Source: Litoreibacter halocynthiae (lineage in GTDB: Bacteria > Pseudomonadota > Alphaproteobacteria > Rhodobacterales > Rhodobacteraceae). Taken from it: a stretch of DNA of 64,000 bases. The notes under the pieces are model-generated. The model did no database searches, was not told the origin of the DNA, and saw nothing but the letters and a program-made list of their open reading frames with translations. Below are positions 1 through 64,000 of the stretch, piece after piece. The position numbers were made by a program, and so were the translations under genes. The first letter of the stretch is position 1; the number at the start of each line of letters is the position of its first letter. The DNA is taken from contig NZ_SOBH01000003.1 in NCBI RefSeq assembly GCF_004365635.1, forward strand, positions 434,001 to 498,000, written 5' to 3'.

Positions 1-2
1 TC

Positions 3-182
3 GGCAACCGCGCGGTGATCGAAGCCCGCATGTCCGCCCGCACTGGACACTTCATGCCTGTCAGCCTGCTCGACAGCCAGTTCGCGACGCTGGAACCGTT
101 GCAAGCTGACGAGGCAGGCTTCGCCATCGACATAGCGCAGGACTTCGACGCCGTGGTGCAGCAAGTGGTCGCCTGTTTCTGA
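3..182 (+). CDS. gntK: Gluconokinase, C-terminal end (partial)
   Basis: This is the last 59 residues of a gene that enters from the left edge. The translation contains the run RTGHFMPVSLLDSQFATLEP, which matches the conserved C-terminal part of GntK-type gluconokinases (R-x-GHFMP...LLxSQxxTLE). These enzymes phosphorylate gluconate with ATP to 6-phosphogluconate in the cytoplasm. The P-loop and the rest of the enzyme lie outside the window, so activity cannot be judged. The gene ends in TGA and is followed by 146 bases before the next start. Confidence 0.8.
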   Translation, partial: GNRAVIEARMSARTGHFMPVSLLDSQFATLEPLQADEAGFAIDIAQDFDAVVQQVVACF

Positions 183-241
183 CCGTCAGATAGCCCCGTG
201 CACACGAGATGGCGCACGCTAAGGTCTTCCAATCAGGAGGT

Positions 242-259
242 TTTTCTCATGTGAGAAAA
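242..259. promoter_or_regulatory. 18-bp palindrome, candidate operator
   Basis: TTTTCTCATGTGAGAAAA is a perfect inverted repeat (8-base arms, 2-base centre) about 70 bases before the SARP-type regulator gene. An AGGAGG run sits immediately before it at 235-240, and the palindrome contains ATG directly followed by TGA (249-254). The symmetry suggests a binding site for a dimeric regulator. That role is inferred. Confidence 0.45.
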
Positions 260-328
260 TCGTGAAGAACTTGGTGAACCTCGTGGCAACTCGTTAGCTT
301 TGTCTTCAGAACAAGCAGCGAGGTCTTG

Positions 329-1969
329 GTGGCCGACAAACTCAAAATTTCATTGTTCGGGCCTTGCGACGTGCGCATCGAAGGCACCGACGGGATCGAA
401 ATCAAGGGCGCAAAGCACAGGGCGCTGTTCGCGCTTCTGGCAACGGCACCTCTGGGGCGACGTACCCGATCCTATCTGGAGCGGACGTTGTGGGGCCCGT
501 ATTGCTATGATGATGGACGCCAGAATTTGCGTCGAGCGCTGTCCGATCTGCGTAACATTTTGGGCTCAAACTTTGACCGCTTTATCAAATGCACCAACAG
601 CGATATCGAACTGGACTTGTCGTCCGTTCACTTTTCGGGCGCACCGGGGAACGGGGCGTTCATGGAAGGTATCGGCATTGATGTCGCGGGTTTTCAAAAC
701 TGGGTCGCTGCGATGCGGGCAAACGAAAGCCAGATTGCGGCTTTGTATCGTACATCACCACGTTCGGCGCTTGGACGCCCCTTGCCGCGTGTCACTGCAA
801 TGCCGTTTCAGCGGGTATTGGGGGACAAGAACCTGTGGGTACTGGGCGACTGGCTGGCAGAAGAAATCTGCCGCTCGCTGTCGCGCTCCAATCTTCTGTC
901 CGTCATTTCCCATCTGTCGAGCCGTGCCTTGGCAACAAGCACGACCAGCACCCTTGATGTCCGCCAAAAGCTTGGCGTTGATTATTTCATCACCGGCTCG
1001 ATCCGCGAAATGGGAGGGCGGATCGTCGTAGACATGGATTTCGTCGACGCGCGCGATGGCAATATCCTATGGACGCGGCAGATCGCCGGACCCCCGGCGA
1101 ATTTCTGGGATGCTATGACCAGCGGGCTTGACGATGTCGTGCGCGCGATTGGCCGCTCTATCGCCGACGAGGCCATTACCTATATAAACGACCGCCCTTT
1201 GCCCGAGCTTGAAGATCATCACCTGCTTATCGGGGGCGTGTCGCTGATGCACAGCTTGACGTTCCGCGACTTCGCCAGGTCCCGCGCCTATTTGGAAGAG
1301 GCGGTGTCTCGTACGCCCATGGCCGCGGAAACACATGCGTGGCTGGCAAGGTGGTATGTTTTATGCGTGTTCAACGGCTGGACAACGGATAGGGCGGGCG
1401 ACACCCAAAAAGCGCTGGATGCGACATCGAGGGCGCTTGATATCAACCCCGACAGCTCCTTCTCTTTGGTGATTGACGGGATTGCGCTTAACAATCTGCC
1501 GCCGCAAATGGGGGTTGCCAGCCAGCGCTATGACAGCGCGATTGGCATCAACCCGAGCGAAAGCCTGTCATGGCTTTTGCGTGCGGCGCTTCTGGCGTTT
1601 CAGGACGAAGGTGCGGGCGCGGTAACTGCGGCACTGAAAGCCCGCGGATTGTCGCCAATTGATCCGTTCAGATATTATTTTGATAGCCTGTCTAGCACCG
1701 CGTTTCTGGCCGCCGAAGACTACGATCACGCCTTGAAGCTTGCGAACGAGTCATTGGCATACAATGACCGGCATCTTTCCACGCTACGCGCAAAAATTAC
1801 CGCACTGCATTTTTTGGGCCGTGGTGAAGAAGCCCGTGCTACTGCTGGAGAGCTGATGCGCAGGTCTCCAGGGTTTAATCTTGATGCTTACAAGGCGGCC
1901 CATCCCGTCGCCAAAGCAGATCTGGGTCGCAAAGTCATTGCAGCTCTGATCGCTGCGGGAATTCCCTAG
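329..1969 (+). CDS. SARP/BTAD-type winged-helix regulator with TolB/FlgO-like and TPR regions
   Basis: A 546-residue protein in three parts. Residues 1-95 resemble the OmpR/SARP winged-helix domain (LFGPCDVRIEG near the start, then RALFALLAT, LERTLWG and NLRRALSDLR). Residues about 150-260 resemble the FlgO/TolB-N type region found in adenylate-cyclase-like and SARP proteins (LGVDYFITGSIREMGGRIVV, DGNILW). The remainder is alpha-helical TPR-like sequence. No membrane segment or catalytic domain is visible, so a cytoplasmic transcription regulator is the best call. The GTG at 329 was chosen; an in-frame TTG lies one codon upstream. It stands alone between gntK and pgsA. Its target genes are unknown, though the palindrome upstream suggests autoregulation. 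Confidence 0.7.
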   Translation: MADKLKISLFGPCDVRIEGTDGIEIKGAKHRALFALLATAPLGRRTRSYLERTLWGPYCYDDGRQNLRRALSDLRNILGSNFDRFIKCTNSDIELDLSSVHFSGAPGNGAFMEGIGIDVAGFQNWVAAMRANESQIAALYRTSPRSALGRPLPRVTAMPFQRVLGDKNLWVLGDWLAEEICRSLSRSNLLSVISHLSSRALATSTTSTLDVRQKLGVDYFITGSIREMGGRIVVDMDFVDARDGNILWTRQIAGPPANFWDAMTSGLDDVVRAIGRSIADEAITYINDRPLPELEDHHLLIGGVSLMHSLTFRDFARSRAYLEEAVSRTPMAAETHAWLARWYVLCVFNGWTTDRAGDTQKALDATSRALDINPDSSFSLVIDGIALNNLPPQMGVASQRYDSAIGINPSESLSWLLRAALLAFQDEGAGAVTAALKARGLSPIDPFRYYFDSLSSTAFLAAEDYDHALKLANESLAYNDRHLSTLRAKITALHFLGRGEEARATAGELMRRSPGFNLDAYKAAHPVAKADLGRKVIAALIAAGIP

Positions 1970-2095
1970 CGTGCGTTCCGGCTTAACGCAGCAATTGGTA
2001 GTACAGGCTTTGAGGTCTCTACCTGGTCGACGCCCTACTTGTGCCGCCCGAACTCGTGACTTCCCCCCGAGGCAGGCCTCAGCTACACATGGCGC

Positions 2096-2767
2096 ATGAC
2101 GTGGAATATTCCTAATATCCTGACGCTTCTGCGTCTTCTGGCGGCCCCGGGCGTGGCTGTCATGTTCTTGTATTTCCAGCGGCCATGGGCCGACTGGTTC
2201 GCGCTGATCCTGTTCGTGACAGCGGCGCTGACAGACTGGATTGACGGCTACCTCGCCCGCGCATGGAAGCAGGAAAGCAAGTTCGGCGCGATGCTTGACC
2301 CGATCGCCGACAAGGCGATGGTGATCATCGCATTGCTGGTCATCACCGGCTTTTCCGGCATGAACCCGTGGGTGCTGTTGCCGTCGACACTGATCCTGTT
2401 CCGCGAGGTGTTCGTCTCCGGCTTGCGTGAATTCCTCGGCGACACGGCTGGCCTGTTGAAAGTGACCAATCTGGCGAAGTGGAAAACCACCGCGCAAATG
2501 ACGGCCATCGCGGTGCTGTTCGCCACCGGTCTATTTGAGCATGAATTCCTGGACCGCACCTCCGGCATGGACAACGAAACGCTGGATGCCATCATGTCGG
2601 GTGCGGCCGAAGACCCGCTTGGCCTGACATGGTTCGCAGGTGCTGCAGAGATCACCTTCAACATCGGCGCCGTCCTGCTCTGGGCGGCGGCACTGCTCAC
2701 TTTGATCACCGGATGGGATTACCTGCGCAAGGCGATGCCATTCCTACGAGAGGAGGCTAATCAATGA
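2096..2767 (+). CDS. pgsA: CDP-diacylglycerol--glycerol-3-phosphate 3-phosphatidyltransferase
   Basis: A 223-residue integral membrane enzyme that makes phosphatidylglycerol phosphate from CDP-diacylglycerol and glycerol 3-phosphate, the committed step to phosphatidylglycerol and cardiolipin. The CDP-alcohol phosphotransferase signature D-G-x2-A-R-x8-G-x3-D-x3-D is complete, starting DGYLARA and ending GAMLDPIAD. Hydrophobic segments flank it. The N-terminus MTWNIPNILTLLRL is typical of PgsA. Family length is usually about 180-220 residues. The stop overlaps the moaD start by ATGA, so the phospholipid gene is coupled to two molybdopterin genes. Confidence 0.93.
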   Translation: MTWNIPNILTLLRLLAAPGVAVMFLYFQRPWADWFALILFVTAALTDWIDGYLARAWKQESKFGAMLDPIADKAMVIIALLVITGFSGMNPWVLLPSTLILFREVFVSGLREFLGDTAGLLKVTNLAKWKTTAQMTAIAVLFATGLFEHEFLDRTSGMDNETLDAIMSGAAEDPLGLTWFAGAAEITFNIGAVLLWAAALLTLITGWDYLRKAMPFLREEANQ

Positions 2768-3012
2768 TCGACGTTCTCTATTTCGCGTGGGTGCGCGAAC
2801 GTATCGGCATCCCGAAAGAAAAGCTGGAGACCACCGCCACCACGGTGATGGATCTGGTCGAGGAACTCCGCGCGCGCGAGGAACGCTACGCGCTGGCGTT
2901 CTCCGACCTTTCGTCGCTCAGGGTCGCGGTGGATCAGGACCTGTCCGATTTCGACGCTCCCTTGAACGGTGCCCGCGAAGTGGCGTTCTTCCCACCGATG
3001 ACAGGCGGCTAA
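2764..3012 (+). CDS. moaD: Molybdopterin synthase small subunit (sulfur carrier)
   Basis: An 82-residue ubiquitin-like protein ending in the diagnostic Gly-Gly (PPMTGG). MoaD receives a C-terminal thiocarboxylate and donates sulfur to cyclic pyranopterin monophosphate within the MoaD2-MoaE2 complex. It starts inside the pgsA stop and ends three bases before moaE, so all three genes are likely one transcript. The cofactor would serve the molybdoenzyme SoeA encoded at about 53-55.7 kb. Confidence 0.92.
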   Translation: MIDVLYFAWVRERIGIPKEKLETTATTVMDLVEELRAREERYALAFSDLSSLRVAVDQDLSDFDAPLNGAREVAFFPPMTGG

Positions 3013-3015
3013 CTC

Positions 3016-3459
3016 ATGCGCGTGCTGGTTCAGGAAGCCCTGTTCGACGCGGGGGCGGAACTCAATGCCTTCGCCAAGGGCGACACCGATATCGGTGCGG
3101 TGGTCAGCTTTACAGGTGTGACCCGCGATGTCTCGGGCGGTCTCAGCCGTATGCAGATAGAGCATTACCCCGGCATGACCGAACGCGCCCTCACGCAAAT
3201 CTGCGAAGAGGCGCAGACACGCTGGAGCTTGGCAGATGTGCTGGTGATCCACCGCTTCGGCACCATGGAGCCGGGTGACAACATCATGATGGTCGCCACC
3301 GCGTCGCGGCACCGCGCGGACGCCTTCGCCGCGGCAGAGTTCCTGATGGACTACCTGAAATCCCGCGCGCCGTTCTGGAAGAAGGAAATCACCGCCGACG
3401 GGTCGGAATGGGTTGCCGCAAAAGACAGTGACGAGGATGCGCTCGATCGCTGGGACTAG
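3016..3459 (+). CDS. moaE: Molybdopterin synthase catalytic subunit
   Basis: A 147-residue MoaE homologue. Typical stretches include VVSFTGVTRDVSGG near residue 30, IEHYPGM, VLVIHRFGTMEPGDN and the catalytic-lysine area around YLKSRAPFWKKE. MoaE inserts the two dithiolene sulfurs into precursor Z using MoaD thiocarboxylate, in the cytoplasm. It is the third gene of the pgsA-moaD-moaE group and faces a convergent membrane-protein gene after a 48-base gap. Confidence 0.93.
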   Translation: MRVLVQEALFDAGAELNAFAKGDTDIGAVVSFTGVTRDVSGGLSRMQIEHYPGMTERALTQICEEAQTRWSLADVLVIHRFGTMEPGDNIMMVATASRHRADAFAAAEFLMDYLKSRAPFWKKEITADGSEWVAAKDSDEDALDRWD

Positions 3460-3507
3460 CGCGTTTCCCGCTTCATCTTGGCAAAAATATTCCCGCCGGA
3501 GGCCCCG

Positions 3508-3837
3508 TCAGGCGCCTTGGTTGGCCCGCTCGATATAGCCGCGCAGCTCTTCCGCCTCATGGCGCGCGTCGCGCAACCCGTCCATCGCCGCCCTCAACTC
3601 CGCTTCGGTCTGTGATAGCTGATTGGTCAGCTCTGCCTCACGCTGTTGCAGGTAGGTGATCGCCTGATCGCGGGTTTCTTCCGCGTCGTGCAGGGCTTTG
3701 GCCATCTCATCCAGCTCCGCGACATCTGCTGTAGTCACGCGGCTGAACCGTTGCACCAGCCAGCAGGTGAACCAGCCGACACAGAACGCCAGAAACAGGA
3801 TGAATGCGGTGGCGATGATGAATTCTGATCTATTCAC
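3508..3837 (-). CDS. Small membrane-anchored coiled-coil protein
   Basis: A 109-residue protein of unknown function. It has one N-terminal transmembrane helix (about residues 5-27, FIIATAFILFLAFCVGWFTCW) and a long charged heptad-rich helix behind it that should form a coiled coil. The GTG at 3837 was chosen because it overlaps the stop of the upstream OmpA-family gene by eight bases (GTGAATAG); a longer N-terminal reading would lie inside that gene. The coupling suggests a joint envelope role with the OmpA-family protein. No enzymatic motif is visible. Confidence 0.7.
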   Translation of the reverse strand: MNRSEFIIATAFILFLAFCVGWFTCWLVQRFSRVTTADVAELDEMAKALHDAEETRDQAITYLQQREAELTNQLSQTEAELRAAMDGLRDARHEAEELRGYIERANQGA

Positions 3838-5707
3838 TTGGTGTCTCGGTTTCTGCTTCAGTTGTGTCGCCCTCAGGCTCGTCTGTGGCCGCCGCACGGG
3901 CGTCTGTCAACAGCTTGAACTCGATGCGGCGGTTGGCTTCCCGCCCGTCAGCGGTGTCGTTGTCGGCTATCGGGTCAGACTCGCCATACCCCTTGGAGGA
4001 GATGTTGCTCGTCAGAACTCTACGAGCTAGCAATGCCGCCCGCACCGCATCTGCGCGTTGTTGGCTCAGGGCCGTATTCATTTCTTCGCGGCCTTGGCTA
4101 TCGGTGTAGCCGCCAATCTCCATCTTCACACGTTCGCATTGCTTTGCAATCTCCGCGATCCGGTCAACCGTGCGACCTGCGGTCTCTGTAATCTCCGAGG
4201 ATGACGGATCGAACACAATCTTGGCCGAGTTCAGGATCGAGTTGATCCGTGCCACGCATTCTTCGGGCGTCGGCAGGTCCAGGGTTGTATCCAGCATCTC
4301 GTCATACCGCACATTGACCTCGAAATTCTCCGAGTCGCCTAACTTGTCCGCAAGCTTTCTGGAGATGGTATCCGAAGCCGATTGATCACCGCTAACGCCG
4401 CGAATTTCGACATAGTCTTTCTGAACGACAGCGCTGCCGTTTTCCAAACTTGCCAATGCCTCAAGCGCTGCCAACACACGTACTGGCCAGCTTTCCGGAA
4501 GCGTGGAATCGTCGCGCGTTGCCAAATAGACCTTGTCGCTGCCGAACTGCGCGCGCGCGAAAGATCCGACGATCTGTTCGACATTGTCATCAGGCAGCCT
4601 GCCACGAAGCTGCACCAGACCTTCCGGGCTTCGGGTTGCGACGAACTCTATCGCGGCTTCGGCGCCGGTGCCGTCTACGACGACTTTCTCCGGCAACACA
4701 GCGTGCAGCGAGAACACTTCGGGCAGCGCCGCATCGACTTCACCAACCACGCGATCAAAGGTGCCTTGGCCGGTCGTATCAAGTGCTACCATCGTAATGT
4801 CGGCATCTGAAAACGTCAAAGATCCACCGCCAACGTCTTTAAGGCCCGCAATCGCGACCTCGACAGCTTTGGCCCAATTGGGGGATGGGACACCCAGCCC
4901 GATGGCGCATTCCGGCTTCTCGATGCGGCCTGCGGCGCTGGCTGCAAGAAGAATACGGCGCTTGGTTTCCTCGGTATCAGCGGAGCAGGCGTCGAAGGCG
5001 GCCACACCTTCCGCATCCAGTGTGAACCGAAGGGTGAACGGCGTGATGACCGGTCGCGGCGCAGAAATGTTCAGAGCAAGGCGCACCCCGTTTGGCGCGC
5101 TACGGGCCAGTTGCGATTCAATGCGCCGCTTGTTGTCGGGGCTGTCGGAAATGGCCGTGATTTCGATCAGGTCGGCGGACACGGATATTTTCGAGCGTTC
5201 CAGATCGCGCAACGCTTTGATCGAATATGCCAGTGCCGGCTCCCAATTGGCGGGCACGGGATAATTGGCGGTTTCGAGAAGGTCGGTAATCTCGGACCCT
5301 TCTGCCAGATCACGCAGCTGGTCGGCGATACTATCGCCTTCCTCAGTAGGTGGGATCAGCCCGATCAACGAGATACCTTCGCCATTGCGAAGCATCTCGA
5401 CCGAGAAACGCGGCGCTTCGATTTTTTCGCGCGCCTTCACATCCATATTGTCGACGATCCGGTCGGGATCAATCACCGCACCAACGGCAGAAACAACGCG
5501 AAAACGGGTGGCCTCGTCAGGGGCTTCCCCGCCCAAGGCAACAAGCAGCCCGTCTGTGGTGACAGTTGTCCAATCGTGCTCCCCGTCGATCAGCTTGGAG
5601 GTCACAACCTCCGCAGACCGGGTCTCCACCAGTCCGGCCGAAACCCACGCACCCCCAACGGACAGGGCGGCAGCAAAGCAAAAAGCAGCAATTGTCTTTA
5701 GTCTCAT
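3830..5707 (-). CDS. OmpA-family envelope protein with BON-like repeats
   Basis: A 625-residue exported protein. It begins with a signal peptide (MRLKTIAAFCFAAALSVGGA). Residues about 40-480 contain several weakly repeated alpha/beta units resembling BON/secretin-like modules. The C-terminal OmpA/MotB domain (about 485-600) carries the peptidoglycan-binding signature (GGYTDSQG, NTALSQQRADAVR, ISSKGYGESDPIADN, EANRRIEF). It probably links the periplasmic layer to the outer membrane or wall. The acidic tail EPEGDTTEAETETPSE is low complexity. A GTG-started coiled-coil gene overlaps its end. Confidence 0.8.
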   Translation of the reverse strand: MRLKTIAAFCFAAALSVGGAWVSAGLVETRSAEVVTSKLIDGEHDWTTVTTDGLLVALGGEAPDEATRFRVVSAVGAVIDPDRIVDNMDVKAREKIEAPRFSVEMLRNGEGISLIGLIPPTEEGDSIADQLRDLAEGSEITDLLETANYPVPANWEPALAYSIKALRDLERSKISVSADLIEITAISDSPDNKRRIESQLARSAPNGVRLALNISAPRPVITPFTLRFTLDAEGVAAFDACSADTEETKRRILLAASAAGRIEKPECAIGLGVPSPNWAKAVEVAIAGLKDVGGGSLTFSDADITMVALDTTGQGTFDRVVGEVDAALPEVFSLHAVLPEKVVVDGTGAEAAIEFVATRSPEGLVQLRGRLPDDNVEQIVGSFARAQFGSDKVYLATRDDSTLPESWPVRVLAALEALASLENGSAVVQKDYVEIRGVSGDQSASDTISRKLADKLGDSENFEVNVRYDEMLDTTLDLPTPEECVARINSILNSAKIVFDPSSSEITETAGRTVDRIAEIAKQCERVKMEIGGYTDSQGREEMNTALSQQRADAVRAALLARRVLTSNISSKGYGESDPIADNDTADGREANRRIEFKLLTDARAAATDEPEGDTTEAETETPSE

Positions 5708-5777
5708 ACGGTTCGTCTACCATTGAAGGTGCGGCAAGGCACTCATACCGTCTAAAGGGGACGGCTGGGTTGTTCAA

Positions 5778-6743
5778 TCACAGCAACGCCGCAGCGGCAA
5801 GAAACAGCGCACAAACTAGACCCGCGTCGCGATTGGACCGGAACAAGCGCATGCAGACGGTCCAGTCCTCGGTATCCAGCCGGCGCAACTGCCAGACCAT
5901 ATGCCATCCGAAGGCCCACGCCCCCGAAAGGGCAAGCGTCAAAGCCATAATATTTGCATCAGGAACCAGCGCCACGATGATGGCGATGGCCATCAACAGG
6001 ACCGACATCGCCATGAACAGGCGCAACCACCAAACAGAGTCCTCGCCAAACAGCCGGGCGGTTGACTTGATCCCGATCAGCGCGTCGTCTTCTTTGTCTT
6101 GGTGGGCGTAAATCGTGTCGTAAAACAGCGTCCACGAGATACCGGCAAGGTACAAAATCACCGGAGCAGCACTCAAAGAGCCCGTATGCGCCGTCCATGC
6201 CAGCAACGCCCCCCAGTTAAACGCGAGTCCCAGAAACACCTGCGGCCACCATGTGAACCGCTTGGCAAACGGGTAAATCGCGACTGGCAGCAGCGCCAGA
6301 ATGCCCAGCACAATGGCTGCGGTGTTGAAGGTCAGCAAAATGAAGAAGGACACCAATGCCTGCACAGCCATCCAGATCACGGCGCCTTTGACCGTTACCT
6401 GCCCCGAGGGCAGCGGTCGCGACTTGGTGCGCGCAACCTGTGCATCAAGATCACGGTCGCTGATGTCGTTCCACGTACATCCCGCGCCGCGCATTAAAAA
6501 AGCGCCCAAGGCGCAGCCCACGATGATCCACAGGTCAAACCACGCCAATCCAGCAGGGTCGGCGGCCGCCGCCAACAAGACACCCCACCAGCACGGCAGC
6601 AGCAACAGCCACGTCCCGATAGGCCGGTCAGCGCGGCTCAGTCGCAGGTAGGGACGGGTCACGGCGGGGGCCCAAGTGTCGACCCAGTTCTGATCGACAG
6701 CATCAATCACTTGGCCCTCTGGCGTTTGGCGTGTCTCGCTCAT
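5778..6743 (-). CDS. ubiA: 4-hydroxybenzoate octaprenyltransferase
   Basis: A 321-residue polytopic prenyltransferase that joins a polyprenyl chain to 4-hydroxybenzoate in ubiquinone synthesis. The first Asp-rich motif is GAGCTWNDISDRDLDAQVAR (NDxxDxxxD) and the second is YDTIYAHQDKEDD. RADRPIGTWLLLLPCWWG near residue 40 is typical of UbiA. The ATG at 6743 was chosen because it gives the normal family length; further upstream codons lie in the opposing rsmE gene. Its start codon touches the rsmE start codon back to back, so its promoter must lie within rsmE. Confidence 0.93.
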   Translation of the reverse strand: MSETRQTPEGQVIDAVDQNWVDTWAPAVTRPYLRLSRADRPIGTWLLLLPCWWGVLLAAAADPAGLAWFDLWIIVGCALGAFLMRGAGCTWNDISDRDLDAQVARTKSRPLPSGQVTVKGAVIWMAVQALVSFFILLTFNTAAIVLGILALLPVAIYPFAKRFTWWPQVFLGLAFNWGALLAWTAHTGSLSAAPVILYLAGISWTLFYDTIYAHQDKEDDALIGIKSTARLFGEDSVWWLRLFMAMSVLLMAIAIIVALVPDANIMALTLALSGAWAFGWHMVWQLRRLDTEDWTVCMRLFRSNRDAGLVCALFLAAAALL

Positions 6744-7478
6744 ATGTTCAGCCCCATGGAACGCGCAAAAATCAGGTTGTTTGTAGAGCAGGCGTTGGGG
6801 CAGGGCAATTCCGTCCCGATGACGCAGCCGCAGGCGAATTATCTCTTCAACGTCATGCGCCTTGGCGTGGGCGACGTGGTGGCCTTGTTCAACGGACAGG
6901 ACGGCGAATGGACGTGCCGCGTGGTAGACGCCGCCAAGCGCCGCGGCATGGTGGTCTGCGAGGCGCAAACCCTGCCCCTGCAAACGCCCCCCGACCTGTG
7001 GCTCTTGTTTGCGCCGATTAAAAAGGCGCGCACGGATTTCATCGTGGAAAAAGCCGCCGAAATGGGCGCGGCCAGGATATTCCCCGTAAACACCGACTAC
7101 ACAAACTCCGACCGCATCCGGCAGGATAAGCTGCAAGCCCACGCTATCGAGGCGGCCGAGCAATGCGGCGGCACTTACGTACCGGAGGTGGCGAATATCC
7201 AGAAGCTATCGGCCATGTTGGACACATGGCCCGAAGACCGCCACTTGCTGTTCTGCGACGAATCCATGGCGGGGGAGCCATCCCGCTTGAATGAGCTGCC
7301 ACAAGGCCCGTGGGCGCTCGTCATCGGCCCCGAAGGCGGGTTCTCGGAACGTGAACGCGACACCTTGCGCAATCATCCCCAGAGCCACGCCATCAGCCTC
7401 GGTCCGCGCATCCTGCGCGCCGATACCGCCGCCGTAGCGGCGCTGGCCTTGTGGCAAGCAGCACTGGGCGACTGGTAA
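6744..7478 (+). CDS. rsmE: 16S rRNA (uracil(1498)-N(3))-methyltransferase
   Basis: A 244-residue SPOUT-family methyltransferase that methylates U1498 of 16S rRNA. The C-terminal knot motifs are present: IGPEGGFSERE near residue 200 and LGPRILRADTAAVAAL near the end, with an N-terminal PUA-like part. ATG at 6744 is adjacent to the ubiA start; a second in-frame ATG at 6756 (MERAKIRLF) is also possible. Its stop overlaps the next gene (TAATG). Confidence 0.92.
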   Translation: MFSPMERAKIRLFVEQALGQGNSVPMTQPQANYLFNVMRLGVGDVVALFNGQDGEWTCRVVDAAKRRGMVVCEAQTLPLQTPPDLWLLFAPIKKARTDFIVEKAAEMGAARIFPVNTDYTNSDRIRQDKLQAHAIEAAEQCGGTYVPEVANIQKLSAMLDTWPEDRHLLFCDESMAGEPSRLNELPQGPWALVIGPEGGFSERERDTLRNHPQSHAISLGPRILRADTAAVAALALWQAALGDW

Positions 7479-8194
7479 TGCTCAAGCCGGATCTGCGACT
7501 TCATCTGTTCTTCACCACGGAAAATGAAACGGCGGTCATTCTCATACGCACTGCGCGGCAACTTTACCGTCTGGTGCTTTGGCACCGCGACACCGATACG
7601 TTTCAAGATGGCCAATGGCTCAAGGCTGAAGTCTACGCTGATAGTTGCTCCCTTACCCCCGACGGGCGGCACTTCATGTTCTCCGTCAATACCCATTGGG
7701 CCAGAGGGAAGTATCGCGACGGCTACACAGTTATCTCGCATCCGCCATATTTCACAGCACTGCCAGTCTCTAACGCGCGGTATTGTTGGACGAGTTGGGG
7801 CCGCTTCCTCGGCAACGCTCTTTTTGAGGTTGGCAATCGTCACCATCTCAACAAACCGCTTTGGGCGGGGCAAGAAATGCAGCCGGTCACGCGGGGCGAG
7901 GTCACCAAGGACTGCCGCACGGGTCTGCGTCTGCTCAATGGCCAGCCCGCGCCGCTCACCAAAGCCGTGCGTGACACCTTGCTCGACGGCACCGCCCCGC
8001 CGGACACAAAGCCGCTGGACCGCTATGACACGATGAACGGATGTCTGCATCGCAGGAACGCGGACGGCTCGCTTACACTCATTCGCGATTTTCATGGCAT
8101 GGAGTTCGAGCCCATCGTCGCACCCTATGACGTTCGCCCCGCCGCAAGCGCGGACGAAACCGCATGGCATCCGCTGGATGGAGACCTGAAATGA
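7478..8194 (+). CDS. Conserved protein of unknown function
   Basis: A 238-residue soluble protein that I do not recognise. No signal peptide or membrane helix is visible. It is rich in Trp, His and Arg and has stretches suggesting a beta-rich fold (LRLHLFFTTENETAVILIR, LTPDGRHFMFSV, LTLIRDFHGMEFEPI). The ATG at 7478 overlaps the rsmE stop by one base and its own stop overlaps the next start by ATGA. It is therefore the middle gene of a coupled rsmE operon. Confidence 0.65.
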   Translation: MLKPDLRLHLFFTTENETAVILIRTARQLYRLVLWHRDTDTFQDGQWLKAEVYADSCSLTPDGRHFMFSVNTHWARGKYRDGYTVISHPPYFTALPVSNARYCWTSWGRFLGNALFEVGNRHHLNKPLWAGQEMQPVTRGEVTKDCRTGLRLLNGQPAPLTKAVRDTLLDGTAPPDTKPLDRYDTMNGCLHRRNADGSLTLIRDFHGMEFEPIVAPYDVRPAASADETAWHPLDGDLK

Positions 8195-8715
8195 TCCGTC
8201 CTGAAATCCACGACCTGTTTTGGCGCTATTTCGAGCTGCTGATCGGCGCTGCTATCATTGTGATGGGTGTGATGATCTTCAACCTGCATGGTCTGCTGTG
8301 GCAGGGGATCGGCGCGATGTTCGTCGTGGCGGGTCTCGCCTATTTATGGACTGCGTGGCGGCGCGTGCGGCTCACGTCAAAAACCCATGACGGCCCCGGC
8401 GTGGTGGAAGTGGACGAGCGCCAAATCACCTATTTCGCTCCCCTTGGTGGCGGTGCCGTGTCGATTAACGACCTCGCCCGCGTGACGATCCTGACCGACG
8501 ACCGAGGCCCCTTTGCCGAAGACGTCCATTGGCTGCTGGAGGAAAACGGTGGCTCACGTTTGTTGATCCCGAACTCCGCCGAGGGGGCGGCACAACTGTA
8601 CGATGCGCTAGCGCCATTGAAGGGCGTGGATTTCGAAGCCGCGATCCGCGCCATGGGGTCGTCGACCCCTGACAGCTTTGTGATCTGGGCCAAAGAGCCG
8701 GCTCGCCTGCATTGA
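8191..8715 (+). CDS. Two-helix membrane protein of unknown function
   Basis: A 174-residue protein with two adjacent transmembrane helices near the N-terminus (about residues 14-33 and 37-56) followed by a soluble domain of about 115 residues. The arrangement resembles small bacterial proteins with a PH-like cytoplasmic domain after a hairpin anchor, but no specific family is assigned. It begins by ATGA overlap with the preceding gene. The last gene of the rsmE operon; gshA follows after 58 bases. Confidence 0.65.
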   Translation: MIRPEIHDLFWRYFELLIGAAIIVMGVMIFNLHGLLWQGIGAMFVVAGLAYLWTAWRRVRLTSKTHDGPGVVEVDERQITYFAPLGGGAVSINDLARVTILTDDRGPFAEDVHWLLEENGGSRLLIPNSAEGAAQLYDALAPLKGVDFEAAIRAMGSSTPDSFVIWAKEPARLH

Positions 8716-8773
8716 CATCCCCCGCAAATCGCCTCACCCCTAGACGTTAAACCATTTAGGCGGAGCCTCCGAC

Positions 8774-10144
8774 ATGTCCATTCCTCAATCCGGCGGCGGC
8801 CTGATCACCGACCATTCCCAACTTGCGCAATTGCTGGCCGACGGCTGCAAGCCCAAGGAAGACTGGCGCATCGGCACAGAGCACGAGAAATTCGGCTACT
8901 GCCAAGACACCCATAAACCGCTGCCATACGAGGGCGACCGATCCATCAACGCCGTCCTATCCGGCCTGCGTGACCGCTTTGGCTGGGCACCTGTTGAGGA
9001 GGGCGGATACCTGATTGGCCTGACCAAAGACGGTGCGAATGTATCGCTGGAACCTGGCGGCGCGCTTGAGCTGTCCGGTGCCCCGCTGGAAACCGTCCAC
9101 CAGACCTGCGACGAGGTGAACTCCCATCTGGCGGAGGTAAAATCCGTCTCCGACGAGATTGGCGTCAAGTTTATCGGCCTTGGGGCCGCGCCGGAATGGA
9201 GCCATGAGGAAATGCCCCTCATGCCCAAGGGCCGCTACAAGTTGATGAACAACTACATGGAAAAAGTCGGCACCATGGGCACCGCCATGATGCGCCGTAC
9301 CTGTACCGTGCAGGTAAATCTCGATTTCGGATCCGAAGCGGACATGGTTCAGAAAATGCGCGTCGCCTTGGCATTGCAGCCCGTGGCGACGGCCTTGTTT
9401 GCGAACTCGCCGTTCTTTGAAGGCAAGCTCAACGGCCACAAATCATGGCGCTCCCGCATCTGGCGCGCGCTGGATGACGATCGCACTGGCATGCTGCCCT
9501 TCGTCTTCGACGAGGGCATGGGCTTTGAGGCATGGGTGCAATGGGTGCTCGATGTGCCAATGTATTTCGTCTACCGCGACGGTAAGTATATCGACGCTTT
9601 GGGCATGTCCTTCCGTGACTTCCTGAAAGGTGAATTGCCAGCGCTTCCGGGCGAAAAGCCGCTGCTGTCCGACTGGGCCGACCATCTGACGACGGTATTC
9701 CCTGAAGCCCGCGTCAAGCAGTTCATCGAAATGCGCGGCGCTGATGGCGGCCCATGGCGCCGCCTATGTGCCCTCCCTGCGTTCTGGACCGGCCTGTGTT
9801 ACGATCAAACCGCGCTCGACGCCGCATGGGACGTCGTCAAAGGTTGGGACGCCGAAACCCGCGAGGCATGGCGCGTCGCGGCCTCCGTCGATGGCTTGGC
9901 GGCAGAAGTGAACGGCATGAAAATGATCGACCTCGCCCGCGAGGTGGTGGATATCTCGGAATCCGGCCTGAAAGCCCGCGCTAAACCGGGCGCTGGCGGC
10001 TTGGTGCCGGACGAGACGCATTTCTTGAACGCGTTGAAGGAAAGTATCGAGACGGGCCAAACCCCTGCGGATGAGTTACTGGCCAAGTATCACGGCGAAT
10101 GGGACGGTAACCTCAGCCGCATCTACGACGAATACAGCTACTAA
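8774..10144 (+). CDS. gshA: Glutamate--cysteine ligase
   Basis: A 456-residue enzyme of the plant/alphaproteobacterial glutamate-cysteine ligase type, which makes gamma-glutamylcysteine, the first step of glutathione synthesis. Diagnostic stretches are RIGTEHEKFGY near residue 37, SLEPGGALELSGAPLETVHQ around 100, GRYKLMNNYM, MMRRTCTVQVNLD, and FIEMRGADGGPWRRLCALPAFWTG near residue 320. Full length. Its stop codon overlaps the stop of the convergent DUF805 gene. Confidence 0.95.
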   Translation: MSIPQSGGGLITDHSQLAQLLADGCKPKEDWRIGTEHEKFGYCQDTHKPLPYEGDRSINAVLSGLRDRFGWAPVEEGGYLIGLTKDGANVSLEPGGALELSGAPLETVHQTCDEVNSHLAEVKSVSDEIGVKFIGLGAAPEWSHEEMPLMPKGRYKLMNNYMEKVGTMGTAMMRRTCTVQVNLDFGSEADMVQKMRVALALQPVATALFANSPFFEGKLNGHKSWRSRIWRALDDDRTGMLPFVFDEGMGFEAWVQWVLDVPMYFVYRDGKYIDALGMSFRDFLKGELPALPGEKPLLSDWADHLTTVFPEARVKQFIEMRGADGGPWRRLCALPAFWTGLCYDQTALDAAWDVVKGWDAETREAWRVAASVDGLAAEVNGMKMIDLAREVVDISESGLKARAKPGAGGLVPDETHFLNALKESIETGQTPADELLAKYHGEWDGNLSRIYDEYSY

Positions 10145-10566
10145 TCGTCGTCCCGCACCAACGGCACGCGGGAGCGGCCATAGGTCAGCCCCTCCGGCTT
10201 GGCGCGGCCCAACGGGTCGTCGCCATACCCGTTTGGGCCTTGGTCACCCGGCAAAACTGCAAGGATCAGCAGGGCAAGCTGGCCAAAAGGCACGAACCCC
10301 AGCAGCATCAGCCACGCGGTCAGCCCTTTGTCATGCAGCCGCCGTGCCATCACGGCGAGGGATGCGGGAAACAGGCCCAGCAGGAAGACCGCAGGCGGCC
10401 AAAGCACATCTTCTCCGGATTCCACCGAGAGAATGGTGTAGGTGGTGGTGGCTAGCAGGCCCCCAAAGAAGATCACGAAAAACCACCAGAATTCCGACCG
10501 CGCGGCACGCCCGCGCCACCGAAAGCTCTTTGACAGGCAGGAGCGGAGGGCTGCGAGCGGTCCCAT
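10141..10566 (-). CDS. DUF805 family membrane protein
   Basis: A 141-residue inner-membrane protein. The DUF805 pattern is clear: FRWRGRAARSEFWWFFVIF near the start, VMARRLHDKGLTAW in the middle and a Gly/Pro/Asn-rich end (LPGDQGPNGYGDDPLG). It has about four hydrophobic helices. Function is unknown for the family. Its ATG overlaps the plsY stop (TGATG), so it is the last gene of the pyrB-plsY transcript. Confidence 0.88.
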   Translation of the reverse strand: MGPLAALRSCLSKSFRWRGRAARSEFWWFFVIFFGGLLATTTYTILSVESGEDVLWPPAVFLLGLFPASLAVMARRLHDKGLTAWLMLLGFVPFGQLALLILAVLPGDQGPNGYGDDPLGRAKPEGLTYGRSRVPLVRDDD

Positions 10567-11183
10567 CAACTTTTCTTTAACTGGATTTTCTTCTCGGTGC
10601 CGTTCAAAATCCGGCGAATATTGCCCGCGTGGCGCATCCAGATCAGCACCCCCAGCAACGCCGCCAGCATCACATAACTTGGCAGGCCCATGAAGTGCAG
10701 CCAAAGCGGCATCAACGCCGCTGCGGCCAACGCGGCAAGCGACGAAATCCGAAACGCCAGCGCGAAGGCCAGCCATGTCAGGCAGGCCGCCAACCCCGCG
10801 AAAAACGATAGCACCAGCAGGGTGCCAAGATAGGTCGCCACACCTTTACCGCCATTGAAATTCAGCCAAACGGGGAAGATGTGGCCGATGAATGCCGCCA
10901 GCCCCGCCAGTTGTGCCGCGTCCTCGCCCACGAAGAACCGTGCCAGCAGGACCGCGATGCCGCCCTTGCCCGCGTCCAGCAACAACGTCGCCAAGGCGGC
11001 GCTTTTGGAGCCGGTGCGCAGCACGTTTGTGGCCCCGATATTGCCCGATCCGATCTGGCGCAGGTCGCCGAGGCCCATGGCCTTGGCAATGACCAACCCG
11101 AAGGGGATGGAGCCGAGCAGGTAGGACGCGACGGCGACGAAAATCAGAAGGTAGGGGGCGGTAATGATCTCAGGCACGGGCAT
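10566..11183 (-). CDS. plsY: Acyl-phosphate glycerol-3-phosphate acyltransferase
   Basis: A 205-residue polytopic enzyme that acylates glycerol 3-phosphate using acyl phosphate, starting phospholipid synthesis. The three PlsY motifs are visible: SYLLGSIPFGL, IGSGNIGATNVLR and FNGGKGVATYLG. The start at 11183 (MPVPEIITAPYLL) gives normal length and overlaps the end of the pyrC-like gene by 14 bases. It is cotranscribed with pyrimidine genes. Confidence 0.93.
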   Translation of the reverse strand: MPVPEIITAPYLLIFVAVASYLLGSIPFGLVIAKAMGLGDLRQIGSGNIGATNVLRTGSKSAALATLLLDAGKGGIAVLLARFFVGEDAAQLAGLAAFIGHIFPVWLNFNGGKGVATYLGTLLVLSFFAGLAACLTWLAFALAFRISSLAALAAAALMPLWLHFMGLPSYVMLAALLGVLIWMRHAGNIRRILNGTEKKIQLKKS

Positions 11184-12465
11184 ACACCTCCGTGCCGCCA
11201 ACAAAGGTCCGCAGCACGCGGCCTTGCATCCGTTGTCCGTCAAACGGGGTGTTTTTGGACTTGGAGCGCAAGGTTTCGCGGTCCATGACGAACGGCGCAT
11301 CGGGGTCGAATAGCACCAGATCTGCAGGCGCACCGACGCTGAGCCGGCCACCTTCCAGCCCTAACCGCTTGGCGGGGTTCAGCGACAGCGCGCGCCACAG
11401 CGTCGGTAGGTCCACAGCGCCCACATGCAGCAAACGCATGGCGGCTGGCAGCAGGGTTTCCAAGGCCACCGCGCCGGACGCGGCTTCCTCGTAGGGCAGG
11501 CGCTTGCTTTCTTCGTCCTGCGGTGTGTGCATGGAGCAGATCACGTCGATCAACCCGCTGGCCACGGCCTCGACCATCGCCACGCGGTCATCCTCGGATC
11601 GCAGCGGCGGCTTGACCTTGAAGAAGGTGCGGTAGTCGCCCACGTCCAGATCGTTCAGCGTCAGGTGATGGATCGACACGCCCGCCGTGACGTCGAGGCC
11701 CGCCGCCTTGGCGCGTTCCAGAACGGGCAGGGCCACGGCGGTGGAGACCTGGTCCGCGTGGTAGCGCACGCCGGTCATTTCCACCAAAGCCAAGTCGCGC
11801 TCCAGCCCCATACGCTCCGCCATGGGCGACACGGCTGGCAGCCCGCGAAGGGAGGCAAATTTGCCAGAGGTCACGGCGCTGCCCTTCGATAGATTAGGGT
11901 CTTGCGGGTGCCCCATCACCAACGCGCCAAGCGAGCGGGCGTAGGTCATCGCACGGCTCAGAACTTTGTTGTCGGACACGACGTTGTCCCCGTCGGAAAA
12001 CGCCACCGCACCGGCATCCATCAGGAAGCCCATTTCGACCATCTCGCGCCCCGCGCGGGCTTTGGTTAGCGACGCCATGGGCGCGATGCGGACAGGGGCC
12101 ATCTCGGCACCGCGGCGTTTGCTGAATTCCAGCGTCTCGGGGGTGTCGATGGTGGGGATGGTGTCGGGGCGGGTGACCATGGTGGTGACGCCGCCTGCGG
12201 CTGCTGCCAGACCTGCGGTGCGGAAGCTTTCCTTGTGCCGCTCTCCGGGCTCACAGACCTTCACGCCGATGTCGACAATGCCGGGGGCGAGGACTTTCCC
12301 GCCACAGTCGATCCGGTTCCCCTCGGGGAACCTTTTGTCATTCAGGTCAATATCTTGCGGTAATATTTCGTTAATCCGCCCGTCCTTGACGAGCAGGGAG
12401 CCAAGAGTCAGCGTTCCGGCCTCGGGGTCGATCAGTCGCGCGTTGGTAAAAAGCAGGTCAGCCAT
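11170..12465 (-). CDS. pyrC: Dihydroorotase-like protein, probably non-catalytic (PyrC')
   Basis: A 431-residue class I dihydroorotase homologue. The fold landmarks are present (APGIVDIG..., VTTMVTRPDT, HHLTLNDLD, SLNPAKRLGLEGGRLSVGAPADLVLFD). The metal and catalytic residues are not: the usual DxHxH reads DIGVK, the usual HxxHxST reads HADQVST, and the usual TDHAPH reads SMHTPQ, so the catalytic Asp is Met. It therefore resembles the inactive PyrC' partners that assemble with aspartate carbamoyltransferase in Pseudomonas. It is in one overlapping operon with pyrB. The ATG at 12465 is preferred to a TTG one codon upstream. Confidence 0.85.
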   Translation of the reverse strand: MADLLFTNARLIDPEAGTLTLGSLLVKDGRINEILPQDIDLNDKRFPEGNRIDCGGKVLAPGIVDIGVKVCEPGERHKESFRTAGLAAAAGGVTTMVTRPDTIPTIDTPETLEFSKRRGAEMAPVRIAPMASLTKARAGREMVEMGFLMDAGAVAFSDGDNVVSDNKVLSRAMTYARSLGALVMGHPQDPNLSKGSAVTSGKFASLRGLPAVSPMAERMGLERDLALVEMTGVRYHADQVSTAVALPVLERAKAAGLDVTAGVSIHHLTLNDLDVGDYRTFFKVKPPLRSEDDRVAMVEAVASGLIDVICSMHTPQDEESKRLPYEEAASGAVALETLLPAAMRLLHVGAVDLPTLWRALSLNPAKRLGLEGGRLSVGAPADLVLFDPDAPFVMDRETLRSKSKNTPFDGQRMQGRVLRTFVGGTEVYARA

Positions 12466-13004
12466 CAAAGCCCCGTGTAATAAAAGTACATGATTGCGGC
12501 GGCCGAAACCATCGCTGCCAACGCGATCAATGCCAGTCGCGCCCCAAATCCACGCCCTTGCTTCGCATCGGCTGCGGGGCCCTCGAGCAAACCTTTGGCG
12601 GCGTCGCTGACCAGCGGAGTAAACTTCGGCGCGGGGGCGCGGCCTTCGGTGAGGGTGGCGACCAGCTTGGCGTTTTCAGTTAGCTTCAACAGCACAGGTT
12701 TTTTCTCAAACGCGGCGCTGCGGACCAGTATCAACGCGGATGTCGTATGTGGAATTTTCGACATGTTGACGGTTTCCGGTGCGATGTCATAGCCCTCGAC
12801 CAGCAGGCGTCTCAGTTCATCTTCGGATAGCTCGCCCGCGTTTAGGCTCTGCATTTCTTGTGGGTCCAGACTTGTGCCCCCCAAGGCGCGTTCCAAGTAT
12901 TCACTGTCGCCCTTCAACGAATAGGGGAGCGCCACGTCGTCCGTAACTTGGAATACACGAAGTAAACCGGTTTCGTGTTTCGATATCTCAAGTGGATTGT
13001 CCAT
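12465..13004 (-). CDS. C-terminally anchored membrane protein in the pyrB operon
   Basis: A 179-residue protein of unknown function. Most of it is soluble and acidic; a single hydrophobic helix lies near the C-terminus (about residues 155-175, LALIALAAMVSAAAIMYFYY), as in tail-anchored proteins. No known motif was recognised. The ATG at 13004 follows the stop of a 33-residue peptide gene by three bases, and its own stop overlaps the pyrC-like start. Its position between pyrB and pyrC' suggests a link to the carbamoyltransferase complex or its localisation, which is inference only. Confidence 0.7.
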   Translation of the reverse strand: MDNPLEISKHETGLLRVFQVTDDVALPYSLKGDSEYLERALGGTSLDPQEMQSLNAGELSEDELRRLLVEGYDIAPETVNMSKIPHTTSALILVRSAAFEKKPVLLKLTENAKLVATLTEGRAPAPKFTPLVSDAAKGLLEGPAADAKQGRGFGARLALIALAAMVSAAAIMYFYYTGL

Positions 13005-13007
13005 TGG

Positions 13008-13109
13008 TCAGCCCCCCAGCCAGATCATGAGACCCGTGAACGCAAAGATGCCGAGCAGGGCATACATGGCGACCTTGCCAGAGGTGCGCGGGTCTTTGGG
13101 TTCGTTCAC
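13008..13109 (-). CDS. 33-residue single-helix membrane peptide
   Basis: A small gene with a GTG start at 13109 that overlaps the pyrB stop by GTGA and ends with TGA at 13008. The product begins [20 protein letters not shown] and ends IWLGG. Its polar N-terminal dozen residues are followed by one transmembrane helix. It fills the space between pyrB and the next gene in the right strand, with overlap at one side and a three-base gap at the other. That spacing is the main evidence that it is real. Function unknown. Confidence 0.6.
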
Positions 13110-14062
13110 ACCATCACCCCTTGCTCTTGCGCTGCCTCGCGGCGGGTGCGGACCAGTAGCTCCATGGCGGCCATGCGGACGGCGACACCCATTTCGACCT
13201 GCTCCTGGATCACCGAGCGGTTTATGTCGTCGGCCAGCACACCGTCGATCTCGACGCCGCGGTTCATCGGGCCGGGATGCATGATGATGGCGTCGGATTT
13301 GGCGTGAGACAGCTTTTCGGGGTCAAGGCCGTAGCGGTGGTAATACTCGCGCTCGGACGGGATGAAACCGCCGTCCATGCGTTCTTTCTGGAGGCGCAGC
13401 ATCATCACCACGTCCACATCTTTCAGGCCTTCGCGCATGTCCTCGAACACCTCGACGCCGAACTCCTCCATGCCTGACGGCATCAGGGTCGGCGGGCCGA
13501 TCAGGCGCACGCGGTTTTCCATCTTGCCCAGCAGCAGGATGTTGGAGCGAGCGACGCGGCTATGGGCGATATCGCCGCAAATTGCGATGGACAGGCGATG
13601 CAACCGCTCCTTGGCGCGGCGAATAGTCAGGGCATCCAGCAACGCTTGCGTGGGATGTTCGTGCCGCCCGTCGCCAGCGTTCAGCACGGCGCAGTTGACC
13701 TTCTGGGCCAGCAAATCCACAGCACCCGAATGCGGGTGGCGCACGACCAGCAGGTCGGGGTGCATGGCGTTCAGCGTCAGGGCGGTGTCGATCAGGGTCT
13801 CGCCCTTTTTGACCGAGGACGCCTGCATCGCCATGTTCATCACATCCGCGCCAAGACGTTTGCCGGCGATCTCGAAACTGGCTTGCGTGCGGGTGGAGTT
13901 CTCGAAGAACATATTGATCTGGGTCAGCCCCGCCAGCGTGTCGGAATGCTTCACGTCGCGGCGGTTCAGGTCGACATACTGGTCGGCCAGATCAAGCAGG
14001 GTGGTGATTTCATCGGGGGCAAGATGTTCAATCCCTAGCAGATGCTTCGCGCGGAATGTCAT
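13106..14062 (-). CDS. pyrB: Aspartate carbamoyltransferase catalytic subunit
   Basis: A 318-residue enzyme condensing carbamoyl phosphate and aspartate to carbamoyl aspartate in pyrimidine synthesis. Key motifs are present: [13 protein letters not shown] (carbamoyl-phosphate loop), [14 protein letters not shown], and [12 protein letters not shown]. The C-terminal [12 protein letters not shown] is typical. It heads a minus-strand operon in which every junction overlaps or is nearly abutting, ending with plsY and a DUF805 gene. The downstream inactive dihydroorotase suggests a PyrB-PyrC' holoenzyme of the Pseudomonas type. Confidence 0.95.
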
Positions 14063-14176
14063 GGAGGCCCTCTCGTAATTTTATCGGGTTATAAGGGGGA
14101 GCGTTCAGTCGGGCAAGGCCACCCTGCGACGGTTATGCCATTGTGGGGCCAGTGCGGCCAGACTAGGTTTACCCCC

Positions 14177-14953
14177 ATGGAATCGGGACTGGACTTTCAT
14201 ACGGCCAAAGCGCTGTTGGACTGGCACGTGGACCTTGGCGCTGACGAGGCGATCGGGGACGTGCCGATCAACCGCTATGAGGTTCCCAAAGAAGCCCCGA
14301 AAGCCGCCAAGCCCGAACCTGCCGACGCCGCGCCGGTCGTGACGCAGCAAGGCCCCGACGCTGTGGGCATCGCTCGCCAGCTGGCCCAAGGCGCGCAAGA
14401 TCTGGACGGGCTGAAGGCTGCGATGGCGTCGTTCCCGCATTGCGACTTGAAAAACGGCGCCCGCAATCTTGTGTTCGGCGATGGTATCGCCGGTGCGCGG
14501 GTCATGATAATCGGCGAGGCCCCCGGCCGCGAAGAGGATCAGCAAGGCAAGCCTTTCGTTGGACCGGCTGGCCAGCTGCTGGACGCGATGTTTGCTGCCA
14601 TTGATCATGGTCGCGACCATGCAGAGAGCCCGATTTATATCACCAACGTCCTGCCGTGGCGTCCGCCGCAAAACCGCGACCCGAAGCCCGACGAAGTAGC
14701 GATGATGCTGCCGTTTCTGGAGCGTCACATCGCGCTCGCAAATCCGGATTTTCTGGTGTTGATGGGCAACCATTCCTGTCAGGCTTTGCTGGGGCGTAAA
14801 GGGATCACCAAAATGCGCGGCCAGTGGGACGAGGTGTTTGGCAAACCGGCGCTGCCAATGCTCCACCCTGCATATTTGCTGCGGATGCCCCATGCCAAAC
14901 GCGAGGCATGGGCCGATTTGTTAAGTCTAAAGGACAGGCTGCGCGGGCGATGA
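14177..14953 (+). CDS. Uracil-DNA glycosylase, family 4-like, lacking most Fe-S cysteines
   Basis: A 258-residue protein that removes uracil from DNA. Motif A reads GEAPGREEDQQGKPFVGPAG, motif B HPAYLLRMP, and YITNVLPWRPPQNRDP is the usual middle block. An Ala/Pro-rich linker precedes the domain. Family 4 enzymes bind a [4Fe-4S] cluster through four cysteines; here the corresponding positions read F..C, NVLPW and EVAMM, so only one of four remains. The start at 14177 was taken because the opposing pyrB gene and poor coding sequence lie upstream. Confidence 0.85.
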   Translation: MESGLDFHTAKALLDWHVDLGADEAIGDVPINRYEVPKEAPKAAKPEPADAAPVVTQQGPDAVGIARQLAQGAQDLDGLKAAMASFPHCDLKNGARNLVFGDGIAGARVMIIGEAPGREEDQQGKPFVGPAGQLLDAMFAAIDHGRDHAESPIYITNVLPWRPPQNRDPKPDEVAMMLPFLERHIALANPDFLVLMGNHSCQALLGRKGITKMRGQWDEVFGKPALPMLHPAYLLRMPHAKREAWADLLSLKDRLRGR

Positions 14954-14981
14954 TCTGTGCCGTGCCTCGAAAGGAGCCCCG

Positions 14982-15524
14982 ATGAGCCGCATTGATGAAA
15001 GCAAGGACTTTGTGCCGGTCAGGATAGCGGTGATGACCGTGTCGGACACGCGCACGCCGGACGACGACAAATCCGGAACGACGCTGGTGGACCGGCTGGA
15101 AGTCGCGGGCCACAAACTGGCCGATCGCATGATCTTGTGCGATGAGCGGGCTGAAATTGCAGCACAGCTTCGCATATGGTGTGCGAACCCTGAAATTGAC
15201 GTGATCCTGACGACGGGTGGCACGGGGCTGACGGGCCGTGATGTCACCGTTGAGGCGCACCGCGATGTTTACGAGAAAGAGATCGAGGCCTTTGGTACGG
15301 TGTTCACCATCGTCTCGATGAATAAAATCGGGACATCTGCCGTTCAAAGCCGCGCCACAGGTGGGGTCTCGAACGGGACATACCTGTTTGCGCTGCCGGG
15401 TAGTCCCGGCGCGTGCAAGGATGCGTGGGACGAAATTCTGTCGCTACAACTGGATTATCGTCACCGCCCTTGCAACTTTGTGGAGATTTTTCCGAGATTG
15501 GACGAGCACAAGCGACGGAAATGA
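14982..15524 (+). CDS. moaB: Molybdenum cofactor biosynthesis protein B
   Basis: A 180-residue MoaB/MogA-type protein. Motifs include AVMTVSDTRTPDDDKSG, VILTTGGTGLTGRDVT near residue 80 and FALPGSPGACKDAWDE. These proteins adenylate molybdopterin before molybdenum insertion. AAGGAG at 14971-14976 gives a good ribosome binding site for the ATG at 14982. It lies 28 bases after the glycosylase gene and may be cotranscribed. Confidence 0.9.
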   Translation: MSRIDESKDFVPVRIAVMTVSDTRTPDDDKSGTTLVDRLEVAGHKLADRMILCDERAEIAAQLRIWCANPEIDVILTTGGTGLTGRDVTVEAHRDVYEKEIEAFGTVFTIVSMNKIGTSAVQSRATGGVSNGTYLFALPGSPGACKDAWDEILSLQLDYRHRPCNFVEIFPRLDEHKRRK

Positions 15525-15612
15525 CGAAACGACACGTTTAAGTCAGTGGAGTTGGACGTGCGCATGTTTGCGCTCTACATGTTATAAGTGATTTTTCGGA
15601 GCCTGATCGCCC

Positions 15613-17067
15613 ATGCGCTTTTTCCGCCGTAGCCTTGTCGGCTTGTTTCTGATGGCCCTGACAGTGGGCCTGCTCGCTGTGGGCGGTCACACGATCTATA
15701 GCTCCCTGCAGGAGCGTTGGGCGCGGGAAGGCGTGACACGAACGGCCCGCGAACGGGTATTCTCTGTCAATGTCGTCGCACTTGAACCTGCAACCATTAC
15801 CCCTGTCCTGACCAGCTTTGGCGAAGTGCGGTCCCGCCGCACGCTGGATTTAAGGGCACCGGTCGGTGGTACTGTGGTTGAACTGTCACCGGATTTCCAA
15901 GAAGGGGGCACCGTGCGCAAGGGACAGCTTCTGGCGCGTATTGATCCTGCGGATGCTCAGACCGCCGTAGACGTGTCCCGCACCGATTTGGTTGAGGCCG
16001 AGGCTGACCTGCGCGAAGCACGTAACGCTTTGGCGCTCGCACAGGACGATTTGGCGGCTGCGCAAGAACAACTGGCCTTACGTGCGCGCGCGCTCCAGCG
16101 CCAGCGCGACCTGAAAACGCGCGGTGTCGGTACTGAGGCGACCGTCGAGACGGCGGAACTTGCGGAAGCCAGTGCCAAGCAATCGGTCCTGTCGCGCCGC
16201 CAAGCCATCCAACAGGCAGAGGCGCGGGTAAGCCAGACGCAAACCCTCATCGAGCGACGCCGCATCAACCTGACGAATGCGGAGCGTTTGCTGGCAGACA
16301 CCGAAGTGTTCGCAGCCTTTGACGGGCGGCTGTCCGGCGTGACTGCTACCGAAGGCGGGCTTGTCGCCAATAACGAGCAACTGGCGGAATTGATCGACCC
16401 CGATGATCTGGAAGTGTCTTTCCGTGTTTCCACCGCGCAATATGCGCGGCTTTTGGATGGTGAAGGAAAGCTTACGGTCGCGCCCGTTACCGTCACGCTG
16501 GATGTGCTTGGCACCGACCTGAGCTTTCAGGGCCGTCTGACTCGCGAGAGCGCCGCAGTCAGTGAAGGCACCACAGGACGGCTTCTGTTTGCTGAACTGA
16601 CTGACACAGGCGGGCTGCGTCCCGGCGACTTTGTGACGGTTGCGATTGAAGAGCCTGCGTTGGAACGTGTGGCGGTTGTGCCGTCGGCTGCCGTCGATGC
16701 GGCTGGCACAGTGCTGGTTCTGGACGACGAAGACCGGCTGGAGAACGCAGAGGTCACCGTTCTGCGGCGGCAGGGTGATGATGTGTTAGTGCGCGCGCGC
16801 GGCTTACAGGGTCGGGAGATTGTCGCCGAACGCTCGCAACTGTTGGGGGCCGGCATCAAGGTTAAACCGCTGCGCGGTGATCGCGCGGCTCCCGAAGAGC
16901 CGGAAATGGTCGAATTGGACCAAGACCGTCGCGCCAAGCTGATTGCATTTGTTGAGGCGAACACGCGCATTCCCGACGAGGTCAAAACCCGCATGTTGGC
17001 TCGACTGGCCGAACCGCAGGTGCCTGCTGACATGATCGAGCGGCTTGAAAGCCGGATGGGAAGCTAA
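15613..17067 (+). CDS. RND efflux periplasmic adaptor (HlyD/MFP family)
   Basis: A 484-residue membrane-fusion protein. It has an N-terminal hydrophobic anchor (about residues 8-28), a biotinyl-lipoyl-like half (LDLRAPVGGTVVELSPDFQEGGTVRKGQLLARIDP), a long coiled-coil hairpin (about 110-220) and beta-barrel and membrane-proximal regions. It would bridge the inner-membrane pump to an outer-membrane channel. The downstream permease starts three bases after its stop. No TolC gene or regulator is adjacent, so the substrate is unknown. Confidence 0.88.
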   Translation: MRFFRRSLVGLFLMALTVGLLAVGGHTIYSSLQERWAREGVTRTARERVFSVNVVALEPATITPVLTSFGEVRSRRTLDLRAPVGGTVVELSPDFQEGGTVRKGQLLARIDPADAQTAVDVSRTDLVEAEADLREARNALALAQDDLAAAQEQLALRARALQRQRDLKTRGVGTEATVETAELAEASAKQSVLSRRQAIQQAEARVSQTQTLIERRRINLTNAERLLADTEVFAAFDGRLSGVTATEGGLVANNEQLAELIDPDDLEVSFRVSTAQYARLLDGEGKLTVAPVTVTLDVLGTDLSFQGRLTRESAAVSEGTTGRLLFAELTDTGGLRPGDFVTVAIEEPALERVAVVPSAAVDAAGTVLVLDDEDRLENAEVTVLRRQGDDVLVRARGLQGREIVAERSQLLGAGIKVKPLRGDRAAPEEPEMVELDQDRRAKLIAFVEANTRIPDEVKTRMLARLAEPQVPADMIERLESRMGS

Positions 17068-17070
17068 GCC

Positions 17071-20000
17071 ATGAGGGATGTCATCGCATCCAAAACTGGC
17101 GGAGTGCTTTCCTACTTTACGCGCCACCGCACCGCGGCGAACCTGTTGCTGGTGATGATGATCGCGATTGGTGCAGCCGCCGTGCCGCGCATGAACACGC
17201 AGTTTTTTCCGGATGTTGTGATTGATAACGTCTCGGTCAGCGTGCAGTGGGACGGGGCTGGCGCGGACGATGTCGATGGGGCGATTGTCCAGCTGCTGGA
17301 ACCTGCGTTGTTGTCCGTTGAGGGGGTGGAAAGCTCCAGCTCCCAATCGCGCGAAGGCAGCGCCAATATCAGCCTTGAGTTCGAGCCTGATTGGGACATG
17401 TCGCGTGCTGCGGATGACGTGCAAGTGGCGGTCGACAGCGTATCGAACCTGCCTGACGACGCCGAAGAGCCGAATGTGCGGCGAGGGGCGTGGCGCGACA
17501 GGGTGACGGATGTCGTCATTACCGGCCCTGTCTCCGTCGACCAGTTGGGGCGGTTTGCCGACGAATTTGTAACGCGACTGTTTGCGGCGGGTGTGACGCG
17601 GGCCACCATTCGGGGCGTGGCTGCTCCCGAAACGATTGTCGAGGTGTCCTCGCTGTCGCTGATCCGCAACGACGTCACCATGGCCGAGATTGCCGAAGCC
17701 ATTCGCGGCGAGGCCTCTGCCGATCCGGCGGGTGACGTGGACGGAGCGAATGCCCGTGTGCGCACGGGGGTTGCCAAGCGCAGCGCAGACCAGATTTCAG
17801 GGATCGTTCTGCGGTCCAATGCTGACGGCTCCAAGCTGACAATTGGTGATGTGGCGAGCATTTTTGTCGAAGGAACAGACCGCGAGCGAGCCTATTTTGT
17901 GGGGGAGAACCCTGCGGTTTCCGTCAGGGTCGATCGTAGCAACCGTGGTGACGCCATTGCCATTCAGGAGACGGTTCAGAAGGTCGCGGAAGATCTGGAA
18001 CTGACGCTGCCCGAAGGCACCAAAGTCGACCTGATCCGCACCCGCTCAGAGGCGATCACCGGACGCTTGAACATCCTGCTTGACAACGGGCTGGTCGGGC
18101 TTGGGCTGGTGGTCTTGCTGCTGTTCCTGTTTCTCAATGCCCGCACCGCGTTCTGGGTGGCCGCCGGTGTTCCCGTCGCGATGCTGGGGGCTATTGCGCT
18201 GATGTATGCGGCGGGCATTACCATCAACATGATCTCGCTTTTTGCGTTGATTATCACGCTCGGGATCGTGGTCGATGATGCCATCGTGGTGGGGGAACAC
18301 GCCGATTTTAGGGCCTCAAGACTGGGCGAGGATCCGGCCACCGCGTCGGAAAATGCGGCGCGGCGCATGGCGCAGCCGGTGTTTGCGGCGACAATCACCA
18401 CGGTAATCGCGTTCTTCGGCTTGGTCGCTGTTGGCGGGCGTTTCGGTGATCTGATCGCGGACATTCCGTTTACCGTGATCGTGGTTTTGCTGGCGTCGCT
18501 GGTAGAGTGCTTCCTGATTTTGCCGAACCACATGTCCCATGCCTTGGCCGCACAAGCGAAGCAGCGCTGGTATGACTGGCCATCGCGCACCGTAACGCGC
18601 GGGTTTGACTGGGTACGGGAGAATGTCTTCCGCCCCTTCATCGCGGGTGTAATCTGGGCGCGCTATCCGGTGATGGCAGGTGCGTTGCTTTTGCTGATGT
18701 CGCAGGCCGCGTTGTTCATTAAAGGCGACGTGACTTGGCGGTTCTTCAACGCGCCTGAACGAGGCTCCATTTCTGGCAACTTTGCCATGCTACCGGGGGC
18801 AACCCGCGACGACACCATCGAAATGATGCGCGAAATGCAGCGCGCCACTGACGAGCTGGCCGCGACATACGAGGCGGAGCACGGGCGCAACCCCATCGAC
18901 TACGTGCTGGCCGAGGTCGGCGGCACCACAGGGCGCGGCTTGGCCGGACAGGAAACCAAGGACAGCGACCAGCTTGGCTCGATTGCGATCGAATTGATCG
19001 ACGCCGACCTGCGGTCTTACTCCAGCTTCCAGTTCGTGGGCGAGTTGCAGGATGCGGTGCGCCGTCATCCGATGCTGGAGACCGTCAGCTTCCGAGGATG
19101 GCGCTCGGGGCCGGGCGGTGATGCGCTGGACGTGCAGATATACGGCGCAGATGCCGAGACGTTGAAGCAGGCGGCGGAGGGGTTGAAAACGGCCCTCGCC
19201 AAATTCTCGGAAGTCTCGGCGCTTGAGGATAATCTTGCCTATGACAAGGAAGAGCTGATCCTTGATTTGACTGCGCAAGGCCAAGCCTTGGGCTTCACCA
19301 TCGACGGTTTGGGGCGCGTATTGCGCAACCGGCTAAATGGCATCGAGGCCGCGACTTATCCCGACGGTCCGCGTTCCGCCGCGATCCGTGTTGAACTCCC
19401 TAAAGGTGAGCTGACAGCCGATTTTCTGGAGCGGACGTTCCTGCGTGCGCAGTCCGGCGAATATGTCCCGCTAAGCGACATCGTGGCCGTTGTCCGGCAA
19501 TCGGGGTTCTCCACGGTGCGGCGGGAGAACGGCATACGGCTGGTGACAGTGACGGGCGACATTTCCGAGGACGACCCCGTGCGCGCCGAAGAGATCATGG
19601 CGAGCCTGAAAGACACCATTTTGCCGATGATCGAGCAGGATTTCGGGGTGGCCACCAACATGTCCGGCTTGGCCGAACAAGAAGCGGAGTTCCTGACGGA
19701 TGCCGGTCTTGGCTTCCTGTTTTGCCTGATCGGCATATATCTGACACTGGCGTGGGTGTTCTCCAGCTGGACGCGGCCCATCGTCATTATGCTGATTATC
19801 CCGTTCGGGCTTGTCGGGACAATTTATGGCCACAACGCTTGGGATATTCCGCTGTCGATGTTCACGGTGGTCGGGCTGATCGGCATGACGGGCATCATCA
19901 TCAACGACTCGATTGTTCTGGTCTCGACGGTGGATGAATACGCGCAGGAACGGGGCTTGATTCCGGCGATCATTGACGGCGCATCGGACCGGTTGCGGCC

Positions 20001-20457
20001 TGTTTTGCTGACGACTTTGACGACGGTTCTGGGTCTTGCACCGCTCTTGTTCGAGACATCGTCACAGGCGCAATTTCTGAAGCCGACGGTGGTGACGCTG
20101 TGCTACGGGCTTGGCTTCGGGCTGGTGTTGGTGCTGCTGGTTGTTCCGTCCCTGATGGCCATGCAGGCGGATGTATCGAGGCAGGTGAAGGCACTGCGCC
20201 GCGCGGTTCAATCCGCGGGTGGCCTTCGTTGGGTGACTTTCGCACTGGTCGCTGCTGTCGTTGGGCTTTTTGCCGCGACATTGGGCAGCGCAATTTTCAG
20301 CGGCTCCCTTCCGGGTCCGCTGGCTGGCATTGGAGGGGGTGGCTCTCAGGCGTCCTTAGCGCTTCTGCTGTTTTTGGCGGGAACCGGCGTATTGCTGACA
20401 ATCAGTTGGCTGGTTGCCGCGGTGGCGCATGGCACCTTGCGTCGAAAACAGACCTAG
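17071..20457 (+). CDS. RND family efflux permease
   Basis: A 1128-residue inner-membrane proton-driven transporter. It shows the duplicated RND layout: a TM1 region, a large periplasmic loop, TM2-6 with the TM4 acidic pair (GIVVDDAIVVGEH near residue 405), a second periplasmic loop and TM8-12 with GIIINDSIVLV in the TM10 area. The C-terminus is longer than usual: after the normal end of TM12 about 90 residues follow with two more hydrophobic stretches (WVTFALVAAVVGLFAATLG and ASLALLLFLAGTGVLL). Its stop overlaps the stop of the convergent DsbD-like gene. Confidence 0.92.
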   Translation: MRDVIASKTGGVLSYFTRHRTAANLLLVMMIAIGAAAVPRMNTQFFPDVVIDNVSVSVQWDGAGADDVDGAIVQLLEPALLSVEGVESSSSQSREGSANISLEFEPDWDMSRAADDVQVAVDSVSNLPDDAEEPNVRRGAWRDRVTDVVITGPVSVDQLGRFADEFVTRLFAAGVTRATIRGVAAPETIVEVSSLSLIRNDVTMAEIAEAIRGEASADPAGDVDGANARVRTGVAKRSADQISGIVLRSNADGSKLTIGDVASIFVEGTDRERAYFVGENPAVSVRVDRSNRGDAIAIQETVQKVAEDLELTLPEGTKVDLIRTRSEAITGRLNILLDNGLVGLGLVVLLLFLFLNARTAFWVAAGVPVAMLGAIALMYAAGITINMISLFALIITLGIVVDDAIVVGEHADFRASRLGEDPATASENAARRMAQPVFAATITTVIAFFGLVAVGGRFGDLIADIPFTVIVVLLASLVECFLILPNHMSHALAAQAKQRWYDWPSRTVTRGFDWVRENVFRPFIAGVIWARYPVMAGALLLLMSQAALFIKGDVTWRFFNAPERGSISGNFAMLPGATRDDTIEMMREMQRATDELAATYEAEHGRNPIDYVLAEVGGTTGRGLAGQETKDSDQLGSIAIELIDADLRSYSSFQFVGELQDAVRRHPMLETVSFRGWRSGPGGDALDVQIYGADAETLKQAAEGLKTALAKFSEVSALEDNLAYDKEELILDLTAQGQALGFTIDGLGRVLRNRLNGIEAATYPDGPRSAAIRVELPKGELTADFLERTFLRAQSGEYVPLSDIVAVVRQSGFSTVRRENGIRLVTVTGDISEDDPVRAEEIMASLKDTILPMIEQDFGVATNMSGLAEQEAEFLTDAGLGFLFCLIGIYLTLAWVFSSWTRPIVIMLIIPFGLVGTIYGHNAWDIPLSMFTVVGLIGMTGIIINDSIVLVSTVDEYAQERGLIPAIIDGASDRLRPVLLTTLTTVLGLAPLLFETSSQAQFLKPTVVTLCYGLGFGLVLVLLVVPSLMAMQADVSRQVKALRRAVQSAGGLRWVTFALVAAVVGLFAATLGSAIFSGSLPGPLAGIGGGGSQASLALLLFLAGTGVLLTISWLVAAVAHGTLRRKQT

Positions 20458-21278
20458 GAACAGCCGTGGATGTCGACCGCGCGTTGGGTCGTCAGAACAG
20501 TAAGTCGGACGTGGTTCAAATTCATGCGAAACGGCTTGCCACTGCGGGTGATCACCTCGGCTGTTGCGCGTAGGGTGCCACCTATGCGTGTGACGAACGG
20601 CTCGCTGATCCAAAGGCTTGGCTCTGACGCTTCGATCACCATCGCTTCGCCTTTTCCCTCCAACGGCGGCATGACCAGTTCGACGTCAATTCGTCCGCGT
20701 CCATCGCGGAAAGACACCCGGCATTGGACCTGTCGCACCATGGCCTGCGCTGGGTTGATCGGCTGCTTTCGCAAGGCCGCCGCAATTTCCTCGACGGGTG
20801 TTGTTTGCTCGGGCGGTAACATCAGGTGCAGGTCGAGCGTCACGGGAAGGCAGAATTCGTCGCAAACGCCGAAATTCAGTTGGCCCTCCGCGAAGATGGG
20901 ACCATCAGAGATTGCTTGAAATGCGAGGGGCAGAACGAATTCGTTGTGATACCCGATGGAGCGCAAGCCGTTCTGGCGAAACACCTGCGGCTTTGGCCAA
21001 AGGATCGTTACATTCTCAAGGTTTTGCGACGACGACCAGTTCAACTGCGTGGGAAAGCCACCATCCCCCGGTGCGCGCCAATAGGTTTTCCAGCCGGGTG
21101 CCAGATCGAACTTGAGCGCAGCGAAATGCCGCCCACCATCAGCGCGCCACCCGTTCAGCATCGTCACTTTTACCACATCGGACGCATCATATTGCACGAC
21201 CTGCGCCGTCGCAGGGGCAATCAATGCGAGGCTGGCGGCACAAGTTGCCAGGAACTGGGTAATGCGGTTGAGTGTCAT
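20454..21278 (-). CDS. Periplasmic DsbD alpha-domain protein
   Basis: A 274-residue exported protein with a signal peptide ending in APATAQ. It matches the N-terminal (alpha) domain of DsbD/ScsB-type thiol-disulfide interchange proteins: ALKFDLAPGWKTYWRAPGDGG, IGYHNEFVLPL, and the cysteine pair GVCDEFCLP (CxxxC). The membrane and thioredoxin-like domains of full DsbD are absent, so electrons must come from another protein. It is convergent with the RND gene and divergent from yqgE. Confidence 0.82.
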   Translation of the reverse strand: MTLNRITQFLATCAASLALIAPATAQVVQYDASDVVKVTMLNGWRADGGRHFAALKFDLAPGWKTYWRAPGDGGFPTQLNWSSSQNLENVTILWPKPQVFRQNGLRSIGYHNEFVLPLAFQAISDGPIFAEGQLNFGVCDEFCLPVTLDLHLMLPPEQTTPVEEIAAALRKQPINPAQAMVRQVQCRVSFRDGRGRIDVELVMPPLEGKGEAMVIEASEPSLWISEPFVTRIGGTLRATAEVITRSGKPFRMNLNHVRLTVLTTQRAVDIHGCS

Positions 21279-21345
21279 TGCAACGTCGATAGCCGTTCCG
21301 AATATGACAATAAACTCACGTTTAAGCGATGCGCTGACACAAGTT

Positions 21346-21368
21346 GCGACCTGCGCTCTTAAGGTCGC
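21346..21368. promoter_or_regulatory. Inverted repeat between divergent genes
   Basis: GCGACCT and AGGTCGC form a perfect 7-base inverted repeat with a 9-base spacer. It lies between the start of the DsbD-like gene (21278) and that of the yqgE gene (21404). It could be an operator or an RNA hairpin in the yqgE leader. Confidence 0.3.
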
Positions 21369-21403
21369 TTGAATGAACCGCAGCTTGCCGCCAACTTGAA
21401 GGC

Positions 21404-21973
21404 ATGAGTTTTGATTCGACCAAGCTGGCAGGCAAGCTGCTGATCGCGATGCCGGATATGGGTGACCCGCGCTTCGAGCGGTCCGTGATCTTTATGTGTT
21501 CCCACTCCGAGGAGCGGGCGATGGGGCTTATCGTCAACAAGCCCGCGCGGGATTTGAAGTTTAACGACCTGCTGAAGCAGTTGGACATCCCCGAAGCGCC
21601 GCGCTCCCGCGAGATCAGGGTACATGTTGGCGGGCCGGTGGATTACGGACGCGGGTTCGTGCTGCATTCGCCGGACTACCACAGCGACGACAGCACGATG
21701 ACCATTGAAGGCGGTTACGGGCTGACCGCAACGCTTGATATTCTGGAAGACATCTCGCTGGGCGAGGGGCCGGAACGGTGCCTACTGACAATGGGCTATG
21801 CTGGCTGGGGACCGGGGCAGCTCGAAGACGAGATTCAGCGCAATGGCTGGCTGATTTGTGATGCAGACAGCGATTTGGTGTTCAAAGGTGCTAACGAGGC
21901 CAAATGGACGGGCGCGCTTGACCTGTTGGGGATCAACCCGTTGCTCTTGTCACCGGGCGGCGGCTCAGCCTGA
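21404..21973 (+). CDS. YqgE/AlgH family (UPF0301) protein
   Basis: A 189-residue cytoplasmic protein of the UPF0301 family. The typical blocks are present: LAGKLLIAMPDMGDPRFERSV, GLIVNKPA, HVGGPVDYGRGFVLH and MGYAGWGPGQLEDEI. The family has been linked to alginate and other regulation, but no molecular function is established. Its last nine bases overlap the end of the convergent Sua5/TsaC gene. Confidence 0.92.
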   Translation: MSFDSTKLAGKLLIAMPDMGDPRFERSVIFMCSHSEERAMGLIVNKPARDLKFNDLLKQLDIPEAPRSREIRVHVGGPVDYGRGFVLHSPDYHSDDSTMTIEGGYGLTATLDILEDISLGEGPERCLLTMGYAGWGPGQLEDEIQRNGWLICDADSDLVFKGANEAKWTGALDLLGINPLLLSPGGGSA

Positions 21974-22906
21974 TCTTGGCGCTGCCGCACGGGTCAGGCG
22001 GTCATTTATCGCGAGGCCAAGCCCCGTCGTCGGGATCGGTGCGACGTGGATCGTGTCCGTGTCGGAGGCCAACCCGTCCATCTGACGCAACATCGCAAAC
22101 AGATTGGCGGCCGCCTCGTGCAGATCACCGGAGGGCGAGAGGTTGAGCTGCCCGTCGATCGCCCCGAACCCCAACATGAAAGCACCGTCGGTTTGATTGA
22201 GCGCCACGCGGGCATTCGGGGCGTAATGCGAAACTAGCTGACCGGGCGCGCTGGGCGTGTCGGGGTTGGTGTCCTCGGCGATCGGGCTGCCCAAAGCGGC
22301 GTTCAACGCCTCTACGGGCAAGCCGCCGGGACGTAGCAGGCGAACAGGGATCGTAGCAACAATAGTGCTTTCCACGCCAACGTCGCACGGGCCGTCATCC
22401 AACACCGCGTCGATCCGGCCTGACAGGCCCGCCAACACATGCGCTGCGGTTGTAGGACTGATCTGGCCGGACGGGTTTGCCGAAGGGGCGGCGACTGGGC
22501 AGTCGGCTAGCGCAAGCAAGTCGCGGGCCAAGGGCTGTGCGGGCATCCGTATGGCGACGGTATCAAGACCTGCGGTGACGAGTGACGACAGCCCGTGTCC
22601 GTCCTTCAGGGGAAGGACCAATGACAACGGGCCGGGCCAGAACGCTTGCGCCAAAGCGCGGGCGTCATGGTCGAAATGGGCCAGCGCTTCGGCTTTTTCC
22701 ATGCTGGCAACATGGACGATCAGCGGGTTGAAACTGGGCCGCCCCTTGGCGGCGTAAATGGCGGCGACGGCTGTGCCATTTCGCGCATCTGCGCCCAAGC
22801 CGTAGACCGTTTCTGTGGGGAAGGCGACAAGCTGCCCCGATTGCAACATCTTGGCGGCCTTGGCCAAATCGGCGTGGCCAAGTAAAAGCGTGTCGAGGTC
22901 GGTCAT
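21965..22906 (-). CDS. tsaC: L-threonylcarbamoyladenylate synthase (Sua5/TsaC family)
   Basis: A 313-residue enzyme producing threonylcarbamoyl-AMP from threonine, bicarbonate and ATP for the t6A modification of ANN-decoding tRNAs. The YrdC domain (residues about 10-200) shows AFPTETVYGLGADA, AKGRPSFNPLIVHV, RMPAQPLARDLL and APSANPSGQISPT. The extra C-terminal Sua5 domain (LVSHYAPNARVALNQ onward) explains the length. The ATG at 22906 gives the normal N-terminus. Confidence 0.92.
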   Translation of the reverse strand: MTDLDTLLLGHADLAKAAKMLQSGQLVAFPTETVYGLGADARNGTAVAAIYAAKGRPSFNPLIVHVASMEKAEALAHFDHDARALAQAFWPGPLSLVLPLKDGHGLSSLVTAGLDTVAIRMPAQPLARDLLALADCPVAAPSANPSGQISPTTAAHVLAGLSGRIDAVLDDGPCDVGVESTIVATIPVRLLRPGGLPVEALNAALGSPIAEDTNPDTPSAPGQLVSHYAPNARVALNQTDGAFMLGFGAIDGQLNLSPSGDLHEAAANLFAMLRQMDGLASDTDTIHVAPIPTTGLGLAINDRLTRAAAPRSG

Positions 22907-23047
22907 AAGGGATGGCCCAATTTTGACGTTGCGTTTTGCTTGATGCCTTGGCGTCGGAGCGGCACAGTGAACGGTATTGATGATGGACCCCTTATCTGAT
23001 CCGACGGCCCGTTGCAAAGCCGTGTGACACCTATTCGAGGACTGAAT

Positions 23048-24754
23048 ATGCCTTATCGTGCCCCTGCCGCTGACTACCAATTCCTGCTCGACCATGTCGT
23101 CGGGTTCGACGAGGTCGCTGCAACCGAACGTTTTGCGGAGGCGACACCGGACATGGTTTCGGCAATTCTTGATGAAGCCGCCAAAATGTCGAACGAGGTC
23201 CTTGCGCCGTTGAACCGAAATGGCGACCTACACCCCGCCAAGCTGGAAAACGGTGTCGTGCGGACATCACCGGGGTTTGCGGACGGCTACAAGGCCATCG
23301 CGGAAGGTGGCTGGATCGGCATGGCCGCCAGCCCCGAATATGGCGGCATGGGGTTGCCGTTCTCCATCCAGAATGCGGTAAACGAAATGATGGGCGGTAG
23401 CTGCCTTGCGTTGCAGCTGAATCCGCTGATGAGCCAAGGCCAGATCGAAGCGCTTGAGCATCATGCGTCCGACGCGATCAAGGACCTTTACCTACCGAAG
23501 CTGATCTCGGGCGAATGGTGCGGCACCATGAACCTTACAGAGCCACAGGCGGGATCTGACGTGGGCGCGTTGAAGTCGAAGGCCGAGGACAATGGCGACG
23601 GCACTTACGCGATCTCCGGTCAGAAAATCTACATCAGCTGGGCTGATAACGACTTCAGCGAGAACGTGTGCCACTTGGTGCTGGCCCGTTTGCCTGACGG
23701 CGTGCCGGGCACGAAGGGCATTTCGCTGTTCATGGTCCCCAAACTGATCCCCGACGAGAACGGCAAACCCGGCGTGGCGAATTCGCTGAAAGTGGTGTCA
23801 TTGGAACATAAAATGGGCCTGCACGGCTCGCCGACTGCTGTGATGCAATATGACGGAGCAACTGGCTGGCTGGTGGGCAAGCCCCATGGTGGCATGGCGG
23901 CAATGTTCACCATGATGAACAACGCCCGCGTTGGCGTCGGCGGGCAGGGTATCGCGGTGGCTGAGGCTGCTTATCAACATGCGCTTTCTTATGCACAGGA
24001 GCGCAAGCAGGGCAAAGCGGCAGAGGGCGAGACGATCTTGGGCCATGCCGACGTGCGCCGGATGCTGGCGCAGATGAAGGCGGATGTGTTCGTGGCCCGC
24101 GCGATTGCAGCGGCCTGTGCGGCGGCGATTGATATGCAAACGGCCACAGGCGCCCCTGAATGGACTGCCCGCGCCGCCTTGCTAACACCGATCGCCAAGG
24201 CGTTCGGCACCGACACCGGTATCGAGGTCGCGCAACAAGGCATTCAAGTCCATGGCGGCATGGGCTTCATCGAGGAAACCGGTGCTGCGCAATACCTGCG
24301 CGACGTGCGGGTGACGGCGATTTACGAGGGCACAAATGGCATTCAGGCGATGGACCTTGTGGCACGTAAAATGATGGACGGCGGCGAGGCCGCTTATGCC
24401 CTGATCGACGAGATCGAGGCTTATGCAGAAAGCTGCAAAGCAACGATGCCGGAGCTGGCTGGCCCTGTATTCACTGCAGCTGAAACCCTGCGCGAAACCA
24501 CCGAATGGTTGGTTGAGCAGGAGTTGAATGACCGGTTTGCAGGCGCTGTTTCCTATCTGCGTATGTTTGCGCGTGTTCTGGGGGGCTACTACCACCTCTG
24601 TGCTGCGAACGCTGCGGGCTTGGACGGTGCGCGCGGGCGTTTGGCGACAATCTACATTCAGCGCCTTTTGCCGGAGCATGGAAGTCTGGCTGATCAAGCG
24701 CGCCAAGGGGCAGATGACCTATATGCCTTGAGCGAAGAGGATTTGGTGGCTTGA
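23048..24754 (+). CDS. Acyl-CoA dehydrogenase (DmdC-like subgroup)
   Basis: A 568-residue FAD-dependent acyl-CoA dehydrogenase. Motifs are MNLTEPQAGSDVGALKSKA near residue 160, ISWADNDFSENV, HGGMGFIEETGAAQYLRD and IYEGTNGIQAMDLVARK, which holds the probable catalytic Glu. The MPYRAP start and length of nearly 600 residues are shared by the long dehydrogenases that include methylmercaptopropionyl-CoA dehydrogenase DmdC of roseobacters, but several paralogues look alike and the substrate cannot be assigned. The ATG at 23048 has a GAGGA ribosome site. The following hydrolase starts inside its stop codon. Confidence 0.85.
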   Translation: MPYRAPAADYQFLLDHVVGFDEVAATERFAEATPDMVSAILDEAAKMSNEVLAPLNRNGDLHPAKLENGVVRTSPGFADGYKAIAEGGWIGMAASPEYGGMGLPFSIQNAVNEMMGGSCLALQLNPLMSQGQIEALEHHASDAIKDLYLPKLISGEWCGTMNLTEPQAGSDVGALKSKAEDNGDGTYAISGQKIYISWADNDFSENVCHLVLARLPDGVPGTKGISLFMVPKLIPDENGKPGVANSLKVVSLEHKMGLHGSPTAVMQYDGATGWLVGKPHGGMAAMFTMMNNARVGVGGQGIAVAEAAYQHALSYAQERKQGKAAEGETILGHADVRRMLAQMKADVFVARAIAAACAAAIDMQTATGAPEWTARAALLTPIAKAFGTDTGIEVAQQGIQVHGGMGFIEETGAAQYLRDVRVTAIYEGTNGIQAMDLVARKMMDGGEAAYALIDEIEAYAESCKATMPELAGPVFTAAETLRETTEWLVEQELNDRFAGAVSYLRMFARVLGGYYHLCAANAAGLDGARGRLATIYIQRLLPEHGSLADQARQGADDLYALSEEDLVA

Positions 24755-25782
24755 GCGAAACGCTCCGCTACCCGTTCCCCGATATCCCCGCAGAGGGCGA
24801 AGCGATAGAGGTCGCGGAAGGCATCCTTTGGATGCGTCTGCCGCTGCCGATGAAGCTGGACCACGTCAATATCTATGCGTTGGATGACGGGGATGCGTGG
24901 ACGATTGTGGACACAGGGTTTCATTCCAAACGCGGCGTGGCGATTTGGGAAAAGCTTCTTGTCGGGCCGCTGAAAGGCAAGCCGGTCCGCCGCGTGATCG
25001 TGACCCATCACCATCCCGACCATATCGGCATGGCGGGTTGGTTCCAGTCCGAACATGGTTCGGAACTGGTGACAACGCGCACTGCATGGCTCATGGCGCG
25101 GATGCTGGTGCTGGACGAGCAGGATCGTCCAACAGCGGAATCCCTACAGTTCTGGAAACGCGCCGGTATGGAGCCTGCGATTTTTGCGCAACGGGCAGCT
25201 GAGCGACCATTCAATTTTGCCGATTGCGTTGCGCCAATGCCGCTTGGATATCGACGTGTCCGTGAAGGTGACATGCTGAGTGCAGGCGGTCGGGACTGGA
25301 CAGTGCGCATGGGCAATGGCCACGCTCCGGAACACGCGACCTTGTGGGCGGATGGCGTCGTATTGGGCGGCGACCAGTTGCTGCCGTCAATCAGCCCGAA
25401 CTTGGGCGTTTACCCGACCGAGCCGGAGGCCGATCCCGTTTCAGACTGGCTGGAGGCCTGCGAGCGGTTGGGAGCTTATGCCATGCCGGAGCAGCTGGTT
25501 CTGCCCGGCCACAAGCTACCGTTTACCGGCCTGCCGCTGCGGATGCGGCAACTGATCGACAACCACCACGGCGCGTTGGAGCGGCTATTACAACACCTCG
25601 ACACACCCAAAACCGCTCATGAGTGTTTCCTGCCGCTGTTCAAGCGCGAAATTCGTGGCGGCGAATACGGGTTGGCTTTGGTCGAAAGCGTGGCGCATTG
25701 TGCTCACTTATATTTGGCTGGACAAGCGACCCGGTCTTTGCGCGAAGATGGGGCATATGTTTACCAGCGCAAAGGGGCCTGA
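24751..25782 (+). CDS. MBL-fold metallo-hydrolase
   Basis: A 343-residue metallo-beta-lactamase-fold hydrolase with the zinc motif THHHPDHIGMAGW near residue 95, then GHAPEHATLW and VLPGHKLPF as later ligand regions. The last 80 residues resemble the winged-helix tail of LACTB2-type hydrolases. The start is a TTG at 24751 that overlaps the dehydrogenase stop (TTGA), chosen because no ATG or GTG precedes the first conserved strand. Coupling to the acyl-CoA dehydrogenase suggests thioester or lactone hydrolysis, but this is inferred. Confidence 0.82.
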   Translation: MSETLRYPFPDIPAEGEAIEVAEGILWMRLPLPMKLDHVNIYALDDGDAWTIVDTGFHSKRGVAIWEKLLVGPLKGKPVRRVIVTHHHPDHIGMAGWFQSEHGSELVTTRTAWLMARMLVLDEQDRPTAESLQFWKRAGMEPAIFAQRAAERPFNFADCVAPMPLGYRRVREGDMLSAGGRDWTVRMGNGHAPEHATLWADGVVLGGDQLLPSISPNLGVYPTEPEADPVSDWLEACERLGAYAMPEQLVLPGHKLPFTGLPLRMRQLIDNHHGALERLLQHLDTPKTAHECFLPLFKREIRGGEYGLALVESVAHCAHLYLAGQATRSLREDGAYVYQRKGA

Positions 25783-25785
25783 CTT

Positions 25786-26244
25786 ATGGACGACAAAATC
25801 GAGACCACTGCAGAGGTGGTTGAAGCCTCTGCATTGCGCCGGGCGGGTGTCGTTCACGTAAATGACTGTAGCCCGACGCCCGAAGAAGAGCCGCTCCCCG
25901 AGTCGATGTGCAAAACGCCGATAGAGCAGAAATCACCAGCGGAATGGGCTTACGAGCGGATAATCCTCTACATCAAGAATTTCGAGGAAAAGCTCGATAA
26001 CGACCATGAGATTGCGATGGGCTTCGTGGGGGGCGACACGGGCGTCATGCGCATCGAGGGGATCGGATTCTATGCACCTGATGTCATTACTTTTTATGGT
26101 GCGGATTTGGGCGGCGCACGGACACAACAAATCCAGCATGTCAGCCAGTTGAACGTGCAATTGCGGGCGCTGCCCAAGCATGTGGATCAGCCCGAACCTA
26201 ACCGCATTGGGTTCAGGCTGGCGGAAGTTCTGGAAAAAGCATGA
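25786..26244 (+). CDS. DUF6173-type conserved protein
   Basis: A 152-residue soluble protein, start three bases after the previous stop. It has a Pro/Glu-rich N-terminal 45 residues and a conserved core SPAEWAYERIILYIKNFEEKLDNDHEIAMGF...FYGADLGGARTQQIQHVSQLNVQLRALP. I associate this core with DUF6173, a family seen mainly in Rhodobacterales, but this rests on memory. No catalytic motif or export signal is seen. It ends the three-gene dehydrogenase operon. Confidence 0.65.
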   Translation: MDDKIETTAEVVEASALRRAGVVHVNDCSPTPEEEPLPESMCKTPIEQKSPAEWAYERIILYIKNFEEKLDNDHEIAMGFVGGDTGVMRIEGIGFYAPDVITFYGADLGGARTQQIQHVSQLNVQLRALPKHVDQPEPNRIGFRLAEVLEKA

Positions 26245-26331
26245 CCTTTCCTGTGTCCGCGGCCCCCTGACGCGTGACAGCGGTGAGAGAATCCGCTACT
26301 TCACCCCAAACGCCAACAACGGAGAAGACCA

Positions 26332-26466
26332 ATGGCTGAGCACAAACATGGCTCCATGGATACCAGCGACCACGAAAAGACCTTCGCGGGTTTCGTGAAA
26401 TTCACCACATACGCGGTCATCGGCATCCTGATCTTTCTGGTTCTGCTGGCGATGGTGAACGGGTAA
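26332..26466 (+). CDS. aa3-type cytochrome c oxidase subunit IV
   Basis: A 44-residue protein (MAEHKHGSMDTSDHEKTFAG at the start) with a polar His-rich N-terminus and one transmembrane helix ending LLAMVNG. This matches the small bacterial aa3 oxidase subunit IV found in Rhodobacter and Paracoccus. It binds the core oxidase in the inner membrane and is not catalytic. GGAG at 26321-26324 serves as ribosome binding site. The other cox genes are not in the window. Confidence 0.85.
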   Translation: MAEHKHGSMDTSDHEKTFAGFVKFTTYAVIGILIFLVLLAMVNG

Positions 26467-26477
26467 TCCGATCACAA

Positions 26478-27071
26478 ATGAAACGATTGTTTTTATCATT
26501 GTGGCTGGTTGCTTTTTTAGCAGCCTGCGGCGCTGAACCTGTTTGGGCGCCGGAAGAAGAAGTCCGTGCCAAGGCCTACCGGCACAACGGCCCGTCTTCG
26601 ATTACTTTGATCACAGTGATAAACAACCGGTCTGGTGCGGGTGGCCATACGGGCCTGCTAATTAACGGGTCTCAACGGGTCGTTTGGGATCCGGCAGGCA
26701 CATGGTGGAGCCCTAACGCGCCAGAACGCAATGACCTGCACTACGGAATGACCGACCGCATGGTCGACGTTTACGTGGATTACCACACCCGTGAGACCTA
26801 CCACACAGTGCTGCAAGAGCTTCAGGTTTCGCCCGAAGTCGCAGAGCAGGCGATCAAAGAAGCGGCTGGCTACGGCGCGGTTTCAAAAGCATCCTGTTCG
26901 CAATCAACCAGCGCCATTCTTGGCCGGTTGCCTGGATTTGAGAGCATCAAATCTACGTTTTTCCCCGTGAAGACGATGGAAGCCTTCGCCAAGTTCCCGG
27001 GCGTCAAAACCCGCAAGGTGTATGACGACGATCCTGACGACAATTCTGCCAAACTTCCGGGCGGCGCATAA
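26478..27071 (+). CDS. Lipoprotein, possible permuted papain-fold (YiiX/NlpC-like)
   Basis: A 197-residue exported protein with a lipobox (FLAACGAE; Cys at residue 17). After it come GGHTGLLI near residue 56 and SKASCSQSTSAIL near residue 139. A His followed later by a Cys-Ser is the order found in circularly permuted NlpC/P60 (YiiX/LRAT-like) proteins, so a cysteine hydrolase or amidase is possible. The tail DDDPDDNSAKLPGG is acidic. The family is otherwise unknown to me. Confidence 0.6.
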   Translation: MKRLFLSLWLVAFLAACGAEPVWAPEEEVRAKAYRHNGPSSITLITVINNRSGAGGHTGLLINGSQRVVWDPAGTWWSPNAPERNDLHYGMTDRMVDVYVDYHTRETYHTVLQELQVSPEVAEQAIKEAAGYGAVSKASCSQSTSAILGRLPGFESIKSTFFPVKTMEAFAKFPGVKTRKVYDDDPDDNSAKLPGGA

Positions 27072-27233
27072 GCGCAAAGCCAAACTCACAGATTTTGCAC
27101 ATTCCAGATCGCTAAAAGGCAGTCATGGAAGGGCATTGTCGAGCTGTGAGGGGGGGGTAGTTCCGGCCTGCGGTTACGCGGTGCCAGTGGGTATCCTGCT
27201 GTCTACCCGTTGAGGCGTTGTTGCGCTTGCTCC

Positions 27234-27270
27234 CAAAAAAAACAAACCCCCGCGGCTTGCGCTGCGGGGG
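27234..27270 (-). terminator. rpsU: Rho-independent terminator of rpsU
   Basis: CCCCCGC and GCGGGGG (27247-27253 and 27264-27270) form a strong stem with extra inner pairs and a small loop. On the minus strand the stem is followed by TTTGTTTTTTTT, as expected for an intrinsic terminator 30 bases after the rpsU stop. Confidence 0.85.
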
Positions 27271-27299
27271 TCGTTATTCTTGTGCTGAAAAGTCGGGGT

Positions 27300-27506
27300 C
27301 TACCCGCCGTTTTCGCGCTGGAGCTTCTTACGAGCCAGCTTGCGGGAACGGCGAATTGCTTCGGCTTTCTCGCGTGCTTTCTTCTCAGACGGCTTTTCGA
27401 AATGTTGCTTGAGCTTCATTTCCCGAAAAACGCCTTCACGCTGAAGTTTCTTCTTCAGAGCGCGGAGAGCCTGATCGACGTTGTTGTCGCGAACGCTTAC
27501 CTGCAT
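27300..27506 (-). CDS. rpsU: 30S ribosomal protein S21
   Basis: A 68-residue basic protein of the small subunit, involved in translation initiation. Sequence features are [20 protein letters not shown] at the start, [20 protein letters not shown] in the middle and the Arg/Lys-rich tail [12 protein letters not shown]. It is monocistronic, with its own promoter (27558-27586) and terminator. A 13-base palindrome directly touches its ATG and may influence translation. Confidence 0.96.
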
Positions 27507-27519
27507 GTGGTGTCACCAC
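27507..27519 (-). promoter_or_regulatory. rpsU: Palindrome in the rpsU ribosome-binding region
   Basis: GTGGTGTCACCAC is a perfect 13-base palindrome immediately before the rpsU ATG. In the mRNA it can fold into a 5-bp hairpin with a 3-base loop next to the start codon, with AGGAAGG upstream of it. It may control ribosome access; that is inferred. Confidence 0.4.
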
Positions 27520-27557
27520 CTTCCTAGGTTAGATTTTGCAAGATTGCAGGAAGTGGC

Positions 27558-27586
27558 GATATAGCAAAGCCGCTCTAACTTGTCTA
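27558..27586 (-). promoter_or_regulatory. rpsU: Sigma-70-type promoter of rpsU
   Basis: On the minus strand TAGACA (27586-27581) and TATATC (27563-27558) are separated by 17 bases, close to the housekeeping consensus. The predicted start would lie about 45 bases before the rpsU ATG. Confidence 0.6.
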
Positions 27587-27618
27587 CCAAGGAAGTATGC
27601 ACCCGAAAGGAGCCCGCT

Positions 27619-28302
27619 ATGGAAGACCTGAAGACCAAAATCCTTGACGCAAGCCTGCCGCACGTCGCCTTTGACGGCTGGTCGAAAGAGACATTCGACG
27701 CAGCAATTGAAGACTGCGACATTGATCCGGGGTTGGCGAAGTCGATATATCCGCGCGGGGCTCTGGATCTGGCAATTGCGTTCCACAAGCGGGGCGACGC
27801 GCAGATGGTGGCACGCCTGAAATCGGAAAACCTGATGTCGATGCGGTTTCGCGACCGAATCGCGGCTGGTGTGCGTTACCGCTTGGAAGCAGCAGCCGTA
27901 GACAAGGAAGCGGTGCGCCGCGGCTCTGCGCTGTTCGCCTTGCCAATGAATGCGGCCGACGGTGCCAAGCTAATATGGGGCACCGCTGACGCCATTTGGA
28001 CGGCCTTGGGAGACCAATCCAAGGACCACAACTGGTACACGAAACGCGCGACACTCTCGGCTGTCTATGGTGCAACTGTGTTGTTCTGGTTGGGTGACGA
28101 AAGCGAAGATCACGCGGCGACCTGGGAGTTTCTTGACCGACGCATCGACAACGTGATGCAATTCGAGAAGGTTAAAGCACAAGTGAACGCGAACCCCGTG
28201 GCCTCCAAGCTGATGGCAGGGCCGAACTGGCTGTTGTCGCAACTCAAGGCGCCGGGGTCCGGGTTTGATTCAGACCTGCCCGGCCACACTAACTCTAAAT
28301 AA
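27619..28302 (+). CDS. COQ9 family ubiquinone biosynthesis protein
   Basis: A 227-residue protein of the COQ9 family, lipid-binding helpers of ubiquinone hydroxylation that are found in alphaproteobacteria and mitochondria. Family features are VAFDGWSKETFDAAIEDCDID near the start, YPRGALDLAIAFHKRGD, and LYWLGDES-like sequence VLFWLGDESEDHAATWEFLDRRIDNVM. GAAAGGAG upstream supports the ATG at 27619. It is divergent from rpsU and 9 bases before the quinone oxidoreductase gene, so these two form an operon. Confidence 0.88.
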   Translation: MEDLKTKILDASLPHVAFDGWSKETFDAAIEDCDIDPGLAKSIYPRGALDLAIAFHKRGDAQMVARLKSENLMSMRFRDRIAAGVRYRLEAAAVDKEAVRRGSALFALPMNAADGAKLIWGTADAIWTALGDQSKDHNWYTKRATLSAVYGATVLFWLGDESEDHAATWEFLDRRIDNVMQFEKVKAQVNANPVASKLMAGPNWLLSQLKAPGSGFDSDLPGHTNSK

Positions 28303-28311
28303 GGACTGCTT

Positions 28312-29298
28312 ATGTCGCTTCCAGAAATGATGCGGGTTGTGGAGATCACCAAGCCCGGCGCGCCAGAGGTCCTGCAACCGGCGATGATGCCGCTTCCCAG
28401 CCCACGCTATGGCGAGGTGCTGATCAAGCTGGCCTATGCAGGCGTAAACCGGCCTGACGCGCTACAGCGCGCTGGCATGTATGATCCGCCGAAAGGGGCC
28501 TCGCCCCTTCCCGGGCTAGAGGGCGCGGGGATTATCGCAGCCCTTGGAGATGGAGTATCCGGTTTGAGTGTCGGGGACGAGGTTTGCGCGCTGCTACCGG
28601 GTGGTGGCTATGCCGAATATGTCCGGACGCCTGCCGCGCATTGCCTGCCTGTTCCGTCGGGGTTGAGCATGTCTCAAGCAGCAGCGCTGCCAGAGACATT
28701 CTTTACGGTTTACTCCAACGTGATCATGCGCGGTGGCCTGCAAGCAGGGGAGCGGTTCTTGGTGCATGGTGGATCTTCCGGCATCGGGACCACGGCCATT
28801 CAACTGGCGAACGCCATGGGCGCACGCGTTTTCACGACCGCCGGATCGGATGAGAAATGCGACGCCTGTTTGAAGCTGGGCGCGGAGCAGGCAATGAACT
28901 ATCGCAACGTTGATTTTGTCGAGGTGATGAAAGCCGAAGGTGGAGCAAACCTGATCCTTGATATGGTCGGCGGAGACTACCTTCCGCGGAACATACGCGC
29001 GTTGGCGGATGACGGACGGTTGGTGCAAATCGCGTTTTTGCAGGGCCCGAAGGTCGAGCTGAACTTTGCCCAGGTTATGATGCGACGCCTGACCATCACA
29101 GGCTCGACCTTGCGCCCGCAAAGCGATCTTGCGAAGGCGCGGATAGCTGAGGAGCTGAAGCACAAGGTTTGGCCGCTGATCGAAGCGGGCCGCATTGCGC
29201 CGGTTATGGATAGTGAGTTTGCTTTGGATGACGCCGCAAAGGGGCATGCGCACATGGAAAGCTCTGCGCATATCGGAAAAATCGTGTTGAAGGTTTGA
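28312..29298 (+). CDS. NAD(P)H-quinone oxidoreductase, PIG3 type
   Basis: A 328-residue zinc-free member of the medium-chain dehydrogenase family (quinone oxidoreductase/TP53I3-like). Sequence markers are YAGVNRPDALQRAGMYDPPKGASPLPGLEGAG in the catalytic domain and the NADPH-binding VHGGSSGIGTTAIQLANAMGA near residue 150. No structural zinc cysteine cluster is present. It would reduce quinones or enones in the cytoplasm. It follows the COQ9 gene in the same transcript. Confidence 0.9.
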   Translation: MSLPEMMRVVEITKPGAPEVLQPAMMPLPSPRYGEVLIKLAYAGVNRPDALQRAGMYDPPKGASPLPGLEGAGIIAALGDGVSGLSVGDEVCALLPGGGYAEYVRTPAAHCLPVPSGLSMSQAAALPETFFTVYSNVIMRGGLQAGERFLVHGGSSGIGTTAIQLANAMGARVFTTAGSDEKCDACLKLGAEQAMNYRNVDFVEVMKAEGGANLILDMVGGDYLPRNIRALADDGRLVQIAFLQGPKVELNFAQVMMRRLTITGSTLRPQSDLAKARIAEELKHKVWPLIEAGRIAPVMDSEFALDDAAKGHAHMESSAHIGKIVLKV

Positions 29299-29304
29299 AA
29301 AATT

Positions 29305-29330
29305 AAGCCGGGTCGGGGGCGACCCGGCTT
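29305..29330. terminator. Strong hairpin after the quinone oxidoreductase gene
   Basis: AAGCCGGGTCG and CGACCCGGCTT form a perfect 11-bp stem with a GGGG loop, six bases after the stop. The plus strand lacks a T-run after the stem, while the minus strand has AATTTTT. It may work as a terminator or 3'-end stabiliser. Confidence 0.5.
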
Positions 29331-29601
29331 GAACCGCCTAAATCTTTGGTTGCCCAAAGAGCTACAAAACTCGTGACCATTCCTGACAGTAGATGCCAAG
29401 TTCCAGATATAAGTGACGCGCTATACCCGAGCGCAAATTTCACCAAATCCGGCGTTTAAAAAAACAATGATTCCTTCCCCCAGGAAGTAACGCACAGGTA
29501 TGGAATACCATACCTGACGATAAAATAATAAGGGCGAATTTGGAAACAATAGGTTTTTGGTAACCTTCCGATAAGCGCGAAACCTAAAATATTGTATATT
29601 T
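29331..29601. other. AT-rich intergenic stretch between convergent gene ends
   Basis: No coding sequence is supported here. The segment is clearly AT-richer than its neighbours. It holds a perfect inverted repeat at 29495-29516 (CAGGTATGG, four-base spacer, CCATACCTG). Neither flanking gene starts here, so the palindrome is not an obvious operator for a neighbour. A small RNA or a remnant of transferred DNA is possible. Confidence 0.5.
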
Positions 29602-30234
29602 TCAGCGAATTGGAGCGAATAGCGCGTCTTTCATAGAGCAGTCTCTATTTACATCTTTTCCGCAGGTTCTAGGTTCCAGATCCTTGTTCAGGCAGAGGCG
29701 CACCTCCTGAATACGGCGATTCTTGCAGGTTATTGTGATCATATCCGGAGACAATCGCGGGTTTGATTCTAGAAATGCTTCCTCAATTACCTTTGCGGGC
29801 AATTTGACGGGGTCCTTGAGCTTTCGAAACACCGCAGGACGGGTAAGCGACGCATAGGCTCGGCGCGAAATCTCGAAATACGCGTCAGATGACAGTCCCG
29901 AGCATCGCCCGTGCTTTTTCCATTGATGCCAAGCAAGCCCCCCTGACCCCATGATGTCAGCCATGGCTTTGGTCTGCCCGCGGGAAGGATCACGTTCCAC
30001 GGTGCGGCAATAGGATGGCCAGCCGCGCTCGTTCTGGGGCCAAAGCCCGTGAAGTGTCCAGCCGAAGTCGTGCCGGTCATCGCATTGATCCGCCCCGCGT
30101 GCGTCGCCTTCCAATGCGCACCATGTGGGCGACCAGCTGAGCGAAAGGACATAGTAGTCAAACCTACCGGCGCGCTCTCCTTCGGCCCATAGCGGTGCCC
30201 CCCAGATCAGCAGGCCAAGTAACAAGATGCGCAT
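29602..30234 (-). CDS. Ribonuclease T2 family protein
   Basis: A 210-residue exported ribonuclease with a signal peptide (MRILLLGLLIWGAPLWAEG). The two catalytic segments are visible: FGWTLHGLWPQ (CAS I) near residue 60 and WHQWKKHGRC (CAS II) near residue 105. In CAS II the usual catalytic Glu (HEW) is Gln (HQW), while both catalytic His remain. Several Cys suggest disulfides in the periplasm. It would degrade RNA for nutrient use. The 3' part is AT-richer than neighbours. Confidence 0.85.
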   Translation of the reverse strand: MRILLLGLLIWGAPLWAEGERAGRFDYYVLSLSWSPTWCALEGDARGADQCDDRHDFGWTLHGLWPQNERGWPSYCRTVERDPSRGQTKAMADIMGSGGLAWHQWKKHGRCSGLSSDAYFEISRRAYASLTRPAVFRKLKDPVKLPAKVIEEAFLESNPRLSPDMITITCKNRRIQEVRLCLNKDLEPRTCGKDVNRDCSMKDALFAPIR

Positions 30235-30374
30235 TTTCTCTTCCCCTACGATCAATCCGCCCCTATATAGCGTCCAAGTTCCCCAACATCACGAACTTGT
30301 TCCAAACGGAACAGCCCCTAAGCCGGGTGACGGGGAAGATGTGTCCGCAGATGCGGCAATTAGGAGAAAGCAAA

Positions 30375-31130
30375 ATGGCACTACCCATTATGGCGAAAGC
30401 CACCGCCGTCTGGCTCGTGGACAACACCACATTGACCTTCATTCAAATCGCTGAATTTTGCGGCCTGCACGAGCTGGAAGTTCAAGGCATTGCAGACGGC
30501 GATGTGGCGCAAGGTGTGAAGGGGTTTGACCCGATTGCGAACAACCAGCTGACGCAAGAAGAAATCGACAAGGCCGAGGAAGATAAGAAATACCGCCTCC
30601 AGCTGAAATACAACGCTGCTGCCGAGGGTGAAGAAGTCCGCCGTGGCCCGCGCTATACGCCGCTGTCAAAGCGTCAGGACCGCCCCGCGTCGATCCTGTG
30701 GTTGGTGAAGTTCCACCCCGAATTGTCGGACGGTCAAGTGTCCAAGCTGGTCGGGACGACCAAGCCAACGATCAACGCGATCCGCGAGCGGACGCACTGG
30801 AACATCTCGAATATCCAGCCGATTGATCCGGTTGCCTTGGGCCTGTGCAAACAGTCCGAGCTGGACGCCGCTGTGCAAAAGGCCAATGCCAAGCGCCTGA
30901 AAGAGGGCACCGCCCTGTCCGACGAGGAGCGCCGCAAGCTCGTTTCCACCGAGCAATCGTTGGGGCAAGCGCCCGAGCCTGAGCTGCCTACAGCGATTTC
31001 GGGTCTGGAGACATTTACCTTGTCTGGCAATGACGATGCGGACGAGGAAGAGGATGACAACCTGCTGGTGGATGCCGACAGCCTGTTCAACCTGCCAGAC
31101 GCGCCAAGCGCGGATGAAGACGACGATTGA
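30375..31130 (+). CDS. trcR: Cell cycle transcriptional regulator TrcR (DUF1013)
   Basis: A 251-residue DNA-binding protein restricted mostly to alphaproteobacteria. The N-terminus MALPIMAKATAVWLVDNTTLTFIQIAEFCGLHELEVQGIADGD is a first helix-turn-helix and ILWLVKFHPELSDGQVSKLVGTTKPTINAIRERTHWN near residue 100 a second. The last 50 residues are very acidic (DDADEEEDD). AGGAG precedes the ATG at 30375. It is monocistronic and ends at a clear terminator. Confidence 0.88.
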   Translation: MALPIMAKATAVWLVDNTTLTFIQIAEFCGLHELEVQGIADGDVAQGVKGFDPIANNQLTQEEIDKAEEDKKYRLQLKYNAAAEGEEVRRGPRYTPLSKRQDRPASILWLVKFHPELSDGQVSKLVGTTKPTINAIRERTHWNISNIQPIDPVALGLCKQSELDAAVQKANAKRLKEGTALSDEERRKLVSTEQSLGQAPEPELPTAISGLETFTLSGNDDADEEEDDNLLVDADSLFNLPDAPSADEDDD

Positions 31131-31155
31131 TCTTATTTAGCGATGCTGACGATTG

Positions 31156-31185
31156 CGCCGCTGCCCTATGGGTGGCGGCGTTTTT
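31156..31185 (+). terminator. trcR: Rho-independent terminator of trcR
   Basis: CGCCGCTGCCC and GGGTGGCGGCG form an 11-bp stem with two G-U pairs and a TAT loop, followed by TTTTT, 26 bases after the trcR stop. Confidence 0.8.
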
Positions 31186-31194
31186 CGTGGTGGC

Positions 31195-32715
31195 TTATGT
31201 GCCGGTAAACAGAGTGTCGTACTGATCGCGCAGAATGTTTTTTTGCACCTTGCCCATCGTGTTGCGTGGCAACTCGTCCAACACCACCAGCTTGCGGGGG
31301 AGTTTAAACTTCGCGAGTGACTGGCTTAAGGTGTCCAGTATTCCGTCCAGATCCGGAGATTGGTCTGCTTGGGGGATGATGACCCCCAACACGGTTTCGC
31401 CAAAATCTGGGTGTGGCACTCCGATCACCGCGCTTTCCGCGACACCGGGCTGCTCGTCGAGAACCAGCTCAATTTCCTTCGGATAGATGTTGTAGCCACC
31501 CGAGATTATCAAATCCTTGTTGCGACCGACGATGTGCACATAGCCGTCAGAATCGACCTTCCCAAGATCGCCAGTGATGAAGTAGCCGTCGTCACGAAGC
31601 TCGGCGGCAGTCTTCTCCGGCATGTGCCAGTATCCCTTGAACACATTGGCCCCACGTACCTCAATCTGGCCAATCTCGCCTTCTGGAAGCGTTGCACCAT
31701 TTTCAGGGTTGGTGATTTTCAACTCTACGCCGGGCAGGGGGAAGCCCACCGTGCCCGCGCGCCGGTCGCCGTCATAAGGGTTGGACGTATTCATGTTGGT
31801 TTCGGTCATGCCATAGCGTTCGAGGATTCGGTGACCGGTACGGTCCTCGAACTGGACATGCGTTTCCGCCAGCAACGGGGCGGAGCCGGACACAAACAGG
31901 CGCATATGCTGGGTTAGGTCTCGCGTGAAGCGGGCGTCGGACAGCAGCCGTGTGTAGAAGGTCGGAACGCCCATCAGGGTGGTTGCATCGGGCAACAGGT
32001 CTATCATCTCGTCGGTGTCGAACTTCGGCAGGAAGATCATGCTGCCACCTGCGACTAGCGTCACGTTGGTCGCCACAAAAAGCCCGTGCGTGTGGAAAAT
32101 CGGCAAGGCGTGCAGCAAGACGTCGTTGGCGGTGAAGCGCCATTCCTCAACCAGAGTTCGGGCATTTGACAGCAGGTTGTCCTGCGTCAGCATTGCCCCT
32201 TTGGAACGGCCGGTCGTACCGGATGTGTAGAGTAACGCCGCCAGATCATCGGAGTTGCGGTCCACCGTTGCAAACTCCCTTGGCATCGAGGCGGCTTTCG
32301 CCATCAGGCTACCGGACCCGTCGCCGTTCAGCGTTTCAACCTGCGCGCCCAAGCGCGAAGCCAAGGTGGCTAGCTTCTCTTGGTTCGCGCCATCACAGAC
32401 GATTAGCGCCGCGCCGCTGTTCTCGATGAAATAGGTCAACTCTTCGACGGTGTAGGCGGTGTTCAAGGGCAGGAAGATCAATCCGGCTTGGACGCAGGCA
32501 GCATAAAGGGCAAGCGCCTCTGGGGATTTCTGGACTTGCACAGCGATCCGGTCACCCGCTTTCAAGCCGATCAGCGCGGTGAGTGACGCGATGCGTGCGG
32601 CCGTGGCGAGGAAATCCGTGTGGGTGATAATTGTCCCGTCAGTGAGGTGCAAAAAGGGTGTGGGCTGTCCGGCGTGAATCCCGAAAAGTTCGTCGTAAAG
32701 TGGATTTGCCATCAT
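31195..32715 (-). CDS. matB: Malonyl-CoA synthetase
   Basis: A 506-residue ANL-superfamily acyl-CoA ligase. The AMP-binding P-loop is LLYTSGTTGRSKGAML near residue 165; the ERYGMTETNMNTSNPYDGDRRAGTVG block near residue 300 is typical of MatB-type malonyl-CoA synthetases. ITGDLGKVDSDGYVHIVGR, ISGGYNIYPKEIE and the C-terminal catalytic Lys in RNTMGKVQKN complete the enzyme. It activates malonate with ATP and CoA in the cytoplasm. No decarboxylase (MatA) or transporter is adjacent. Two in-frame ATGs exist (32715 and 32712). Confidence 0.88.
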   Translation of the reverse strand: MMANPLYDELFGIHAGQPTPFLHLTDGTIITHTDFLATAARIASLTALIGLKAGDRIAVQVQKSPEALALYAACVQAGLIFLPLNTAYTVEELTYFIENSGAALIVCDGANQEKLATLASRLGAQVETLNGDGSGSLMAKAASMPREFATVDRNSDDLAALLYTSGTTGRSKGAMLTQDNLLSNARTLVEEWRFTANDVLLHALPIFHTHGLFVATNVTLVAGGSMIFLPKFDTDEMIDLLPDATTLMGVPTFYTRLLSDARFTRDLTQHMRLFVSGSAPLLAETHVQFEDRTGHRILERYGMTETNMNTSNPYDGDRRAGTVGFPLPGVELKITNPENGATLPEGEIGQIEVRGANVFKGYWHMPEKTAAELRDDGYFITGDLGKVDSDGYVHIVGRNKDLIISGGYNIYPKEIELVLDEQPGVAESAVIGVPHPDFGETVLGVIIPQADQSPDLDGILDTLSQSLAKFKLPRKLVVLDELPRNTMGKVQKNILRDQYDTLFTGT

Positions 32716-32946
32716 GTTTCCTTTCGCGCGGCTACCGCCGATGGGGATCGAACACCAAATGCCTGCACCTCTGCTGCGGCTGCAACCATTTTCCGAAATT
32801 TACCCACTAGGGCTGCGCCCCGCATTGGCATGTCTGGCGACGGGCAACAGGCCAATTTGGGCGCAAAACTCCGGCCATGTCAGAAACTTGTTGTGAGACT
32901 CAGGTAATCCGTTGCTCAATCGGAAAAATACAAAGGGGAAAACGAC

Positions 32947-34905
32947 ATGACCAAATTGACGCTAGATCGCCGCCACTTCCTGATTGGCACCGCCGCCCTG
33001 ATCGCAGTTCACCCGTTCTCGGCACGCGCCGCTGCCAATCAGGCGCATTTGCGGATCATGGAGACGACCGATCTGCACGTCCATGTCTTCCCTTATGACT
33101 ACTACGCCGACAAGCCCATCGACACGGTGGGGCTGGCCCGCACGGCGACCATCATTGATGGCATTCGCGCGGAAGCGACGAACTCCATGCTGCTCGACAA
33201 TGGCGATTTCCTGCAAGGCAACCCGATGGGCGACTACATCGCCTATGAGCGCGGCATGAAGGAGGGCGACATGCACCCCGTCATTCAGGCGATGAATGCC
33301 GTGGGTTTTGATGGGTCGACCTTGGGGAACCACGAATTCAACTACGGGCTGGAGTTCCTGACCAAAGCACTGGCAGGGGCCGAGTTCCCCGTGGTGTCGG
33401 CCAATATCGTCAAGGAAATGGGCGCCGAGCCGACCAAGGACAAAACCTTGTTGCCGCCATTCGTCATTCTGGACCGGACCGTTAATGACGGCGAGGGCAA
33501 CAGCCATCCAATCAAGGTTGGCCTGATCGGCTTCGTGCCACCGCAGGTGATGAACTGGGACCGCAAGCATCTGGAAGGCAACGTGCAGGCGCGCGATATT
33601 GTGGACACTGCCAAGGCCTATGTGCCGATGATGAAAGAGCAGGGGGCGGATATTATCATTGCGCTTAGCCACTCCGGCATCGGGGCAGCGGATCACACGG
33701 ACGGGATGGAGAACGCCTCCGTGCCGCTGGCGATGGTTGACGGCATTGACGCGATCATGACGGGGCATAGCCACCTGGTCTTCCCCGGCCTGAAATATGA
33801 GGAGTTTGCGGGCGTTGATGCCGAGAAAGGCACGCTACACGGCAAACCCGCCACGATGGGCGGCTTCTGGGGATCGCACCTTGGGGTGATCGACCTGATG
33901 CTGGAGCGGTCTGGTAACGAGTGGAAGATCGTCTCACATATGTCGGAAGCACGCCCGATCTCGCAGCGCAATGAGGACCGTTCGGTCACCGCGCTGGTGG
34001 AAAGCGACGAGGCGGTACTGGCCTCGGTCGCAAAGGAGCATGAGGAAACGCTGGCATACGTGCGCCGTGCAGTGGGCAAGACCGACGCGGCCTTGCACAG
34101 CTACTTTGCATTGGTGGCGGATGACCCGTCGGTGCAGATCGTGTCCAACGCGCAGGTTTGGTATATCGCCGATCAGCTGAAAGGTACTGAGCATGAAGGC
34201 CTGCCGATCCTGTCAGCCGCGGCACCCTTCAAGGCTGGTGGCCGTGGTGGACCGGAGTATTTCACTGACGTGCCGGTGGGTGACGTGGCGATCAAGAACG
34301 TGGCGGATTTGTACCTGTATCCAAACACTGTGCGCGCAGTGCGTGTGACAGGAGCGCAGGTGAAGGACTGGCTGGAACGCTCTGCGGGCATGTTCAATCA
34401 GGTGGAGGCGGGGCAGCCCGATCAGGTGCTTCTGAACCCCGAATTCCCCAGCTACAATTTCGACGTGATCGACGGGGTGGAATACCAGATCGACCTGTCC
34501 CAGCCGTCCAAATTTACCTCCAAGGGGGAACCTCAGAACCCGGACGCCAACCGCATTGTGAACCTGACATTCGGGGGCAAGCCGATTGACCCCGCGCAGG
34601 AGTTCATTATCGCCACGAACAACTACCGTGCGTCCGGCGGGGGCAGCTTCCCCGGCACGGGAGATACCATCGTATTTGAAGGGCCGGACACCAACCGTGA
34701 CGTGATCGTGCGCTACATCGTCGACAAAGGCACCGTCAGTCCGCGTGCTGATGCAAACTGGACCTTCGCACCGCTGGAAGGCACGTCGGTGCTGTTTGAC
34801 ACAGGGCCCGCGGCTTCAAAATACATAGGTGACGTAACTAGCGTGAAGATAGAGCCAGCGGGTGACGGCCCTGACGGGTTCGCGCGATTCCGCATCGCAT
34901 TGTAG
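32947..34905 (+). CDS. Periplasmic 2',3'-cyclic-nucleotide 2'-phosphodiesterase/3'-nucleotidase
   Basis: A 652-residue metallophosphoesterase of the CpdB/5'-nucleotidase family. A twin-arginine-type signal is present ([15 protein letters not shown]). Metal-binding motifs are [45 protein letters not shown] and [11 protein letters not shown]; the C-terminal substrate domain holds [15 protein letters not shown]. It would release phosphate and nucleosides from extracellular cyclic nucleotides and 3'-nucleotides. Monocistronic. Confidence 0.9.
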
Positions 34906-34953
34906 AACGGCGAAACACTTGACGGGAGCGGGGGGAGTGGTCTGTTTAGGCCT

Positions 34954-35523
34954 ATGAAATATCTCTCCCTGCTCCTGATCGCCCTGATCCCTTTACCTGC
35001 GTTCGCGGATGAACCGTGTGCGGACCTCTGGTGGTCACGCAATCACCTGTTTGATCAAGCGGGGTATTGCTTTGCCTCACCACTTGGGAAATCGATATTC
35101 TACAATGGCGACTGCACGACCTCGACCGTTCCCAAATTGTCGCCGGGGGCGGCAAATACCGTCTCCGCGATCCGCGAGGAAGAGGCGCGTTGGGGCTGCA
35201 AGATCAACACGAAAGCCACTTATCTCGATCTGGACCGGCTCGATCTACGCCGCAAGCTGGTTGATGTCGCCGTCAACGACGGTCTTGAAAGCAGCTGCTT
35301 GGGCTACCGCGGCGCGGATATTGCTGTTTTCACAGGGGCCAGCGAGCAAACCGCACAAATCGGGCGTATCCGCGCCGGCGACACTATTGGGCTGGCTTAT
35401 TACTCGATGTTCGAGGGGTGGCAGTTTGTGTCTTATGGAACCGCTGACACAAGCTCACCCAGCCCGCTGCTTGGATGGGTGAACGTCGATTTCTGGGCGC
35501 AGTGTGAAGCCGTGGCCGGTTAG
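34954..35523 (+). CDS. DUF4453/YARHG-type secreted protein with SH3-like end
   Basis: A 189-residue exported protein with a signal peptide (MKYLSLLLIALIPLPAFA). The first mature part CADLWWSRNHLFDQAGYCFASPLGKSIF contains the YARHG-like pattern (W-x-RN-x-hF-x2-G-aY-CF) seen in DUF4453 proteins. The second half (LGYRGADIAVFTGASEQTAQIGRIRAGDTIGL) resembles a bacterial SH3 region. Six cysteines suggest disulfides. Role unknown, probably wall or surface binding. Its stop overlaps that of the convergent SDR gene. Confidence 0.7.
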   Translation: MKYLSLLLIALIPLPAFADEPCADLWWSRNHLFDQAGYCFASPLGKSIFYNGDCTTSTVPKLSPGAANTVSAIREEEARWGCKINTKATYLDLDRLDLRRKLVDVAVNDGLESSCLGYRGADIAVFTGASEQTAQIGRIRAGDTIGLAYYSMFEGWQFVSYGTADTSSPSPLLGWVNVDFWAQCEAVAG

Positions 35524-36326
35524 TGCGCTGCGGTTCCGACCGGATCCAGAAGCGCGCGGCCACCGTCGACAGTCATGATTTCGCCGGTGATGAAGCTTGC
35601 GCCGGGGGAGCAGAGAAACTGCACAGCCTCAGCGACTTCATTCGCGGGCGCGATGCGCCCCAGCGGCGTATGTTCGATGATGTCTTCCCGAAGGTCGGAG
35701 GTTTCTTTCAACGAGCTTTTCAAGCTGGCGCTCATCACCGAGCCGAAGGCGACGGCATTGACCCGAATGCGGTTCGGGGCCAGCGCAATCGCAAGGGTTC
35801 GCGTCATCTGGTCGAGAGCGGCACAGGAAATCGAGTATCCCATCAGTCCGGGCCGTGATCTGCGGGCAGCAATGGACGACAAATTCACGATAGAGCCGGC
35901 CATCTCCCCTTCATCCGCACCCTCGGCTTGCTTGATCATGCGCTTGGCGATCAACTGGCTAAGCCGCAGGCCGGACATCAGGTTCTGTTGCAGCAATTGC
36001 TCCACGGAGTCGTCTTCGTCGTCCATCGGGTCTGTGGGCAGTACTTGGCGTGACGCGTTGACCAGAATGTCGACGCGATCAAAGGCGTCGATGGTGGCGG
36101 ATAGCAGATTGGCCTGACTAAGCTTTTCGCGCAGGTCGCACGAAAAGATGCGCGCGCTGCCATCGTCATCGGCAATATCACCCATTTCGGCGCGCAGATG
36201 CTCTTCGTCGCGGTCGGCCATCATGACATTGGCTCCCTCGGCAATGAAGTGCCGGGCAATCGCGAGACCGACCCCGTTTGCAGCGCCGGTGATAATGGCG
36301 GTCTTACCAGCAATGGAAAATGACAT
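35520..36326 (-). CDS. SDR-family protein lacking the catalytic lysine
   Basis: A 268-residue short-chain dehydrogenase fold. The cofactor motif TGAANGVGLA is near residue 15 and the catalytic Ser region is IVNLSSIAA. The active-site YxxxK reads YSISC, so the Lys is replaced by Cys; the TGT codon is unambiguous in the sequence. Other parts (RIRVNAVAFG, SPGASFITGEIMTVDGG) are normal. It may have altered or no oxidoreductase activity. No partner gene is adjacent. Confidence 0.85.
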   Translation of the reverse strand: MSFSIAGKTAIITGAANGVGLAIARHFIAEGANVMMADRDEEHLRAEMGDIADDDGSARIFSCDLREKLSQANLLSATIDAFDRVDILVNASRQVLPTDPMDDEDDSVEQLLQQNLMSGLRLSQLIAKRMIKQAEGADEGEMAGSIVNLSSIAARRSRPGLMGYSISCAALDQMTRTLAIALAPNRIRVNAVAFGSVMSASLKSSLKETSDLREDIIEHTPLGRIAPANEVAEAVQFLCSPGASFITGEIMTVDGGRALLDPVGTAAH

Positions 36327-36365
36327 TGGAATGTCTCCGGTTGGATTCGGTCAAACTAGGGTGAT

Positions 36366-37376
36366 TCAACGCTTAGCGCGAGCGCTTTGCGGTGCCTTCA
36401 TCGGGCGGCGGGCGCAGATCACCTTGAAACCCGCCGTTTGGGCAATGGTGTCGACTTGCCCGAAACGCTCGTTCAGGGTCTGCTCGTAGGGGAGGTTGCG
36501 GTTGGCAACCATCCAGAATTGTCCTTTGGGCATAAGCATGTCCGCGGCGCGGCGGATGAACATTTGCCCAAGCTCCGGCGCGGGTTTGCGGCCAAGGTGG
36601 AACGGCGGGTTCGACACCACGGCTGCATAATTGCTGCCCACATGATAGGTCACATCGCCCCAATGAAACGCGGCGCGGGGGTCGGTGATGTTGAGCTTGG
36701 CGGCTTCCAGTGCGTGGTGATCGGCCTCGACTAAATCAAGCGATGTGACACCTTCGGAGCTCAGAATTTTGCGAGCTAAGTAGCCCCAACCGGCTCCAAG
36801 ATCTGCCACCGGGCCTTTGAAGTCGGGTAGGTGCTGAGCAAGCAGCGCAGAGCCCTTGTCGATACCATCAGACGAGAACACGCCCGGATAGGTGGTGAAG
36901 CCACCGTCAACGGTGATGGGATTGGCGATCCAATCAGACAAGTCGGGCAATGTCTCGGGACGCGCGAACCAGAACAGCTTGCCGTGGGCCTTGGAATAGG
37001 TCTCCACCCCGTCAAAACGCGCGCGCACAGCTTTGAGCACCGATTCCGCGCCATCGGTCTTGGCGCCTTCAATGGCGACGATGCCGCCAGTGGCCGTTTG
37101 GCTCAAAGCGCGGGCGATCAAATCGAACGTGGAAGGTTTCGAGCGGTGGCACATCACCAAACTGGCAGCCACAGGTGCGGCAGCATCAACGCTGACATTG
37201 AACCCGCGCGACGACAGTGACTGGTAGTCTGGATAGAAGCTTTGGGTCAGATGCAGGCGGCTGGTGTCTGCAAAGTCAAAGTCCATATCGCCCGCTGCGT
37301 TCAGCACGGCGACATCCCCTTCGGGCAGGCTCAGGAGGTCTTGGTCCAGCGCCAGTGAAAAACGAGTTTCTGTCAT
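36366..37376 (-). CDS. Class I methyltransferase, RsmC-like
   Basis: A 336-residue protein with an N-terminal MTS-N-like half and a C-terminal SAM-binding domain typical of RsmC/RlmG (16S/23S rRNA guanine N2-methyltransferases). The SAM site is PVADLGAGWGYLARKIL near residue 190 and the catalytic VVSNPPFHLGRK near residue 258 carries the NPPF motif. It lies upstream of the SDR gene on the same strand (39-base gap). Confidence 0.85.
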   Translation of the reverse strand: MTETRFSLALDQDLLSLPEGDVAVLNAAGDMDFDFADTSRLHLTQSFYPDYQSLSSRGFNVSVDAAAPVAASLVMCHRSKPSTFDLIARALSQTATGGIVAIEGAKTDGAESVLKAVRARFDGVETYSKAHGKLFWFARPETLPDLSDWIANPITVDGGFTTYPGVFSSDGIDKGSALLAQHLPDFKGPVADLGAGWGYLARKILSSEGVTSLDLVEADHHALEAAKLNITDPRAAFHWGDVTYHVGSNYAAVVSNPPFHLGRKPAPELGQMFIRRAADMLMPKGQFWMVANRNLPYEQTLNERFGQVDTIAQTAGFKVICARRPMKAPQSARAKR

Positions 37377-37397
37377 AGGGGGCGGTAGGCGCTGGGC

Positions 37398-37718
37398 CTA
37401 CTCTTTCTCCATGGTGCATTGCAGTGGATGCTGGTTGCGGCGGGCTGATTCCATAACCTGCGCCACTTTGGTTTCCGCGATTTCGAACGCGAACACGCCA
37501 ACAACCGCCAGTCCCTTTTTATGGACCGTCAGCATAATCTCGACCGACTGCGCGTGGTTGAGGCCGAAAAATTTTTCCAGCACCAACACGACAAACTCCA
37601 TAGGAGTATAGTCGTCATTGAGCAGCATCACCTTATACATAGGTGGCCGCTTGGTTTTTGGCTTTGTCTTGGTGACAACAGAGGTATCCCCCTCTGGGTT
37701 GTCATCCTTGTCAGACAT
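37398..37718 (-). CDS. clpS: ATP-dependent Clp protease adaptor ClpS
   Basis: A 106-residue adaptor that delivers N-degron substrates to ClpAP. The core reads [27 protein letters not shown], then [11 protein letters not shown]-like [17 protein letters not shown] and ending [10 protein letters not shown]; the Asn-Asp pair and Met of the N-degron pocket are present. A disordered Lys/Asp-rich N-terminus precedes it. The ATG at 37718 was chosen; a GTG seven codons upstream is possible. clpA is not adjacent. Confidence 0.93.
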
Positions 37719-37830
37719 GGTGATCTCAATCGGGGTCACTTTTGGCTTTCCCTTGCGGCGACAATCTTTCGGTTGGCGAGGCCTACTATATAAGAGGCAT
37801 ATAAGTCCAGAAAAGGGGGCAAAACGCCAA

Positions 37831-38532
37831 ATGAGTCAAAAGATTACGACGATCGGTTTTGATGCGGACGACACGCTTTGGCAGAACGAGGAGTTCTTCC
37901 GGCTGACTCAAGACGTGTTTTACGACCTGTTGCGCGATTATGCCGACCCGGATCATCTGGCTGAACGGCTGTTGCGGTCCGAGCGGAAGAACCTTGGCCA
38001 ATACGGCTTTGGCATCAAGGGGTTCATGCTTTCGATGATCGAAACCGCAATTGAGGTCACGGATCAAAAGGTTCCGGTGTCAGTGATCCAGACGATTATT
38101 GAAGCCGGACAGGAGATGCTCAGCCACCCCGTTCACCTGTTGCCCCATGCGCGTGAGGTCGTGGAGGCGCTTGGGCAAGACTTCCGGCTGGTTCTGATCA
38201 CCAAGGGCGACTTGTTAGATCAGGAGAGAAAGCTCGCCCAGTCGGGGCTGGGCGAGATGTTCGACGCCGTAGAGATTGTCGCCGATAAAACACCAGAGAC
38301 CTATATCCGCGCGTTTATGCGCCACGGGCATGGGCCCGACCGCGCGATCATGGTGGGCAATTCGATGAAATCAGACGTGGTGCCCGCGATTGAGGCGGGC
38401 GGTTGGGGCATACACGTTCCTGCGAAGTTCGAGTGGGAAGTGGAGAGGGCGGAGGCACCGGTGGATCACCCGAGATTTCGGGTGATGAAGGATTTGGGCG
38501 AGCTTGAAGCGCTGGTCGCTCAGTTGGTCTGA
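37831..38532 (+). CDS. HAD-family hydrolase
   Basis: A 233-residue haloacid-dehalogenase-superfamily phosphatase. Motif I is GFDADDTLW, with two catalytic Asp; motif II is LVLITKGD, and motif III/IV lies around DKTPETY and [24 protein letters not shown]. The alpha-helical cap follows motif I. The substrate is not predictable. It is divergent from clpS and its last 13 bases overlap the end of the convergent FAD-dependent dehydrogenase gene. Confidence 0.88.
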
Positions 38533-39935
38533 GGCAAAACCTTTCCGGGGTTCATGATGTTGTCGGGGTCGATTGCGGCCTTCACTGACCGCATGACCGC
38601 CAACGCCACCTTGTCTTTGCGCCGTGCCATGGACGGTTTCTTGGTCAACCCGATCCCGTGCTCCGCCGAGAAACTGCCGCCCAGAGACAACACAACGTCT
38701 TCGACAGCTTCAGTCAGTATGTCGATATGCTGGGCGTCGTCCTTTGTCGGGAACAGCAGGAAGTGAATGTTGCCGTCACCGAGGTGGCTGACAGAAGAAT
38801 GCAATGCCTTCGGGTCCAGTTCTGCGAGCCGCGCGTCGATGTGTTCAAAGAAGTCGTCGACCTTGTCTACCGGCACGCAGATGTCGTTGTTGATCATCGT
38901 TTTTCGCAGCAACATGACCTCGCCCGCTGCTTCGCGCCGCTCCCACATCTCGCGCCGTTGGGCGTCGTTTTGGGCGACGACGGCATCGACGACACGACCG
39001 TCTTCCATCATTTGCCCTAAAGTGCCTTCTAACAACGTGACAAGCGGGATCGTGCCGTCGGGTTGCAGGTCAGTCATGTTCGGAGCGGTGGCGCCGACCT
39101 CGACCATGATGTTGATGTCGTGCTTGTCCTCAAACGGCGCGCGGGCTTTGGGGAACATGGTCAGGTGGTCGGCGATATACAACGCATCCATGTACTCGAA
39201 GGCCTCGACAAGACCACCGGTGGCGGCTTGTAGGTCGTTGAGCAGTCTAAGCGCGTCTGGAAAGGCGGGAACGGCGACCATTGCGGTGGCGTATGCCCGT
39301 GGTTTCGGGAACAGTTTCAAAACGGCCGAGGTGATGAGGCCAAGCGTACCTTCCGCGCCGATCATCAGGTTTTTCAGATCATAGCCGGAGTTATCTTTGT
39401 GCAGCTCGCTCATCAGGTTCATAATCTGGCCGTCGGGCAACACGACCTCCAGGCCAAGGCATAACCCACGTGTCGAGCCGTAGCGCACCACGTTGGACCC
39501 GCCGGCATTGGTGCTCAGCGCCCCGCCGATCATCGCGGAGCCTTTTGCACCGAAAGTCAGCGGAAAAACGAGATCATGCGCGTCGGCAGCATCGTGTATC
39601 GAAGACAGTACGGCGCCCGCGCCAACAATTGCGATACGGGCATCGGGGCGGATTTCGCGGATATCGTTCATGCGCTCCATAGAGATCATCACGGCGTCTT
39701 TGCCGTAGGTACCGCCAGCAAGGGACGTGTTGCCCGACACTGGAACGATCGCAGTTTTCGCTGCGGCGCAGATTTTGACGATGTCGCTGACATCTTGGGT
39801 GGAGACAGGGCGCACAACGGCAATCGGTGTGGCCTGATATTTGCCTGTCCAGTCGTGGTCATACTTCGCAGTTTCGGCGTCGGTCAAAACGTGGGTGTCA
39901 CCTACGATTTCGCGCAATTGGGTCAGCAGTGTCAT
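38520..39935 (-). CDS. FAD-linked oxidase, GlcD/D-2-hydroxyacid dehydrogenase type
   Basis: A 471-residue flavoprotein of the VAO/PCMH family. The FAD-binding domain shows VPVSGNTSLAGGTYGKDAVMISMERMN, and LTFGAKGSAMIGGALSTNAGGSNVVRYG; the C-terminal domain ends in HSSVSHLGDGNIHFLLFP and SAEHGIGLTKK. It most likely oxidises D-lactate or another D-2-hydroxyacid. GGAGG precedes the ATG at 39935. No glcE/glcF partners are adjacent. Confidence 0.85.
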   Translation of the reverse strand: MTLLTQLREIVGDTHVLTDAETAKYDHDWTGKYQATPIAVVRPVSTQDVSDIVKICAAAKTAIVPVSGNTSLAGGTYGKDAVMISMERMNDIREIRPDARIAIVGAGAVLSSIHDAADAHDLVFPLTFGAKGSAMIGGALSTNAGGSNVVRYGSTRGLCLGLEVVLPDGQIMNLMSELHKDNSGYDLKNLMIGAEGTLGLITSAVLKLFPKPRAYATAMVAVPAFPDALRLLNDLQAATGGLVEAFEYMDALYIADHLTMFPKARAPFEDKHDINIMVEVGATAPNMTDLQPDGTIPLVTLLEGTLGQMMEDGRVVDAVVAQNDAQRREMWERREAAGEVMLLRKTMINNDICVPVDKVDDFFEHIDARLAELDPKALHSSVSHLGDGNIHFLLFPTKDDAQHIDILTEAVEDVVLSLGGSFSAEHGIGLTKKPSMARRKDKVALAVMRSVKAAIDPDNIMNPGKVLPQTN

Positions 39936-40008
39936 GGGTTCCTCCGTCTTCGGTGCGAAGTTCCTCTGCGCTGGCGGTATTGGCAAGCCCCAAACCATCG
40001 ATTCCCGC

Positions 40009-40037
40009 TTGACCCCGTCGCCGCGTTTTCATATCCC
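40009..40037 (+). promoter_or_regulatory. Promoter of the CAU tRNA
   Basis: TTGACC (40009-40014) and TATCCC (40032-40037) are spaced by 17 bases; the tRNA 5' end lies 10 bases further. The -35 is near consensus and the -10 weak. Confidence 0.5.
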
Positions 40038-40046
40038 CCGCCCAGC

Positions 40047-40123
<77 letters not shown>

Positions 40124-40129
40124 AATAAG

Positions 40130-40163
40130 CCCGCGGATGCATGGATGCTTCCGCGGGTTTTTT
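40130..40163 (+). terminator. Rho-independent terminator of the tRNA
   Basis: CCCGCGGA and TCCGCGGG form an 8-bp stem with a 12-base loop, followed by TTTTTT, starting seven bases after the tRNA CCA end. Confidence 0.85.
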
Positions 40164-40170
40164 GTTGCGG

Positions 40171-41028
40171 CTAAAGGATGATCCGAGGCGCGGGAAGTCC
40201 GCGTAAATCTGTATCAACCGAAAACGTTTTGCCTGCATCCGGCTGGGCCTGCCGTTTTGTCGCGGACAAGCCCTGCTGTGCAGACGTCGCAAACAAGGTG
40301 GCCATATCCGGACCACCCAAGGCGGGACAGGTGATGTGGTCTGTGGGCATGTCATAGCTGCCTTGGAAGTCGCCGAATTTATTGTATCGCGCGACACGGG
40401 CCGCCCCCCACAAAGCGATAAGAACATCGCCATCCGCAGTGGTTATGGCTCCGTCGGGGTTCAACCCGTCCTGACTTAGGTCAAGGAACAGCTTTGGTGC
40501 TGCGCGCGGCCAACCTTTTGCATCCAGAGGGACACACATAACACGGGAATAGTAGGTGTCGGTGAAATACGCGACGGTGCCATCGGGTGAAAAGCAAATG
40601 GCGTTGGAAATGGTGATCGGCGCGAACAGACGACGCAATTCGCCTTTGTAAAAGCGATAGATTGCGCCGGATTCCAGTTCGGCCTGCTTGCCCATGGTGC
40701 CGATCCAGAAGCCCCCTTGTGGGTCCGCACGCCCGTCATTCGAGCGGGTGGCCGGATTGTCGGCTTCCAGATCGCAAAGCTTCGTTTTGACATGCGTGCC
40801 AAGATCGAAGCTGAACAAGGCGGTTTCGCTTGCAATAAAAAGCAGCGTTTCACTGATCCAGCCAAGGGCGGAGATATGTTCGTCGAACATCCATTCGGCG
40901 CCGTCGTCACATAGCAACCGACGCCCAATAATATCGCACCAGAAAAGCTTGTTTAGTTCGGGATGCCAGAAAGCTCCTTCGCCCAAAATGCAGGCGCGTT
41001 CATCGTGGACTTTTGTACTCATACTCAT
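40171..41028 (-). CDS. SMP-30/gluconolactonase family sugar lactonase
   Basis: A 285-residue six-bladed beta-propeller lactonase. Metal ligands are recognisable: the Glu in ILGEGAFWHP, the Asn in SNAICFSPDG and the Asp in LNPDGAITTADG. RSNDGRADPQGGFWIGTMG is the typical middle block. It would hydrolyse an aldonolactone made by a sugar dehydrogenase. The upstream gene on the same strand is a 2-dehydro-3-deoxygalactonokinase, so galactonolactone or a related lactone is plausible. Two in-frame ATGs start it (41028, 41022). Confidence 0.85.
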   Translation of the reverse strand: MSMSTKVHDERACILGEGAFWHPELNKLFWCDIIGRRLLCDDGAEWMFDEHISALGWISETLLFIASETALFSFDLGTHVKTKLCDLEADNPATRSNDGRADPQGGFWIGTMGKQAELESGAIYRFYKGELRRLFAPITISNAICFSPDGTVAYFTDTYYSRVMCVPLDAKGWPRAAPKLFLDLSQDGLNPDGAITTADGDVLIALWGAARVARYNKFGDFQGSYDMPTDHITCPALGGPDMATLFATSAQQGLSATKRQAQPDAGKTFSVDTDLRGLPAPRIIL

Positions 41029-41080
41029 ACCACATCATTTTTTTCGACCAGGGCGGTCGTGGTTTCTTACTCGTTCAAGT

Positions 41081-41989
41081 TTATCGCGTGAGCTCATTAT
41101 AGGCAGATGTGAGCCCTCGGAGGGTCGTCGCGTCCGCATCATGTACCGATGGCTCTACCCCTTGTGCCATGAGCGCCTTTTTATAGAGCGTGTTCAACGC
41201 TGGGGTCCCGATCAACGCCACTGGCTGACCCAGCCAGTAGGGCCGCGCCGCTGCCAACTCCAACCCCATCAAAATGCCAGACAGGCGCGCGCGTGAGATC
41301 GCAGGGTCCGCCCCGTGCAAAAGGTCGACAGCGCGAATTTTGAACAACTGGGTTGCAACGGCTTCCGGCCGGCTGATTGTATCTGCGATAGCGCCTGCGA
41401 ATGCCTCTTGATCAAGGGCGACGCCTTCTCCGATGGAGTGGCGCAACACGGAGTCCCGTCCCAGAAGATCGAACAGCTCCCCGGTCATGAAGGTCTGGAA
41501 GGAGACCACCTCGCCCGCGCTGATATGCGCCCATTTTGTGTGCGTTCCGGGAAGGCACAGGATGCCGTCAAAATCCGGTGCATCAGCTAGGTAGCCCGCA
41601 ATCTGGGTTTCCTCGCCTCGCATGACATCTGCCGAGCGCTCTTGCTTGAGACCGGGAAGGATATGCATGGCAATGCGGCTGTCTTTGCAGATAACGGCAT
41701 GTGATTGCCCGAGCGGTGTCGTTGGAACAGCGCGATAAGGTGCTTCTGCCCAGCCTTGGCGTGACCCCACCATGCCGCACGCAATCACCGGCGTGGTATC
41801 ACGCCCCAACCAAGGCGCGATATGAGACAGCAGCGTGACCTCAAATTCGTCAGGCGCAAGGTCTGACATGCCTTGATCGGACCCGTTCCGAGCCAAAACT
41901 TCACCATCCGAAGCCATAGCCCAAACCCGCAGGTTGGACGTGCCCCAATCGACTGCAATCCAGTCGGGATATGTGAGTTGGTTCGACAT
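41081..41989 (-). CDS. dgoK: 2-dehydro-3-deoxygalactonokinase
   Basis: A 302-residue sugar-acid kinase that phosphorylates 2-dehydro-3-deoxy-D-galactonate. Family blocks are IAVDWGTSNLRVWAM at the start (phosphate-binding), ACGMVGSRQGWAEAPY, VMRGEETQIAG and LCLPGTHTKWAHI. The start at 41989 was taken because the reading frame upstream does not look coding. The aldolase that normally follows is absent; the lactonase gene lies 52 bases downstream. The gene is divergent from an aldose 1-epimerase gene. Confidence 0.88.
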   Translation of the reverse strand: MSNQLTYPDWIAVDWGTSNLRVWAMASDGEVLARNGSDQGMSDLAPDEFEVTLLSHIAPWLGRDTTPVIACGMVGSRQGWAEAPYRAVPTTPLGQSHAVICKDSRIAMHILPGLKQERSADVMRGEETQIAGYLADAPDFDGILCLPGTHTKWAHISAGEVVSFQTFMTGELFDLLGRDSVLRHSIGEGVALDQEAFAGAIADTISRPEAVATQLFKIRAVDLLHGADPAISRARLSGILMGLELAAARPYWLGQPVALIGTPALNTLYKKALMAQGVEPSVHDADATTLRGLTSAYNELTR

Positions 41990-42177
41990 GTGGCGGTTAC
42001 TAGCACACTCTTGCCTGTGACCAAGCCCCGAGCGACACCAAACTGCGTGGTTATACTTAGCCAGAATTTGATCATTCCAGATCAGAACTGTTCTTGCAGG
42101 TTGGCGATTGGTCAGGTTGTGTGTACTGGGGCAGTCTTCGCAGCCTCTGAAGCCACAATGATTGTCGGGGTCACGCT

Positions 42178-43164
42178 TTGATTTTTGGAGAAATGCCAGA
42201 TGGCAGCGCGGTACTAAAGCACCGGATTTCAGGCGGTGGGCTTGTGGCCGATGTGCTGTCCTATGGTGCCGTGTTGCAGGACTTGCGGCTGGAGGGGCAC
42301 GAAGCCCCGCTTGTGTTGGGGTTCGAAAGCTTTGCGCCTTATCTGACTGATAGCCCCTATTTCGGGGCGATCGCAGGAAGATGCGCCAATCGCATCGGAA
42401 ACGGCACATTCGAGATCGACGGAAAGCCGTTTCAGGTGGACCGGAACTTTAATGCCCAACACCATCTGCATGGCGGGTCGGCGGGCGTCGGAAAACGCAA
42501 CTGGACGGTAGAACACGTCGGGCCGGACCGTGTAACGCTGCGGATTGATCTGGCAGATGGCGAAATGGGCTACCCGGGAAACATGGTGGCGCGATGCACC
42601 TACTCATGCTTGGTGGGCGGTATTTTCGACGTGAAGATCGAAGCCGAAACAGATGCCCCGACCTTGTGCAATTTCGCGCATCACAGTTATTGGAACTTGG
42701 ATGGTGGGCAAGATACGCGCGACCATGTCATGCAAGTTGACGCCGACCGCATGACAGTCGTGGATGATGGCTTCATTCCGACCGGAGAAAGTCGCGATGT
42801 GTCGGGGACGCGATACGATTTTCGCACTGAACGACCGATCCATGACAAGATGTTTATCGACCACAACCTGTGCCTGTCTGATGAACGGCAAACAATTCGC
42901 CGCATCGGGTCACTGAGATCGCTTGTGTCGGGAGTATCGATGGAGATGCGCTCGACGGAGCCGGGGCTGCAAGTATATGATGGCTTCAAGTTGTCGGTGA
43001 AGCCGACGGGGCTTGGTGGCCGCGTTTATGATGCCAATTCCGGCGTCGCGCTGGAGCCGCAGATCTGGCCCGACGCAATCAATCACGAAGGGTTTCCCAA
43101 CGCAGTGCTGCGTCCGGGAGAAACTTACAATCAACACACGCAATTCAAATTTACCAAGGGATAA
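42178..43164 (+). CDS. Aldose 1-epimerase
   Basis: A 328-residue GalM-type mutarotase that interconverts sugar anomers. Active-site blocks are FGAIAGRCANRIGNGTF, QHHLHGGSAGVGKRNW, CNFAHHSYWNLDG and the catalytic Glu region VALEPQIWPDAINHEGFPNAVL. A TTG start at 42178 is chosen because family members usually begin with an FG-x2-PDG segment; an ATG at 42193 would remove it and sits too close to GGAG. It starts 189 bases from the divergent dgoK start and is followed after six bases by an aldehyde dehydrogenase gene. Confidence 0.85.
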   Translation: MIFGEMPDGSAVLKHRISGGGLVADVLSYGAVLQDLRLEGHEAPLVLGFESFAPYLTDSPYFGAIAGRCANRIGNGTFEIDGKPFQVDRNFNAQHHLHGGSAGVGKRNWTVEHVGPDRVTLRIDLADGEMGYPGNMVARCTYSCLVGGIFDVKIEAETDAPTLCNFAHHSYWNLDGGQDTRDHVMQVDADRMTVVDDGFIPTGESRDVSGTRYDFRTERPIHDKMFIDHNLCLSDERQTIRRIGSLRSLVSGVSMEMRSTEPGLQVYDGFKLSVKPTGLGGRVYDANSGVALEPQIWPDAINHEGFPNAVLRPGETYNQHTQFKFTKG

Positions 43165-43170
43165 TCCGCT

Positions 43171-44613
43171 ATGAGCTATACGAAATACATGAAAGAGGCC
43201 AACTTCATCGGTGGTGAATGGATCGGTGCAGACAGCGGTGACACCATCGATGTGACCAATCCTGCAACGGGAGAGGTTATCGGCACTGTGCCTGCGTGCG
43301 GGGACGTGGAGACTCGCCGCGCCATCGATGCCGCTGCAGCTGCGTTTGACGGGCTGGCTGGCATGGCTCTGATGGAGCGCGTCGGAATGCTATGGAAGCT
43401 GCACGACGCTTTGATGGACAACCAGAAGACGCTGGCCGAGTTGCTGACCGTCGAGATGGGTAAACCACTGGCCGAGGCCATGGGCGAAATCGGCATCGGC
43501 GCGCAATATGTGCGCTGGTTTGCGGAGGAGGTCCGGCGCGCCAAGGGCGAAATCGTTCCAGCGCCGACGAATGGACGGCGCTTTTTGGTGACCAACCACC
43601 CGATTGGTGTCGTCGGTATGATTACGCCGTGGAATTTCCCGTCCTCGATGCTGGCGCGCAAGATTGCACCGGCACTGGCAGTTGGATGTACGGTGGTGGC
43701 AAAACCTGCAACCGCGACCCCGTATAGCGGATTGGCCTGGGGTGCGCTGGCCGAGGAAGCCGGCTATCCCAAGGGCTCCGTCAATATCGTGACGGGGTCC
43801 GCGCGCAAGATCGGCGGCGCGATCATGGACGACCCGCGCGTGCGCAAGGTGACCTTCACAGGCTCGACCGAAGTTGGCAAAGAGCTGATACGTCAGTCGG
43901 CGGATACGGTGAAAAAGGTCTCGATGGAGCTGGGTGGGAACGCTCCGTTCCTGGTGTTCGACGACGCGGATGTGGATGCGGCGGTGACAGGTGCGATGGT
44001 GTCCAAGTTCCGCAACTCGGGCCAGACCTGTGTCTGCGCGAACCGCATCTATGTGCAGTCGGGGGTCTATGACGCGTTCGTCTCAAAGCTGAAAACAGCC
44101 GTCGAAAAAATGAAGGTCGGCGATGGTCGGGAAGACGGCGTTGAGCAAGGGCCATTGATCGACATGGATGCGGTCGAAAAGGTCGAGGAATTCATCGCGG
44201 ATGCGACAGCCAAAGGTGGCAAGATTGTCACCGGCGGCGCGCGTCATGGAAACGGGCATAGCTTCTTCGAGCCGACAATTGTGACCGACGCCACACAGGA
44301 CATGAAATTCGCCAAAGAAGAAATCTTCGGGCCACTCGCGCCTGTTTTCCGCTTCACGGACGAAGACGACGCGATTGCGTGGGCCAATGATACCGAGTTC
44401 GGCTTGGCCTCTTACGCTTATACGCGCGACGTCGGGCGGATATTCAAGCTGAACGAGAAGCTGCAATACGGTATGATCGGCATCAACTCCGGCCTGATTA
44501 CCACCGTTGAAGCGCCGTTCGGCGGGGTGAAGGAAAGCGGCCTTGGGAAAGAGGGTGGCAGCCAAGGACTCGCCGACTATCTGGACGTCAAATACACGGC
44601 AGTCGATTTCTGA
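43171..44613 (+). CDS. NAD(P)-dependent (succinate-)semialdehyde dehydrogenase
   Basis: A 480-residue aldehyde dehydrogenase close to succinate-semialdehyde dehydrogenases. Motifs are PWNFPSSMLARKIAPALA, VTFTGSTEVGKELI, the catalytic Glu in VSMELGGNAPFLVFDDAD and catalytic Cys in NSGQTCVCANRIY. Oxidation of succinate semialdehyde or 2-oxoglutarate semialdehyde would both fit; the latter is common in oxidative pentose/aldarate routes and would suit the sugar-acid context. It is cotranscribed with galM and ends at a terminator. Confidence 0.88.
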   Translation: MSYTKYMKEANFIGGEWIGADSGDTIDVTNPATGEVIGTVPACGDVETRRAIDAAAAAFDGLAGMALMERVGMLWKLHDALMDNQKTLAELLTVEMGKPLAEAMGEIGIGAQYVRWFAEEVRRAKGEIVPAPTNGRRFLVTNHPIGVVGMITPWNFPSSMLARKIAPALAVGCTVVAKPATATPYSGLAWGALAEEAGYPKGSVNIVTGSARKIGGAIMDDPRVRKVTFTGSTEVGKELIRQSADTVKKVSMELGGNAPFLVFDDADVDAAVTGAMVSKFRNSGQTCVCANRIYVQSGVYDAFVSKLKTAVEKMKVGDGREDGVEQGPLIDMDAVEKVEEFIADATAKGGKIVTGGARHGNGHSFFEPTIVTDATQDMKFAKEEIFGPLAPVFRFTDEDDAIAWANDTEFGLASYAYTRDVGRIFKLNEKLQYGMIGINSGLITTVEAPFGGVKESGLGKEGGSQGLADYLDVKYTAVDF

Positions 44614-44617
44614 ACGG

Positions 44618-44638
44618 GGGCGCTTAGGCGCCCTTTTT
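44618..44638 (+). terminator. Rho-independent terminator after the aldehyde dehydrogenase
   Basis: GGGCGC and GCGCCC form a 6-bp stem with TTAG loop followed by TTTTT, five bases after the stop. It separates the sugar-acid operon from the M19-like operon. Confidence 0.8.
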
Positions 44639-44673
44639 CTTGCGTTTGATTAACTTTCTGGCAGGGTGCTTGT

Positions 44674-45657
44674 GTGAAACCAGCTGTTATCGACAACCTG
44701 CAATATGTGAACTGGTCCGAGACCGCATTCCGCCAGCTTCGGATGGGTGGCGTCGACGCCATCCATGTCACCATCGCCTATCACGAGAGCTTCCGCGAGG
44801 CCGTTTTGAACGTCTCGCAATGGAACCGTTGGTTCGAGCAATATCCTGATCTGATCGTGCGCGGCACGTCGGGGGATTGCGTGCGCAAGGCCATCGAGGC
44901 GGGTCGCACGGCGGTGTTTTTCGGGTTTCAAAACCCGTCTCCGATTGAAGATGATATCGGCCTGATCGAGGTTTGGCACCAGCTTGGTATCCGGTTCATG
45001 CAACTGACCTACAACAACCAGTCGCTGCTCGCGACGGGGTGCTATGAGGACGACGACACCGGACTGACCCGCTTCGGGCGGCAAGCGGTGGACGAGATGA
45101 ACCGCGTGGGCTTGGTAATTGATATGAGCCATTCCGGCGACCGCTCGACGCTTGAGGCGATAGAGCATTCCAGCCGACCAATCGCGATCACCCATGCCAA
45201 TCCAAAATGGTGGCATAACGCGCTGCGCAACAAGTCGGACGAGGTGCTGAAAGCACTGACAGGGTCCGGCGGGATGCTTGGGTTTTCGATGTATCCGCAT
45301 CACTTGAAAGATGGAACAGACTGCACCCTCGACAGCTTTTGCGAGATGATCGCCGAAGCCGCCACGCGCTACGGCGTGGAAAATCTGGGGATCGGGTCGG
45401 ATCTGTGCCAAGATCAACCCGACAGCATTGTGACTTGGATGCGCAACGGTCGGTGGTCCAAGCAAATGGACTACGGCGAGGGATCCGCCGATCAGGCGGG
45501 CTTCCCACCTCAACCGGATTGGTTTGTCGACAATTGCGATATGCCGAACCTCAGTGCCGGACTGCTCGCAACGGGATTTTCCCAGCCCGAAGTTGACGCG
45601 ATCATGGGGGAGAACTGGTTGCGGTTTTACGATCAATCCTTCGGAGGTGAGGAATGA
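44674..45657 (+). CDS. M19 (renal dipeptidase) homologue with altered metal site
   Basis: A 327-residue protein of the membrane-dipeptidase fold, without signal peptide. It belongs to the subgroup with IDNLQYVNWSE at the N-terminus and FFGFQNPSPIEDD. In classical M19 enzymes those positions carry the HxD pair and the bridging Glu; here they are Asn-Leu-Gln and Gln. The later histidines are kept (VIDMSHSGDRST, ITHANPKWWHN), as is IGSDLCQDQPD. In Pseudomonas, members of this subgroup lie near glycine-betaine/dimethylglycine genes. GTG start. It heads a coupled operon with two genes of unknown function. Confidence 0.8.
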   Translation: MKPAVIDNLQYVNWSETAFRQLRMGGVDAIHVTIAYHESFREAVLNVSQWNRWFEQYPDLIVRGTSGDCVRKAIEAGRTAVFFGFQNPSPIEDDIGLIEVWHQLGIRFMQLTYNNQSLLATGCYEDDDTGLTRFGRQAVDEMNRVGLVIDMSHSGDRSTLEAIEHSSRPIAITHANPKWWHNALRNKSDEVLKALTGSGGMLGFSMYPHHLKDGTDCTLDSFCEMIAEAATRYGVENLGIGSDLCQDQPDSIVTWMRNGRWSKQMDYGEGSADQAGFPPQPDWFVDNCDMPNLSAGLLATGFSQPEVDAIMGENWLRFYDQSFGGEE

Positions 45658-47297
45658 CAATAGCCCTGCCACCACAAGAGCCGCTCCGCAGCCCTGACGA
45701 GGTGATGCGACTGGAGCGCATGGGCTCGATGTTTCCCACGCGGCTAAGTTTTTTGCGCTCGTTGACCAGACGCTTGAGTGCTGACCAGGCCGTCGTGACT
45801 CGCCCGGTTTGGCAGATCAACAAGGACGGGTTCGGTCATGCTGTCTATTCGCTGAGGCTGGGCGGGCATGTTTATTCCCTGATCGCGTTTTCCAACGAGC
45901 TGGACGCGGACCAACGGACGGACCGCGTCATTGCGCAAGCGTGGGATGCGGCATTCGTGTTGTATGATGGTGTGCCGGATGCCGCTGAAATCGAGCGCTT
46001 GAGGGAGAACGCCCCGAAACAGGAAGCCGGACGGTTCACCGAACGGGACTTGGTCCTGAGCCGTGCAAACAAGTCGGTGCGGTTGTTTGCCGAGGTGACC
46101 AAGGCGCTGCGCGAAGGCCGACAGCCTAACGCGGAGATGATCGGAGACATCGGGTATTTGATGCGCACGACAGCCGTATATGGAAATGGCAAATTTGGGA
46201 TAGCGGATAGGGATGTAATTGCCGACCGCCCCGGATTGGAAGGTCCGTTCGCCGCGGAAATGCTCACGGTTTGGCTGATCCGCGGTTTCACGCATGATCT
46301 TGTGGAACATGTCGGCGGTGCTGAACTCGACCGCGAGTTGAAACGGCACTTGGGGATTGGAAACTCTACCGGTCTTGGAATGGCACCCTTCCTGGTGTCC
46401 CATCCGGAATTGCTGAACAATTGGATGTTGGTGCGCGAGACCGCTCTGGCGCGGGTGCGTGCTGTGCCAATGCTACCACTGCCGCAACGCGAGAGGCTTC
46501 AACAGCTTGCCGCCCGCGCGACACAGCACCTGAGCCAATGGGATGTGCCCGACAGCGCGCAGCAGGCGCGCATCGAGCAGCTTCGACAGGATTGGGCGGA
46601 TCTGGCGGCGCAGTTGCCTGAGTTATTGGACCAGCCGAAACCACTGGATCAGCTGGTTCGTGTGTCCAAAGTGTTTACGCTGGAGTGTCAGGAACTGGTT
46701 GTGTCGCTCGTGATCGAGCCGTTCGGCGATCTGGTTGACGGGTTGACGGATTGTATGGGGGCCGCGGCCAGCGCACCGCTTGACCCGCGCACCGACGTTG
46801 CTGACTTGCGAACGGCACTTCAACGCGACTGCGTTTGGGCTTTGGAATACGACTTCGGCAACCCTCAAGAGGAAGCCCAGTTTTGGTATGTCAGCGAGGA
46901 GAAGCAGGAACCGCGCTTGGGGTCCAGATACGAGGAACCCGGCTGCGAGCTGGAAAGCCCGCTGGATATTGCACGACAGATGCAGGGCTTGGCGCGTGAT
47001 CTGGTTGGGGCTACGGGTGATCTGGCCGCATTCCTACGGGTGTTTCCGCAACATCGGAACGCAGCGTGTCGGGTCCAGCGGTTGGCGACATACCCCTATG
47101 CCGAAATACGCGAGAACCTGATTTGCGACCGCTGCAAACCGATTGATATGCTGCGCTGCAAGCTGGCGTTCTTTGGCGCGGCGAAATTCGATCCCAAATC
47201 GGACAGGTGGACCCGCATTACACTGGCGCAGGGTGCGCCGCTGTATGACGAGCTGGACGACGCGGATGATTGGTGGGTGCCGGTTTTCAAGCAATGA
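45654..47297 (+). CDS. 547-residue protein of unknown function
   Basis: I do not recognise this protein. It starts by ATGA overlap with the M19-like gene and ends by ATGA overlap with the DUF3726-like gene. No signal peptide or membrane helix is seen; it is soluble, largely helical after residue 100 (SRANKSVRLFAEVTKALREG, long Gln/Leu-rich stretch 270-350). Notable residues are a Trp-rich start (VVTRPVWQINKDGFGHAVYSL), a block around GNGKFGIADRDVIADRPGLE and a Cys-rich segment ENLICDRCKPIDMLRCKLAFF near residue 500. Coupling implies a shared task with its neighbours. Confidence 0.75.
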   Translation: MTIALPPQEPLRSPDEVMRLERMGSMFPTRLSFLRSLTRRLSADQAVVTRPVWQINKDGFGHAVYSLRLGGHVYSLIAFSNELDADQRTDRVIAQAWDAAFVLYDGVPDAAEIERLRENAPKQEAGRFTERDLVLSRANKSVRLFAEVTKALREGRQPNAEMIGDIGYLMRTTAVYGNGKFGIADRDVIADRPGLEGPFAAEMLTVWLIRGFTHDLVEHVGGAELDRELKRHLGIGNSTGLGMAPFLVSHPELLNNWMLVRETALARVRAVPMLPLPQRERLQQLAARATQHLSQWDVPDSAQQARIEQLRQDWADLAAQLPELLDQPKPLDQLVRVSKVFTLECQELVVSLVIEPFGDLVDGLTDCMGAAASAPLDPRTDVADLRTALQRDCVWALEYDFGNPQEEAQFWYVSEEKQEPRLGSRYEEPGCELESPLDIARQMQGLARDLVGATGDLAAFLRVFPQHRNAACRVQRLATYPYAEIRENLICDRCKPIDMLRCKLAFFGAAKFDPKSDRWTRITLAQGAPLYDELDDADDWWVPVFKQ

Positions 47298-47887
47298 GTT
47301 GGATTGATGCTTTCCTGGATGACGGTCCGGAATATCCGGCAGAACGACGCTCTGTCGCGGAAGTGCAGGCGTTGCTGCTGAAAGCGGGTTTGGGGGCAAA
47401 GCTCCCGTTGGGGCATTCTCAGGACGTCTCCGGCATGGCAGCGCTGTTGATGAGCGACCCGAAACTTTTTGCGATGGCGGCGGCGGCGCTGGAAGGTCCG
47501 CATGCCCCAGTGCGTTGTGAAGGTACGGCGGAGCATATGGTGATCGACGACGCGCGTATCGCAATGGCGGGGCCAGCACTGGCCGATGCTTTTGTTTGCG
47601 GAGCAAAACGCGTGGTGCTGCACGATCTGGACTGGCCACAACTGCTTTGGCCAGTCTTGGTAAGAACAGAACAGGTGTACGGTATTTCGCTGGCGATTGA
47701 TCGACCGGATGCGCGGACGATTATGGTCTCGACAGCGAAGCAAGGGTTAAAGCCACTGGGCCCTCCTCAACCGATTCCCCTGCTGCCGTTAGCGCGGTTG
47801 CAGGAACTTGCGGCGAAGACCTTCGTGCCATTCTCCGAGGCGTCTCGGCAGTCTGGTGCAGGGGCAGGGCTGCAAGACAACGACTAG
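47294..47887 (+). CDS. DUF3726-like protein
   Basis: A 197-residue soluble protein. The N-terminal VAEVQALLLKAGLGAKLPLGHSQD and the C-terminal signature PFSEASRQSGAGAGLQDND match my memory of DUF3726 proteins, whose function is unknown. The middle contains APVRCEGTAE and a DWPQLLWPVL segment. It is the third gene of the ATGA-coupled operon that begins with the M19-like gene. A HisD-family dehydrogenase follows after 117 bases. Confidence 0.6.
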   Translation: MSWIDAFLDDGPEYPAERRSVAEVQALLLKAGLGAKLPLGHSQDVSGMAALLMSDPKLFAMAAAALEGPHAPVRCEGTAEHMVIDDARIAMAGPALADAFVCGAKRVVLHDLDWPQLLWPVLVRTEQVYGISLAIDRPDARTIMVSTAKQGLKPLGPPQPIPLLPLARLQELAAKTFVPFSEASRQSGAGAGLQDND

Positions 47888-48004
47888 CAGAAACCATACC
47901 TTCGGGTTTCCTGAAAGTGCTGCCAAGACCCCGAATATGATTTGCGCCATCCGCCCGCGTACAACATGCCTTTTACACAAGGCTGTAACAGTGAGGACGT
48001 TCCG

Positions 48005-49312
48005 ATGAAGCATCTCAAGACCCCGCAAGTCGACAAGCTGGACTCGGATCGCAAGACCCGCGCTATTGTGGAAGGCATGCTCGCGAACATCCGCGAGAAC
48101 GGTGAAGAGGCTGTGCGCGGCTACGCCAAGGAACTAGATGGTTGGACGCAGGACTTCGCGCTATCGGACGAGAAGAAGGCGAAGCTGATCGCCCAAGTGT
48201 CCGATCAGGCGAAGGAGGATATTCAGTTCGCCCACACTCAGATCAAGCGCTTTGCCAAAGCGCAGCGCGAGAGCCTGACGGATTTCCAGATCGACACCGA
48301 GCCGGGGGTGACCCTTGGCCAGCGCTGCGTGCCTGTGGATTGCGCTGGCTGTTACGTGCCGGGTGGTCGCTATGCCCACGTGGCGTCCGCGCTGATGAGC
48401 GTTGCAACGGCCCGCGCGGCTGGTGTTCCGTTCGTTGTCGCGGCGTCGCCTCCGCGTGGCGATGCGATTGATCCCGCAGTGGCCTATGCGATGGATCTTG
48501 CTGGCGCTGACCTCATTCTGGAGATGGGAGGTGTACAGGCCGTTGCGTCTATGGCGATGGGCCTGTTCGGTGCGAAACCAGCCGATATTTTGGTCGGCCC
48601 GGGCAACGCGTTTGTGGCCGAGGCAAAGTTGCAGCTGTTTGGCGGCGTTGGCATCGACCTGTTCGCAGGACCCACCGAAAGCGCCGTTATTGCCGATGCG
48701 ACGGCTGACCCGATGACGGTGGCAATTGATTTGTTGTCACAGGCAGAGCACGGCACAACCTCGCCCGTTTGGTTGTTCACGACCTCGTCCGAACTGGCTG
48801 AAACGGTAAACCGTATCCTTCCGGTCATCGCGAAAGACTGGCCCACAGGCGAGGTCGCGGCGGAGGCTTGGGCCAATCACGGGGAAATCGTGATTTGCGA
48901 CGATCGCGAGCAAATGGCCGAGGTGTCGGACAGATACGCGTGCGAGCATTTGCAGGTGCAGGCCGAAGACCTTGAGTGGTGGAAGACGCGATTGCGCAAT
49001 TACGGGTCGTTGTTTCTGGGCGAAGGGTCCACCGTGACCCATGGCGACAAATGCTCTGGCACGAACCACATTTTGCCAACCCGTCAGGCTGCGCGGTATA
49101 CGGGTGGCTTGAACGTGATGAAGTTTCTGAAAATCCTGACTTGGCAGGAAATCCAGACTGACGCGGATCCGATGATGTCTTCGGTTGCCTCTCGCCTGTC
49201 GCGCACCGAAGGTATGGACGCCCATGCGCGAGCCTGTGATTGGCGCTTGCAGAAGTTCGGCAAGAAAGACGATTGGGGCTTCGAAGTCGCGTACCAGGAA
49301 CGCATAGAGTAG
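48005..49312 (+). CDS. HisD-family dehydrogenase, possibly sulfopropanediol 3-dehydrogenase (HpsN)
   Basis: A 435-residue NAD-dependent histidinol-dehydrogenase-fold enzyme. Zinc and catalytic positions are kept: Gln and His in LLSQAEHGTTSP, Glu-His in YACEHLQVQ, Asp in THGDKCSGTNHILPT and the His in EGMDAHARACDWRL. No other histidine genes are near. The GDKCSGTNH wording differs from ordinary HisD (GxYxAGPNH) and fits the catabolic HisD-like subgroup that includes HpsN, which oxidises 2,3-dihydroxypropane-1-sulfonate to sulfolactate. The sulfite oxidation genes at 51-56 kb would suit that role. Substrate assignment is tentative. Confidence 0.7.
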   Translation: MKHLKTPQVDKLDSDRKTRAIVEGMLANIRENGEEAVRGYAKELDGWTQDFALSDEKKAKLIAQVSDQAKEDIQFAHTQIKRFAKAQRESLTDFQIDTEPGVTLGQRCVPVDCAGCYVPGGRYAHVASALMSVATARAAGVPFVVAASPPRGDAIDPAVAYAMDLAGADLILEMGGVQAVASMAMGLFGAKPADILVGPGNAFVAEAKLQLFGGVGIDLFAGPTESAVIADATADPMTVAIDLLSQAEHGTTSPVWLFTTSSELAETVNRILPVIAKDWPTGEVAAEAWANHGEIVICDDREQMAEVSDRYACEHLQVQAEDLEWWKTRLRNYGSLFLGEGSTVTHGDKCSGTNHILPTRQAARYTGGLNVMKFLKILTWQEIQTDADPMMSSVASRLSRTEGMDAHARACDWRLQKFGKKDDWGFEVAYQERIE

Positions 49313-49593
49313 GTTGGTTTCAGCCAAGATCCGGTCGGCATTGGATAATTGGCAATACTTGTCGAATTATCTGTTCCGATCGGCCAGTTCCTTTTATTGG
49401 TCGCCGTTGAAGCCTAGAACGCTGCCATTGCGTGTCATGTCGATTACCTCAATCCGGACTGGGCGGGGTTTGCTCGAAGTGCTAAAGACCTAAGGTCCTT
49501 GGCCGTGATTTGCATATTGCAAGGTGGGGGCGGCTTGTCGCTCTCGGTGTGACAAGGCACGGAATTGAGCATAGAGCCGTAAGGGTTAAGAAT
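49313..49593. other. Intergenic region before pssA
   Basis: 281 bases with no convincing gene if pssA starts at 49594. It contains two small palindromes: GACCTAAGGTC near 49488-49498 and TTGCA-TAT-TGCAA at 49510-49522. The latter overlaps an alternative pssA start. Either could be an operator or chance. Confidence 0.35.
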
Positions 49594-50391
49594 TTGGCTG
49601 ACATCAAGACAGACAAAAGCGAGCAGAAAAACACTCCGGTCGCACCATTGGCGCAAGAGCGTCGCATCAAGTTGCGCCATATCGTGCCGAGTCTCGTCAC
49701 GGTGTTTGCAATCTGCGCGGGCTTAACCTCGCTACGGATGAGCATCGAAGGCAATATTCCGGCAGCATTGTATCTGATCATGCTTGCCGTGTTTCTGGAT
49801 GCGGCCGATGGCAAAATCGCACGATATCTGGACACCGCCAGCCCCTTCGGCGCGGAGTTGGACACGCTCGCGGACTTTTTCAACTTCGGCATTGCGCCGG
49901 GATTGCTGATTTACAACGCATTTTACCACGCGTCGGAGTATCAGAATCTGGGCTGGCTGAGCTGTCTTGTTCTGGCGATTTGCTGCGCATTGCGCCTTGC
50001 ACGGTTTAATGTGGGGCTATCGGTTCCTCCGAAAGCTGGGCAACGGGATTACTTTACCGGCGTTCCCGCACCGGCGTTGGCATCACTGGCGTTGATGCCC
50101 GTTTTCCTGAGCCTCGTGGGGTGGAGCAATCTGGGCACGCATTCGCACATTATCGCCGTCTACGAGATCGCAATCGCGCTGCTGGCCGTCAGCATGATCC
50201 CGACATTCTCGATCAAGCACGCGTCGGTGAGCCGGAATCACTTGCCTATGATCGCGATTGGGTCGGCAATCGTGGTGATCTGCTTGATGGTATATCCGTG
50301 GCACACCTTCATCTTTGCGAACCTGATGTATCTCGGCTCGCTGCCGGTTTCCTACATGCGAGAGCGCGAAACCCGATTGGCTGAAGGCTAG
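49594..50391 (+). CDS. pssA: CDP-diacylglycerol--serine O-phosphatidyltransferase
   Basis: A 265-residue membrane enzyme making phosphatidylserine. The CDP-alcohol phosphotransferase signature runs from DGKIARYLD to FGAELDTLAD with all Asp, Gly and Arg in place; FNFGIAPGLLIYN follows as in type II PssA. Six or more hydrophobic segments. The start is uncertain: TTG at 49594 has AAGGG in front; a GTG at 49549 and TTG at 49510 are alternatives. psd follows after 68 bases, so phosphatidylethanolamine synthesis is encoded together. Confidence 0.88.
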   Translation: MADIKTDKSEQKNTPVAPLAQERRIKLRHIVPSLVTVFAICAGLTSLRMSIEGNIPAALYLIMLAVFLDAADGKIARYLDTASPFGAELDTLADFFNFGIAPGLLIYNAFYHASEYQNLGWLSCLVLAICCALRLARFNVGLSVPPKAGQRDYFTGVPAPALASLALMPVFLSLVGWSNLGTHSHIIAVYEIAIALLAVSMIPTFSIKHASVSRNHLPMIAIGSAIVVICLMVYPWHTFIFANLMYLGSLPVSYMRERETRLAEG

Positions 50392-50459
50392 GCGCACTTG
50401 CCCTGCAACAGCTTTGCTGTCACTGAGCGTGCCAGCTTTGTTATGGACAGGACATACCT

Positions 50460-51152
50460 ATGAACATGCTTAAGATTGTGGCGGTGCCAATGCATCCGGA
50501 AGGCCGCAAGTTTGTCGCGATATTCGCTGGCATCGCTGTGCTGCTTGGTCTGATTTGGCAGCCCCTTTTCTGGCTGGGTCTCGGTGCTACGGTTTGGTGC
50601 TACTATTTCTTCCGCAATCCGGTGCGCACGGTGCCGCAACGCGCGGGCCTGATCCTGTCGCCAGCGGACGGTGTCGTCTCGCTTATTTCAGAATTGGCCC
50701 CACCTCCCGAACTTGGTCTTGGCGATGCTCCGGTCTATCGCGTGTCGGTGTTCATGAACGTGTTCAACTGCCACGTGAACCGCTCCCCGATGGATGGGAC
50801 GATCACCCAGATTGTTTACCACGAAGGCAAGTTCGTGAACGCCTCTTTGGATAAGGCGAGCGAGCACAACGAGCGCAACGGATTGGCCATCGAGTCCCCT
50901 GACGGTCACCGGATCGGTGTCGTCCAGATTGCTGGGTTGGTGGCGCGTCGCATTGTTTGTTTTGTTAAAACTGGTGACGCTCTGAAGGCGGGTGAGGTCT
51001 TTGGCCTTATCCGCTTTGGCAGCCGCCTGGACGTGTATCTGCCCGAAGGCATCCTGCCAGCGGTCTCGGTCGGCACCACGGCTGTTGCTGGCGAGACGAC
51101 GCTGGCGGACCTGCATGCTGAACAGAAGGCGGTGCACAGCGTCGATATTTAG
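50460..51152 (+). CDS. psd: Phosphatidylserine decarboxylase proenzyme
   Basis: A 230-residue short-type PSD. It has an N-terminal hydrophobic hairpin (about residues 20-55), then [25 protein letters not shown] and [10 protein letters not shown]. The self-cleavage site is [13 protein letters not shown] near residue 185, where the chain breaks before Ser and forms the pyruvoyl group. It converts phosphatidylserine to phosphatidylethanolamine at the inner membrane. Confidence 0.93.
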
Positions 51153-51171
51153 TTTTGACAGCTGGAATTAG

Positions 51172-51202
51172 AAAGGCCCCGCCAATCACGGCGGGGCCTT
51201 TT
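51172..51202. terminator. Bidirectional terminator between psd and soeC
   Basis: GGCCCCGCC and GGCGGGGCC form a 9-bp stem with a 6-base loop, flanked by AAA on one side and TTTT on the other. It can stop both psd (plus) and the convergent soe transcript (minus). Confidence 0.85.
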
Positions 51203-51220
51203 GCGTTGAGCGGGTTTGGT

Positions 51221-52096
51221 TCAGCGTTTGCCGTAGTAAAGACCCACGGTGTGCTCTGCCTCCGCGAAGAAAAGCCAGCGCAGTATGAGTGCGCCGCCGA
51301 TGTGCAGCAGTAGCGCCAGTAGCGATATCAGGTGGTAGAACGGCGGCATGACCAGCAGCAGGTAGGGCAGCAGGGACAGGCACAAAACGCCGATGATGCG
51401 CAGGGTGCGGGCGTGCTTGCGGCCAACCACGTGGACCATTTCCTTCATCAGGTAATTCTTGGAACTATGCGGGGCCTCGAACATTCGGACCGTGCCCATA
51501 TTGCCCAGTCCGGTAGCGGTCTCGATGGTGGAGCCGGAGGCCGAGAACAGCTTGTCGCCGATGATCCAGTACACACATTGAAACACGCCAAGCAAGAGCA
51601 GCATGGGGGCCGCGATCGACGTCTGGCCCGCCAGAAATGCGCCACCCGTCAATGCGTACAAGATGAACAGCACTGGTGTGGTCCAATGGTTCCACCGCGG
51701 CACGGTGGTGATCTGGGTGTAGATCATCGAGGTGCCGAACACGGTGGCAAGGCTTAGGGCCGCGCCGACCAGTCCAAGCAGGGTCCAGCGGGTGTCGAGG
51801 AAGACCACACCAATGGCATAGATCCCCATGACAGTCAGGGCCGCAACGGCCAAGCACCCTTCGCGCGACAACCAACTGCTGCGCCATTGTGAGAAGGCCT
51901 TGAGCGCCCGCCGGGGGTTGCCGAGGTGGAAGGTAGAGGAGACCAAGCCACCCACTGCGAACACATAGGCGATGAGGAAGAAAATGAACGCGGTGAAGCC
52001 CGAATAGTCAGGTTTGCCGAAGCCAAGGAATGTCAGCAGGCCAAAGCCCAACCCCGAGAAAACGGTGAAGAAGATAATGGAGGGAGCGGGGTGCAT
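51221..52096 (-). CDS. soeC: Sulfite dehydrogenase membrane anchor subunit (DmsC-like)
   Basis: A 291-residue polytopic protein with about eight transmembrane helices, of the DmsC anchor family. It starts MHPAPSIIFFTVFSGLGFGL and contains GLVSSTFHLGNPRRALKAF and RWNHWTTPVLF, which are usual for SoeC/DmsC proteins. It would anchor SoeAB at the cytoplasmic side and pass electrons to ubiquinone. Its ATG overlaps the soeB stop (TGATG). Last gene of the cluster. A DMSO reductase anchor is the alternative, but the xsc-pta context favours SoeC. Confidence 0.8.
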   Translation of the reverse strand: MHPAPSIIFFTVFSGLGFGLLTFLGFGKPDYSGFTAFIFFLIAYVFAVGGLVSSTFHLGNPRRALKAFSQWRSSWLSREGCLAVAALTVMGIYAIGVVFLDTRWTLLGLVGAALSLATVFGTSMIYTQITTVPRWNHWTTPVLFILYALTGGAFLAGQTSIAAPMLLLLGVFQCVYWIIGDKLFSASGSTIETATGLGNMGTVRMFEAPHSSKNYLMKEMVHVVGRKHARTLRIIGVLCLSLLPYLLLVMPPFYHLISLLALLLHIGGALILRWLFFAEAEHTVGLYYGKR

Positions 52097-52839
52097 CAGC
52101 CGATCCTTTCGAGCGTTTTATCGAGCCAGCCGAGGAAGCCTGTCGGCTCCTCCGCGACGGTCTCAAGGAAGGGGGCGAGGATGTCGATTTGGTCGTCCTT
52201 CGGGCGCGGCGGAAGGTATTTGTTGACGGGTTTCGTCCCAAGCTCTGGCATCAGGTCCATGCCACCGCGTTCGGCCACCAGTTTGGACACGTCGGAGGTC
52301 TCGTCGCCCAGATCGCCAAAGTGCCGTGCGCCTGCGGGGCAGGTGCGCACGCAGGCAGGTTCGCGGTCGATTTCCGGCAAGTTTTCGTTGTAGATACGGT
52401 CTACGCAGAGGGTGCATTTCTTCATCACGCCTTCGGCTCGATCCATCTCTCGCGCGCCATAGGGGCAGGCCCATGCGCAGAGGCCGCAGCCGATGCAGTC
52501 GCTCTCGTTGACCAGCACGATGCCGTCTTCCACACGCTTGTAGCTGGCGCCTGTGGGGCAGACCGTGACGCAGGGTGCATCTTCGCAGTGCAGGCAGGAT
52601 TTGGGGAAGTGGACGGTCATCGCGGCGCCCTCATCCGGCGTCACCTCGTAGGAGTGCACACGGTTCAGGAAGGTGCCGGAGGGGTCCGCGCCATAGGGGT
52701 TCTGGTCCGACAATGGCGCGCCGTAGTTTTCGGTGTTCCAGCCTTTGCAGGAGATCACGCAAGCATGGCAACCGACGCATGTGTCGAGGTCGATCACAAG
52801 GCCCAGCTTCTTTTCGGTGTGGGTCGGGAGTTGGGTCAT
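52096..52839 (-). CDS. soeB: Sulfite dehydrogenase iron-sulfur subunit
   Basis: A 247-residue ferredoxin-type subunit with four cysteine clusters: CVGCHACVISC near residue 22, CLHCEDAPCVTVCP near 80, CIGCGLCAWACP near 113, and CTLC with CVRTCP near 140-170. It relays electrons from the molybdenum subunit to the anchor. The start at 52839 (MTQLPTHTEKKLG) was chosen. Between it and soeA lie 82 bases with a perfect inverted repeat, unlike the tight spacing elsewhere in the cluster. Confidence 0.83.
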   Translation of the reverse strand: MTQLPTHTEKKLGLVIDLDTCVGCHACVISCKGWNTENYGAPLSDQNPYGADPSGTFLNRVHSYEVTPDEGAAMTVHFPKSCLHCEDAPCVTVCPTGASYKRVEDGIVLVNESDCIGCGLCAWACPYGAREMDRAEGVMKKCTLCVDRIYNENLPEIDREPACVRTCPAGARHFGDLGDETSDVSKLVAERGGMDLMPELGTKPVNKYLPPRPKDDQIDILAPFLETVAEEPTGFLGWLDKTLERIG

Positions 52840-52860
52840 TTCAGGCCCTTTCCGGCTGTC

Positions 52861-52884
52861 GGCAATGCGTCGGCATTGCGTCGG
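52861..52884. repeat. Inverted repeat between soeA and soeB; shared 18-base sequence
   Basis: The stretch contains GCAATGC-GTCG-GCATTGC, a perfect 7-base inverted repeat. GCGTCGGCATTGCGTCGG (52867-52884) recurs exactly at 60388-60405 upstream of tauR. It could be an mRNA processing or stabilising hairpin in the soe transcript, or a small dispersed repeat. Confidence 0.5.
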
Positions 52885-52921
52885 ATTTCTGTATGGCACC
52901 TAAAACGATCAGGAATAGCGG

Positions 52922-55738
52922 TCATTTCCCCACCTTCCATGCCAGTTTCGATGGCCCTGTGCCAACCGGCGACGCCTGCGCCTCGACCTCTGGTTGCGAC
53001 TGGTTGTGCGCGGGGGGTGCTGCTTTGGAGATGCGGACCTTGAGGTCGAACCATGCGGCTTGGCCGGTGATCGGGTCGGAGTTGGCCCAGCGGAGGCCGT
53101 CGCCTTTGGGGGGCAGCAGCTCGTGGATGAGGTGGTTCAGCAGGAAGCCTTTGGTGGTTTCCGGCGCGTCCTCTTCCAAGGCCCACGCGCCTTTGCGTTT
53201 GCCGATGGCGTTCCAAGTCCAGACCGTGTTGTCGTTCAACGCTTTTTGCAATGCGACGGGGACGGTGATCTCGCCGTGGGGGGAGGTGACGCGCGCCCAG
53301 TCGCCTTCGGAGAAGCTGTTGTCGTCCCAGATTCTCTGAGGAACGTAGAGCGGGTTGTGGCCATGGATTTGGCGCAGCCACGCGTTTTGCGACCCCCACG
53401 AGTGATACATCGCCATCGGACGTTGGGTCAGCGCGGTGATAGGGTACTCGTCGACCTTGTTCTCGTCCTCGTTCGAGTACCAGATCGGCAGCGGGTCCAT
53501 CGTGGCTTTGATCCGCTCGCGCAGGTGGTCCGGGGGCTGGCGGGTGCCGTGGCCTTCGGCGGCGAGCTGGAATTTGCGCATGGGTTCGACGTAGAGGTTG
53601 AACAGGTAGGGCATGGTTTTATCGAAGAAGGACTTCTTCACGGCCCAGTCTTGATAGTTCATGTTCCACGGCTTGTAGAATGCTGCGTCCTCGGGGACGT
53701 GCTCCATCCAGAAACCGCCGTTTTCGATGTAGCGGTCGAGTTGGTCGGGGTTGCTGTCGCCACGCCCGTGGTCGTCACCGTCTCCACGGAAGCCCGCCAA
53801 CGGACCAACGCCCGGGCGGCGGATGTGGTTGGTGATGTAGTCGGCGTAGTCCTTGTATTTCTGGGAGCCATCCTCGTTGACGAAGCCCGGCAGGCCAAGG
53901 CGCGCGCCTAAATCGCAAAGCGCCGATTGGAAGCCTTTGACGTCGCGGTCTGGCTCTACCACGGGCCAGCGGATGGCATCGGCGACGGCGTCCGCCTCGC
54001 AAATCGGGCGGTCCAGCAGCGAGATACAGTCGTGGCGTTCCAGATAGGTTGTGTCGGGCAGGATCAGGTCGGCATAGGCCACCATTTCCGAGCTGTAGGC
54101 GTCGGAATAGATAATGTTGGGGATCACGTAATTCCCGTCGGCATCTTGGTCGGTCAGCATCTCGATCACGCCGCGGGTGTTCATCGAGGAGTTCCACGAC
54201 ATGTTGGCCATATACATGAACAGCGTGTCGATCTTGTAGGGATCACCCGCGTGGGCGTTGGAGATGACCATGTGCATCATGCCGTGGCTCGACATGGGGT
54301 TTTCCCATGTGAAGGCCTTGTCGATGCGGGCGGGGGAGCCGTCTTCCTTCAGGCACAGATCGTCGGGGCCATGGGTGAAGCCCAGATGCGGGCCGTCGAG
54401 GGCTTGGCCGGGTGTGACGCCATAATGTGGCTTCGGGTGGGCTTCCGGTGGCTTGGGGTAGGGCGGTTTGAAGCGCATGCCGCCGGGGGTCTCGACGCTG
54501 CCAAGGATGATCTGCAACACATGCAGCGCACGGCAGGTCTGGAAGCCGTTGGCGTGGGCGGAGATACCGCGCATGGCGTGGAAGGACACCGGACGCCCGA
54601 CCATCTTGGTGTGTTTGTGGCCGCGGAAGTCGGTCCATTCGCGGTCCAGTTCGATGGACTGGTTGAAGGCTACGTCCGCGAGTTCGGCGGCGATGCGCTT
54701 GATGCGGTCGGCGGTTATGCCTGTGCGCTCGGCCACGGCTTCGGGGGCATATTGCGGGTCGAGGTATTTCTCGGCCATGTGCTGGAAGACCGAGCGGTGG
54801 CTGATACCTGCCTCGCGCAAGGAGCCAGCCAGATCGGGTTTCACACCCTTGGCGTCGAAGGCCGCAGGCTTGCCGGTGGCGCGGTCCATCACCATCAGCT
54901 TGTTGTCTTTGTCGCGCATCAGCAGGCCGAAATCCTCGGACTTCTCGTCGCCGTTGACCAAGACTGGCGCGTTGGTGAATTGCGCCAGATAGTCGAGATC
55001 CAGCTTGCCTGCTTTGAACAGCTCATGCACCAGCGACAAGATGAATAGCCCGTCCGTGCCGGGGGTGATGCCGACCCATTCGTCCGCCACGGCGTTGTAG
55101 CCGGAGCGGATGGGGTTCACGCCATAGACCTTGGCGCCGCGTGCCTTGACCTTGCCGAGGCCCATCTTGATCGGGTTGCTGTCATGGTCTTCGGCGACGC
55201 CGAAGATCATCACCATTTTGGTGCGATCCCAGTCGGGTTGTCCGAATTCCCAGAACGCGCCGCCCATGGTGTAGATGCCAGCGGCGGCCATGTTGACCGA
55301 GCAGAAGCCGCCATGGGCTGCATAGTTTGGCGTGCCGAAGCCCTGCGCCCAGAGGGAGGTGAAGGACTGAGACTGGTCGCGGCCTGTGAAGAAGGCCAGT
55401 TTTTCGGGGGCGGACTCCCGGATCGGCTTCAGGATGCCCGTCGCGATGTCATAGGCTTCGTCCCACGTGATTGTCTCGAACTCGCCGGAGCCACGCGGGC
55501 CTGTGCGCTTCATCGGGGCGGTCAGGCGGGAGGGCGCGTTGTGCTGCATGATGCCCGCCGAGCCTTTGGCGCAGAGAACGCCTTGGTTTACGGGGTGATC
55601 GCGGTTGCCTTCGATATAAGCGACCTTGCTGTCTTTCATGTGAACATTGATCCCGCAGCGGCAGGCGCACATGTAGCAAGTTGTTTTGCGTATTTCGTCG
55701 CTGACCTTGGGGGAGAGATCGATCACGGGTTGGCTCAT
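52922..55738 (-). CDS. soeA: Sulfite dehydrogenase molybdopterin subunit
   Basis: A 938-residue molybdopterin oxidoreductase of the DMSO-reductase superfamily. The N-terminus holds the [4Fe-4S] ligands CYMCACRC (residues 21-28) and GVLCAKGSAG (Cys 56). HGGFCSVNMAAAG (Cys 146) is the likely molybdenum ligand. There is no twin-arginine signal, so the enzyme is cytoplasmic, as known for SoeABC. It oxidises sulfite to sulfate and feeds quinone. It follows pta by 13 bases in the xsc-pta-soe order, which supplies sulfite from sulfoacetaldehyde cleavage. The end has a Pro/Gln/Glu-rich tail. Confidence 0.85.
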   Translation of the reverse strand: MSQPVIDLSPKVSDEIRKTTCYMCACRCGINVHMKDSKVAYIEGNRDHPVNQGVLCAKGSAGIMQHNAPSRLTAPMKRTGPRGSGEFETITWDEAYDIATGILKPIRESAPEKLAFFTGRDQSQSFTSLWAQGFGTPNYAAHGGFCSVNMAAAGIYTMGGAFWEFGQPDWDRTKMVMIFGVAEDHDSNPIKMGLGKVKARGAKVYGVNPIRSGYNAVADEWVGITPGTDGLFILSLVHELFKAGKLDLDYLAQFTNAPVLVNGDEKSEDFGLLMRDKDNKLMVMDRATGKPAAFDAKGVKPDLAGSLREAGISHRSVFQHMAEKYLDPQYAPEAVAERTGITADRIKRIAAELADVAFNQSIELDREWTDFRGHKHTKMVGRPVSFHAMRGISAHANGFQTCRALHVLQIILGSVETPGGMRFKPPYPKPPEAHPKPHYGVTPGQALDGPHLGFTHGPDDLCLKEDGSPARIDKAFTWENPMSSHGMMHMVISNAHAGDPYKIDTLFMYMANMSWNSSMNTRGVIEMLTDQDADGNYVIPNIIYSDAYSSEMVAYADLILPDTTYLERHDCISLLDRPICEADAVADAIRWPVVEPDRDVKGFQSALCDLGARLGLPGFVNEDGSQKYKDYADYITNHIRRPGVGPLAGFRGDGDDHGRGDSNPDQLDRYIENGGFWMEHVPEDAAFYKPWNMNYQDWAVKKSFFDKTMPYLFNLYVEPMRKFQLAAEGHGTRQPPDHLRERIKATMDPLPIWYSNEDENKVDEYPITALTQRPMAMYHSWGSQNAWLRQIHGHNPLYVPQRIWDDNSFSEGDWARVTSPHGEITVPVALQKALNDNTVWTWNAIGKRKGAWALEEDAPETTKGFLLNHLIHELLPPKGDGLRWANSDPITGQAAWFDLKVRISKAAPPAHNQSQPEVEAQASPVGTGPSKLAWKVGK

Positions 55739-55751
55739 GGGAAGACTCCGG

Positions 55752-56699
55752 TCAGCTGTTTTTGTTGGCGGCGTTGACGATCGCCGCGAGGCAGCAGGAC
55801 GCCATGCGGGCAGCAGGCGGGTCGGCGCGAGAGGTCAGCAGCACGGGGACTTTTGCCCCCATGACGATACCCGCAGCGCAGCCGCCTGAGAGGTAGACGA
55901 GCGATTTGAACAGTGAGTTGCCCGACACGATGTCCGGCACGATGATCGCATCCGCCTGACCTGCGACGGGGTCGGCGGTCAGCTTCTTGGTGGCAACGGC
56001 GGCGGGGGACAGGATCAGGTCAAGGGCTAAGGGGCCGGAGAAGTCTGCGGTTTTGATCTCGGACTTGGCCCAAGTTGCCAATTCATCCGCCTCGACCGAG
56101 GAGGGGACGGCCGGCAGCACGCTTTCGGTCGCGGACAGGAAGGCGACCTTGGGGCGGTCTGTTACAAGCATCTGGAGCAGCTTGACCACTTCGCGGGTGG
56201 CGTCTTTGCGGGTCTCAAGGTTCGGGGAGACGTTCACTGCGGCGTCCGAGATGGAGATCGACTTGCCACCATCTGGATGGGTGATGTGGAAGATGTGGAC
56301 CAGACGGTTGCCGGTGCGCAGCCCTGCGTCACGCGCCAAGGCTGCGCGCATGAAAGTGTCGGAGTGCAGCTGGCCTTTCATCATGACGTCAGCGCGGCCC
56401 TCGCCACAGGCCATGGCGGCGGCTTGGCCGCTTTCCTGCTCGCCCGTCGCTTCGATCAGTTGGAATTGCGAGATGTCCCAGCCCAGCTTCTCGGCCTCGG
56501 CCTCGATCATCGCGCGCTCACCGGTGAAGACCGGCTCCATGATGTTCGCTTCGGTGGCGTCACGGGCGGCTTCCATGGGCAGGGGCGCGCCAGCGCGGGC
56601 GATTGCAACGCGTGGGGTCGCGGCTTTTTGCGCCATGTCCAGAAGCCAGCTTGGGCATACGGCGTCGCGTTGGGATAGGAATGGATTGTCGGTGGTCAT
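55752..56699 (-). CDS. pta: Phosphate acetyltransferase (short form, sulfonate type)
   Basis: A 315-residue enzyme of the phosphate acetyl/butyryl-transferase family. Typical blocks are ADVMMKGQLHSDTFMRAAL near residue 105, ISDAAVNVSPNLETRKDA and VPDIVSGNSLFKSLVYLSGGCAAGIVMGAKVPVLLTSRAD. It converts acetyl phosphate, the product of Xsc, to acetyl-CoA. Its position directly after xsc and before soeA supports that role. Start at 56699 (MTTDNPFLSQRDAV). Confidence 0.92.
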   Translation of the reverse strand: MTTDNPFLSQRDAVCPSWLLDMAQKAATPRVAIARAGAPLPMEAARDATEANIMEPVFTGERAMIEAEAEKLGWDISQFQLIEATGEQESGQAAAMACGEGRADVMMKGQLHSDTFMRAALARDAGLRTGNRLVHIFHITHPDGGKSISISDAAVNVSPNLETRKDATREVVKLLQMLVTDRPKVAFLSATESVLPAVPSSVEADELATWAKSEIKTADFSGPLALDLILSPAAVATKKLTADPVAGQADAIIVPDIVSGNSLFKSLVYLSGGCAAGIVMGAKVPVLLTSRADPPAARMASCCLAAIVNAANKNS

Positions 56700-56786
56700 T
56701 GCGGTCTCTCCCAAAACGCGGCCTGTTCACCACGAAACCCGCCCCAATTTCTTGGGGCGGGTAAGGTTCGTAGTATGACGCGAGAA

Positions 56787-58556
56787 TTACTCGGCGGCCA
56801 TATCCGATGCAGCTACACCAGCAACCGCAACAGGTTTCTTCATTGCGTCACGGCGGAACGGCTCTCCCAGTTCCTGGTTCAACAGAACCTCGATGAACGT
56901 AGTGACGTTGTCTTCCATCTGACCCTTGATCGCTGTGTTCAGCGCTTCGGTCAACTCTTCCATGGTGGCGACTTGAACACCTTTCAAACCACATGCGTCA
57001 GCGATTTTCGCGTAAGAGACGTTGTCGTTCAACTCGGTGCCAACAAAGTTGTCTTCATACCACAAGGTGGTGTTCCGCTTCTCGGCGCCCCATTGATAGT
57101 TGCGGAAGATGACCATGGTCATTGCAGGCCAGTCGCCGCGGCCAATGGAGACCATCTCGTTCATCGAGATGCCGAATGCGCCGTCACCGGCAAAGCCGAC
57201 AACCGGAACATCGGGGCGACCGATTTTTGCGCCAGTGATGGCAGGAAAGCCGTAGCCGCATGGACCGAACAGGCCGGGGGCCAGATATTTGCGGCCTTCC
57301 TCAAAGGACGGGTAAGCATTGCCGATTGCGCAGTTGTTGCCGATGTCCGAAGAAATGATGGCATTCTTCGGCAGAGCAGCTTGAATGGCGCGCCAAGCCT
57401 GACGAGGCGCCATTTTTTGCGGCTCGCGGGTGCGTGCGCGCTCGTTCCAAGTGGTGCCCGGATCGTCGTTCTCATGGTCAAGAGAGGTGAGTTCTTGCGC
57501 CCAAGCAGATTTGGTCTGTGCGATCAGGTTCTTGCGATCTGACCGGCCAGCGTCGCCTGCGCTGTCTTTCAGGCGATCAAGAATGCCTTCGGCCACTTTT
57601 TTGGCGTCTCCGACGATGCCTACGGTCACTTTCTTGGTCAGACCGATGCGGTCGGGGTTCAAGTCAACCTGTATGACCTTCGCCTCTGTGGGCCAGTAGT
57701 CGATGCCGTAGCCGGGCAAAGTGGAGAATGGATTCAGACGCGTGCCAAGTGCCAGCACGACGTCAGCCTTGGAGATCAACTCCATGGCGGCTTTCGAGCC
57801 GTTGTACCCCAGAGGGCCTGCAAAAAGCGGGTGATTGCCCGGGAAAGCATCGTTGTGTTGGTAGCCAACGCAAACGGGCGCATCGAGTTTTTCCGCCAGC
57901 TTCATTGAAGCATCAATACCGCCTGCCAGCACAACGCCAGCGCCGTTCAGGATCACAGGGAACTTGGCCGAAGACAGCAAATCAGCGGCCTTGGCAACAG
58001 CGTCTTGACCGCCAGCAGGGCGTTCAAAGTCAACAGCGACAGGCAGTTCGATGTCGATCACTTGCGTCCAGAAGTCGCGCGGGATGTTCATCTGAACGGG
58101 GGCGGAAGCGCGGTGCGCTTGCATGATGCAGCGGTTCAGCGTCTCGGCGATGCGTGTCGGATCACGCACTTCTTCCTGATAAGCCACACAATCTTTGAAC
58201 AGGTTCATCTGTTCCATTTCCTGAAAGCCACCTTGGCCGATGGTTTTGTTTGCGGCCTGAGGCGTAACCAACAGCAGCGGGGTGTGGTTCCAGTAGGCGG
58301 TTTTAACAGGCGTTACGAAGTTGGTGATGCCAGGCCCGTTTTGGGCGATCATCATCGACATCTCTCCGGTGGCGCGGGTGAAGCCGTCTGCCATCATACC
58401 GGCGGTCATTTCATGGGCGCAGTCCCAAAACTTGATGCCCGCGGCTGGAAAGAGGTCAGAGATTGGCATCATGGCGGAGCCGATAATGCCGAATGCGTGG
58501 CGGATACCGTGCATTTGCAGGGTTTTGACGAAAGCTTCTTCGGTCGTCATCTTCAT
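56787..58556 (-). CDS. xsc: Sulfoacetaldehyde acetyltransferase
   Basis: A 589-residue thiamine-diphosphate enzyme that cleaves sulfoacetaldehyde with phosphate to acetyl phosphate and sulfite. The start MKMTTEEAFVKTLQMHGI and IGSAMMPISDLFPAAGIKFWDCAHEM are diagnostic of Xsc rather than acetolactate synthase. The Glu for ThDP is in CAHEMTAG, and GDGAFGISMNEMVSIGRGDW is the cofactor motif near residue 470. The ATG at 58556 follows GGGAGA. It is the first catabolic gene after tauR, with two TGG-C direct repeats upstream. Confidence 0.93.
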   Translation of the reverse strand: MKMTTEEAFVKTLQMHGIRHAFGIIGSAMMPISDLFPAAGIKFWDCAHEMTAGMMADGFTRATGEMSMMIAQNGPGITNFVTPVKTAYWNHTPLLLVTPQAANKTIGQGGFQEMEQMNLFKDCVAYQEEVRDPTRIAETLNRCIMQAHRASAPVQMNIPRDFWTQVIDIELPVAVDFERPAGGQDAVAKAADLLSSAKFPVILNGAGVVLAGGIDASMKLAEKLDAPVCVGYQHNDAFPGNHPLFAGPLGYNGSKAAMELISKADVVLALGTRLNPFSTLPGYGIDYWPTEAKVIQVDLNPDRIGLTKKVTVGIVGDAKKVAEGILDRLKDSAGDAGRSDRKNLIAQTKSAWAQELTSLDHENDDPGTTWNERARTREPQKMAPRQAWRAIQAALPKNAIISSDIGNNCAIGNAYPSFEEGRKYLAPGLFGPCGYGFPAITGAKIGRPDVPVVGFAGDGAFGISMNEMVSIGRGDWPAMTMVIFRNYQWGAEKRNTTLWYEDNFVGTELNDNVSYAKIADACGLKGVQVATMEELTEALNTAIKGQMEDNVTTFIEVLLNQELGEPFRRDAMKKPVAVAGVAASDMAAE

Positions 58557-58648
58557 GGTGGCGATCTCCCAATGTAGGTAAAGGCGGGCGCAGGTGCCCA
58601 AGTTTAGGTGTCTGGATGGAAACTATGGCGTGGACGAGAGTCGCGTTA

Positions 58649-58676
58649 TGACCAGTTGTTTCTGACTATAAGTCCA
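58649..58676 (-). promoter_or_regulatory. Candidate TauR binding repeats upstream of xsc
   Basis: On the minus strand TGGACT (58676-58671) and TGGTCA (58654-58649) are direct repeats with starts 22 bases apart, two helical turns. They lie about 93-120 bases before the xsc ATG. MocR-type regulators such as TauR bind tandem short repeats of the CTGGAC kind, so this is a likely control site. Inference from pattern and position. Confidence 0.45.
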
Positions 58677-58754
58677 AAAACTGATCCGCCGTGCTCGTTT
58701 TCCAGTCGTTAAAAGCGTTTCAGAGCGTCGCGCACGGGAGGTGTAAACGCTAAT

Positions 58755-60218
58755 TCAGCGCAGCATTTGTTCGATCTCGGCTGCAATTAATGCCACCCCG
58801 GGCGTGATTTGCGCGGCGCCGATAGAGGAATAGGCCAGACGGTAGTGCTTGTATTCCCGCGATGTGCTTTCGCAAAAGGCGGCTCCGGGTTCAATCAGAA
58901 CGGACCTGTGTCTTAAGCGGTCCCCCAGCTCTTTGGTGTCAACGCCGTCAGGGGCGCGCATCCAGTAGCTGGAGCCGCCAAATGCGCCGGCACCCGCCAC
59001 GGTCAGCCCGTATTCCGCGAAGGCACTATCCATGATGCGCCGTCGGTCGTGGAAGGCGTTGCGCAAGCGGCGCACCAAAGCGTCGTAATGCCCAAGGGAC
59101 AGAAAATACGCCGCGGTGCGTTGCATGTGACCCGGAGGATGCCGGAGAACGGCTGAGCGAAGTGCTCGCGCCTCGCGAATAAATGGTTCAGGACCAACAA
59201 GATAGCCTAGACGAAGCCCGGGAAATAGGGATTTGGAGAAGGACCCGACATAGATCACGCGACCGTCGTCATCGAGCGATTTCAAGGCGGGTGAGGGCGG
59301 TTTGAGGAAGGACATTTCGAATTCGTAGTCATCCTCGACAATCAGGAAGTCATCCTCTGACGCGCGGCGCAGAAGCTCTTTGCGGCGCGAAATCGGCATG
59401 GTGGAGGCTGTCGGGCATTGGTGGCTGGGCGTTGTGAAGACCACGTCGGTTTCAGGTGGAACGAGGTTGGGGGGCAACCCGTCACCGTCCACGGGTATCT
59501 CGATCCGGTGGCAGCGCGACTGGTGCAGGATCGAACGCAGGCCGGGATAGCACGGGTTTTCATGCGCTGCGGTCCGGCGCTGGGTGAGCAGGACTTGCGC
59601 GGCCAGCCACAGGGCATTTTGCGCGCCGACGGTGATCAAAATCTCTTCGGGTTTTGCCAGAATACCGCGGCGGGGCAGGGTGTTCCGGGCGATAAATTCC
59701 AACAGTTGAGGATCGTCCCGATCAACCTGATCCGCCGTCAGACTGTCAAAATCACGCTGCCCGAGGGCGCGGACCGCACAAAGACGCCAGTTCTGGCGAT
59801 CAAATAAAGAAGGGTCTACCTGACCGTAAATAAAGGGATACTTATATTTTCGCCAGTCGAGAGGCTTCTCGATTTGCAGGTTTCCGGAGAACCTGTTGCC
59901 GATGGCGCGCGTCCAGTCAACGGTGTCCGAAGATGAGCGCGGGCTGAGCTGCGGCGGCTCTGGCGCGTTCTCGGACACGAAGTAACCGGAGCGGCCTGCG
60001 GAGGACAGGTAGTCGTCGGCCATCAGCTCGTTATAGGCCAGTGTGACGGTGATCCGGCTGACGCCAAGATGCGTGGCGAGCTTGCGCGAGGAGGGGAGTT
60101 TTTCGCCGGGGCGGAAGCGGCCCGACAGGATGCCGCCTGCGACCATCTGCTGGATTTGCTGCTGAAGCGTGCCCTCGAAGGCGGGGTCCAGAAAGAAGGT
60201 TTCGAGGGCGATGGGCAT
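58755..60218 (-). CDS. tauR: MocR/GntR-type PLP-dependent regulator (TauR-like)
   Basis: A 487-residue regulator. Residues 1-80 form a GntR winged helix (LQQQIQQMVAGGILSGRFRPG, LPSSRKLATHLGVSRITVTLAYNEL). Residues about 130-487 form an aminotransferase class I-like domain with ITVGAQNALWLAAQVLL, IVEDDYEFEMSF and the PLP lysine in YVGSFSKSLFPGLRLGYLV. TauR responds to taurine and activates taurine or sulfoacetaldehyde genes in Rhodobacter and Ruegeria. It lies upstream of xsc on the same strand. Taurine transporter and transaminase genes are not in the window. Confidence 0.88.
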   Translation of the reverse strand: MPIALETFFLDPAFEGTLQQQIQQMVAGGILSGRFRPGEKLPSSRKLATHLGVSRITVTLAYNELMADDYLSSAGRSGYFVSENAPEPPQLSPRSSSDTVDWTRAIGNRFSGNLQIEKPLDWRKYKYPFIYGQVDPSLFDRQNWRLCAVRALGQRDFDSLTADQVDRDDPQLLEFIARNTLPRRGILAKPEEILITVGAQNALWLAAQVLLTQRRTAAHENPCYPGLRSILHQSRCHRIEIPVDGDGLPPNLVPPETDVVFTTPSHQCPTASTMPISRRKELLRRASEDDFLIVEDDYEFEMSFLKPPSPALKSLDDDGRVIYVGSFSKSLFPGLRLGYLVGPEPFIREARALRSAVLRHPPGHMQRTAAYFLSLGHYDALVRRLRNAFHDRRRIMDSAFAEYGLTVAGAGAFGGSSYWMRAPDGVDTKELGDRLRHRSVLIEPGAAFCESTSREYKHYRLAYSSIGAAQITPGVALIAAEIEQMLR

Positions 60219-60943
60219 GTGCGGCTGGCCTTAAGTCAGTTGTGATTTGGCTATATCGGAAATCGGCGTCTGGCGGAAGGGTTAACCCGTGGGGCGGTGT
60301 CTGCGCGGTGCGCAACGCTTGGGGTGCGAATCGAGGGTTAACGGCTGCAAAACAAGGGTTTTGGGCGGTCGGCAAGCCGTCTGCAAAGCGTCGGCATTGC
60401 GTCGGGCGCGGGGTCGGGATTTCGCGTGTTAACGCGGCGGGCGGTGAGGAAGGTTGATATTTGGTGAATGCGGGACGGGCCGACGATCACCCGGCGATTG
60501 AGGGTTTGGGCTGGGCGGGGGTGGGGAATGTCTGCTTTGAGCCCGATGTCGCCGATGCTGCGCGAAGCGCGGAAGGCGGCATCGGGTGTTTGCGGTTGTT
60601 CGCTCAGAGTGCGAAGTTGCGATCTCTAGTGATCGGAACCGGACGTTCTGAGTGCTGGAACATTCTTAAGTCCGGCAGCATTCAAAGGGAAGAGTGCAAT
60701 GAATTCTTCAGAACACGTTACAGTTTGGTTCGGTTGCCGCATCAGTCGTTGGGAACCGGCAATGCTAAATGGTTTTGAATTGGCCAAACTTGAGCCATCA
60801 ACATGAATTTATTTTGGTTGTATGAATTTCAATTTCGACAGTACGGGTACCGTTTGGAGGCCAGTTTCACTGCGGCCCGGACAAATCGCAACAGATAAAA
60901 AAATCGGCTCGACGTAGAACAACGCAGAAAGAGGCTAGACAAA
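60219..60943. other. 725-base non-coding gap with hairpin and composition shift
   Basis: No convincing gene is present. The first 400 bases are GC-rich and include the 18-base sequence at 60388-60405 shared with the soeA-soeB gap, and a hairpin at 60542-60586. That hairpin pairs CCCGATGTCGCC with GGCGGCATCGGG (one G-U) around an inner GCGC-GAA-GCGC stem. From about 60770 the DNA turns AT-rich up to the glycosyltransferase gene. The region looks like a junction between core genes and a glycan cluster and must also hold promoters for tauR and the GT2 gene. Confidence 0.6.
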
Positions 60944-62182
60944 ATGAAAATCAGTATTGTCATTCCGACCCGAGAAAGAAGTCGGTATCTGCGACATTCT
61001 GTTCAAACTGCTCTGGAGATTGACGATGACAATATTGAGATCATTGTGAGCGACAATGCCAGCTCCGACGGGACCAAAGAGTTGATGCAAGAGGTCGACG
61101 ACCGCCGACTGGTTTATGTGAATACGGGCGCGCGGCTGTCGATGAGACAGAACTTTGAACGTGCTTTTGAGGCATCGACTGGCGACTATCTGATTTTCTT
61201 TGGCGATGACGACGGGATACTGCCAAAACAGTTCCCGTATCTAAGGGAACTTTTAGAGGCCAGCAGACCTGATGGACTGAGTTGGATCAAGGCAACCTAT
61301 GGCTGGCCCATCGACGGATATGGCAAGAAAACCGGTGGTGTCAGGTTCTACCGCAGCAACTGTTTCGGCTCTCCGAAGCCATTTCGCGGCGCTGATAACC
61401 TTCGGAAACTAATGACGGCAGAGGTGTCCAACCTGCGTCCGGTTCCGGATATCTATCATGGCTGCCTTTCGCGTGCATACATGCTCAAAACCTCGATGGA
61501 CGGAAACACGGTTTTCGACAGCGCCATACCTGACGTCAACCTTACCTATAGATCCATCTTGAAAGACGGCAGCTTTGTCGGGGTTAACCACCCGTTCTCG
61601 ATCAACGGATACAGTCCGGCAAGCACGGGTGGCGGTCACGGGGCAGAACAGAACAACCACTCTGATACCAACAGCAGCAAGATATTTGCGAAGGAAAACC
61701 TTGCCGACACCATGAGCGATGTGTGCCCTCATGCCGGATCGGTCGCGTTGGCGTTTTTCTCAACTCTGGAGACGTTGCGGCGTAACCATGCGCTTGAGAA
61801 ATTCGAGCCGGACTACCTTAGCTGGTATCGTTATGTACTCGGGTCGACCCGCAAGAATCCCGCGCTGGCGGAAAGTATGCGCGGCATTCTGCGGGATCAC
61901 GCGACAGCGACATACACGCAATCCGCCCTAACTGCCGCTCTGAAAGGCCCCTCGCAGACCAAACGAAGCCCGAAGGAGCGCCTTGCCCGTGCGCACGGGC
62001 AGTTACATAGCTTCAGGGTTTCCGCAGCTGAGGGCGCTGAAAACACCATTCTTACCGCAGCACACACGATGGATGCGATCCTCGGCCAGGATTTTGGTGC
62101 AGTTCTGTCGGGCGACATGACATCTCGCTTGGCTTGGAAGGCGGCCAAGCGCCGGTCTATGGGCTTTCAGCGTCAGCTTTGA
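60944..62182 (+). CDS. Family 2 glycosyltransferase
   Basis: A 412-residue GT-A glycosyltransferase. The N-terminal Rossmann-like part begins MKISIVIPTRERSRYLRHS, with the nucleotide-sugar residues IIVSDNASSDGT near residue 35 and the metal-binding FFGDDDGILP near residue 85 (DxD-type). The C-terminal half is helical and specific. It probably adds a sugar to a surface polysaccharide. AGAGG lies before the ATG. It converges on a CmcI-like gene. Confidence 0.88.
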   Translation: MKISIVIPTRERSRYLRHSVQTALEIDDDNIEIIVSDNASSDGTKELMQEVDDRRLVYVNTGARLSMRQNFERAFEASTGDYLIFFGDDDGILPKQFPYLRELLEASRPDGLSWIKATYGWPIDGYGKKTGGVRFYRSNCFGSPKPFRGADNLRKLMTAEVSNLRPVPDIYHGCLSRAYMLKTSMDGNTVFDSAIPDVNLTYRSILKDGSFVGVNHPFSINGYSPASTGGGHGAEQNNHSDTNSSKIFAKENLADTMSDVCPHAGSVALAFFSTLETLRRNHALEKFEPDYLSWYRYVLGSTRKNPALAESMRGILRDHATATYTQSALTAALKGPSQTKRSPKERLARAHGQLHSFRVSAAEGAENTILTAAHTMDAILGQDFGAVLSGDMTSRLAWKAAKRRSMGFQRQL

Positions 62183-62953
62183 TCACCGGAGCCGTTTGAG
62201 AAAGCCGTCATGCGCCACTGTGATCAGCAGCTTTGCCGGAATACTCTTGTCGATCTCGAACTCGGGATGGGTCTCGAGATAGTTCCAAACCGCAGTTTTG
62301 GGGTTGTTGCCCGGTCCCCAGGACCGATCGGGATATTCATCAGCGGGCATGTCCTCGATCAACGTGTCGAACACGACGCAATAGCTTCCGACCGACGTGA
62401 GCGGCGCATACAGCTCCAGCTCGCTTCGGACATGATCATGGGTGTGGTTCGAGTCCAGACATACAAGCACGCGCTCGTATCCTTCTGCTGCCTTTTGAAC
62501 CTGAGCGAAGATATCCGCATCAATGCTGGAACCCTCAATCATCTCAATGCGCGTGGCCATCGGGTGGTTCTGAATGGCGGTGCGGTTGTGCTCGCGAATG
62601 TCGATATCGATACCCAAGACTTTGCGGGAAGATTTCGACGGGTCCATAATAGTGCCCGCCTCGATGGCATCACACATGTCCAGTAGTGCAAGCATCGACG
62701 CGCTGAAAATCAGTGAGCCGCCATGTGCGATGCCCGTTTCGATAATCAGATCGGGTTTAACGCTCCAGATCAGTTCCTGCATCGCGACAATATCCTGCGG
62801 ATACTGAATGATCGGGCGATCTTGCCAGTGGTAGTTGTATGAGTATTTCGGACCGGTCGTGGCTTGTAGAAATGCCATCGCCATGTCGTTCAGTGGCTTG
62901 TTGTCCATCATGTCCGAGATGCGGCCTGCGATCTCTTGCTTAAATTCAGTCAT
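62183..62953 (-). CDS. Cephalosporin hydroxylase (CmcI)-family methyltransferase-like protein
   Basis: A 256-residue protein of the CmcI family. Characteristic parts are TGPKYSYNYHWQDRPIIQYPQDIVAMQELIW near residue 35, LIIETGIAHGGSLIFSASM (SAM-type loop) and CLDSNHTHDHVRSELELYAPL near residue 165. Despite the name, members in bacterial glycan clusters are thought to be SAM-dependent O-methyltransferases. The ATG at 62953 overlaps the stop of the upstream methyltransferase gene by eight bases, so the two act together. Confidence 0.85.
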   Translation of the reverse strand: MTEFKQEIAGRISDMMDNKPLNDMAMAFLQATTGPKYSYNYHWQDRPIIQYPQDIVAMQELIWSVKPDLIIETGIAHGGSLIFSASMLALLDMCDAIEAGTIMDPSKSSRKVLGIDIDIREHNRTAIQNHPMATRIEMIEGSSIDADIFAQVQKAAEGYERVLVCLDSNHTHDHVRSELELYAPLTSVGSYCVVFDTLIEDMPADEYPDRSWGPGNNPKTAVWNYLETHPEFEIDKSIPAKLLITVAHDGFLKRLR

Positions 62954-64000
62954 TTCCCACCTCAACATAAGTAAATGCGTCGTTCGACATTGTCCGGATC
63001 TCCTCGCAGTAATTAGGGTTCATCACAAGGATCCGTGACGACCGGGGCAGGTTTGGCAAAACCTCCTCAGGCGCGCTGACACGTAATCCGGTTCCGGCTA
63101 GAAAGCGGCCCTGTTTGCTTGGATTGATGTCGATCACAGCTTCAACCGATGCGCCTGCACGTTCACGTAGCAAGGCATAGATCACCCCTTTCGAAGCACC
63201 ACCCCAGACAACATCCGATTTCGTCGACGCCGAAGCACGATCTTGTAAGGAGGCTATGAAACCGTCGGGGAACATTACAGGATCTTGCGGGTCATACTCA
63301 GGTTCGCGCAAGCTGGACAAATCACCGATGACATAAAGGTACTGCCCTCCAAAGCAGTGGCCCATCGCAGGGGCTTTGCCGAAGATTTTGCAGAAGTCGG
63401 ACAGCCGGAAATAGTTAACATGTTCATAGAAAATATCGAACCATGACCGCTTGCCGCAGATCCAGTCAAAGCACGGAACCTCAATATAGATCAGGCCGCG
63501 ACCGCCGTTAGCGTCGCGCAACTGACATAGAAACGCATAAGGGTCTGGAATGTGTTCCAGCACATGGCGAAGCACCAGTCCTTTTGCCGAAAAACCCAGT
63601 TCAGGGCCGAAATAGCGCTTTTGGATACGGGGGCTATTCCCTTCATAGGTGGGGTCAAATCCCGTGATTGAAGCGCCGCGCCCCGCGAGTATCTCAAGGA
63701 ATGTTCCTTTACCGCACCCGACCTCGACCAGATCATCTAGCCCGATCTTGTCGGAAATCAGATCAGCGGCCCAGTCCAGATGCTGGCGGAACGGCGCACT
63801 GTTGGCCTGTTCGTTTTGGTAGGCGGAATCGTAGTCGACGAGGGATGGATCAAAAGTGTCATTGCGTACCAACCCCGATTTCAGGTCTTCGACGATGCGA
63901 ATGTCACCCCGCGGACAATTCCGGGCATCTTCAGCAGTGTTATACATTCGGTTCTGAAAGACCGGAAAGTCATCTTGCGAATACAACAGACGGGTTGCAG
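62946..64000 (-). CDS. Sugar C-methyltransferase-type SAM methyltransferase (5' end outside window)
   Basis: At least 350 residues; the frame stays open to the right edge, so the true start is probably outside (a TTG at 63986 is the furthest start codon visible). VEVGCGKGTFLEILAGRGASITGFDP is the SAM motif I region, LVLRHVLEHIPDPYAFL motif III-like. The C-terminal part with VVWGGASKGVIYALL and VIDINPSKQGRF matches the C-methyltransferase C-terminal domain found in NDP-sugar 3-C-methyltransferases. It would modify a deoxysugar. Coupled to the CmcI-like gene. Confidence 0.85.
   Translation of the reverse strand, partial: ATRLLYSQDDFPVFQNRMYNTAEDARNCPRGDIRIVEDLKSGLVRNDTFDPSLVDYDSAYQNEQANSAPFRQHLDWAADLISDKIGLDDLVEVGCGKGTFLEILAGRGASITGFDPTYEGNSPRIQKRYFGPELGFSAKGLVLRHVLEHIPDPYAFLCQLRDANGGRGLIYIEVPCFDWICGKRSWFDIFYEHVNYFRLSDFCKIFGKAPAMGHCFGGQYLYVIGDLSSLREPEYDPQDPVMFPDGFIASLQDRASASTKSDVVWGGASKGVIYALLRERAGASVEAVIDINPSKQGRFLAGTGLRVSAPEEVLPNLPRSSRILVMNPNYCEEIRTMSNDAFTYVEVGND

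Follow-up and report, generated by a model that had tools for sequence, protein, structure and literature searches.

A conserved M19–U547–DUF3726 gene trio in Litoreibacter halocynthiae and its possible relation to the catabolism of N-methylated heterocycles

Background

A catabolic pathway for homarine (N-methylpicolinate) was reportedly described by Ferrer-Gonzalez et al. in Nat Microbiol in 2026, and its operon is said to be named homABCDER, for five genes and a regulator. Our literature search found no paper with the gene list of this pathway, the report of Ferrer-Gonzalez et al. itself being outside its reach. In the portions of the published texts available to us, homarine is an osmolyte of phytoplankton and is taken up by R. 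pomeroyi in a matter of hours (PMC12817926), R. pomeroyi has a tmaR-mgdABCD layout, and Mgd participates in homarine catabolism (PMC13390433). The accessible parts of PMC9038784, PMC9723723, PMC12817926, PMC12239276 and PMC10041152 provide only background on homarine, stachydrine or mgdC. A second system, for dimethylglycine catabolism in Vibrio natriegens and P. aeruginosa, is outlined in the available part of PMC12093977; there dgcAB follow pepD, which encodes a predicted dipeptidase of unstated family, and a gene for a hypothetical protein.

Here we analyze the window, a stretch of 64,000 nucleotides from L. halocynthiae, in which a first-pass annotation had proposed a four-gene module possibly serving the catabolism of dihydroxypropanesulfonate (DHPS).

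Results

The unit consists of three genes

All four genes are present on the + strand where they had been placed, and we verified the ATGA overlaps at both the M19/U547 and U547/DUF3726-like junctions as well as the 117-base gap between the DUF3726-like stop and the HpsN ATG. The features of the region are:

43171–44613, + strand: SSADH-like aldehyde dehydrogenase (neighbour); best NCBIfam models SSADH, both below cut-off
44616–44635, + strand: terminator-like hairpin between the upstream aldehyde dehydrogenase gene and the core; 8-pair stem and T run, fold −17.5 kcal/mol
44674–45657, + strand: M19-family protein (core gene 1); GTG start, 327 aa; PF01244, E 3.5e-71
45654–47297, + strand: U547, 547 aa (core gene 2); no Pfam/NCBIfam match at E 0.001
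47294–47887, + strand: DUF3726-like protein (core gene 3); 197 aa from its ATG
48005–49312, + strand: HpsN-like dehydrogenase (neighbour, outside the core); 435 aa from ATG; PF00815, E 4.9e-128
51221–52096, opposite strand to the core: DmsC-type anchor (soeABC-like); protein tested
52096–52899, opposite strand to the core: 4Fe-4S protein (soeABC-like); protein tested

The DUF3726-like gene has an alternative 205-aa ORF from 47270 with an earlier TTG start, and an alternative TTG start at 47942 is possible for the HpsN-like gene. The soeABC-like genes begin 1.9 kb downstream on the other strand, an assignment that covers the anchor and the 4Fe-4S protein and leaves out a 938-aa ORF. Of the proposed four-gene module, the first three genes constitute a real unit and the HpsN-like gene lies outside it: the module is M19, U547 and DUF3726-like.

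The aldehyde dehydrogenase at 43171–44613 was rejected as a member. It shares 32 % identity with the aldehyde dehydrogenase (ALDH) of the betaine-type operons described below and, judged by sequence, is not its orthologue; a sugar-type cluster (DGOK, lactonase, aldose epimerase) adjoins it, the aldose epimerase gene preceding it both in the window and in locus L006; and the terminator-like hairpin separates it from the core, although such sites are not above chance in this region (5 found versus 5.2 expected from shuffles).

HpsN is an unrelated neighbour

The HpsN-like protein scores 488 bits against sulfopropanediol 3-dehydrogenase (PDB 8v35) and 435 bits against (R)-DHPS dehydrogenase (8wwe), versus 222 bits against the best HisD in the PDB, while a HisD-type protein encoded elsewhere in the same genome reaches 513 bits to HisD. 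On these bit scores, rather than on a tree, the earlier reading of the dehydrogenase as HpsN-like and not biosynthetic HisD holds.

An HpsN orthologue (≥78 % identity) occurs in 14 of 21 genomes of the genus and adjoins the trio in 12 of the 17 that could be assessed. Two genus genomes (G007 and G013) have HpsN without a window-type U547; G007 has lost the M19 and U547 genes but kept HpsN. Five others (G011, G015, G016, G018, G020) have the trio without HpsN alongside, their best HisD-family match being at most 53 %. HpsN is also absent from the window-type loci of six genomes outside the genus (0/6; short loci L044–L049, four of the genomes also at 20 kb, L073–L076) and from every mapped LysR operon locus. 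A conserved trio–hpsN association, as a DHPS module would have, is not what we find: HpsN is an unrelated neighbour, and the suggestion that the three upstream proteins are accessory factors of DHPS catabolism is not borne out because HpsN and the trio are distributed independently.

M19 and U547 occur together

The first-pass annotation had named independent occurrence of the four genes in related genomes as grounds for refuting its proposal, and HpsN does occur independently of the trio. M19 and U547 stay together: the two are jointly present or jointly absent in 118 of 120 sampled family genomes (both present in 54, both absent in 64, discordant in 2; Fisher 5.6e-32, kinship not controlled). 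This count used thresholds of E ≤ 1e-60 for M19 and E ≤ 0.001 for U547, with DUF3726 left out; the discordant genomes are G543, with a 77-residue fragment match only, and G022, with M19 only. The operon ALDH (E ≤ 1e-200) is found in 23 of the 120 genomes, all U547-positive, each time within 5 kb of U547 by coordinates. Plasmids from rhizobia, Vibrio and a haloarchaeon carry U547 relatives as well. M19, U547 and DUF3726 are a tightly conserved enzyme set of many marine and soil bacteria. Comparison of ten neighbours of the window-type-clade loci L074, L075 and L092 revealed no common partner.

Seven genomes carry two U547 loci. A single trio-type M19 goes with both in four of them (G014, G021, G378, G158), while the other three (G011, G142, G242) have a separate M19 at each, so that one M19 per two U547 loci is no rule.

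The M19-like protein has an altered metal site

The M19 protein matches the Pfam M19 profile with 240 bits (cut-off 26) over positions 30–317 of 319, and its best PDB match is the 'amidohydrolase' 2i5g (211.6 bits). At the metal-ligand positions HxD is replaced by LxY and the bridging Glu by Gln; two His, one Arg and one Asp of the site are retained. We take the changed positions to be the binuclear metal ligands of canonical M19 enzymes. The protein matches the fold-family profile and lacks the active-dipeptidase signature of N-terminal HxD plus bridging Glu. The same pattern is common to all 65 M19 proteins compared (LxC instead of LxY in two), confirming the earlier description of a dipeptidase-like protein with a changed metal site, and Gln occupies the bridging-Glu position in the aligned 2i5g row as well.

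U547 and the DUF3726-like protein

U547 had been described as a protein of no recognised function, and our searches agree: neither Pfam nor NCBIfam yields a match at E 0.001 (Pfam gives one hit at E 1.9), the PDB yields none at E 1, and six divergent U547 proteins searched against Pfam at E up to 1 gave a single weak match (0.042). An Arg-rich set of residues is conserved among 75 homologues. We claim no fold, as the AF2 model from nine sequences has a pLDDT of only 60.2 and a best Foldseek E-value of 1.1. A natural U547–DUF3726 fusion of 814 aa occurs in a Mesorhizobium record (L116). Most likely U547 and DUF3726 together make up a single two-subunit enzyme, in which U547 is the probable large catalytic subunit.

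The window's DUF3726-like protein (D197) does not match PF12525 even at E 10. An alignment of D197 nevertheless matches the DUF3726 proteins of related operons in profile comparison (probability 99.4, E 2.8e-21), a set that includes three relatives (L115, L113, L123) matching PF12525 directly. The label 'DUF3726-like' is therefore the right one, and D197 is, by profile similarity, a diverged relative of DUF3726. Our literature search on DUF3726 found no paper.

The AF2 model of the DUF3726-like protein (pLDDT 87.9) finds Ldh_2 dehydrogenases in Foldseek (best E 8.8e-4, the only one below 0.001; TMq 0.33–0.44), and 23 of the 24 best rows belong to about 13 proteins, which the operon Ldh also finds. 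The DUF3726 set gives a weak profile match to the Ldh set over 54 columns (probability 72, E 3.4e-5), the latter including an archaeal protein (P0008) that is possibly itself a DUF3726 relative; P0008 matches PF02615 at E 4.8e-9, below the gathering score, and has no PDB match. The window DUF3726-like set shows no profile match to the Ldh set (probability 0.3). The model suggests that the protein is a shrunken version of the Ldh_2 fold, carrying a conserved tail at its C terminus, SRxxGAGAGxxDND. This tail is the best conserved part of an otherwise variable protein, the full SRxxGAGAGxxD form being present in 44 of 64 loci and a partial form in 14.

Operon contexts in relatives

In annotated plasmid records the trio is part of an operon LysR-ALDH-M19-U547-DUF3726-Ldh with betaine ABC or BCCT transporters. 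Variants without Ldh exist, and operon types vary in regulator (LysR or IclR) and end gene (RidA, Ldh or BCCT). The best PDB match of the operon Ldh is delta1-piperideine-2-carboxylate reductase (1wtj, 193 bits), and the best NCBIfam models of the operon ALDH are 2,5-dioxovalerate and alpha-ketoglutaric semialdehyde dehydrogenase, both below cut-off.

Next to the operon in L115, L121 and L123 are a sarcosine-oxidase-family subunit set and an AraC-type regulator; in L121 one subunit falls outside the stretch. NCBIfam assigns these subunits only to the sarcosine oxidase family; their layout, which is like tmaR-mgdABCD, suggests N-methylglutamate dehydrogenase. The same class includes L161 and L162, where such a layout is not clearly seen, and the L123 candidate, at 53 % identity, would miss the 60 % threshold of our 'Mgd-class', which was chosen after the list was seen. 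Among 55 genomes, only four (G174, G521, G535, G552) have Mgd-class genes within about 7 kb of U547, to which three plasmid loci can be added. Mgd-class genes show no association with window-type loci, taken as the 14 genomes with a profile score above 730 bits (4/14 versus 29/106, p = 1).

Other neighbours were seen at single loci. In L114 a DMSP demethylase gene adjoins, an NADH:flavin oxidoreductase gene, presumably of the type of some demethylases, lies 10 kb off, and an ABC set of unstated type lies a few kb upstream. A trimethylamine methyltransferase-family gene is found 7 kb upstream in L116. Beyond these genes, no entry named as a Rieske oxygenase, as dgcAB or as a stachydrine demethylase was seen in the annotated plasmid neighbourhoods, whose gene tables are incomplete.

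The window copy stands alone

The window copy consists of M19, U547 and DUF3726 with no LysR, operon ALDH, Ldh or transporter alongside, and the six-gene set of the plasmid records is thus incomplete there. Genome-wide, the best matches to the operon ALDH (37 %) and Ldh (42 %) point to no clear orthologue, and the best match to the Mgd-class alpha subunit (54 %) is a sarcosine-oxidase-like set by dnaG/rpoD. Lacking these orthologues, the genome cannot run the full operon as we infer it. The window copy is stand-alone and separately diverged, and must work either on a related substrate or with general partners.

Discussion

We consider it reasonably probable that many relatives use the trio as the core of an operon that breaks down an N-methyl heterocycle, most likely homarine or close kin. 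Substrate, step order and every catalytic assignment are what we infer, as follows. The betaine transporter would import a quaternary or N-methylated ring substrate, U547/DUF3726 would attack the activated N-methyl ring, and M19 would hydrolyse a C–N bond of the opened product. Ldh, a relative of delta1-piperideine-2-carboxylate reductase, or RidA may handle imine intermediates, ALDH, a relative of alpha-ketoglutarate semialdehyde dehydrogenase, may form the acid, and Mgd would take the N-methyl group off N-methylglutamate. The M19-like protein would act as a near-obligate partner, in some genomes for two U547/DUF3726 pairs. The variety of operon types (Ldh-less, IclR type b) points to several substrates.

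More speculatively, and with rather low confidence, we hypothesize that U547 and DUF3726 form a new kind of two-subunit enzyme opening N-methylated aromatic rings without an oxygenase, in which DUF3726 is a dehydrogenase that has shed much of its domain and pushes its tail into the U547 active site. M19, with its altered metal site, would complete the reaction and in some cells would do so for two of these enzymes, and the Litoreibacter-type copy of the window would work on a non-homarine substrate.

There is a smaller but real chance that the homarine link is accidental and that the substrate of the trio is a different betaine or N-methylated amino acid (stachydrine, trigonelline, dimethylglycine, glycine betaine). 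The transporters are of generic betaine types, the operons differ in regulator and end gene, the pepD-dgcAB arrangement is similar, and L114 and L116 have the neighbours described above; Rieske oxygenase, dgcAB and stachydrine demethylase were not seen by name in the incomplete plasmid tables, however, and Mgd-type neighbours together with a piperideine-carboxylate-reductase relative suit a six-membered N-heterocycle better. That the trio serves DHPS catabolism with HpsN strikes us as close to negligible: the shared direction, the short gap, the frequent adjacency within the genus and the HpsN-like sequence favour it, but each partner occurs without the other in the genus, and window-type loci elsewhere and LysR operons do without HpsN.

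An ordinary dipeptidase in a unit for peptide use is highly improbable. The family membership and the retained His, Arg and Asp residues agree with it; against it, the metal-ligand positions are changed in every M19 compared, and the operon partners that carry a name are dehydrogenases or betaine transporters, with one locus, L114, having the ABC set of unstated type upstream. Alternatively M19 may serve in maturation or processing by acting on, or holding, the DUF3726 tail, making the trio one enzyme with a built-in activation step. The conservation of the tail in a variable protein, the almost perfect tracking of U547 by M19 and the possible service of one M19 to two pairs would fit, yet neither a peptide cleavage site nor a modified residue is known, a common hydrolysis step accounts for the same pattern, and three genomes have an M19 at each locus, making this very unlikely.

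Of the 120 genomes sampled from a single marine-rich family, 54 carry the M19–U547 pair, and for two of the three trio proteins our searches found no described function or solved relative. If the trio opens N-methylated rings, it would provide the enzyme mechanism behind homarine turnover and a marker pair for homarine capacity in genomes. The DUF3726 tail and the U547–DUF3726 fusion are direct handles on the enzyme set. What looks new here is the apparent resemblance of DUF3726 to a shrunken Ldh_2 fold with a tail, and one altered metal site in 65/65 M19 proteins.

Comparison with known systems

HpsN (sulfopropanediol 3-dehydrogenase) is the nearest solved structure to the window gene at 48005–49312, which is outside the three-gene unit. 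The pepD-hypothetical-dgcAB cluster (PMC12093977) resembles the trio by description, pairing a gene for a predicted dipeptidase with one for a hypothetical protein in a pathway for methylated glycine; no dgcAB was seen beside the trio. The homarine pathway probably shares LysR plus five enzyme genes, Mgd-type neighbours, and roseobacter and other proteobacterial hosts with the operons described here; in contrast, only three of these genes are present in the window copy, whose U547 falls in another clade. The Ldh_2 family (delta1-piperideine-2-carboxylate reductase, ureidoglycolate and malate dehydrogenases) resembles the DUF3726-like model in its Foldseek fold and other DUF3726 proteins in a weak N-terminal profile similarity, whereas the DUF3726-like protein has about 200 residues instead of 340 and a conserved C-terminal tail of its own.

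Organization of the locus

The four genes lie on the + strand with confirmed open reading frames, and the layout given by the first-pass annotation holds: ATGA overlaps join gene 1 to gene 2 and gene 2 to gene 3, and 117 bases separate gene 3 from gene 4. They encode an M19 protein, an uncharacterised 547-residue protein (U547), a small DUF3726-like protein and a HisD-family dehydrogenase. The window sits on contig C3 of the 3.68 Mb genome, and the closest U547 among the matches listed by a scan of genome contigs is that of Litoreibacter ascidiaceicola (96 % identity). The upstream features are:

38520-44613, sugar-type catabolic cluster (FAD-linked oxidase, SMP-30 lactonase, 2-keto-3-deoxy-galactonokinase, aldose epimerase, SSADH-like dehydrogenase)
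44616-44635, terminator-like hairpin that separates the M19 gene from the aldehyde dehydrogenase 5' of it

The hairpin is only supportive because terminator-like sites as a class are no commoner in this region than in shuffled sequence.

M19, U547 and DUF3726 form a unit

M19 lies beside U547 in all 12 relatives listed by the genome-contig scan. The DUF3726 gene is found in 8 of the 12, with a C-terminal match in locus L011; the contigs of L010, L012 and L013 end inside U547 or shortly 3' of it. Across 120 sampled family genomes, U547 (E ≤ 0.001) and M19 (E ≤ 1e-60) each match in 55, with both present in 54 and neither in 64 (Fisher p 5.6e-32, kinship ignored). The discordant genomes are G543, with U547 only (a weak 77-residue match), and G022, with M19 only. 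By printed coordinates, M19 and U547 are at most 5 kb apart in 51 of the 54 genomes, the exceptions being G024, G492 and G537.

Among 64 loci of at least 8 kb, tblastn found M19 in 59 and did not find it in L080, L092, L099, L100 and L119; the genomes of L080 (G378), L092 (G024), L099 (G021) and L100 (G014) carry a trio-type M19 elsewhere. Seven genomes have two U547 loci each (G011, G014, G021, G142, G158, G242 and G378), one of the two resembling the window copy (window type) in G011, G014, G142 and G158. On a Mesorhizobium plasmid (L116:11968-14412), U547 and DUF3726 are a single open frame of 814 residues, annotated merely as a DUF3726 protein; no further fusion of the two was found among the mapped loci. 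The M19-U547-DUF3726 unit is thus close to obligate, and the case is firm where it rests on the fusion and the co-occurrence.

M19-U547 pairs are also present in L011 and L012, on contigs binned as Acidimicrobiales, with U547 55-58 % identical to the window protein. Either genuine transfer or mis-binning could account for this.

HpsN often adjoins the trio within one genus

The dehydrogenase had been suggested to be HpsN, sulfopropanediol 3-dehydrogenase, and it is the best HpsN candidate of the three HisD-family proteins in the genome, scoring 488 bits to PDB 8v35. A paralogue at C2:42008 scores 376, and a HisD-type protein at C1:334484 scores 237 to 8v35 and 513 to HisD. The paralogue, in the stretch L172 (G000 C2:33001-52000), is a second HpsN-like gene of the genome, 48 % identical to the window protein.

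Its proposed place as fourth member of the module is not upheld, since the distribution of HpsN, in the genus and beyond, is independent of the trio. An HpsN orthologue (at least 78 % identity) occurs in 14 of 21 genus genomes and window-type U547 in 19, of which 17 are assessable for adjacency, the locus being cut by contig ends in G010 and G019. HpsN adjoins window-type U547 in 12 of these 17 and is not beside the trio in the other five (G011, G015, G016, G018, G020). G013 has HpsN with U547 of the operon type only. G007 has no U547: its locus (L167) has lost M19 and U547 and retains the aldehyde dehydrogenase, HpsN and, between them, a DUF3726 remnant (173 of 197 residues aligned). HpsN was not found at the window-type loci of six genomes outside the genus (L044-L049), four of them checked at 20 kb as well (L073-L076). 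With adjacency in 12/17 in the genus and 0/6 outside, HpsN is therefore a frequent neighbour of the trio within one genus. In one Litoreibacter the place that HpsN has in the window, directly 3' of the trio, is taken by a gene for a 566-residue ABC-type permease (L006:12279-13979).

Properties of the three proteins

The M19 metal site is altered, as the first reading had it. We compared 65 non-identical M19s encoded at these loci. In all 65 the N-terminal HxD has become LxY, or LxC in two of them, Gln replaces the bridging Glu, and the site retains its Arg, its Asp and its two His; the residue roles are those of renal dipeptidase. PDB 2i5g carries that Gln as well, so it is a trait of a wider subgroup.

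Of the 24 best Foldseek rows for a structure model of the DUF3726 protein (pLDDT 87.9), 23 are Ldh_2 dehydrogenases; many rows are chains of the same entries, and a single one is below E 0.001 (best 8.8e-4). Sequence support for the relation is mixed. The C-terminal tail (SRxxGAGAGxxDND) is well conserved in the main types: its full form follows U547 in 44 of 64 loci, and 14 others have a partial form, discounting L120, which the script scored as partial. It was not found in L013, which ends too early, in L088, or in L090, L117, L120 and L122, distant (type b) loci whose tail has a different sequence. Across 75 homologues, numerous Arg, Trp, Tyr and Glu positions of U547 are conserved; no fold was obtained for it.

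Operon contexts

Annotated plasmid records place LysR, aldehyde dehydrogenase, membrane dipeptidase, hypothetical protein (U547), DUF3726 and Ldh family oxidoreductase in one group, accompanied by betaine ABC or BCCT transporters. A Mesorhizobium record has the same operon genes with a different ABC type, and two other records are without Ldh. Phaeobacter inhibens DSM 17395 and Ruegeria sp. TM1040 are among the hosts of these operon types. Of the 120 family genomes, 23 encode the operon aldehyde dehydrogenase (E ≤ 1e-200); all 23 are U547-positive, with the gene at most 5 kb from U547. The type b operons (L090, L117, L120, L122) consist of IclR, U547, the DUF3726 protein, M19 and an ABC transporter, with RidA close by in L090, L120 and L122. 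Of 168 plasmid records that match U547, 64 come from Sinorhizobium; the ones listed with roughly 29 % identity probably belong to type b, L117 being the single mapped case.

In a tree of 75 U547 proteins, the window falls in a 23-row clade with Litoreibacter and some other roseobacters (support 100/99). Adjoining this clade are rhizobial and Roseateles plasmid operons, on a joining branch that is not strong (91/78). On a haloarchaeal plasmid (L119:10097-12627), a U547 relative is followed by a 317-residue protein and a BCCT transporter. The 317-residue protein resembles Ldh_2 in its N-terminal part and DUF3726 in its tail, and is a possible evolutionary link.

Proposed relation to homarine catabolism

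A set of sarcosine-oxidase-family subunits with an AraC-type regulator adjoins the operon in L115, L121 (whose stretch shows three of the subunits) and L123. In L166 a relative of the set is accompanied by the same kind of regulator, as identified by tblastn, and by genes resembling haem-dependent oxidative N-demethylase and GcvT; L163 is laid out alike by tblastn, its AraC-type regulator confirmed, and the layout was not clearly seen in L161 and L162. NCBIfam assigns the set to the sarcosine oxidase family and nothing narrower. Passages of PMC13390433 place the AraC-type gene tmaR between dmmDABC and mgdABCD in R. pomeroyi and, citing a 2026 Nature Microbiology paper, have N-methylglutamate dehydrogenase (Mgd) participate in homarine catabolism. 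We read the set as Mgd because its layout with an AraC-type regulator matches tmaR-mgdABCD.

Mgd-class proteins (at least 60 % identity at E ≤ 1e-300, a threshold chosen afterwards) occur in 22/55 U547-positive versus 11/65 U547-negative genomes (p 0.007), and in 13/23 with the operon aldehyde dehydrogenase versus 20/97 without (p 0.0013), kinship being ignored in both. Window-type genomes are not enriched (4/14 versus 29/106 others, p 1, kinship ignored). The solved structure nearest to the operon Ldh protein is delta1-piperideine-2-carboxylate reductase.

We infer from family and context every step of the following scheme. U547 and DUF3726 would be a single enzyme acting on an N-methylated ring or betaine, and M19 a C-N hydrolase, in some genomes common to more than one U547 locus. 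Ldh or RidA would handle imines, with the aldehyde dehydrogenase and then Mgd as later components.

The window copy was also considered as a homarine operon (homABCDER). In the window genome the best matches to the operon aldehyde dehydrogenase, Ldh and the Mgd-class alpha subunit reach 37 %, 42 % and 54 %, none of them close, and the copy is therefore not classed as such. It resembles the operon trios in kind but is a core that stands alone, possibly with a substrate different from that of the homarine operon.
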